Source: Minisyncoccota bacterium (lineage in GTDB: Bacteria; Patescibacteriota; Minisyncoccia; Minisyncoccales; Minisyncoccaceae). Taken from it: a stretch of 33,017 nt of DNA. This document shows, in pieces, positions 1-33,017 of the stretch (its first letter is position 1; each line of letters begins with the position of its first letter). The translations under genes and the position numbers were made by a program. Below the pieces are notes generated by a model. It saw only the letters and a program-made list of their open reading frames with translations. It did not search any database and was not told the origin of the DNA. The stretch is taken from assembly GCA_028717005.1 (NCBI GenBank), contig JAQUOQ010000002.1:1-33017 (forward strand), in the 5' to 3' direction.

Positions 1-653
1 CCCGGCCTCAAAATCCCTTTTTCGACAATAGCCGTAACCGTAGGCCCCCGCCGCGAATCCAAATAAGCCTCGATAATGGCGGCTTCGGCTGAAGAAGCGC
101 TATCGGCCTTGAATTCAGCCATCTCCCCGACTAGTTGTATCATATCCAGAAGATCATTAATGCCTTTGCCGGTTTTTGCCGACATTTCAATTGCCGGCGT
201 GGTTCCGCCCATTGATTCAACATATATCTCTTCATCGGCAAGCTGGCGCTTCACCATTTCCGGATTTGCATCGGGCTTATCCATCTTGTTTATCGCTACA
301 ATCAAAGGCAGCTTATCTTTTTTGACCAATTCAATGGCTTCTCGGGTCTGTTTTTTTAACCCTTCGGCAGCATCAATCACTAAAATCGCGATGTCGGCTA
401 TTTTTGAGCCCCGCGCCCGAATAGCCGAAAACGCCTCGTGGCCGGGGGTGTCTATAAAAGTTATTTTCCTGTTGTTGTGTTCTATTTCATAAGCGCCGAC
501 GTGCTGGGTTATGCCCCCGGATTCTTTGGCCAAGACTTTAAAATCTTTTATCGCCATCAATAGTGATGTTTTGCCATGGTCAATATGCCCCAAAACAACC
601 ACCACCGGCGTTTTTATCGTTTGAATATTCTGTTGTTTTGCTGTTTCTGCCAT
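1..653 (-). CDS. infB: Translation initiation factor IF-2, N-terminal part; gene continues past the left window edge
   Basis: Reverse-strand reading from ATG at 653: MAETAKQQNIQTIKTPVVVVLGHIDHGKTSLLMAIKDF...GGITQHVGAYEI...ITFIDTPGHEAFSAIRARG...INKMDKPDANPEMVKRQL; G1 (GHIDHGKTS), G3 (DTPGHEAF) and G4 (NKMD) motifs. Not in the ORF track because it is open at the edge. Confidence 0.95.
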   Translation of the reverse strand, partial: MAETAKQQNIQTIKTPVVVVLGHIDHGKTSLLMAIKDFKVLAKESGGITQHVGAYEIEHNNRKITFIDTPGHEAFSAIRARGSKIADIAILVIDAAEGLKKQTREAIELVKKDKLPLIVAINKMDKPDANPEMVKRQLADEEIYVESMGGTTPAIEMSAKTGKGINDLLDMIQLVGEMAEFKADSASSAEAAIIEAYLDSRRGPTVTAIVEKGILRP

Positions 654-688
654 ATCTTGCTTTCGGGCTAATTTAACAAAAAGGCTTA

Positions 689-1051
689 TTACTTAGCCTG
701 TTTTATTGCTTCTTTTTCTTCCTCGGATAATTGATATTTTGAAATGCCGTTTTCCACTGGTTTGGCGAATATGCGATTACCCTCTTTAGTATAAATGGAT
801 GTGACTATAAACCCGTTATTTTGGGTATCAAGCATTGCCAAAGAAAAACTTTGGTCTCCGCCCACGCTTCCGAAAGGATTAAACCTTACCAGGCCGGCTT
901 TCTGGAAAAAAAACTTGTTTTGTTTCTCAATCTCTTTTATTTTATCCAAAGCCTCGTCCATTTTTTTCTCAAGCCGGCTGATATATTTTTTTGCCTCTTC
1001 AAGATTTTTAATATCCGGCCCGTCCATTTTTTTGCTAGAAAAAGAAAACAT
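689..1051 (-). CDS. DUF4446 family protein
   Basis: 120 aa; coiled-coil N-terminus then LVRFNPFGSVGGDQSFSLAMLDTQNNGFIVTSIYTKEGNRIFAKPVENGIS, the typical DUF4446 core. Confidence 0.85.
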   Translation of the reverse strand: MFSFSSKKMDGPDIKNLEEAKKYISRLEKKMDEALDKIKEIEKQNKFFFQKAGLVRFNPFGSVGGDQSFSLAMLDTQNNGFIVTSIYTKEGNRIFAKPVENGISKYQLSEEEKEAIKQAK

Positions 1052-1119
1052 AAATTATTTTAATTTTAATTTTGATGTAAATTAACCAATGTGTATATGG
1101 GGGGAGATTCGCCTACGTG

Positions 1120-1141
1120 TCATCCGCCAGCTGGCGGATGA
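1120..1141. repeat. Perfect 22-bp palindrome TCATCCGCCAGCTGGCGGATGA (REP-like)
   Basis: Read directly; equals its own reverse complement. A degraded relative is at 18465-18483. Confidence 0.85.
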
Positions 1142-1270
1142 GCTTTTGTGCTTTGTGTGAGTAGTTTGTCCTTTGGGAGCAAATTTACTATATCCTAATA
1201 ATTCCTTACCCTAATTACAAACTACAAATTACTAACTACTCGCATAATTTTACGCAGTAAAATTTGCTGA

Positions 1271-1354
1271 GGAGAGGGGGAGATTCGAACTCCCGGTGAG
1301 TTTCCCCACAATGGTTTTCGAAACCATCCCTTTAAACCGCTCAGGCACCTCTCC
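1271..1354 (-). tRNA. tRNA-Ser(CGA)
   Basis: Reverse complement GGAGAGGTGCCTGAGCGGTTTAAAGGGATGGTTTCGAAAACCATTGTGGGGAAACTCACCGGGAGTTCGAATCTCCCCCTCTCC; acceptor 7 bp, anticodon loop TTCGAAA, long variable arm GTGGGGAAACTCAC, T-loop TTCGAAT. Confidence 0.93.
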
Positions 1355-1467
1355 ACGCGAATATCGCTACCGCGGCATCGCCACCGTAATAAATAAACCT
1401 TAGGTATCCTAAACCTAATAACTAAAAGATAGCATGGCGAGATAAATCTATCAAGACAAAAACGAGC

Positions 1468-2397
1468 CTAATATTGTAAAAATAAAATGGCCAGCCCCAA
1501 AGCGATAACCAAGATTGAAATGGTTTTTTGGGCGATAACCGCGAGCGTTACCTTTTCTTTTAATAGTTTTGGGAAATAAAACGTGAAAAATACAACGAAA
1601 ATAAAGACAAAAGCATATTGCAATCCTTTTAAGGCATTCATAAACGGCAGATAAACAATCGGAACAAGAGCGATTGCAAATGATTGCAGAACAGTCGCCG
1701 CTCCCCCGGCACCCTGCGCCAGAAAAAAGATTGCACCTGTTTGCTGGCTGACTTTTTCTTTGCTTTCAAAGATATCCCGATAAAAATTCTTATTAAGCAG
1801 CAAAAAAATTGCCATAATAAATGTGGTGATCCTTATCCATATAAATCCTTGCCAAAAAGGCTGGTCTAAAAATATGAATTTCGAAAATACAAAGTCCATA
1901 GAAAAAAGTGTTGCCGTGACTAAAGACAACTTTAGGCTCTCTTTCGTAAAAATCCTGCTATCCTGGTCAATACTTATGAGCAATGTCCCGATAAGCAAAA
2001 GGCCGAAGGCCAAAATCTCCCGCACGCCCAAGGGCTGGGGGCCCCAAAAAACATAAGTTAGGCCAAAAATGAATATCGGCTGGGCTGCGCCGATTGCCGG
2101 GACCACGCTTGATGCGTCAAATTTTTCCAAAGCGCTGAAAAGCCCGAATAAGCCGGCAATGTAAATAATCGCGTCCAAAACAATCCACAAAGCGGCGATG
2201 CCGCTTGGCAAATCAAAATCCACAAAAGGTATGGCGAATATCGCTATAACGCTCAAAAGGCTCACGTAAAAAGTATAAGCTCTTGGTTTCGGCGATCTCG
2301 CCAGCAAAATTTTGTCGCCCAAAGAAGATATCGCAAAAAAGAGATAACTGAGTATCGCGATAAAAAACCAGGCGTATTGTCCTAATGAGAAACTCAT
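1468..2397 (-). CDS. EamA/DMT-superfamily membrane transporter
   Basis: 309 aa, about 10 hydrophobic segments, duplicated EamA-like organisation (SSVVPAIGAAQPIFIF; ALVPIVYLPFMNALKGLQYAFVFIF). Confidence 0.7.
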   Translation of the reverse strand: MSFSLGQYAWFFIAILSYLFFAISSLGDKILLARSPKPRAYTFYVSLLSVIAIFAIPFVDFDLPSGIAALWIVLDAIIYIAGLFGLFSALEKFDASSVVPAIGAAQPIFIFGLTYVFWGPQPLGVREILAFGLLLIGTLLISIDQDSRIFTKESLKLSLVTATLFSMDFVFSKFIFLDQPFWQGFIWIRITTFIMAIFLLLNKNFYRDIFESKEKVSQQTGAIFFLAQGAGGAATVLQSFAIALVPIVYLPFMNALKGLQYAFVFIFVVFFTFYFPKLLKEKVTLAVIAQKTISILVIALGLAILFLQY

Positions 2398-3683
2398 TGT
2401 GAAATTATCTTATCTATATTAAAAACGCCCAATTGCCGGCCCTCGACAAAGCCTTCCATCGCCATTTCCGCCAAATGGCCGGCCTTAAGCCAGTCGAAAA
2501 TCCATTCTTCTATGCAGGTTGTATCCCGCTGTTCCGCCCCGAAACCATGCATTAAGAGCCACTCTTTGTTAAAATCTTCCTGCGAGCCTATGGTCGGAGC
2601 AATAATAATCGGCAGCCCCAGAGCGGAATAAAAAGAAAGTTCCGACGGCTTTGTCCACAAAACATCCGCCTTGCTTATCGCTTCGTTAAAACTGTCAAAA
2701 TAATCAGAAAAATTATCGGCAAAAATTATCTCCAGATTACGGAATTTTTCCATTTTCAACGCCCTTATTTCCTGTTCAAAATATTCTTTGATCTTTCGGT
2801 TGGTGCCGGCGACTAAAATAATTTTCATTTCCCTAGCACCTATCTTTTCTTTAAATTGTTGCAGTAATTTTACGCCGATTTCTTTTTGCGCTCCCGCTCC
2901 CCCTACCGCGAACATCAGAGTAAGCACATGGTCGCCGTTGTTGGGGGTTTCTCCCAATTTATTTTTAACCAACGAAACGTATTGCTTGCGATACACTCTT
3001 TTCGGATCTAAATTCGCCAGCCGGTTCGCCACGTCGTATTTTAAAAGCTTCATATCGTCGCTGCCAATGCATTTTACCGGCAATGGATAGCCGGTTAAAA
3101 AAATATTTTCCTTCCTGACTCCGTACAGACGCAAACGCTCAACCACCCGCTCGTTCGGCGCAAAATATTTTATGCGCGATTTGCCGGGAATCAGGGGCGC
3201 CCAGCTGCGGGAAATGTCCGCATCGCAAACAACGCAATAGATTTCTCCGGGATAGCGAAAATATTCGGCCATAAAAGCCGGCGTAAAAAAAGTAGAGATA
3301 ATCGGTTTGGCCTTCTCCCCCGCTTTAGGCCAAAGCTTTTTTATCAAATGCCGGCCCCAGCCGTTTATAAAAAGGTTATAGGTGTTTTTTTCGACAAAAT
3401 TGGCGCGCGAAAGGTCTCTCTTCGGATAAAACTCGAATATTTTCTGCGTTTTGTCGTAAAGCGAGAATAAAAAATTGCCGATAAATGGAATGCGCTTTGA
3501 CCTTGAAACAAATTCGTAGAAACTCCTTGAACCTTCCCAAATTACCCTGTCTTTTTCCGGGATGCCTTCGTAATTGTTGGCATTTATTATTTTCTTTCCG
3601 ATAGCCAAATCAGCAAGCGCGTAAGCTGTCCTCTGGTGACCGTAGCCCATATTAATTGAAATGACCCAAGCCTTTTCTTCCAT
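2394..3683 (-). CDS. GT-B-fold glycosyltransferase-like protein (MGDG synthase/MurG-like)
   Basis: 429 aa; N-terminal SINMGYGHQRTAYAL (GxGH), C-terminal FAVGGAGAQKE and ADVLWTKPSELSFYSALGLPIIIAPTIGSQEDFN, resembling the acceptor/donor loops of GT28-like enzymes. Confidence 0.6.
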   Translation of the reverse strand: MEEKAWVISINMGYGHQRTAYALADLAIGKKIINANNYEGIPEKDRVIWEGSRSFYEFVSRSKRIPFIGNFLFSLYDKTQKIFEFYPKRDLSRANFVEKNTYNLFINGWGRHLIKKLWPKAGEKAKPIISTFFTPAFMAEYFRYPGEIYCVVCDADISRSWAPLIPGKSRIKYFAPNERVVERLRLYGVRKENIFLTGYPLPVKCIGSDDMKLLKYDVANRLANLDPKRVYRKQYVSLVKNKLGETPNNGDHVLTLMFAVGGAGAQKEIGVKLLQQFKEKIGAREMKIILVAGTNRKIKEYFEQEIRALKMEKFRNLEIIFADNFSDYFDSFNEAISKADVLWTKPSELSFYSALGLPIIIAPTIGSQEDFNKEWLLMHGFGAEQRDTTCIEEWIFDWLKAGHLAEMAMEGFVEGRQLGVFNIDKIISQ

Positions 3684-3733
3684 TTATTTTTGCCCGGTTA
3701 AAAGCAATTCAAGCAAATGCTTTATGATTAATT

Positions 3734-3774
3734 CCTTCGCCTCGCCAAGGCCATAAAGTTGTGAAGGGCGAAGG
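3734..3774. repeat. Inverted repeat CCTTCGCC...GGCGAAGG in the comEC-like 3' flank
   Basis: 8-bp arms at 3734-3741 and 3767-3774 read directly. Confidence 0.5.
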
Positions 3775-3796
3775 AGGGTTTATTCTTTATTATAAT

Positions 3797-5326
3797 CTAT
3801 TGCCAAAAAATTTCCAAATCTTTTTTCTTCCTTAAATTCCAAAAAATCCAAAGAACGGCAAGATAAAACGAAATTGTGATCAAATATCCGAAGCTAAGGC
3901 CTAAAACAGCGAATGGCAGATGGGCGGAAAAATTGATTACCCAAAGCAAATATTTTGAAAATAAAAAACAAACTGCGGAAACGATTGAACCGATTATCGG
4001 CGCGATCAGCCCCGCGACGGGAAAAACTATTCCCGAAATCATAAGTCCGGCGAGTATCGGGATTGCGAGAATATTGCTAAAAAACGATGCTAAAGAAAAA
4101 TAGCCGAAAGAATTAACAATCACGGGAATGGTAAGTATTTGGGCAGAAAAGGTTGATGCTATTATTTCCTTGAGCGCGGGCAAGCGGCTTTTGAATAGTT
4201 TTTTATCGAGCCAGCTGTTAATTTGCGGCCCGGCGCAGATAATCCCGGCTACAGCCAGAAAAGAAAGCTCAAACCCGAGATCAAATTTCAGCGCCAGCGG
4301 ATTTTGGAGCAAAATCAAAAACCCAGCCATTGCGAGCGACCTCAAAGCATATGCCGCTCGGTCAAAAAGCTGCCCCACAAGCAAAAGGCCGGCCATAATT
4401 CCAGACCTTACCGCCGAAGCCGGCGACCCGGCCATAATCACGTAAACAATAATTAAAATTAGCGAAACCGCGGCAGCCTGCTTTTTCCAAAAACCCAAAG
4501 CAATAAAAATCTGGAAAACAAAGGCGGAAAACAAAACAATGTGCATTCCGGAAATGGCAATAGCATGGCTTAATCCGCTTTTGGATAAATCTTGCTTCAG
4601 GTCGTCGCCAATAACGCCGCTATCCCCCAAAATCATCGCCTGAATAACCGACTCTTCTTTTTGCGGAAGGTTCTTTTGCATTTGCTCCCTTAATTTTTCC
4701 TTAAAATTAAGCAACTGCGCGTAAAGTTTTTCCGCGGGATTAGAATAATTGCCCGATTTGACAATTTTTATTTCCGGATAAGCCATTGAAGCGGAAATGC
4801 CGTCTTTTGCCAAAAATCCCTGATAGTCAAAATCTTCGATAGCGCCGGGCATCCTTAACTCGCCTTCGGCCTCGATTATGTCCCCGTAAGCCGTTCCAAA
4901 ATAGGGATCAACAAAAATGATAATTTTGCCGGCGTTCCGGCTCGGCTGCTTAATTTCGCTGTTAGGCAAAACTATTTCTTCCGCCGAAACTGTAAGCCTT
5001 TTGTTCTTACCGCCCAGCTGGGGATCGCGGACAACCCTTCCCCTGATCAGGGCTTTTTTGCCGCAATTTTCCGTAATAACGTTATTTGTCAGGTCATAAA
5101 ATCTGGCATTAAAATAATATATTCCGGCTGAAAAAATAATCAGGCAAAACCCCGCGATTACAACAATTTTTTTGTTCCAAAAAATGCCGATGATAGCAAT
5201 GCCGACCAAACAAACTGAAAAGAAAATTGCCGTTATCGGCCAATTTTTCGGCATAAAAAAAGAGGCGATAAAAATGCCTCCAGAAAAAGACAAGCACAAT
5301 GCTAAAAATATATCGCCCTTCCCCAT
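3797..5326 (-). CDS. comEC: ComEC/Rec2-type competence channel protein without the C-terminal metallo-beta-lactamase domain
   Basis: 509 aa; DUF4131-like N-terminal OB region (CGKKALIRGRVVRDPQLGGKNKRLTVSAEEI) and the ComEC core LSKSGLSHAIAISGMHIVLFSAF...AGSPASAVRSGIMAGLLLVGQLFDR. Confidence 0.9.
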   Translation of the reverse strand: MGKGDIFLALCLSFSGGIFIASFFMPKNWPITAIFFSVCLVGIAIIGIFWNKKIVVIAGFCLIIFSAGIYYFNARFYDLTNNVITENCGKKALIRGRVVRDPQLGGKNKRLTVSAEEIVLPNSEIKQPSRNAGKIIIFVDPYFGTAYGDIIEAEGELRMPGAIEDFDYQGFLAKDGISASMAYPEIKIVKSGNYSNPAEKLYAQLLNFKEKLREQMQKNLPQKEESVIQAMILGDSGVIGDDLKQDLSKSGLSHAIAISGMHIVLFSAFVFQIFIALGFWKKQAAAVSLILIIVYVIMAGSPASAVRSGIMAGLLLVGQLFDRAAYALRSLAMAGFLILLQNPLALKFDLGFELSFLAVAGIICAGPQINSWLDKKLFKSRLPALKEIIASTFSAQILTIPVIVNSFGYFSLASFFSNILAIPILAGLMISGIVFPVAGLIAPIIGSIVSAVCFLFSKYLLWVINFSAHLPFAVLGLSFGYLITISFYLAVLWIFWNLRKKKDLEIFWQ

Positions 5327-5327
5327 C

Positions 5328-5957
5328 TCAAATTAATTTTCTTCGGCTGGCGAACTTTTTAATTAAAATCGCTCCCGCCAAGAAGCCGCCGACATGGGCC
5401 GAATAAGCCACCAGGCTTCCGTTCGAAAAATAAAGCGAAACAAATTGGTACAAAAACCAGATAATTATGAAAATCAGGGCCGGAATGGAAATCAGCGTCC
5501 AGATTATAATAAGCGGAACTATTGATTTTATCTTATTGCCCGGAAATAAAACCAGATATCCTCCCAAAATGCCGGAAATGGCTCCGGATGCGCCGACAAC
5601 AGGAATATTGCTTGCGCCGCTCATAAGCGCGTAAACCAGAGCGGCGATAAAGCCGCAAACCAGATAAAAAATAAAAAAACGGACCGGGCCGATGCGCGAT
5701 TCCAAATTTTCTCCGAACACCCACAAAAACAGCATATTGCCCAATAAGTGCAGCAAATCTGCATGCAAAAACATTGCCGTAAAAATTGTAAAAATACGCC
5801 CGTCTAAAATATCTCTCGGAAAAAATCCGAAAAGTGCGGCAAAATGGCCGATATTCTGGAAAGTATAGAAAAAAAAGAAAACATTGGCCAGAACCAAGCC
5901 TATTGTCACAAAAGGCAGTTTCCCTTTTATTCTATTTTCGTCATACAGAGGGATCAT
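5328..5957 (-). CDS. Rhomboid family intramembrane serine protease
   Basis: 209 aa; VVGASGAISGILGGY (GASG catalytic Ser), HADLLHLLGNMLFLWVFG, SAHVGGFLAG (catalytic His). Confidence 0.93.
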   Translation of the reverse strand: MIPLYDENRIKGKLPFVTIGLVLANVFFFFYTFQNIGHFAALFGFFPRDILDGRIFTIFTAMFLHADLLHLLGNMLFLWVFGENLESRIGPVRFFIFYLVCGFIAALVYALMSGASNIPVVGASGAISGILGGYLVLFPGNKIKSIVPLIIIWTLISIPALIFIIIWFLYQFVSLYFSNGSLVAYSAHVGGFLAGAILIKKFASRRKLI

Positions 5958-5960
5958 TTA

Positions 5961-6671
5961 TTATCTGATTTTAAAAATATCAAACATCGGCACAACTTCC
6001 TTTTCTATTTCCGATAAAACAATATCTTCAAAGGGTTTGGCGCCGGCGAAATCCGGATTAATCGTCCCCTTTTCTCCGCGGAAGCGCTGAAGAAAATATT
6101 TTTTGGCCGGAGCAATATTTTTTGCCATTGTGATTATATCTTCTTTAGAATGTATCAGCGGAACAATGGTGGTTCGGAATTCATAATCAAGCCCGGAATT
6201 TTTTATAATAGCAATCGACTGTTTTATTTTTTCCAGATCATATCGAACTCCGCATGCCTCGGCATATTTTTCTTCCGTAAGCGGAGCTTTAATGTCCATC
6301 GCAATATAATCGATCAGCTGCAAGCTTATTAATTCCGCCAGTGCCTCCGGATTGGACCCGTTCGTGTCCAGCTTAATCGAAAAACCAAGGCCTTTTATTT
6401 TCTTGCAAAAACCCGGCAAATCCGGATTGATTGTCGGTTCTCCGCCGCACAATACGCAGCCTTCAATCATTCCTTGTTTTTCTTTTAAAAAAGAAAAAAA
6501 ATAATCTTCGCTGATTTGCGGCTGATTTTTTATCGCTTCCGGCAGGACCAGCTCCTGCGAGTAGCAAAAGGGGCAGCGAAAATTGCAGCCGGACAAAAAA
6601 ACCGTACAAGCCAATTTGGACGGATAATCAACAAGAGTAAGTTTTTGCAACCCCCCGATTTTAACGGCCAT
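5961..6671 (-). CDS. nrdG: Anaerobic ribonucleoside-triphosphate reductase activating protein (radical SAM)
   Basis: 236 aa; FLSGCNFRCPFCYSQELV (CxxxCxxC), VLCGGEPTINPDL; adjacent to nrdD. Confidence 0.88.
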   Translation of the reverse strand: MAVKIGGLQKLTLVDYPSKLACTVFLSGCNFRCPFCYSQELVLPEAIKNQPQISEDYFFSFLKEKQGMIEGCVLCGGEPTINPDLPGFCKKIKGLGFSIKLDTNGSNPEALAELISLQLIDYIAMDIKAPLTEEKYAEACGVRYDLEKIKQSIAIIKNSGLDYEFRTTIVPLIHSKEDIITMAKNIAPAKKYFLQRFRGEKGTINPDFAGAKPFEDIVLSEIEKEVVPMFDIFKIR

Positions 6672-6677
6672 ACGCTT

Positions 6678-6965
6678 TTATATTTCTTCGATATTAAACT
6701 CTTTCCTGTCCTTGAATTCCTGCTGCTTGCCCTCGTTCCATTGAGACACCGGCCTCAGATAGCCGACGACGCGGGAATAAACTTCCGTATTTTTGTAATT
6801 TCTAAGGCTTTTATCCTTGCTGAAGCAATCATTGCATTTAAACACAACCATATCCGTGCCGTCGTCTATTACGTATTTCAAAAGCTGGCCGTTTTCTATT
6901 TCGTAATTTGAATTTATTTTGACTTCCCTGCCGCAATCATGGCAGAAAAAATTATCTGGCCCCAT
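6678..6965 (-). CDS. Small protein: 4-Cys (CHDC/CNDC) zinc-ribbon-like N-terminus plus stand-alone NrdD glycyl-radical tail
   Basis: 95 aa; EVYSRVVGYLRPVSQWNEGKQQEFKDRKEF is identical over 30 aa to the C-terminus of the neighbouring NrdD. Confidence 0.85.
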   Translation of the reverse strand: MGPDNFFCHDCGREVKINSNYEIENGQLLKYVIDDGTDMVVFKCNDCFSKDKSLRNYKNTEVYSRVVGYLRPVSQWNEGKQQEFKDRKEFNIEEI

Positions 6966-6974
6966 AAAATTTGA

Positions 6975-7020
6975 TTAATTTTTTTAAATTAATTTGGTTA
7001 ATTTTTTTAAATTAATTTTT
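6975..7020. repeat. Two tandem copies of a 23-bp AT-rich unit TTAATTTTTTTAAATTAATTT(GG/TT)
   Basis: Copies at 6975-6997 and 6998-7020, identical except the last two bases; overlaps the nrdD stop codon. Confidence 0.8.
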
Positions 7021-9138
7021 CGCCGCCTTGACTACCGATTTTACTTTAAACTCTTTCCTGTCCTTGAATTCCTGCTGCTTGCCCTCGTTCCATTGGGACA
7101 CCGGCCTCAGATAGCCGACAACTCGGGAATAAACCTCGCAAGGCTGTTCAATGGCGCATTTCGGGCAGGTAAAGTGCTTCCCTGCAATATAACCATGCGT
7201 GGGATAAATGGAAAATGTAGGCGTAATCGTTATATACGGCAAGCGGTGTTTCTCGAATATTTTTTTAACTAAAGTTTTAACCGTATCAATATCGGAAATT
7301 TCCTCGCCGATAAAAAGATGCTCTACCGTGCCTCCGGTATATTTGCACTGCAGTTCATCCTGAAGCTTAAGCTCTTCAAACACATCATCGGTAAAAGCCA
7401 CCGGCAATTGGGTTGAGTTGGTGTAATAAGGCACTTTTTTGGTCCCGGCAGCTATAATTTCCGGATATAGCTTTTTGTCTTTCTGGGCCAGCCTGTAGGC
7501 GGTTGATTCCGCAGGCGTGGCCTCAAGGTTATAAATATTTCCGGTCTCCGCTTGATATTTAACGAGGCGTTCCCGCATAAAATCCATTACTTCCAAGGTC
7601 AGCGCCTTTCCTTTTTTCTTTCCAACCCCTTCGCCGATAAAATTAAGCAAAGCTTCGTTCATTCCCACCAAGCCGATGGTTGAAAAATGATTGGCGAAAT
7701 ACTGCCCTTTCGCTTTCTTAACACTCTCTAAATAATATTTTGAATAAGGATACAGTCCCTTGCTCGTAAAATCTTCGATGGTTTTCCTCTTAATCTCAAG
7801 GCTTTCTTTGGCGATGTCCATTACCTTGGAAAGCCTGTCCAAAAACTCTTTTTTGGTTTTGGATAGATAGCCGATTCTCGGCAGGTTAATGGTCACAACG
7901 CCAATACTTCCGGTAAGTGATCCTGAACCGAACAAGCCTCCCCCTCCCCGGTTGCTTAACTCCGACAAGTCAAGCCTAAGCCGGCAGCACATGGACCGCA
8001 CGTCTTCCGGCTTCATATCCGAACTAAGGTAATTCGCAAAATAATTTATTCCGTATTTAGCCGAAGCCTCAAACAAAGGATCAAGAGCGGGATCGTCCCA
8101 GGGAAAATCCGAGGTAATATTTATCGTCGGAATCGGGAAGGAAAACGGCCGGCCGCTCCTGTCCCCCCTTATCATCGCAGTATAAAAAGCTTTGACCAGC
8201 ATTTTCATTTCTTCCCCGAATTCGCCGTAAACTTCTTTCTGCGGCATGCCGCCGATAATAACAGGCTGGCTGGCAAAAACCGGAGAAGGTTTTAAATCCA
8301 AAGTGATGTTAGTAAACGGGCACTGAAAGCCGACTCTGGTAGGAACGGCCATATTGTACAAAAATTCCTGAATAGCCTGTTCCACCTGGGCATAACTCAG
8401 ATTATCGTAGCGGATGAACGGCGCCAAAAGAGTGTCAAAATTGGAAAACGAAACAGCTCCGGCGGCTTCTCCTTGCAAAGTGTACATAAAATTAACAACC
8501 TGGCCCAGAGCGGACCGGAAATGTTTTGGAGGCGATGACTCTACCTTGCCCATTACCCCTCCGAAACCCCGCAATAACAAATCATATAAATCCCAGCCCA
8601 CGCAATAGCAAGACAGGGTATCTAAATTGTGGATATGAACGTCTCCGGATTCGTTGGCTTCCCGAACTTCTTTGGGATAAATTTTGTTCAGCCAATATTT
8701 TTTTACAATATAGGAAACGCCATAATGGTTAAGCCCTTGCAGGGAAAAAGTCATATTGGAGTTTTCCTGGACCTCCCAGTCCATTTTCTCCAGATAATCA
8801 TCCACGCGGTCTACAGCCTCTTCGCTAATTGATTGGGCTTCCCTGATTTTCCTCCGCTGCTCCCTGTAAAGAATAAAAGCTTTCGCCGGCTCAACCTCCC
8901 CCTCCAAAATCAAAACCTCCTCGATAATGTCCTGGATTTGTTCAACTGTCGGTATTTCCCCGGGTTTGAAACGGCGCTGCAAAATATTAACTATTTTGGC
9001 GGAAATTTTCTTGGTTTTTTCCCCGTTTCCTTTTTTCGTGGCCGTAATGGCTTTAAAAACAGCATTGGTAATCTTGTCCGGGTTGAAATCAACTATATCG
9101 CCGTTTCTTTTTCTGACGTTTGTAATTATATTAGCCAT
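7012..9138 (-). CDS. nrdD: Anaerobic (class III) ribonucleoside-triphosphate reductase
   Basis: 708 aa; N-terminal ATP-cone (KRNGDIVDFNPDKITNAVFKAI), HIHNLDTLSCYCVGWDL, VRSMCCRLRLDL, C-terminal CPKC and glycyl-radical RVVGYLRPVSQWN. Confidence 0.97.
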   Translation of the reverse strand: MANIITNVRKRNGDIVDFNPDKITNAVFKAITATKKGNGEKTKKISAKIVNILQRRFKPGEIPTVEQIQDIIEEVLILEGEVEPAKAFILYREQRRKIREAQSISEEAVDRVDDYLEKMDWEVQENSNMTFSLQGLNHYGVSYIVKKYWLNKIYPKEVREANESGDVHIHNLDTLSCYCVGWDLYDLLLRGFGGVMGKVESSPPKHFRSALGQVVNFMYTLQGEAAGAVSFSNFDTLLAPFIRYDNLSYAQVEQAIQEFLYNMAVPTRVGFQCPFTNITLDLKPSPVFASQPVIIGGMPQKEVYGEFGEEMKMLVKAFYTAMIRGDRSGRPFSFPIPTINITSDFPWDDPALDPLFEASAKYGINYFANYLSSDMKPEDVRSMCCRLRLDLSELSNRGGGGLFGSGSLTGSIGVVTINLPRIGYLSKTKKEFLDRLSKVMDIAKESLEIKRKTIEDFTSKGLYPYSKYYLESVKKAKGQYFANHFSTIGLVGMNEALLNFIGEGVGKKKGKALTLEVMDFMRERLVKYQAETGNIYNLEATPAESTAYRLAQKDKKLYPEIIAAGTKKVPYYTNSTQLPVAFTDDVFEELKLQDELQCKYTGGTVEHLFIGEEISDIDTVKTLVKKIFEKHRLPYITITPTFSIYPTHGYIAGKHFTCPKCAIEQPCEVYSRVVGYLRPVSQWNEGKQQEFKDRKEFKVKSVVKAAKN

Positions 9139-9250
9139 GGTATTTTCTGTCTAATCCTCTTAAAGAAGCTGTCATCTGACAAAATCAAGGAAGATTTAAT
9201 TATAATTTATTATTTTGGATTAAAATTTAATAGTTAGCATTAATGGCGCC

Positions 9251-10183
9251 TCAGGCTGATCCGGTTGCGATAATTGTTATCCTTATCTCGTCTTTTTTCA
9301 GCGATTTATCGAAGCACGCCCCGAAAATTATTTTTGCCCCAGCCGGAACCCTTTTCCTTATCGTATCGGCTATTTTTTTAATTTCCGAGAGGTAAAGATT
9401 ACTTGTTCCGGAAGAAACGTTTATCAGCAGTCCTGTCGTTTTTTCCAGCGAAAAGCTGTTAATCGGCGAATAAATCGCCTGGTCTATGGCTTTGTTCATC
9501 CTGTCTTTGCCCTCCGCCCGGCCGATTCCGAAATAAGCGATTCCGCCTTTTTTCAAAACCTCTTTGATGTCTGCGAAATCCAGATTCAGTATTCCGGGAT
9601 TTAAAATAACATTGCTTATGCCCTCCACCGCTTCCTTCAGCAGTTCGTCGCATTTGGCAAAAGCCGTTTCCACGGACGATTTAGGGGGCACCAAATCTAC
9701 AAGCTTATCATTGGGAATAACTACCACCGTATCAATCGATTTTTTAATTTCCTCAAGGCTGTTTAAGGCTATTCTTTTTCTTTTTTTCCCTTCAAAAGCA
9801 AACGGCAAGGTTATTACTCCGATGGTCAAAACTCCGCCTTTCTTCGCCAAATCCGCTATTATCGGCGCGGCTCCGGAGCCCGTTCCTCCGCCCAGTCCGG
9901 CTGTCAAAAAAATTATATCCGCTCCGGCCAAAACATCTTCAATTTCTTTGGCATTTTCTTTGGCGGATAATTTACCCAGCTCCGGGTTCATCCCGGCGCC
10001 CAGCCCTTTTGTCGCCTGCTTGCCGATCCTTAATTTTAAATGCGCATTTTTCTTTTTCAAATCCTGCGCGTCCGTATTTACGCTTATCAGTTCCACATTT
10101 TTGATATTCGCCTGCATCAGCCTCGAAATAGTATTGCATCCCGATCCGCCCACCCCGATTACTTTTATTTTTGTCGAAGTCAT
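9251..10183 (-). CDS. ftsZ: Cell division GTPase FtsZ, lacking a C-terminal linker/peptide
   Basis: 310 aa; IKVIGVGGSGCNTISRL, FLTAGLGGGTGSGAAPIIA (tubulin signature), T7 loop NLDFADIKEVL, ends IRITIIATGSA*. Confidence 0.95.
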   Translation of the reverse strand: MTSTKIKVIGVGGSGCNTISRLMQANIKNVELISVNTDAQDLKKKNAHLKLRIGKQATKGLGAGMNPELGKLSAKENAKEIEDVLAGADIIFLTAGLGGGTGSGAAPIIADLAKKGGVLTIGVITLPFAFEGKKRKRIALNSLEEIKKSIDTVVVIPNDKLVDLVPPKSSVETAFAKCDELLKEAVEGISNVILNPGILNLDFADIKEVLKKGGIAYFGIGRAEGKDRMNKAIDQAIYSPINSFSLEKTTGLLINVSSGTSNLYLSEIKKIADTIRKRVPAGAKIIFGACFDKSLKKDEIRITIIATGSA

Positions 10184-10189
10184 TATTTT

Positions 10190-11536
10190 TTAGGGAATAA
10201 GATTCTTTAAGAAGCCTGTAATCTTTCCGGCTATTTTTGCCAGAAATCCTTCGGCCCCATCGTTGTCAAATTGGGAATCATTATAATCGTCATCCATAAT
10301 CAGCCCGCACGCGGTTGCCAACGAAGGGTCCCTCATTTGCTCGGTAAAGCCTTTTGGATATCCGATTCGGCATGGCAGGTTAAATTCTTTTTTAGCCAAA
10401 TCAACTATTCCGGGCAATTTTGCTCCGCCACCCGTCAAAACAATTCCGCCTGGCAGCAAACCCTGCTTGCTTGCTTTTTTAATTTCCGCTTGTATTAAAT
10501 CGAATATCTCCCCTACTCGCGCGTCAATTATCTTGCGCAAATCTTTTTCAGAAAAAGAAAAAAAATTTTTCTTCTCTTTTTTTTGCTTGTTCTTGCCTTT
10601 CAGTTTTATTTCCTTTTTTTCTCCGTTTACTTCAAAAAAATTATCTGCCGGATCCTTCGCATCTTCGTAATTATTATCCAGATTGATTTCCAGCCTTTTC
10701 GTCCGAGGCTTTGTGCCGCTTCCGGAGCAGGAACCGAATTCTTTTTTTATTTTTTCGGCGATTTCTATTTCGGTTTTAAAGCCTATGGCGATATCGTTGG
10801 TGATATTAGCGGAGCCCACAGGGAAAACAGATAAATTAAGGAGTCTTCCTTCTTCAAAAATAGCGACGCTGGATGTGCCGGCGCCGATATTAACGAGCGC
10901 CACGCCCAGCTCCTTTTGGGAGGGCGTCAGCACAGACCTTGCGTCAGCTATGGGTGAAGGAACGATATTGTCAGGAGAAAGCTCAATTCCCGAAGCCGCC
11001 GCCACTTCAATCAAATTATCAATATCAGAGGAAAAAGCGGACAATAAAAAGGCTTCCAGCTCCAATCTGGTGCCGTGGAGGTTTAAAGGCTCTTTTATTT
11101 CCCTTTCCCCGTCCAGAATCCATTCTCTCGGAAAAATGTCCAAAATTTCCCTATTGCTTGTTTGTAAATTTACGGCCTTGGTTCCCTGAAAAATCCTGTC
11201 GATATCTTCCTGTGAAACCTTCTGGTCAGCCCGGCCAACCAGAATAAGGCCGCGGCTCGGAATAAGCTGAAGCTTATTACCGTTAATATTCATAAATAAT
11301 TCCATTCTGCTCGTTTTTTGGTTATGCATTTTTTCGGCTCTCTCTAATAAGTCCTGTAGGCGTTTTGATACTTCGGCAATGCTGTTTATCCTTCCTTTCT
11401 GTACACCGAACGATTCCACTCTGTCAGAAAAAATTATTTCGCTTATTTTACCGCTTTCAGCGTCTTTTCTCGCGGCTAAAATCTTAATCGTGTCTGTGCC
11501 GATGTCTATTCCGGTGACGATCTGAGTTTTAGCCAT
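10190..11536 (-). CDS. ftsA: Cell division protein FtsA
   Basis: 448 aa; actin-like TGIDIGTDTIKILAA, VNIGAGTSSVAIFEEG, GGIVLTGGGAKLPGI; C-terminal amphipathic stretch FLAKIAGKITGFLKNLIP. Confidence 0.95.
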   Translation of the reverse strand: MAKTQIVTGIDIGTDTIKILAARKDAESGKISEIIFSDRVESFGVQKGRINSIAEVSKRLQDLLERAEKMHNQKTSRMELFMNINGNKLQLIPSRGLILVGRADQKVSQEDIDRIFQGTKAVNLQTSNREILDIFPREWILDGEREIKEPLNLHGTRLELEAFLLSAFSSDIDNLIEVAAASGIELSPDNIVPSPIADARSVLTPSQKELGVALVNIGAGTSSVAIFEEGRLLNLSVFPVGSANITNDIAIGFKTEIEIAEKIKKEFGSCSGSGTKPRTKRLEINLDNNYEDAKDPADNFFEVNGEKKEIKLKGKNKQKKEKKNFFSFSEKDLRKIIDARVGEIFDLIQAEIKKASKQGLLPGGIVLTGGGAKLPGIVDLAKKEFNLPCRIGYPKGFTEQMRDPSLATACGLIMDDDYNDSQFDNDGAEGFLAKIAGKITGFLKNLIP

Positions 11537-11583
11537 AATTTTTAATTTATTATTATTAAATTTTTCTATTTTTTAGTTCAACA

Positions 11584-11640
11584 AAAATCGCCTCCGTCCG
11601 CCTGTTTTAGGGCAAGCAGCGAATATGGGCGAAAAAATTC
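11584..11640 (-). terminator. Putative intrinsic terminator / stem-loop between ybeY and ftsA
   Basis: Minus strand TTTTTCGCCC...GGAGGCGATTTTTG with an inner GCC/GGC stem; follows the ybeY stop. Confidence 0.4.
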
Positions 11641-11649
11641 TGTTTGTTT

Positions 11650-12129
11650 TTAAAAACGCAACTGCGACAAAAAATTTTCCTGCTCCGCGAACATTTCTTC
11701 CGCGCCTTTTTTATTTTTTTCGTGGTCAAAACCCAAAAGGTGCAGCAAACCGTGTACCAATACCCTGCTTAATTCTTTTTTAAATGGCTCTTTCCCTTTC
11801 TCGGAGTTTTTCATAACCTCCTCCGGACAGATAACTACTTCGGGAACGGAAAAATCTGCTTCTTTTTTTAACGATCGGCCGATTCGGCCGAAGGAAAGCA
11901 CATCAGTCGGCTTATTCTCTCCCCTATATTTTTTGTTAAGCTTCTTTATCTCATCCGGATCAACCAAAGCAATCGACAAATCTACTCCGTTTGGAATTTT
12001 TTGTTCCGACAGAAATTTTTTCGCTGTTGATTTCAGAAAAGCCGCTTTTATATCCCCATACCCTTTCGCCGAATTGTTAACTTCGATCATTTTTAATACT
12101 ATTTTACTAAATATAAAATTTTTAGGCAA
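11650..12129 (-). CDS. ybeY: Endoribonuclease YbeY (rRNA maturation)
   Basis: 159 aa; HGLLHLLGFDHEKNKKGAEEMFAEQE (H3xH5xH-type metal site) and LNKKYRGENKPTDVLSF. True start may be the internal Met at 12090 (MIEVNNS...). Confidence 0.93.
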   Translation of the reverse strand: MPKNFIFSKIVLKMIEVNNSAKGYGDIKAAFLKSTAKKFLSEQKIPNGVDLSIALVDPDEIKKLNKKYRGENKPTDVLSFGRIGRSLKKEADFSVPEVVICPEEVMKNSEKGKEPFKKELSRVLVHGLLHLLGFDHEKNKKGAEEMFAEQENFLSQLRF

Positions 12130-12230
12130 GTTTACAAAAAGGGCAAAGAGTTTTTAATCTTAGGACCGGAAAATCAACCGGTTTTTAATTGTTTCTTTAA
12201 CTATATTTTACTCCAATTGGCCTAAAAATA

Positions 12231-12254
12231 CAAAAGCCGCCCAAATAGGGCGGC
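12231..12254 (-). terminator. Intrinsic terminator after the yqeY-like gene
   Basis: Minus strand AGCCGCCCTATTTGGGCGGCTTTTGT; 8-bp perfect stem plus T-rich tail. Confidence 0.75.
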
Positions 12255-12278
12255 TAATTGCGCTTAAACAAGCGCCTG

Positions 12279-12779
12279 TTAGTTTATGTTCATCTCTTCT
12301 TTAACGATTTTGCTCACTAAAAATCCGTCTGCCCTCCCTCTTGTCTTCGGGACAAGCTCTTTCATTACCGCTCCGAATCCCTGCGGCCCTTCCGGTTTGA
12401 CTTTCGCGATTGCTTCCTTTACCGCCAGCCGTATTTCTTCCTCGCTCATTTCCGGCGGCAGATATTTTTTTATAATTTCTATTTCCTCTTTTTCTTTTTC
12501 CGCCAAATCGTTTCTTCCTCCTTTTTCAAAACTGGCTACGCTGTCTCTTCTTTTTTTCATTTCGCTTGCCAAAACTTCTTTAGTCTCTTCGTCCGCCAGC
12601 TCTTCTTGTTCGTCCAGTTCCGTTTCGGATAAAAGCGGGTACTTCGCCGCGATATGCAGCCTTTTGTCTTTTTGCTTATTAACGATGGCGGCGATAAGCA
12701 TCCTTAAAACGGAAACCGTCATTTCGTTTCTCTCTTTTTGCGCGGAAACCAAATCTTTTTTAATTTCCTCAGTTAACAT
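12279..12779 (-). CDS. GatB/YqeY domain-containing protein
   Basis: 166 aa; KKDLVSAQKERNEMTVSVLRMLIAAI...EIIKKYLPPEMSEEEIRLAVKEAI...GFGAVMKELVPKTRGRADG. Confidence 0.93.
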   Translation of the reverse strand: MLTEEIKKDLVSAQKERNEMTVSVLRMLIAAIVNKQKDKRLHIAAKYPLLSETELDEQEELADEETKEVLASEMKKRRDSVASFEKGGRNDLAEKEKEEIEIIKKYLPPEMSEEEIRLAVKEAIAKVKPEGPQGFGAVMKELVPKTRGRADGFLVSKIVKEEMNIN

Positions 12780-12788
12780 AAGCTTTTG

Positions 12789-12998
12789 TTATGACTTTCC
12801 TAATTTTTTTAGTCTTTGAAACTCCTTCTTTTTTTCTTCTCTCAGCAAAGCAGCTCGCTGCCTCAGGTTTTTGCTTTTCAACCTTTCGGAAAATCTTCTT
12901 TTCCGCGCTTCGATCAAAACGCCGCTTTTCTGGATAGCTTTCGTAAAACGGTAAACCAACGATTGGGAAGTTTCTCTCTGTTGTTTTTGTACTTTCAT
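12789..12998 (-). CDS. rpsU: Ribosomal protein bS21
   Basis: 69 aa; SQSLVYRFTKAIQKSGVLIEARKRRFSER...RAALLREEKKKEFQRLKKL; adjacent to yqeY-like gene, a common pairing. Confidence 0.9.
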   Translation of the reverse strand: MKVQKQQRETSQSLVYRFTKAIQKSGVLIEARKRRFSERLKSKNLRQRAALLREEKKKEFQRLKKLGKS

Positions 12999-13006
12999 CG
13001 TTTTGC

Positions 13007-14293
13007 TTAATTTTCTTTTAAACTTTTTTTAATTTCTTTTACTATTTCTTCTTGTTTTATTTCGGATTGCTTTCCGGTTTCCATATTCCGCAGTATTGCC
13101 AGGCCCTGAAGCGCCTCCTTCTGGCCGATAATAATGACGTTTTGGATGTTTAATTTATTGGCGCGCCCTAATTGGCTCTTTAACGAATCTTTGCTGAATG
13201 ATTCGGCTATTTTTATATTCGCTTTTCTCAGCTCATCTATAATCGCCAGGCTTCTCTTTTTGGCCAGCGGCCCTATCTGGGCCAGGAATATTTGCGGCGT
13301 TGACGGCTGCCTTGGTTTAAAATTCTTGGCCTTCATCAGGGCGATTATCCTTTCCACTCCGCCTGCCACTCCGCAGGCCGGAATATTTCCCCCGCCGAGC
13401 ATCTTTGCTAAATTATCATACCTTCCGCCTCCTGACAAGGAGCCCTGTCTTTCCTCCCCCGCGTCCGCCGGCTCTACTTCAAAAACAGTTTTTGAGTAAT
13501 AATCCAGCCCCCTTACCAAAAATGGATCCAATACGTAAGGAATTTTTAACTCTTCAAGGTATTCCAACACCTCTTTCAGGTGTCCTCGGCAGTCTTCGCA
13601 AAGAGAATCTATCATCTGCGGAGCTTCTTTCAGCAATTCTATACATTTTTCGTTTTTACAATCCAAAACCCGCAACGGGTTGGTTTTCGCCCTTTTCTGG
13701 CAATCTTTGCATAATGACAGTTTTTTTGATTTTAAAAAACGGTACAGCCATTTTTTATAAGCCGGGCGGCAAGCATCATCGCCTATGGAATTTATCCTAA
13801 CAATAACGTTGCCAAGCTTTAACTCCTCAAATATTCCGCAGAGAATCGAAATGAGCTGCGCGTCCGCAAGAGCGTCTTTTTCTCCCAGGATTTCCCCGCC
13901 AAACTGCCAGAACTGCCTGAAGCGTCCGGCTTGCGGCCTCTCATGGCGGAAGAATGGGCCGAAATACCAAAGCTTTACCGGTTGCGGCAAAGACTGGAAA
14001 CCGTGCTGGATGTATGCTCTCACTATTGAGGCTGTTCCTTCGGGCCGCAAGGCCAAAATATCTTTACCGCCCCTCGCCCGGAACGCGTACATTTCTTTTT
14101 CCACGATATCGGTGCATTGGCCGACTCCTTTATAAAAAATCTCCGCGCTTTCGAGAATCGGAGTGTCTATCTTCTTAAAATCGTAAAAACTGAAAACCTC
14201 TTTCGCCGCGGCGGCAACTGCATCGTAATACGGCTGATCCTCGGGCAAAATGTCATGCATTCCGGCCGGGCTTTGAAATTTTGGCTTACTCAT
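13007..14293 (-). CDS. hisS: Histidine--tRNA ligase
   Basis: 428 aa; class II motif 2 (FRHERPQAGRFRQFWQFGGEILG), LVRGLDYYSKTVFE, GGRYDNLAKMLGGG. Confidence 0.97.
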   Translation of the reverse strand: MSKPKFQSPAGMHDILPEDQPYYDAVAAAAKEVFSFYDFKKIDTPILESAEIFYKGVGQCTDIVEKEMYAFRARGGKDILALRPEGTASIVRAYIQHGFQSLPQPVKLWYFGPFFRHERPQAGRFRQFWQFGGEILGEKDALADAQLISILCGIFEELKLGNVIVRINSIGDDACRPAYKKWLYRFLKSKKLSLCKDCQKRAKTNPLRVLDCKNEKCIELLKEAPQMIDSLCEDCRGHLKEVLEYLEELKIPYVLDPFLVRGLDYYSKTVFEVEPADAGEERQGSLSGGGRYDNLAKMLGGGNIPACGVAGGVERIIALMKAKNFKPRQPSTPQIFLAQIGPLAKKRSLAIIDELRKANIKIAESFSKDSLKSQLGRANKLNIQNVIIIGQKEALQGLAILRNMETGKQSEIKQEEIVKEIKKSLKEN

Positions 14294-14312
14294 ATTTTCG
14301 CGGTAAATTTAT

Positions 14313-14888
14313 TTACTCTTTCACCAACGCCTCAAACGGAGACAGCCGGAAAACAATCTTGCCGACAATATTCTGCATCGGCACTACGCCCCAGGCCCGT
14401 GAATCATAAGAAGCATTGCGGTTATCACCCAAAACAAAATATTCATTTGCATTAAGGGTTGTGGGCGCCATATTAGCGCTGTTCCTCCAAGTCTCCTGGG
14501 TGATTAAAGGCAGATAAGATTCGTCTATCTTCCATGTATTTCCTTGGCTTGTGATAAAGACTTCGGCATTTTTAATCTCCACGGTTTCGCCGGGAAGGCC
14601 GATAATCCTTTTTATATATTTAACCGAAGGGTCTTTCGGGTATTTAAACACAATTACATCGCCCCGTTCCGGCTGGTGCAGCTTATAGGAAACTTCATCA
14701 ATTATAAGATAGTCCGAAGAATGGTAATTGGGCTCCATTGATTGGCCCCTGACCACAAAAGGCTGGAAAATCAAAAGCCTAACTGGTATTACTATTGCGA
14801 GAGCAATAAGGACCAGTTTTAGCGCGTCTAAACCGTAATTTATGGCTTTTTTTATTTCCATTGCTCCTATATAATACATTAAACTCAT
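14313..14888 (-). CDS. lepB: Signal peptidase I
   Basis: 191 aa; VRGQSMEPNYHSSDYLIID (catalytic Ser), YIKRIIGLPGETVEI (catalytic Lys), FVLGDNRNASYDSRAWGVV. An AGGAG precedes the internal ATG at 14861, the likelier start (MEIKKAINYG). Confidence 0.95.
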   Translation of the reverse strand: MSLMYYIGAMEIKKAINYGLDALKLVLIALAIVIPVRLLIFQPFVVRGQSMEPNYHSSDYLIIDEVSYKLHQPERGDVIVFKYPKDPSVKYIKRIIGLPGETVEIKNAEVFITSQGNTWKIDESYLPLITQETWRNSANMAPTTLNANEYFVLGDNRNASYDSRAWGVVPMQNIVGKIVFRLSPFEALVKE

Positions 14889-14939
14889 TTTTTTGGCAAG
14901 ATTCGTAAAAATCGCTATTTTCGCTGTTTTGCAATAATT

Positions 14940-14967
14940 TTGCCAATTCCCTTAAAAAAAGTATAAT
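14940..14967 (+). promoter_or_regulatory. Putative sigma70-type promoter for pth
   Basis: TTGCCA (14940-14945), 16-bp spacer, TATAAT (14962-14967), ATG at 14981. Confidence 0.6.
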
Positions 14968-14980
14968 AAAGTAGAGCTAT

Positions 14981-15544
14981 ATGATTTTAATAATCGGATT
15001 AGGCAATCCGGGAGAACAATACGAGAAAACAAGGCATAATACAGGTTTTATGCTTTTGGATGAATTAAAGGAGGCTTTGGGTTTCCCGGAATTCCGGCTG
15101 GCAAAAGAGCACAAGGCTTTGGTCAGCGCGGGCAAAGCCGACGGCGAAGACGTGCTTTTGGCAAAGCCCGAAACATATATGAACGAATCCGGAAAAGCGG
15201 CAAAAAGCCTGGCTTCTTATTTTAAAATAAAAACCGATAATATATATGTAGTCCATGACGAAGCTGATCTGCCCTTGGGCGAGTTTAAGATAAAGGAGGG
15301 CGGAACGGCAGGCGGACATAAAGGCGTGCAATCGATAATCGAAGCTTTGGGATCAAAAGATTTTATCCGTTTGCGCATCGGCATCGCTTCGGACGATCCC
15401 TCCTATTCCCTGCCGCTCCAAAAAGGCGAGGGGCTGGAATCGGTGGTGCTTAAAAATTTCAGCGTTGCCGAAAAAGAACTGCTTCTGGAAACTTTTGGCA
15501 AAGCCGTTCCCGCTATTATTTCAAAAATATTTATTGAAAAATAA
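14981..15544 (+). CDS. pth: Peptidyl-tRNA hydrolase
   Basis: 187 aa; IIGLGNPGEQYEKTRHNTGFMLLD, KPETYMNESGKA, HDEADLPLGEFKIKEGGTAGGHKGVQSI. Confidence 0.97.
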   Translation: MILIIGLGNPGEQYEKTRHNTGFMLLDELKEALGFPEFRLAKEHKALVSAGKADGEDVLLAKPETYMNESGKAAKSLASYFKIKTDNIYVVHDEADLPLGEFKIKEGGTAGGHKGVQSIIEALGSKDFIRLRIGIASDDPSYSLPLQKGEGLESVVLKNFSVAEKELLLETFGKAVPAIISKIFIEK

Positions 15545-16425
15545 TGGATTTTAAAATCCAAAAAATATCAATCGGTGAAGAGCTCTTTCCCATCGCGCTA
15601 AAACAAATTAAAAATCCGCCGCAAGAATTATATTATGCGGGCAAACTGCTTACCGAAGAAAACTGCATTGCCGTTGTGGGCGCGAGGAGTTGCTCAAAAT
15701 ACGGCGAAGAGGCTTGCCTTAAGATAGGGACCGAATTAGCGGAAAACGGAATAACCATTGTTTCCGGATTAGCCCGGGGCATAGATTCTTTCGCCCATTC
15801 CGCTGCCACAAAAGCGGACAAACGAACCATTGCGGTTTTAGGCACATCGCTCGACGAAAAAAATTTTTATCCCAAAGAAAATTTAATCCTGGCGAAAAAC
15901 ATTATAAATAACAATGGCTTATTATTGTCTGAACACCCGCCCGGAGTAAAAACGCGGCCATATGATTTTTCTTTAAGAAACCGGCTGATTGCCGGCCTGT
16001 CGTTGGGGGTTGTAGTTGTTGAAGCGAAAGAAAAATCCGGCTCCCTCATTACGGCCGAATACGGCCGGGAGCAGGGTAAAAAAATATTCGCGGTGCCCGG
16101 AAGCATATTTTCTAAGAATTCTCTCGGCTGCCACAAGCTCATAAAAAACGGCGCCATTCTTGCGGAAAACGCCGACGATATTTTAAAATCAGTGTTGCCC
16201 AATTATTTGCCTTTAAATTATAAAAGTGGTAAAGAAGTTAAAGGAGATACGCCGGAAGAAGAAATTATATTGTCGGCATTAAAAGAAGAAGCGCTGCATA
16301 TCGAAGACATTATTAGGAAATCCAATATGCCGGCGGGCGAAGCAATGGCTCTGATATCTCTTTTAGAAATTAAAAACAAAATAATCGATTTGGGCGAGAA
16401 TATGTATTGCCTGAACAGAAAATAG
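15544..16425 (+). CDS. dprA: DNA processing protein DprA
   Basis: 293 aa; AVVGARSCSKYGEEA, IVSGLARGIDSFAHSAA, LLSEHPPGVKTRPYDFSLRNRLIAGLSLGVVVVEAKEKSGSLITA; C-terminal winged-helix-like region. Confidence 0.96.
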   Translation: MDFKIQKISIGEELFPIALKQIKNPPQELYYAGKLLTEENCIAVVGARSCSKYGEEACLKIGTELAENGITIVSGLARGIDSFAHSAATKADKRTIAVLGTSLDEKNFYPKENLILAKNIINNNGLLLSEHPPGVKTRPYDFSLRNRLIAGLSLGVVVVEAKEKSGSLITAEYGREQGKKIFAVPGSIFSKNSLGCHKLIKNGAILAENADDILKSVLPNYLPLNYKSGKEVKGDTPEEEIILSALKEEALHIEDIIRKSNMPAGEAMALISLLEIKNKIIDLGENMYCLNRK

Positions 16426-16426
16426 A

Positions 16427-18457
16427 ATGGATTTAATAATAGTAGAAAGCCCCACCAAAGCGAAAACCTTAAAAAACTTTTTAGGCGCTAATTACAGCGT
16501 CCAGTCTTCATATGGGCATATCCGCGATCTGCCAAAAAGCGAGCTTGGGATAGACCCGGAAGATAATTTTAAAATCAAATACGTTATTCCGACAAAAGCG
16601 AGAAAAAATGTAACTTTACTGAAAAAAGAAGTAGCAAAATCAGATTTTATTTATCTCGCAACAGACCCAGACCGGGAAGGAGAAGCTATTTCCTGGCATT
16701 TGGTTGAAGCCCTTGGTTTAAACAAAAAACGCAATTACAAAAGAATTGCTTTTCATGAAATCACAAAACACGCGATAGAAGACGCTTTGCGGAAACCAAT
16801 GGAAATAAACGAGAATCTGGTGAACGCCCAGCAGGCGCGCCGGGCCCTGGACCGGATAGTGGGCTATAAACTCTCGCCCTTTTTGTGGAAAAAAGTCGCC
16901 AAAAACCTTTCTGCCGGAAGGGTGCAATCAGTCGCCGTACGCCTGATAGTTGAAAGGGAAAACGAAATAAAAAACTTTAAGCCCGAAGAATATTGGACAA
17001 TCACCGCCCTCTTGCAAAAACAGGATTCCGAAAAACGCCAATTTGAGGCAGTTTTGTCTAAAATAAACGGCACGCAGGTCCCTAAACTGGGAATAAAATC
17101 CAAAAAAGAAGCGGATGATATCCTTAAAAAACTGGATAACGCGGATTATTCCGTCAGCAGTTTAGAGAAAAAAGAAACAGCAAGGAATCCCCTGCCCCCT
17201 TTTACAACGTCAACAATGGAACAGGACGCGTCAAAAAAAATGCGCTTTCCGGCCAAGATGACAATGCGCGTGGCGCAGGAACTGTATGAAAAAGGTTTTA
17301 TTACTTACCATCGCACCGACTCGCTCAATCTTTCCGCCCAGTCTTTGGCAGCGGCAAAAAGTTTCATCGAAAAAGAATTCGGAAAAAATTACAGCCTTGA
17401 AGCACCAAGGAAATTTAAAGCCAAAGGGCGCGCCCAGGAAGCCCATGAGGCGATAAGGCCTACCGCGGTTGAAAATAAGCCGGAACTTTTAAAATTGGAC
17501 GACCGGCAGGCAAAACTTTACAAGCTTATCTGGAACAGATTTGTGGCCTCCCAAATGAAGCCGGCGATATTCGATTCCATAAAGGCGGAAATAGAAACGA
17601 GCTCCGGGCACACTTTCCAGGCCAATGGATCAACTTTAAAATTTGACGGGTTCTTAAAAGTTTACCCGATGAAATATGAAGAAAAAGAATTGCCCGGCTT
17701 AACCGAAAAAGAAAAACTTGACCTTATAAAAATCACCCCGGACGAACACTTTACCCAGCCTCCGGCAAGATATACCGAAGCAAATCTCATTAAAGAACTG
17801 GAAGCTAATGAAATCGGCCGTCCGTCCACCTACGCGCCGATTATTTCCACAATCCAGGACAGAAACTATGTCCAGAAAAATACGGACAAAAGGTTCGAAC
17901 CGACCGAAGTGGGAATAATGGTGGATGAAATTATGGTAAGCCATTTTCCGGAAATAGTGGACATAAAATTCACGGCTAATATGGAAAAAGGCCTGGACAA
18001 AGTAGCCCAAGGCAAGGAAGTGTGGACAACTCTTCTCCAAAAATTTTACAAGCCGTTTGAGTTCAACCTGGAACAAAAATATACCGAGGTGAAAAAAGCA
18101 TCAATGATCCAGGAAACGACGGACAAAATCTGCCCGAAGTGCGGCAAGCCTTTGGCGGTAAAATTCGGCAGGTTCGGGAAATTCCTCGCCTGCTCGGGCT
18201 TTCCGGATTGCCGGCACACAGAACCGATGGAAAACAACAAAGCAAAAACCGGGTTGAAATGCTTTAAGTGCGAACAGGGAGACATAATTGCCAAACGGAC
18301 GAAAAAAGGGAAAACTTTTTACGGCTGCTCCAATTGGCCGACCTGCGATTTCGCTTTGTGGGACAAGCCCACCGGAGAAAAGTGCGGCAAATGCGGCGAA
18401 CCGATGGTGGAAAAAAAGAACGGAACAAAATGTTCTAATAAAAACTGCGGAAAATAA
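16427..18457 (+). CDS. topA: DNA topoisomerase I (type IA)
   Basis: 676 aa; LIIVESPTKAKTLKNFLG, YLATDPDREGEAISWHL, YEKGFITYHRTDSLNLS (catalytic Tyr), three C-terminal 4-Cys zinc ribbons. Confidence 0.98.
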   Translation: MDLIIVESPTKAKTLKNFLGANYSVQSSYGHIRDLPKSELGIDPEDNFKIKYVIPTKARKNVTLLKKEVAKSDFIYLATDPDREGEAISWHLVEALGLNKKRNYKRIAFHEITKHAIEDALRKPMEINENLVNAQQARRALDRIVGYKLSPFLWKKVAKNLSAGRVQSVAVRLIVERENEIKNFKPEEYWTITALLQKQDSEKRQFEAVLSKINGTQVPKLGIKSKKEADDILKKLDNADYSVSSLEKKETARNPLPPFTTSTMEQDASKKMRFPAKMTMRVAQELYEKGFITYHRTDSLNLSAQSLAAAKSFIEKEFGKNYSLEAPRKFKAKGRAQEAHEAIRPTAVENKPELLKLDDRQAKLYKLIWNRFVASQMKPAIFDSIKAEIETSSGHTFQANGSTLKFDGFLKVYPMKYEEKELPGLTEKEKLDLIKITPDEHFTQPPARYTEANLIKELEANEIGRPSTYAPIISTIQDRNYVQKNTDKRFEPTEVGIMVDEIMVSHFPEIVDIKFTANMEKGLDKVAQGKEVWTTLLQKFYKPFEFNLEQKYTEVKKASMIQETTDKICPKCGKPLAVKFGRFGKFLACSGFPDCRHTEPMENNKAKTGLKCFKCEQGDIIAKRTKKGKTFYGCSNWPTCDFALWDKPTGEKCGKCGEPMVEKKNGTKCSNKNCGK

Positions 18458-18464
18458 CCAGCTT

Positions 18465-18483
18465 TCATCCGCCAGCCGGCAGA
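18465..18483. repeat. Degraded relative of the CATCCGCCAGCTGGCGGATG palindrome
   Basis: TCATCCGCCAGCCGGCAGA against TCATCCGCCAGCTGGCGGA at 1120-1138: 17 of 19 bases match. Confidence 0.5.
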
Positions 18484-18545
18484 CTATGGCGAGACAATGC
18501 AATAAATTAAAATCCATAATAATAATTAAAATAAATAATTAATAT

Positions 18546-18791
18546 ATGGCGGAAGAAAACAAAAAAGAAGAATTTAAAGTCTCTGGCGACGAAATTTTAA
18601 AAAAAGTTAAAGAGATTATAAAGGAAGGCAACGCGCGAAGGATTATTATAAAGGACGAAAAGGGAGAAGTTATTATGGAAATCCCTTTGACTTTCGCGGT
18701 AGTCGGCACTGTTTTCGCGCCCGTGCTTGCGGCTGTCGGAGCGCTGGCAGCATTAATTGCCGATTTTACGATCGTGGTTGAAAAAAAATAG
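18546..18791 (+). CDS. DUF4342 family protein
   Basis: 81 aa; EEFKVSGDEILKKVKEIIKEGNARRIIIKDEKGEVIMEIPLTFAVVGTVFAPVLAAVGALAALIADFTIVVEK. Confidence 0.88.
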   Translation: MAEENKKEEFKVSGDEILKKVKEIIKEGNARRIIIKDEKGEVIMEIPLTFAVVGTVFAPVLAAVGALAALIADFTIVVEKK

Positions 18792-18806
18792 TTTTTTATT
18801 TAATTA

Positions 18807-18838
18807 GAAAAGGGGCTCTTTTAGAGAGCCTCTTTTTC
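18807..18838. terminator. Bidirectional intrinsic terminator between convergent DUF4342 gene and parB
   Basis: AAAAGGGGCTCTTTTAGAGAGCCTCTTTTT; GGCTCT/AGAGCC stem with A and T runs on both sides. Confidence 0.7.
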
Positions 18839-18854
18839 TTGTAAAAAATAAAAA

Positions 18855-19748
18855 TCAGCCTTTATGGATTATTTTTTTAAGCCAGTTTTTTAGCGCTTCT
18901 TCATTGGCAAATTCCGCAGTGAAATAAATTTTCCCTCTTTTTCTGTCTATTTTAATTTGGTCGTATCCTAAAACTTCTTTTATCCTTTTTTCCAAAAAGT
19001 CCTTATTTTGCACCGCCAATACAGGCGATTTTGTTTTCGAAATTAGCCTATTTTCTCTCGCTGCTTTTTCGGTATCGCGCACCGTATAGCTGTTTTCCAA
19101 AATTTCTTCAAAAACTTTTTTCCGTAAGCCGTCCTCCTTTACCGCCAAAAGCGCTCGGGCGTGGCCCTCGCTGATTTTTTCCGACTTAAGTGCGTCTCTC
19201 ATTTCTTTAGGCAAGGAAAGCATTCTTAAACTATTGGCCACGGTTTCCCTGCTTACGCCCGCCACCTGGGCGATTTCTTTTTCCAAAAGCCCGAATTCGG
19301 CCCGCAGCTGGTCAAAGGCTTCGGCTTTGTCAATCGCGTTCAAATTTTTTCTCTGCACGTTTTCAATTAAAGCGATTTCCAATTTCTCGCGGCTGGACGG
19401 ATTTTTAATTATAACCGGTATCTGTTTTAAGCCAACTTTTTTGGACGCGCGCCATCTCCTCTCCCCCGCTACAATCTGATAATCAGTGGCTATTCCGCCC
19501 TGAGCGGTTTTCTTTTCAATTTTTGTAACGATAATCGGCTGAAGCAGCCCGTATTTCTTGATTGACTCGGCCAAAGAGTTTAACGCCTCCTCGTCAAAGT
19601 CTTTCCTTGGCTGATAGGGATTCGGCTTTATTTTTTCGGTTTCAATCCAAAAGATATAATCTTTTGTGGAAGATTCCTGCACTGCCGGCTGCGTTTGCCT
19701 ACTTGCTTCTTTTTTTGGTATTAAAGACTCTAACCCTTTTCCGATCAT
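18855..19748 (-). CDS. parB: Chromosome partitioning protein ParB
   Basis: 297 aa; IKPNPYQPRKDFDEEALNSLAESIKKYGLLQPIIV, GERRWRASKKVGL, IENVQRKNLNAIDKAEAF, HTH KEIAQVAGVSRETVANSLRML. Confidence 0.97.
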   Translation of the reverse strand: MIGKGLESLIPKKEASRQTQPAVQESSTKDYIFWIETEKIKPNPYQPRKDFDEEALNSLAESIKKYGLLQPIIVTKIEKKTAQGGIATDYQIVAGERRWRASKKVGLKQIPVIIKNPSSREKLEIALIENVQRKNLNAIDKAEAFDQLRAEFGLLEKEIAQVAGVSRETVANSLRMLSLPKEMRDALKSEKISEGHARALLAVKEDGLRKKVFEEILENSYTVRDTEKAARENRLISKTKSPVLAVQNKDFLEKRIKEVLGYDQIKIDRKRGKIYFTAEFANEEALKNWLKKIIHKG

Positions 19749-19769
19749 AGTTTTTCTTTATTTAAATTA

Positions 19770-20573
19770 TTACGCATCTTTTTTCGCCGATGCTTTCAAA
19801 TTATTTTCTCCTTTGCTGTTATAAATTATCTCCCGCGCCAGTTCCCGGAAAGCATGAACCGCCCGGGAATTGGGAGAGTGCCTTAAAATAGTACGGCCGT
19901 AAATCGGAGATTCAGACAAAGAAACCGTCCGCGGTATAACCGTGTCAAAAACATAACCGGGAAAAGTCCGCCGCAAATCTTTTGCTATTTTTTGGGAAAC
20001 TTTATTTTTGCGCACATACATTGTCAGAAGCGCTCCCAAAATTTTTATATTTCTCTCAAGATTTTCGTTAATCAATTTAATGTTGGAAATCAGCTGCCCC
20101 AATCCTTCCATTGCCAGATATTCTGATTGGACCGGAATTAAAACTTCATCAGCCGCGACTAAAGCGTTTAAGGTTAGAATGCCCAAGCTCGGCGGACAAT
20201 CAATCAAAACAAAATCATAATCATCTTTAACCATATCAATCACTTCTTTCAGTTTAAATTCGCGGTACTGCATATTAACAAGCTCAATGTTTGCTCCGGC
20301 AAGATTGTGCGATGTGGGCATTATATCAAACGCTAAAAACTGCGTCCGCTTTATTATTTCGCGCGGAGATATTTGCCCCAATAAAGCTTCGTAAAGCGAA
20401 GCTCCTAGTTCGCGGGGGTTTATTCCCAAAGAAAAAGTGGCGTTTGCCTGCGGATCGGTGTCAACAAGCAAAACTTTTTTCCCGAATGCGGTTAAAAAAA
20501 CAGGCAAATTAACTGCCACCGCGGTTTTTCCCACTCCCCCTTTTTGATTGGCGATTGCAATAACTCTGCTCAT
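19770..20573 (-). CDS. parA: Chromosome partitioning ATPase ParA
   Basis: 267 aa; IAIANQKGGVGKTAVAVNL (deviant Walker A), VLLVDTDPQANATFSLG, DFVLIDCPPSLGILTLNALVAAD. Confidence 0.97.
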   Translation of the reverse strand: MSRVIAIANQKGGVGKTAVAVNLPVFLTAFGKKVLLVDTDPQANATFSLGINPRELGASLYEALLGQISPREIIKRTQFLAFDIMPTSHNLAGANIELVNMQYREFKLKEVIDMVKDDYDFVLIDCPPSLGILTLNALVAADEVLIPVQSEYLAMEGLGQLISNIKLINENLERNIKILGALLTMYVRKNKVSQKIAKDLRRTFPGYVFDTVIPRTVSLSESPIYGRTILRHSPNSRAVHAFRELAREIIYNSKGENNLKASAKKDA

Positions 20574-20580
20574 TAAAGCA

Positions 20581-20609
20581 ATTTTACCACAGGGGTTTAA
20601 AATTTACAA
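20581..20609 (-). promoter_or_regulatory. Putative parA promoter, apparently leaderless
   Basis: Minus strand TTGTAA (20609-20604), 17 bp, extended -10 TGGTAAAAT, then 7 nt to the ATG at 20573. Confidence 0.55.
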
Positions 20610-20631
20610 ACAAGCAATTTTATGCTAATAG
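20603..20631 (+). promoter_or_regulatory. Putative tRNA-Leu(CAA) promoter, -35 overlapping the divergent parA -35
   Basis: TTTACA (20603-20608), 17 bp, TAATAG (20626-20631), 16 nt before the tRNA 5' end. Confidence 0.5.
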
Positions 20632-20647
20632 AATAATGTATCTAAGG

Positions 20648-20731
20648 GCCGAAGTGGCGGAACTGGCAGACGCGTAGCACTCAAAATGCTATGGGAGCAA
20701 TCCCGTGAGAGTTCAAGTCTCTCCTTCGGCA
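20648..20731 (+). tRNA. tRNA-Leu(CAA)
   Basis: GCCGAAGTGGCGGAACTGGCAGACGCG...TAGCACTCAAAATGCTA...GTTCAAGTCTCTCCTTCGGCA; anticodon loop CTCAAAA; CCA not encoded (followed by CCT). Confidence 0.95.
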
Positions 20732-20734
20732 CCT

Positions 20735-20773
20735 CAAAACAAAAGAAGGCATATTATGCCTTTTTTTGTTTTG
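20735..20773 (+). terminator. Intrinsic terminator after tRNA-Leu(CAA)
   Basis: CAAAACAAAAGAAGGCATATTATGCCTTTTTTTGTTTTG: long, nearly perfect hairpin with T run. Confidence 0.85.
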
Positions 20774-20789
20774 AATGGGTTGTTTGAGT

Positions 20790-20875
20790 AGAGACTTGAA
20801 GCCGCAGGGCTGACGAGCCCGAGGCCGTACTCGAAGGTAATTCCAACAGGAATTAACCTGAGAGCAAGTCTCTCC
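20790..20875 (+). other. Structured region bounded by inverted tRNA-Leu 3'-end fragments (possible tRNA-Leu remnant or small RNA)
   Basis: AGAGACTTG...CAAGTCTCT outer arms; inner hairpins GGGCT/AGCCC and GGTAATTCC aaca GGAATTAACC. Confidence 0.4.
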
Positions 20876-20883
20876 CCTTAAAG

Positions 20884-20903
20884 GCGGAGCAACTCTAGTT
20901 CAG
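20884..20903. repeat. 20-bp repeat GCGGAGCAACTCTAGTTCAG, copy 1
   Basis: Identical to 32763-32782. Confidence 0.85.
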
Positions 20904-21033
20904 GGCACATCAAATAATATCAAGTCTCTCCTTTGTTCTAAGCTAAAGAGTATTCTCTCCTTGTTGATCGTGTATTTTTATGATAAACAATAAATACGTG
21001 CCTTGGCCTACGGAGCCTCGGCAGGATAGTTAA

Positions 21034-21120
21034 GCCGAAGTGGCGGAATTGGCAGACGCGTAGCGTTCAGGGCGCTATAGGAGCAATCCTGTGTGGGTTC
21101 AACTCCCACCTTCGGCACCA
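21034..21120 (+). tRNA. tRNA-Leu(CAG)
   Basis: GCCGAAGTGGCGGAATTGGCAGACGCG...TAGCGTTCAGGGCGCTA...GTTCAACTCCCACCTTCGGCACCA; anticodon loop TTCAGGG; encoded CCA. Confidence 0.95.
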
Positions 21121-21159
21121 CTTCGCTCCGACTTGTCGGAGCTATGCGGTACACGCACG
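21118..21159 (+). repeat. tRNA-flank hairpin repeat unit (copy L)
   Basis: CCACTTCGCTCCGACTTGTCGGAGCTATGCGGTACACGCACG; GCTCCGAC/GTCGGAGC 8-bp stem; aligns with units at 32588 and 32626. Confidence 0.65.
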
Positions 21160-21163
21160 AATC

Positions 21164-21190
21164 AAAAAGAGGGGCTTATCCCCTCTTTTT
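21164..21190. terminator. Shared bidirectional terminator between tRNA-Leu(CAG) and the GlmU-like gene
   Basis: AAAAAGAGGGGCTTATCCCCTCTTTTT; GAGGGG/CCCCTC stem flanked by A and T runs. Confidence 0.85.
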
Positions 21191-22367
21191 ATTCTATATC
21201 TTCTTCTACTTTTTGGCCCGGCAGGGTCGCCTTATTAGGCCAAATTTTCCGTCCAGGCAAAATTATTGTGCCAATTCCGGTTTTCACGCCATCGCCTATT
21301 ATAGTTCCGAATTTTTTTAAGCCGGTATCTATTAGGGCTCCTTTAATTTTTGTTTTGACCGTATCATTGTCGTTCCGCAAATTGGCTACTATGGTCCCAG
21401 CCCCAAAATTGCAATTAGAGCCGACAATAGAATCTCCAACAAACGATAAATGGCTAAAATTTGTATTGTCGCCGATAATGCAGTTTTTAATTTCTACCGC
21501 CTGACCGATTCTACAATTATTTCCTATTGACGTACAGCCTCTTATAAAGCAGTTTGGACCGATAAAACAGTCCCTTCCGATATAGACCGGCCCCTCGATA
21601 TAAGCCCCGCTTTTAATAATCGTATTTTCTCCAACGATTATATCCCCTTTTACGGAAACATTAGCCTCAATTTTTCCCTTATTTTCTTTATCTATTCTCT
21701 TGAATAAATATTCCATAACAAGAAAAATGTCCCAAGGATAGGAGGCCGGAAACCAAAATTCAGCGACAGAATAATAAAGCTTATTTTCTTTCAAAAATTG
21801 CTTGATGTAATCCGTAAACTCATACTCTCCGCGGGAAGATTTTTTTATCTCGTAATTAAAAATTGTTTTGGGCAAAAAATACAAACCGGTGTTAATGAAA
21901 TTGGACTGTGGATTCTCCGGTTTTTCCACTATTTCGCTTACCCTGTTTTCTTCCACGGAAACAACGCCGAATCGGGAAGCATTAGGATGCTCTTTAACCA
22001 TAAGGCACGGGAACTGTTTTAATGTTTTTTTGATATCTTCCCGGTAATAAATATCATCTCCGTTAAGGAGTAAAAATTTATCATCAATATGCTCTAACGC
22101 TAGTTTGGCCGCGGTTCCAGTTCCATTAATGCTTGAATCAACAAGATAGCTTATTTTCATTCCCTTATAGTCCTCGCCTATAAGGTTTTTTATTTTTTCT
22201 CCCAAATGGCCGACGATTATTATTACCCCGTCTACAAGACCAGCAAGTTCGTCCAAATTATATTCCAGGATAGATTTTCCAAAAACCGAAAATATCGGCT
22301 TCGGCCGCGTTATGGAAATCGGCTGGAATCTTACTCCGCTTCCGGCTGCTAAAATTACGGCTTTCAT
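21189..22367 (-). CDS. Bifunctional sugar-1-phosphate nucleotidylyltransferase / left-handed beta-helix acyltransferase (GlmU-like)
   Basis: 392 aa; MKAVILAAGSGVRFQPISITRPKPIFSVFGKSILEY; C-terminal hexapeptide repeats (VGENTIIKSGAYIEGPVYIGRDCFIGPNCFIRGCTSIGNNCRIG). Confidence 0.85.
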   Translation of the reverse strand: MKAVILAAGSGVRFQPISITRPKPIFSVFGKSILEYNLDELAGLVDGVIIIVGHLGEKIKNLIGEDYKGMKISYLVDSSINGTGTAAKLALEHIDDKFLLLNGDDIYYREDIKKTLKQFPCLMVKEHPNASRFGVVSVEENRVSEIVEKPENPQSNFINTGLYFLPKTIFNYEIKKSSRGEYEFTDYIKQFLKENKLYYSVAEFWFPASYPWDIFLVMEYLFKRIDKENKGKIEANVSVKGDIIVGENTIIKSGAYIEGPVYIGRDCFIGPNCFIRGCTSIGNNCRIGQAVEIKNCIIGDNTNFSHLSFVGDSIVGSNCNFGAGTIVANLRNDNDTVKTKIKGALIDTGLKKFGTIIGDGVKTGIGTIILPGRKIWPNKATLPGQKVEEDIE

Positions 22368-22368
22368 C

Positions 22369-23337
22369 TTAAATTAAATCCAAAATTATTTTTGCTAATT
22401 TGTGCTGGCTATGGGATACGCTGCCCACTTCTTGCAAAAGGTCGGCCCCAATGAATTTTTTGCTGTCCAGCCCTTCGGGAATTGAAACAACCTGCGCCAA
22501 TTCCGGATGCGATTCTTTATATTCCGACAGTCTTTCTTTATCCGGAACCTCTTTATTATAAATAATGTAATCGAGGCTTCCGCCAATATATCTTTCTATC
22601 TCATCGCAAAAATCCCTGACGTTATAATTGTTCGATTCTCCCCTTTTTGTCATTAAATTGCAAATAAATATTTTTTTCGCTTTGCTTGCGTTTATCGCTT
22701 CACTGATTCCGTTAATAAGCAGTGTTTGCAAAAGCGAAGAATACAAGTCGCCGGGGCCAATTACTATTAAATCAGCTTCTTTGATGTTCCTTACAGTAAC
22801 GGGACAGGCTTTCGCCTCGGGCACCAAAAAAATCTTTTTTATCCTTAGATCGCTGTCATGTTTAGGGATATTGATGTTTGTTTCCCCTTTTATCTCTTCG
22901 CCGTTTTCCAGTATGGCATGCAAATGCGAATCGGTAATAGTGGCTGGCAGAATTCTGTGCCTATCCGCCAAAAAGCTGTTGATTTTCTCAAAAAAATCAC
23001 GATAATTGCCGCAGGAAAGATACAGGCCGGAAAGCATGATATTGGCCAAAGAATGGCGATCAAGCTCCCCTCCCTCAAAACGATAATTTAAATAATTTTT
23101 TATATCCTTCGGAAAATCAACTAGTTCAATGAAAGCTCTCCTGATATCCCCGAACGAAATTGTATGGTAATCGTTCCTTAGTTTCCCGCTTGATCCGCCG
23201 GAATCGAGAACTGCCGAAATAACAGCAAGATGATGCGGCGTTTTCTTTAGTTCCGAAAGCACGGCTCTAGGCATCGCACTGCCTCCGCCGATACAGACTA
23301 TCTTTTTTTGCGGCTTTAGTAATGGGCTTCCAAACAT
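22369..23337 (-). CDS. yvcK: YvcK/GlmR (CofD-like) family protein
   Basis: 322 aa; KKIVCIGGGSAMPRAVLSELKK, SAVLDSGGSSGKLRNDY, FGDIRRAFIEL, ADLIVIGPGDLYSSLLQTLLINGI. Confidence 0.9.
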   Translation of the reverse strand: MFGSPLLKPQKKIVCIGGGSAMPRAVLSELKKTPHHLAVISAVLDSGGSSGKLRNDYHTISFGDIRRAFIELVDFPKDIKNYLNYRFEGGELDRHSLANIMLSGLYLSCGNYRDFFEKINSFLADRHRILPATITDSHLHAILENGEEIKGETNINIPKHDSDLRIKKIFLVPEAKACPVTVRNIKEADLIVIGPGDLYSSLLQTLLINGISEAINASKAKKIFICNLMTKRGESNNYNVRDFCDEIERYIGGSLDYIIYNKEVPDKERLSEYKESHPELAQVVSIPEGLDSKKFIGADLLQEVGSVSHSQHKLAKIILDLI

Positions 23338-24161
23338 TTTTCTATTTCAATATTTTTTCCGATTAGTTCCCGGGCGCTTTCTTCAAAAACCGGCCTTTCT
23401 TTTTTATAAAATATTCCCAGTGGAATTTTCCCGCTCTCGCTGTAATTCCATTCCCTTGCTAATTTTAATGTTTCTTCTTCAGATTCGATTGCTTTGTTTT
23501 CCGCTTCATATATTCTTTCGTTATAAAATTGGATTGGATTAAAAAAGGAAACGCATGGCTGGAGTATTTCAATAAAAGCAAACCCATTATGCTTGTCCGC
23601 TTCCAGAAAAACATTTGCCATGTGCTCCATTTTTGCGGAATAGCTGCGGGCGATAAAAGAAGCATTGCTCGCGACCATCAGCTCCAAGGGGCTAAACGGC
23701 TCCTCTATCGTCCCCTGCGGAGTTGACCGGCCCTTCATTCCTTTTGGCGATACGGCCGTAAATTGGCCCGTAGTTAAGGCGAAAAGCCTGTTGTTGTGCA
23801 TAATTACTTTAATATTGGAATTCCTCTTAGCAGCATGTATAAGATGGTCCAATCCTTCGTTAAGCGATCCGCCGTCGCCGGTAAAAACAAAAACTTTAAG
23901 GTTTGGATTCGCCAGCTTAACTCCTTCGGCCGTGGTAACCGGCCGGCCATGCAATCCGATAAAACTGTTCAAGTTGAGATAATCGGCTATTTTTGAATTA
24001 CAGCCAATGTCCCCCACGACAACTATATCTTCGCGCTTCGTCCCCTGGCTGATCATTTTTTCGATAGCCTGCTTAAAGGCAGCCAATATGCCAAAGTTGC
24101 CGCAACCCGGACACCAGGTATTCGGGCATTGGGTGATAAGATTTGTTTTTTGCAATTCCAT
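23316..24161 (-). CDS. korB: 2-oxoacid:ferredoxin oxidoreductase, beta subunit (TPP-binding)
   Basis: 281 aa; CPNTWCPGCGNFGILAAFKQAI, VVGDIGCNSKIADYLNLNSFIGLHGRPVTTAEGVKLANP, FTGDGGSLNEGLDHLIHA. Confidence 0.92.
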   Translation of the reverse strand: MELQKTNLITQCPNTWCPGCGNFGILAAFKQAIEKMISQGTKREDIVVVGDIGCNSKIADYLNLNSFIGLHGRPVTTAEGVKLANPNLKVFVFTGDGGSLNEGLDHLIHAAKRNSNIKVIMHNNRLFALTTGQFTAVSPKGMKGRSTPQGTIEEPFSPLELMVASNASFIARSYSAKMEHMANVFLEADKHNGFAFIEILQPCVSFFNPIQFYNERIYEAENKAIESEEETLKLAREWNYSESGKIPLGIFYKKERPVFEESARELIGKNIEIEKCLEAHY

Positions 24162-24173
24162 AGTTTTAAAATT

Positions 24174-25826
24174 TTAAGCTTTTTTTAATTGCTTTTCCAA
24201 TTCTTCCTCGGTAAAAGGCCGCGAATTGTATTTCAATATTTTTTTATTTGCTTTAATTCCGTAGCCGGACAAAACTTTGCTAAGCTGCCCTAAGGCATTG
24301 GCCTCAGCAACGATTATTTTTTTGCTTCTCTGCAAAGCCTTCTTAAATTGTTTTTCCGGAAAAGGCGATAAAACAATCGGCTGAACCATTTTAAATCCGA
24401 GCCGCGAAACCGCTTCCCTCGCTACGCCCGCAACCGAACCCCACGCGATGACGGCGGTTTTCGATTTTTTGTTTCCGTAAATTTTTATGGCATCCATATC
24501 GTCTATTTCTTTTTGCATACCTTCAAATTTCCTTAACCTTTTTTCCTGCATTTTTTGTATTTCTTCCTGCTTCTCTTCCATTGTTATGCCCGCCTCATTA
24601 TGCTCATAGCTGTTTCCTTTTATAATCGCGCCTTTCTCGCCCGGGAAAGCCATTGGGGATATTCCGCTAACAGTATCCTTATATCTTTGATAAACGCTTT
24701 TCCCGCCCCATAAAGATTCCTTTTCTTTTTTTACCAGCCTTGAAACGCCTTTATCCACGCTAAACGTTCCTTCAGAAACCTCCTTATCCAAAAGAAGAAT
24801 CGCCGGGCTTTGGTATTTCCAAGCCAAATTCAATATTTTTCCCGCCCAATAAAAAGATTCTTCGGCGTTAGACGGAGCAATTACAAACCGTTCGAAATCA
24901 CCGTGCCCGGCAGACAGGGTGAAAAGCAAATCCGCCTGCGCGCTGTATGTGGGCACGCCAGTTGCCGGACCCATTCTTTGGCTGTTTACTATTACTAATG
25001 GCGTTTCCGATTCCGCCGAAAGGCTGATGGTTTCCGCCATCAAAGCAAATCCGCCTCCCGACGTTCCGACTGCCGCTCTTTTTCCCGCAAAGCCGGCGCC
25101 GACTGCTTCGCTTGCGACCGCTATTTCATTTTCCGGCTGTATCGCCAGCACGCCTAATTCTTTTTGGTGTTCGGCGAAATAATGTAAAATTGAACTCGCC
25201 GGGGTCATCGGATAAGCAAAATAAATATCCAGGCCGGCTTTGGCAAACCCCAAAGCCGTTGCTTCATTTCCGGTCAAAAGCATTTTGGGCCTGGCTTTAA
25301 TTTTCTCAATTTTAAACAAAGCTTGCGTCTGGCTGTAGGCGGCCTCGGCGATTTCAATGTTCTTTTCTAATTCCCTGTCTATTTCTTTTTCTAAAACTTC
25401 TTTTACTGTTTTCCATTCTATCCCGATCGCTTTTGCGAAACCGGCTATCAGAGCTGTATTCGCCATAATCGGAAGGCCCCCTAAATCTTTAACTATTTTT
25501 TCCGCCGGAATAGCTATCCCCTCTTTTCCGCCGCCATCACCGCTCAAAAAAAGCAAACCGCCGGATTTTAATTCGGCGCGATGCGCGGTTATGGTTTTTT
25601 TATCTAAGGCCAGAAGAAAATCAATTTTTTCCTTTCGGCAGTTAGCCGGTTCCTCGGCAGCGGTAATTTGCGAAAAATTATGCCCGCCTTTAATAAGGGA
25701 CTGGTAATCATCGTAAATATATATGTTATAGCCTAATTTATTAAAAAGCTTGGCAATTACAAGACCGGCCTTTCTCGAGCCTTGCCCGGCAGCACCGCCC
25801 ACTAAAATAGAATATTCCAACTTCAT
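24174..25826 (-). CDS. korA: 2-oxoacid:acceptor oxidoreductase, fused gamma/alpha subunit
   Basis: 550 aa; N-terminal gamma domain VGGAAGQGSRKAGLVIAKLF, then alpha domain TGNEATALGFAKAGLDIYFAYPMTPASSILHYF, VGTSGGGFALMAETISLSAESETPLVIV. Confidence 0.93.
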   Translation of the reverse strand: MKLEYSILVGGAAGQGSRKAGLVIAKLFNKLGYNIYIYDDYQSLIKGGHNFSQITAAEEPANCRKEKIDFLLALDKKTITAHRAELKSGGLLFLSGDGGGKEGIAIPAEKIVKDLGGLPIMANTALIAGFAKAIGIEWKTVKEVLEKEIDRELEKNIEIAEAAYSQTQALFKIEKIKARPKMLLTGNEATALGFAKAGLDIYFAYPMTPASSILHYFAEHQKELGVLAIQPENEIAVASEAVGAGFAGKRAAVGTSGGGFALMAETISLSAESETPLVIVNSQRMGPATGVPTYSAQADLLFTLSAGHGDFERFVIAPSNAEESFYWAGKILNLAWKYQSPAILLLDKEVSEGTFSVDKGVSRLVKKEKESLWGGKSVYQRYKDTVSGISPMAFPGEKGAIIKGNSYEHNEAGITMEEKQEEIQKMQEKRLRKFEGMQKEIDDMDAIKIYGNKKSKTAVIAWGSVAGVAREAVSRLGFKMVQPIVLSPFPEKQFKKALQRSKKIIVAEANALGQLSKVLSGYGIKANKKILKYNSRPFTEEELEKQLKKA

Positions 25827-25857
25827 TTGGTTTTTAGGTTAGTTTATTATATTACCG

Positions 25858-25863
25858 ATTATA
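25858..25863 (-). promoter_or_regulatory. -10-like TATAAT upstream of korA
   Basis: Minus strand TATAGTATAATCGG, about 31 nt before the ATG. Confidence 0.35.
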
Positions 25864-25930
25864 CTATAAAAGGTATAAAGAATAAACCCTCTTTAGGCCC
25901 TACGGTCGAAGCCTAAATAAGCCCTAAAAA

Positions 25931-25953
25931 TTAAAAAAGCCCTTTTAAAGGGC
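25931..25953 (-). terminator. Intrinsic terminator downstream of glmS
   Basis: Minus strand GCCCTTTAAAAGGGCTTTTTTAA. Confidence 0.75.
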
Positions 25954-25993
25954 CTGATTTCTGCGGTTTGTCCGCCTTTACCAGCTGTCAGAG

Positions 25994-26022
25994 AATGTTT
26001 GGCAGCCAGGCTACCAAACATT
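25994..26022 (-). other. Long hairpin in the glmS 3' region
   Basis: AATGTTTGGCAGCC A GGCTACCAAACATT: 14-bp arms with one mismatch. Confidence 0.65.
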
Positions 26023-26048
26023 GGATTTTCTGATTATTTTGTTTTCTT

Positions 26049-27863
26049 TTATTCCACGGTTACGCTTTTGGCGAGATTTTTCGGCTTATCAATATTCCGG
26101 CCCAAAACAGCGGCCATATAATAAGCAAAAAGATGCAAAGGAATGGCTGATAAAAGCGGGGTTAGCATTTCCAAAGTTTTCGGAATATAAATAACATCAT
26201 CGGCTATGTTTTTGATTTCTTCATTCCCCTCGGTGGCCAAAGCGATTACTTTTCCTTTTCTCGCCTTCACCTCTTCTATATTCGCTATCATTTTTTCGTA
26301 AACCGAATCCGACGGGCAGATTGCTATCGTCGGGCAATTTTCATCTATCAGGGCCAGCGGGCCATGCTTCAACTCCCCCCCGGCCGTTCCCTCGGCATGG
26401 ACATACGAAACCTCTTTTAGCTTCAAGGCTCCTTCCAGGGCAACCGGATAATTATATTTTCTGCCGATAAACCAAAAGTCCCGATACTTTTTGTATTTTT
26501 CCGCAATATTTTTTATCTCCTCTCTATGGCCTAATATTTCTCTGGCTAAATTGGGCAAATTAACCAGCTCGGAAACAATCCTCTTGCCTGTCACCACAGA
26601 CATCTCCCTTTGCCTGCCCAAATAAACGGTTAGCATCGCAAGAGTTGCCAACTGCCCGATAAAAGCTTTTGTTGAGGCGACGGCAATTTCCGGGCCGGAA
26701 CGGGTGTAAACGCCGGCATCGGTTTCCCTGGCCTGAGAAGAGCCGACAACATTAGTAATGCCCAAAGTTAAAATTCCTTTTTCTTTCATTTCCCGCATAG
26801 CCGCTAAAGTGTCGGCGGTTTCTCCGGATTGGGAAACAAAAATCGCTGCCGTATTTTTGTTGACAATCGGCTTCCTATACCGGAACTCGGATCCAATATC
26901 CGTTTCGCCGGCGATGCTGGCGTAATCTTCAAGCATATATTCCCCTACCGCGCAGGCGTAGTGGGCAGTGCCGCACCCTATCAAAAGCAGATTATTGATG
27001 CCTCTTAATTTTTCTTCAACCTGAAACAATCCTCCCAATTTTACATTACCATCTTCCAAAATCAAACGGCCGCGGATAGCATCTTCTATTGTATTGGGCT
27101 CTTCCATTATCTCTTTAAGCATAAAATGGTCATAACCGCCCTTCTCGGCCTGTTCGATATCCCAATCAATGGTTTCTATCTGTTTCTGCGATTCTTTTTC
27201 TTCTTTAAAGATGGAAAAGCCGGCTTTTTTTAAAACTGCGATTTCTCCGTCATCCAAATTTATTATTTGCCGCGTGTGGGTAATTATTGCCGAGGGATCA
27301 GATGCCACCAAAAACTCGTCAACGCCCACCCCTATAATCAAAGGGGACGACATTCGGGCAACCACAATTTTTTCCGGGTCGCCGGTAGAAATAACGGCTA
27401 GCCCATAAGTTCCCCTTATTTCTTTCAGGGCTTTTTTTACGGCTTCTTCCAAATTTCCGGAAAAGTATTTTTCTATTAAATGGGCGATAACTTCGGTATC
27501 GGTTTCCGATTTAAAGACATGCCCCTCGCCAATAAGATTATTTTTTAACTCTTTGTAATTTTCTACTATACCGTTATGCACTACGAATATTTCTTCTTTG
27601 CAGTCCGAATGCGGGTGGGCATTTTCTTTTGTCACCTCGCCCGTAGTTGCCCAACGCGTATGGCTGATGGCAACATTACCCTTAACGTGGTCAAAATTAT
27701 CGCTATTTTCCGATATCTTTCCAATTTGCTTGAATAAAAAGGGTTTGCCGTTTAAAACGCAAAAGCCGTAGCTGTCATACCCGCGATATTCCAATCTTTT
27801 TAACCCCGCTAAAACTATAGGCAGGGCATCTTTTGATCCAACATATCCGACTATACCGCACAT
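26049..27863 (-). CDS. glmS: Glutamine--fructose-6-phosphate aminotransferase (isomerizing)
   Basis: 604 aa; MCGIVGYVGSKDALPIVLAGLKRLEYRGYDSYG, SHTRWATTGEVTKENAHPHSD, two SIS domains, LAKSVTVE C-terminus. Confidence 0.98.
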   Translation of the reverse strand: MCGIVGYVGSKDALPIVLAGLKRLEYRGYDSYGFCVLNGKPFLFKQIGKISENSDNFDHVKGNVAISHTRWATTGEVTKENAHPHSDCKEEIFVVHNGIVENYKELKNNLIGEGHVFKSETDTEVIAHLIEKYFSGNLEEAVKKALKEIRGTYGLAVISTGDPEKIVVARMSSPLIIGVGVDEFLVASDPSAIITHTRQIINLDDGEIAVLKKAGFSIFKEEKESQKQIETIDWDIEQAEKGGYDHFMLKEIMEEPNTIEDAIRGRLILEDGNVKLGGLFQVEEKLRGINNLLLIGCGTAHYACAVGEYMLEDYASIAGETDIGSEFRYRKPIVNKNTAAIFVSQSGETADTLAAMREMKEKGILTLGITNVVGSSQARETDAGVYTRSGPEIAVASTKAFIGQLATLAMLTVYLGRQREMSVVTGKRIVSELVNLPNLAREILGHREEIKNIAEKYKKYRDFWFIGRKYNYPVALEGALKLKEVSYVHAEGTAGGELKHGPLALIDENCPTIAICPSDSVYEKMIANIEEVKARKGKVIALATEGNEEIKNIADDVIYIPKTLEMLTPLLSAIPLHLFAYYMAAVLGRNIDKPKNLAKSVTVE

Positions 27864-27864
27864 A

Positions 27865-30279
27865 TTATTTTATAACTATGTTTATTATCTTATTCGGCAC
27901 GAATACAATATCTTTGATTTCTTTGCCTTGAATCCAGGGCGCAATTTTAGAATCGTTAAAAGCGATGTCTTCAACTTCTCCCTTGTCGAGATCGGCCGGA
28001 ATTTCTATTTTTCCCCTCATCTTCCCGTTTATCTGTATCGCCATTACTATTTTTTCCTCTAAAATGCTTTTTTCGTCAACGGCTGGCCATTTTTCGAGAG
28101 TAATGCTCTGATTATTGCCGATGTTGCTCCACAACTCCTCGCAAAAATGCGGGGCGAATGGTGAAAATATTTTTAAAAATTTTTCGACGCAATCCCTTCC
28201 CCAATGCTCTTTATTGTCCGAAATAAAATTAATGTATTCCATAAAAAAAGCAACGCAGGTATTGAATTTCATTTTTTCCAAATCAACTGCTGCTCTCCTA
28301 ACCAATTTATTGGTCTCGGAAATTACTTTTTCGGAACTCTTTTCTTTGCCGTATAAATTAGCGGCCAAATCCCATGTCCTGTTAAGAAATCTATACACTC
28401 CGCTTACGCCTTGCGTATTCCACCCGATCGCCTGGTCAAAAGGGCCCATAAACATTTCGTAAATTCTTAAAGTGTCGGCTCCGAATTCGTCAGCCACTTG
28501 TTCCGGCGCGATTACATTGCCTTTTGATTTTGACATTTTTTGCCCGTCCGCAGCCAAAACCAATCCGACATTCCTTAGTTTTTGGAACGGCTCATTTGTT
28601 GAGATAACTCCGATATCAAACAAAAATTTGTGCCAGAATCTTGAATACAAAAGATGAAGCACGGCATGTTCGGCTCCGCCGACATAAAGATCAACGGGCA
28701 TCCATCTTTTTTCTTTATCTTTGCCAACCAATTCTTTATCATTTTTGTTATCCAAAAAACGCAGATAATACCAGCAGCTTCCTGCCCACTGGGGCATTGT
28801 ATTGGTTTCTCTTTTTGCTTTGCCGCCGCATTTCGGGCACTCTACATTTACCCAATCATCAATTGCCGCAAGCGGAGATTCGCCCGTGCCGGTCGGCTCG
28901 TATTTTTCCACTTTTGGCAGCTCTAAAGGCAGATCTTTTTCGCTTAAAGGAACAATTCCGCATTTTTCGCAAATAATTATTGGTATCGGCTCGCCCCAAT
29001 ACCGCTGCCGGGAGAAAACCCAATCTCGCAATTTGTAATTAATTGTTTTCCTTGCTTTGTTTTGTTTTTCTAAATGTTCCCCTATTTTCTCCCTTGCTTG
29101 TTCTGATTTTAAGCCGTCAAACCCGTCGGATGCGAACAACACCCCGTCATCAACAAAAGCTTTTTCTTCTTCAATCTCTCCGCTCGCCGGTTTGATTACT
29201 CTTATTATCGGCAAGCCGTATTTAGCTGCAAAATCAAAATCTCGCGCATCGTGCGCGGGCACTGCCATCACCGCTCCGGTCCCGTAGTGGCCAAGAACAT
29301 AATCGGCTACAAAAATCGGGATTTCTTTATTGTTAACAGGATTTATCGCGGTTAATCCAATAATTTTTATTCCGGTCTTTTCTTTTACTTCGCTGATTCT
29401 TTCCCGATCGCTTTTATTTTTAGCTTCCTCGATATAATCTAAAACGTCGCTCTCGTTCTCTATCTTCTGCGCCAGTTTTTCTAAAAGAGGATGCTCCGGC
29501 GCGAGAACGGCATAAGTGCAGCCGAACAAAGTATCTGCCCGGGTGGTAAAAACTTTGATTTCCTCCGTTCCGCCCTTTATCGGAAATGATATTTCCCATC
29601 CCTCGCTTCGCCCAATCCAATTTTTCTGCATTTCTTTTATTTTGTCGGGCCAGTCCAACCCCTCCAAGTCATTAAGCAACCTGTCCGCGTAATCAGTGAT
29701 TTTTAATACCCATTGCTCAATATCTTTTTTGGTTGTCTCCGTTCCGCACCTTTCGCATTTTCCCTCCACAACCTCCTCATTCGCCAATCCGGTTTTGCAC
29801 GACGGACACCAGTTTATGGGCAATAATTTTTTATAAGCCAGCCCTTTTTCGTAGAGCTTTAAAAATATCCATTGCGTCCATTTATAATACGCGGGGTCAG
29901 CAGAGCTTATTTCCCTGCCCCAATCATAACTAAAACCAGCCCGTTCCATTTGGTTTTTAATGTTTACTATATTTTTTTCCGTAGTGATAGCCGGATGTAT
30001 TCCGGTTTTAAGGGCATAGTTTTCCGCCGGCAATCCAAAAGCGTCCCAGCCCATGGGATGTAAAACGTTAAAGCCTTGCATCCGTTTTAGCCTGGCCATA
30101 ATGTCCGTGGCGACATAACCTTTGAAATGGCCTACGTGAAGGCCGCTACCGGATGGATACGGAAACATATCCAAAACATAGCACTTTGGCTTATCCGCCC
30201 CTTCTTCGGTCTTATAAAGATTATTTTTTCCCCAATAATCCTGCCACTTTTTCTCGATATTCTGAGGTTCGTAGTTCAT
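27865..30279 (-). CDS. leuS: Leucine--tRNA ligase
   Basis: 804 aa; MFPYPSGSGLHVGHFKGY (HIGH-like), KMSKSKGNVI (KMSKS), CP1 editing domain TTRADTLFGCTYAVLAPEHPL. Confidence 0.98.
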   Translation of the reverse strand: MNYEPQNIEKKWQDYWGKNNLYKTEEGADKPKCYVLDMFPYPSGSGLHVGHFKGYVATDIMARLKRMQGFNVLHPMGWDAFGLPAENYALKTGIHPAITTEKNIVNIKNQMERAGFSYDWGREISSADPAYYKWTQWIFLKLYEKGLAYKKLLPINWCPSCKTGLANEEVVEGKCERCGTETTKKDIEQWVLKITDYADRLLNDLEGLDWPDKIKEMQKNWIGRSEGWEISFPIKGGTEEIKVFTTRADTLFGCTYAVLAPEHPLLEKLAQKIENESDVLDYIEEAKNKSDRERISEVKEKTGIKIIGLTAINPVNNKEIPIFVADYVLGHYGTGAVMAVPAHDARDFDFAAKYGLPIIRVIKPASGEIEEEKAFVDDGVLFASDGFDGLKSEQAREKIGEHLEKQNKARKTINYKLRDWVFSRQRYWGEPIPIIICEKCGIVPLSEKDLPLELPKVEKYEPTGTGESPLAAIDDWVNVECPKCGGKAKRETNTMPQWAGSCWYYLRFLDNKNDKELVGKDKEKRWMPVDLYVGGAEHAVLHLLYSRFWHKFLFDIGVISTNEPFQKLRNVGLVLAADGQKMSKSKGNVIAPEQVADEFGADTLRIYEMFMGPFDQAIGWNTQGVSGVYRFLNRTWDLAANLYGKEKSSEKVISETNKLVRRAAVDLEKMKFNTCVAFFMEYINFISDNKEHWGRDCVEKFLKIFSPFAPHFCEELWSNIGNNQSITLEKWPAVDEKSILEEKIVMAIQINGKMRGKIEIPADLDKGEVEDIAFNDSKIAPWIQGKEIKDIVFVPNKIINIVIK

Positions 30280-30282
30280 ATT

Positions 30283-30477
30283 TTATACTATAAATCCGGC
30301 GATAATCGCCAAAACCACGGCAATCACAACCCCCCGCCAGAAATAACCATCATCGTTGAATTTTCTCTTAAAAAGCATTTCTAACACCGGCTTAGAAAAA
30401 AGCATAAGCACATAAAACGACAGCCCCACGGAAAGGGCGAAGAGAATTTTCCTTAAGATTATTAGCAATAACGGCAT
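30283..30477 (-). CDS. Small two-TM membrane protein, unknown function
   Basis: 64 aa with two hydrophobic segments (ILFALSVGLSFYVLMLF; GVVIAVVLAIIAGFIV); tightly packed upstream of leuS on the same strand. Confidence 0.5.
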   Translation of the reverse strand: MPLLLIILRKILFALSVGLSFYVLMLFSKPVLEMLFKRKFNDDGYFWRGVVIAVVLAIIAGFIV

Positions 30478-30535
30478 ATAATAGTAGTTAATTAAGTTGT
30501 GTTTTTACAATATCATAGCGTTTTAAAAAATGAAA

Positions 30536-30560
30536 GCCCTTTTAAAGGGCCTTCTTTTTT
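30536..30560. terminator. Terminator hairpin downstream of the HtrA-like gene (same core as 25939-25953)
   Basis: GCCCTTTTAAAGGGC with T run on plus and TTTCATTTTTT on minus. Confidence 0.7.
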
Positions 30561-30582
30561 GCCTGATTTTGATTGAATTTTG

Positions 30583-31614
30583 CTATTTTCTTTCTTTTAA
30601 AACCACTTTTAGCTCTATTTCTTCTTTGCCCCGCAAAACTAGCAGAGACACTTCGTCGCCGATTGAACAATCTGAAACCATATCGGATAAAGAGCTGTCT
30701 TGGGTAATTTTTTTGCCGTTTATTTCAAGCACGATATCATATTCTTTAAGCCCCGCGGCTTCAGCGCTGGAATTTTTGGCAACGGCCGGCTCGCCAAACA
30801 TCTCCCGTACAATCAAGGCACCGTAATTTACCGGCAGCTTATTGGCTTTGGAAATTTCTTCGCTTAATAAAATATATTTAACGCCTAAATAGGGCCTTTT
30901 GATTTTTCCCCCTTTTTTAACTTCCTTCAGGTCCTCCTTGATGTAATTAATTGGCAAAGCAAAACCGATGTTTTCCGCGCCCATAATCATGGCTGTATTT
31001 ATCCCAACGACATGCCCCTGCATATCAACTAATGGCCCACCGGAATTGCCGGGATTAATAGCAGCGTCGGTTTGTATTAGTCCCCTCAGATTTGTGGCTT
31101 TCGCGTCAAAACCATTATAGGCGGTAATTTTCCGGCTCAAGCCGGATACTATGCCCGCGGAAAGAGTGTCCTCAAACTCCCCCAGCGGATTACCGACGGC
31201 CAAAACCGATTCTCCCAATTCCACCTTGTCTGAATTGCCAAGCCTTAAGAACGGTAATTTCTTTCCTTCTATTTTTAGAATAGCCATGTCTATCAGCGGA
31301 TCTTTGGCAAGAACCTGTGCCGGATATTTGTGGTCCGGGTCTATTATTACCGTAAAATCAGCCTCTTTGTCTTCCACCACGTGATTACAAGTAAGAATAT
31401 ACCCGTCCGCGCTTACTATAAATCCGGATCCTCCGCCAATCTTTGTTTTTTGGCTGCCTTCCTTCATTTTTTTCGGTAAAGCTATTTTCTCCCCCCTAAC
31501 AGGGACAAAATAAAACTCTTCTATCTGCGGCAAATCCCTGGATGCAACGATAGTTATAACAGCCGGACAGACTTTTTTGGCGATTGCTATAATTGGCGAT
31601 TTTCTCCGTATCAT
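30583..31614 (-). CDS. HtrA/DegP-like (S1C) trypsin-like serine protease with PDZ domain
   Basis: 343 aa; GSGFIVSADGYILTCNHVV (His), DPLIDMAILKI (Asp), QTDAAINPGNSGGPLVDMQGHVVGIN (Ser); PDZ KNSSAEAAGLKEYDIVLEINGK. Confidence 0.94.
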   Translation of the reverse strand: MIRRKSPIIAIAKKVCPAVITIVASRDLPQIEEFYFVPVRGEKIALPKKMKEGSQKTKIGGGSGFIVSADGYILTCNHVVEDKEADFTVIIDPDHKYPAQVLAKDPLIDMAILKIEGKKLPFLRLGNSDKVELGESVLAVGNPLGEFEDTLSAGIVSGLSRKITAYNGFDAKATNLRGLIQTDAAINPGNSGGPLVDMQGHVVGINTAMIMGAENIGFALPINYIKEDLKEVKKGGKIKRPYLGVKYILLSEEISKANKLPVNYGALIVREMFGEPAVAKNSSAEAAGLKEYDIVLEINGKKITQDSSLSDMVSDCSIGDEVSLLVLRGKEEIELKVVLKERK

Positions 31615-31693
31615 AATTTGAGTTTTTATAGTTTATACATGTATTATAAACTAATTTCAAATAAAAAACCACTTATTAAAAAGGGCTTCATTG

Positions 31694-31766
31694 TGTCCCC
31701 GGCAGGAGTTGAACCTGCGACCTTTGCCTTAGGAGTGCACTGCTCTATCCTCTGAGCTACGGGGAC
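31694..31766 (-). tRNA. tRNA-Arg(CCU)
   Basis: Reverse complement GTCCCCGTAGCTCAGAGGATAGAGCAGTGCACTCCTAAGGCAAAGGTCGCAGGTTCAACTCCTGCCGGGGACA; 7-bp acceptor, D-arm GCTC/GAGC, T-arm GCAGG/CCTGC, anticodon loop CTCCTAA; CCA not encoded. Confidence 0.9.
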
Positions 31767-32427
31767 TCATTTTCTGTTTTATTAAATTAATAAGATTGTC
31801 TATTTTTCTTCGTGCCGAAACATCATAAACAGACACTCGACACATTCCATAAGGATGCCTTTCCAGGCTTTTGCTCCCCAAACCCACTTTTAAAATTTCT
31901 GGTTTTTGGAATCTTTCTAAAGAAAGATTAGTAATTTTCGACCAATATTCCTCGGCCTCTTTAACATTACCGTTTTTAGCTATTCTAACCATTATTTTAA
32001 TCTTATTGTCGTTTACCAGAATAATCTCTCGAAAAAACCTCATCATTATTCTTACCATCTCGGCGTCTGTATTTGTAAAAATAGCGCTGGGATTGCTATT
32101 GCTGTTTCCTCCCTCTGCCCAGTAAAGCATTGTTCCGGATATTAATAAATGGTTTTCAGATAAATTGAAATTTCTGAATTTTTCTTCTGCCCAACTCTTT
32201 GAATCTTCCCTGCTTTTCTTTGCCGAATTAATTAATCCGCTAATTAACTTCGTATTCAATATTTTCTTTTTTAGTCTATCTTTTTGAATTTCCGTTAATT
32301 CGATATCGCAACACCACCTTGAAATTGTGCTTTTTGCTACTAAAACCAAATCTCTTATCTCGCCATAAGATAAACCTTCTTTCCTTAAAACTATAACCTT
32401 TGTATATAAATCGATTTTCCTTCGCAT
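31729..32427 (-). CDS. HTH-containing protein with a possible LAGLIDADG-like/endonuclease-like C-terminal domain
   Basis: 232 aa; HTH KEGLSYGEIRDLVLVAKSTISRWCCDIELTEIQKDRLKKKI; then LLISGTMLYWAEGGNSNSNPSAIFTNTDAEMVRIMMRFFREI. C-terminus MSPRSSEDRAVHS* is encoded mostly by tRNA-Arg. Confidence 0.65.
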   Translation of the reverse strand: MRRKIDLYTKVIVLRKEGLSYGEIRDLVLVAKSTISRWCCDIELTEIQKDRLKKKILNTKLISGLINSAKKSREDSKSWAEEKFRNFNLSENHLLISGTMLYWAEGGNSNSNPSAIFTNTDAEMVRIMMRFFREIILVNDNKIKIMVRIAKNGNVKEAEEYWSKITNLSLERFQKPEILKVGLGSKSLERHPYGMCRVSVYDVSARRKIDNLINLIKQKMSPRSSEDRAVHS

Positions 32428-32467
32428 ATATTATAGTATCAATTTTTACCGAAAATTACAACACAGA

Positions 32468-32496
32468 TTAACTTGCAAAATGGCCCTATTTATAAT
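32468..32496 (+). promoter_or_regulatory. Putative tRNA-Ala promoter
   Basis: TTAACT (32468-32473), 17 bp, TATAAT (32491-32496), 18 nt before the tRNA 5' end. Confidence 0.55.
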
Positions 32497-32514
32497 ACAA
32501 TTTCAATTGCAAAA

Positions 32515-32590
32515 GGGCCCATAGCGCAGCTGGTAGCGCGCCTCTATGGCATAGAGGAGGTCAGGAGTTCGAATCTCCTTGGGTCCACCA
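32515..32590 (+). tRNA. tRNA-Ala(GGC)
   Basis: GGGCCCATAGCGCAGCTGGTAGCGCGCCTCTATGGCATAGAGGAGGTCAGGAGTTCGAATCTCCTTGGGTCCACCA; anticodon loop ATGGCAT; encoded CCA. Confidence 0.95.
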
Positions 32591-32731
32591 CTCCGCTCAC
32601 TAAAGTGAGCTACGCGGTGCAAGCACCACATCGCTCGTTGCGCAAGCTACGCGATGTGCAAGCGCCGCATCCAATCCACAAAGAGTTACGCCTGTCCCGC
32701 AAAGCCTGGGCGAAGTGGGACGGTGCAAGCA
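32588..32731 (+). repeat. Tandem array of structured tRNA-flank repeat units (A 32588-32625, B 32626-32664, C 32665-32731) plus a degenerate D from 32732
   Basis: Units start CCACTCCGCTC / CCACATCGCTC / CCGCATCC / TCACTTCGC; A, B and C end in (G)TGCAAGC(A/G); A and B share AGCTACGCG and have distinct complementary arms. Confidence 0.65.
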
Positions 32732-32762
32732 TCACTTCGCAAGGACTACCCTTAATCGTGTT

Positions 32763-32782
32763 GCGGAGCAACTCTAGTTCAG
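32763..32782. repeat. 20-bp repeat GCGGAGCAACTCTAGTTCAG, copy 2
   Basis: Identical to 20884-20903. Confidence 0.85.
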
Positions 32783-32822
32783 AACACCCTGTTGATTAAA
32801 CAAAACACTTTTTAGGAAAAAA

Positions 32823-32831
32823 TGGTATAAT
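32823..32831 (+). promoter_or_regulatory. Extended -10 (TGGTATAAT) placing the start at or next to the ATG at 32838
   Basis: TGGTATAAT at 32823-32831, then 6 nt, then ATG. Confidence 0.5.
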
Positions 32832-32837
32832 ATGCTT

Positions 32838-33017
32838 ATGAACAAGTTTATTTATTATACCCCGCGAGTTCTATCAATTTTGATTGTTGCTTTCTTATAT
32901 TTATTTGTTTTAGAGGCATTTTCTCCTGATTTCGGTTACATGGCTGGAATAATGCATTTTCTCTTGGCGACCGCTGTTCTATTAATCACCATTCTCGCTG
33001 GGAAAAAACCAAAAATC
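32838..33017 (+). CDS. Small multi-TM membrane protein, 3' end outside the window
   Basis: MNKFIYYTPRVLSILIVAFLYLFVLEAFSPDFGYMAGIMHFLLATAVLLITILAGKKPKI...; open to the window end. An in-frame ATG also occurs at 32832. Confidence 0.6.
   Translation, partial: MNKFIYYTPRVLSILIVAFLYLFVLEAFSPDFGYMAGIMHFLLATAVLLITILAGKKPKI

Follow-up and report, generated by a model that had tools for sequence, protein, structure and literature searches.

The gene described here, which encodes a 232-aa protein with an N-terminal HTH, is probably (we estimate a probability of about 0.6) a free-standing, homing-type mobile element made of a single gene, belonging to an undescribed family in which each lineage keeps to the gene of one tRNA isoacceptor, its seat. 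We count in favour of this reading the seating of the genes beside tRNAs, the stop codons that fall within tRNAs, the fidelity of lineages to their seats and the junctions that are filled in one genome and empty in another. The same holds for the orphan tRNA 5' pieces that share the seat's isoacceptor, a duplicated tRNA-Ile half at locus L127, a tRNA-Arg type and orientation that go with the gene across 17 genomes, the identical tRNA-Ala of genomes G012 and G020, the family's patchy presence, its decayed copies, a highly conserved glutamate and the introns in seat tRNAs.

A gene that ends inside a tRNA, and its relatives

The window, by which we mean the whole stretch of DNA analysed, is one entire contig of 33,017 bases from a genome of 657 kb in 59 contigs. 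The relevant features are:

31729..32427, minus strand: tRNA-seated HTH protein gene, 232 aa; conserved body approximately residues 1-220 (profile and AlphaFold boundaries)
31693..31766, minus strand: tRNA-Arg(CCU), the seat, a 'type A' allele (ARAGORN, allele comparison)
32430..32435, minus strand: putative -10 box TATAAT of the gene (consensus match, three bases ahead of the ATG)
32515..32590, plus strand: tRNA-Ala(GGC), upstream of the gene and divergent from it; serves a paralogue as seat in G014 and other relatives
30583..31614, minus strand: HtrA-like serine protease gene, 3' of tRNA-Arg; the anchor for locating filled and empty sites in relatives

The ORF ends AAA ATG AGT CCC CGT AGC TCA GAG GAT AGA GCA GTG CAC TCC TAA. 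The first base of tRNA-Arg(CCU) is the G of the AGT codon, such that the final residues are encoded by the tRNA, and the stop codon (TAA, 31729-31731) coincides with tRNA nt 36-38, that is, the last anticodon base and two loop bases. The gene itself lacks a stop, which the tRNA supplies. This same-strand overlap, with twelve codons wholly or partly within the tRNA, is as the first-pass annotation had claimed, save that its start coordinate of 31694 was off by one. RNase P processing would presumably remove the 3' end of the ORF. Orthologues seated on tRNA-Arg have their stop at nt 36 or nt 48 of the tRNA or past its end, and, judging by these variable positions, the tRNA-encoded tail looks to be under no selection. 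Since the gap between TATAAT and ATG is too short for a normal leader, the true promoter or the start is uncertain. Immediately past tRNA-Ala, at 32591-32790, lies a repetitive GC-rich stretch (CGCGGTGCAAGCACCACATCGC...) in AT-rich surroundings.

Homologues were gathered by protein similarity alone, and their loci were picked from the top of score lists, so that weak homologues are under-represented. The first round gave 14 homologues, all of them 5' of a same-strand tRNA; two of these tRNAs are intron-bearing. In the order and phylum sets together, the conserved domain ends no more than 110 bp away from a tRNA in 138 of 149 distinct homologues, and this tRNA is on the same strand in 137 of the 149; same-strand placement on the 5' side characterises 137 of the 138 tRNA-proximal cases. 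The association of homologues with tRNAs that the first-pass annotation had proposed to look for is therefore present, with a preference for both strand and side. By comparison, a same-strand tRNA lies between -120 and +100 bp of the stop in only eight of 373 control ORFs drawn from 400 kb of same-order genomes (2.1%, versus 92% of the family; Fisher p ~4e-100, with slightly different distance measures for family and controls, and homologues that are not independent). Stops within the tRNA itself are found in 58 of the 149 homologues and in none of the 373 controls (Fisher p ~2e-36); 33 of these 58 lie at nt 8-10, where the conserved U8-A9-G10 is read as TAG, and 12 at nt 13-15. Nineteen isoacceptors serve as seats. 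A clade of five exceptions (L097, L098, L100, L103 and L112) lies directly 3' of tRNA-Glu(UUC), on the same strand. Same-strand tRNA seating across the family is thus demonstrated by comparison.

The family is present in 8 of 21 genomes of the host family, in 105 of 196 of the order (with at most five copies each) and in 103 of 380 in a sample of the phylum, and the order and phylum scans include decayed copies with internal stops. To look outside the phylum, GTDB contigs were scanned with a single pattern (ALYWAEGxK), which matched 464 relatives; the best 80 loci were kept, a choice favouring the Gln clade. In these best 80 of 464 loci, 78 of 82 homologous ORFs terminate within or close to a tRNA on their own strand, which is tRNA-Gln(UUG) in nearly every case, and this seat is kept in Omnitrophota, ANGP1 and nine Streptomyces loci. 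One locus (L273) is an Uhrbacteria contig, and relatives also occur in MAGs labelled Bdellovibrionaceae and Desulfobulbaceae, which may be mis-binned. Contigs from IMG/VR carry relatives as well, many within tRNA arrays, on either side and some on the other strand; at L277-L293 they lie within large tRNA arrays of viral contigs, which are possible vectors. A viral scan using the window protein as single query gave no match, nor did the queries tried against INPHARED (phages) and PLSDB (plasmids). The earlier description of such proteins as common in CPR genomes is correct but too narrow, since Omnitrophota, ANGP1, Streptomyces and large viral contigs also carry the family.

Changes of seat label and host family were counted on a quick ML tree of 149 homologue proteins. 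The seat label changes 22 times for 20 labels (minimum 19; shuffled mean 106.8), and host family 81 times for 22 families. Arg-CCU, Arg-UCU, Arg-UCG and Gly-UCC each form a single group, the Asn, Phe and Thr seats being less tidy. Comparison of the sequences thus demonstrates that clade corresponds approximately to isoacceptor, each lineage being tied to one tRNA type. Within a seat, the nearest relative comes from the same host family in 36 of 49 cases (8.9 when shuffled), which indicates that descent is partly vertical, with moves across families; since much within-seat inheritance looks vertical, a tRNA-linked regulator stays a rival. With dN/dS values of 0.06-0.19 in seven pairs (the eighth is saturated), the gene is, by this measure, under strong purifying selection.

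Filled and empty sites, and probable traces of insertion

Seventeen genomes of the host family yielded the tRNA-Arg/htrA locus, and five of them (G000, G007, G009, G010 and G012) hold an intact gene there. Occupation of the same tRNA-Arg locus in all relatives, which the first-pass annotation had named as an argument against its own proposal, is therefore not what is seen. In G008 the 3' end of the gene is retained next to an assembly gap, and G014 has a paralogue on tRNA-Ala. The filled genomes, except G007, have a distinct 'type A' tRNA-Arg oriented as htrA; the empty ones mostly have a 'type B' tRNA-Arg opposite to htrA, with G015 and G017 carrying type B in the same orientation. Type A occurs without the gene in G020, and G007 is mixed. 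Both types are found within each of genera g4 and g8, and the tRNA-Ala of G012 is identical to that of G020 (htrA 72%), yet only 74% to that of G009 (htrA 90%). This mixing of types within genera, together with the mismatch between tRNA-Ala and htrA, shows that tRNA genes are being exchanged at this locus.

In the conserved array Ile-Val-Leu-Val-Phe-Gly and the Arg-Ala pair, many of the junctions span less than 60 bp if empty; filled, they mostly reach 690-820 bp. Within genus g4, the ftsH stop adjoins tRNA-Ile(UAU) in G008, G009 and G011, and G010 carries one family gene with its own promoter exactly between the two. The Phe-Gly junction is 5-6 bp in G009, G010 and G012 versus 730 bp in G011. 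At both sites the insert is a clean single gene, outside any intron or intein and without transposon ends, and neither terminal repeats nor a target duplication were seen by reading. Filled and empty alleles at conserved targets are thereby demonstrated by comparison, and these tRNA arrays, including those of g4, provide the empty sites in sister genomes that had earlier been suggested as a check. Parsimony favours gain of the gene at such junctions, precise loss by conversion being the alternative.

By eye, 25 filled and empty tRNA-Gly(GCC) genes show no diagnostic difference. Immunity through a recoded anticodon stem was rejected: the tRNA-Gly genes of G011 (filled) and G010 (empty) differ only there, and no rule held across the 25. 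In the g4 tRNA arrays (L324-L328) the anticodon stems of tRNA-Ile and tRNA-Gly differ strongly between congeners, and tRNA-Phe and tRNA-Val(GAC) are almost identical between congeneric genomes. In L328 (G008) the insert between tRNA-Ile and tRNA-Val(GAC), at ~678-1570, was rejected as a family member, being by reading a RelB/RelE-like toxin-antitoxin pair.

An orphan 5' tRNA piece of the same isoacceptor lies directly upstream of the gene at 12 of 135 loci, where about one is expected, at a threshold (score 12, start at nt 1-3) that was set after seeing the results and then compared with other isoacceptors, which give 0-2 in the same test. The pieces start at nt 1-3 and end at nt 16-42. Against each locus's own seat tRNA the search is nearly negative, and it turns positive only when every allele of that isoacceptor is included; at L047 and L019 the piece is closer to other genomes' alleles than to the tRNA behind the gene. 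Four loci with an Asn seat have orphans that break off around nt 29-31 and, by reading, lead into a common left end; these four may stem from one event. At L127 a lone extra tRNA-Ile(UAU) 5' half follows the gene, and then an intact tRNA-Ile. The window locus has no orphan 5' tRNA piece upstream of the gene. Upstream matches to 3' halves were set aside, the four strongest being, by reading, tRNA-Met 3' ends, probably of intron-bearing tRNA-Met genes missed by ARAGORN. Insertion into the tRNA is well supported at a minority of loci, and the simplest reading of the orphans would be that the gene enters at the anticodon arm and that a 5' half travelling with it restores the tRNA. Since the anticodon arm tells isoacceptors apart, entry there would explain the isoacceptor specificity.

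We propose that the protein, in which an HTH is joined to an alpha/beta domain with a conserved glutamate, would open its target, the tRNA gene, within the anticodon arm. Repair from the donor would then leave, in order, the 5' piece of the resident tRNA, the gene, and the donor tRNA 5' half joined to the resident 3' half; because of this joining, a working tRNA would be rebuilt directly behind the gene. The resident 5' piece would decay afterwards. On sequence comparison, the tRNA allele exchange and the orphan pieces fit endonuclease-driven transfer with co-conversion. Mobility by cleavage is our best inference, and repair would probably follow this route. The suggestion in the first-pass annotation of a selfish element that integrates at tRNAs gains from the tRNA seating, the empty sites and the element-like behaviour; nuclease activity, the position of the cut in the DNA and the route are what we infer.

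The protein, its promoters and introns in seat tRNAs

Neither Pfam nor NCBIfam yielded a match above cut-off for the window protein, and the PDB yielded none of note; PHROGs gave one weak transposase-HTH match (E 0.002). The AlphaFold model (pLDDT 93.3) comprises an HTH at residues 2-39, a helix at 46-85 and an alpha/beta C-terminal domain, and, with a domain scan of members, it bears out the N-terminal HTH already noted from the sequence. A cross-phylum alignment shows no variation at R15, W38, G106, N119, W162 and G194 and hardly any at E105; this glutamate, in the LYWAEG motif helix, is 98% conserved. A LAGLIDADG relationship had also been suggested. In a PDB profile search the seven best matches are all to I-DmoI (E 0.007-0.018) and cover the helix with E105 and the one after it; LAGLIDADG_3 matches two of 59 family members, and hhalign against CPR LAGLIDADG_3 domains gave p 0.002 but a probability of 14%. 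Entries annotated as LAGLIDADG in the viral library score no better than E 0.17. With either the full model or the C-terminal domain, Foldseek against the PDB found no LAGLIDADG protein among the 50 matches listed, and no match of any kind at E <0.001. With a best I-DmoI profile E of 0.007 and no Foldseek support among these 50 matches, the LAGLIDADG fold is not established, and assignment by fold (the four-stranded DNA-binding saddle) was rejected. Nor did the C-terminal domain match a plain transcription factor, which would have spoken against the earlier proposal.

Other assignments were rejected as well. For a tyrosine-integrase island, Pfam and PHROG scans found no recombinase domain beyond the HTH, and the gene lies 5' of the tRNA; for an IS630-type transposon there is only sub-threshold HTH similarity (residues 4-65) and no DDE domain match; for the WhiA regulator, the HTH is N-terminal here and no WhiA model matched.

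Upstream regions of family genes are enriched for GGTTCRA, the universal tRNA T-loop core (GGTTCGA in 19 versus 0.5 expected), and 40 of 141 contain the promoter palindrome GAACY...RGTTC, versus 0.35 expected; the motif is absent from the window's Arg clade. These palindromes may mediate autorepression, which is known for I-TevI through a target-like operator (PMC2988022). The T-loop core GGTTCRA recurs in the palindrome, but an operator mimicking the cognate tRNA was rejected, the palindrome's match to the gene's own tRNA scoring 9.77 versus a mean of 9.62 and a maximum of 9.95 for other clades' tRNAs.

Introns are present in 11 of 138 seat tRNAs versus 4 of 250 elsewhere (p 0.004, uncorrected for relatedness; 5 of 251 with a seat duplicate). 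Of nine loci submitted to Rfam, seven were confirmed as carrying group I introns, and those in seat tRNAs sit in the anticodon loop. At L010, L018, L021, L030, L124, L126 and L151 group I introns lie in Asn, Thr or Phe seat tRNAs directly behind the gene. A seat tRNA with an intron and an adjoining free-standing gene is the arrangement of collaborative homing, in which a free-standing gene lies beside a target with an ORF-less intron (PMC3984707).

Alternative explanations and known systems

The gene could instead encode an isoacceptor-linked regulator, whose HTH would bind the palindromes in its own promoter and control a transcript that includes the downstream tRNA, seat fidelity being the product of old vertical inheritance and many losses. 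The palindrome counts, the same-strand co-transcription geometry and the stable tRNA-Gln seat in Streptomyces speak for this, as do the vertical signal and the purifying selection, which fits a host function too and which we count, with that signal, against the homing-element reading. Close relatives, however, express the same tRNAs without the gene, the orphan tRNA pieces indicate insertion, one clade lies 3' of tRNA-Glu, some viral copies are on the other strand and the motif is lacking in the window's own clade; we consider such a regulator unlikely, if a serious contender. More doubtful is a domesticated former homing endonuclease, from a family once mobile that now survives chiefly as relics or as regulators that were retained: conserved seats together with the vertical signal, strong constraint and decayed copies would all suit it, whereas retention of the glutamate in nearly all copies and filled/empty polymorphism within one genus would not.

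tRNA genes are common integration sites, and a different gene pair does lie between tRNA-Ile and tRNA-Val in G008, so that the gene might be one cargo among foreign DNA gathered at a hot spot through integrases or recombination. Single-gene inserts without an integrase, the near-uniform strand and side and the use of one isoacceptor per clade make this very improbable. Short ORFs running into tRNAs are also present in the window, for example at 31618-31755 (plus strand), and could be taken to mean that an ordinary gene reads into the tRNA by chance, but the family-wide count (92% versus 2.1% of control ORFs) refutes this and leaves it with next to no credence. Against the homing-element reading itself stand, besides the vertical signal and constraint, the restriction of orphan pieces to a small minority of loci, the window not among them, the Foldseek result with respect to LAGLIDADG, and the lack of a visible difference between filled and empty tRNA-Gly genes that would protect the rebuilt tRNA.

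Tyrosine-integrase islands at tRNA 3' ends likewise enter a tRNA gene, which is made whole again by a piece that they bring along; they carry a 3' end and an integrase, whereas the family here would carry a 5' half and one unrelated gene. In phage T4, segB is located between tRNA-Arg and tRNA-Ile. SegB and other free-standing homing endonucleases spread by driving gene conversion of the neighbouring tRNA region (PMC2988022). Like segB, the present genes are single and free-standing and lie next to tRNA genes; SegB, a GIY-YIG enzyme, has one phage tRNA intergenic region as target, whereas the family, known from sequence, consists of unrelated HTH proteins spread over ~19 isoacceptors in bacterial chromosomes and fused in frame to the tRNA. 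I-Ssp6803I, of a cyanobacterial tRNA-fMet intron, is set apart by its description as intron-encoded and confined to one tRNA. With LAGLIDADG homing endonucleases (I-DmoI; the CPR rRNA-intron enzymes, PMC11270868) the protein shares motif-helix profile similarity and a conserved acid; unlike them, it has no fold match, lies outside introns and inteins and bears an N-terminal HTH. WhiA (DUF199) joins an HTH to a homing-endonuclease-related domain (PMC3984707, PMC11701221) and is alike in this general plan, but is a conserved regulator with the endonuclease-like domain first and the HTH last, whereas here the HTH comes first and the gene is tRNA-seated and patchy. Searches confined to open-access full text gave no description of such a tRNA-seated family, and tRNA goes unmentioned in the paper on the rRNA-intron endonucleases of CPR bacteria (PMC11270868).

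The family, whose hundreds of members span several phyla, follows one rule, namely one tRNA type, on the same strand, often with the tRNA's conserved bases as the stop, and the window member matches no Pfam or NCBIfam model above cut-off. A more far-reaching proposal is tentative, and we would not yet bet on it: that this is a new class of single-gene mobile element with a DNA-cleaving fold of its own, directed at one anticodon arm per lineage, which would rebuild the tRNA with the 5' half it carries, spread tRNA alleles between species and, at sites shared with group I introns, provide the helper nuclease for collaborative homing. The presence of members in cultivable Streptomyces opens the family to testing. 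If the proposal is true, the carried 5' half would be the mirror image of integrase attachment sites.
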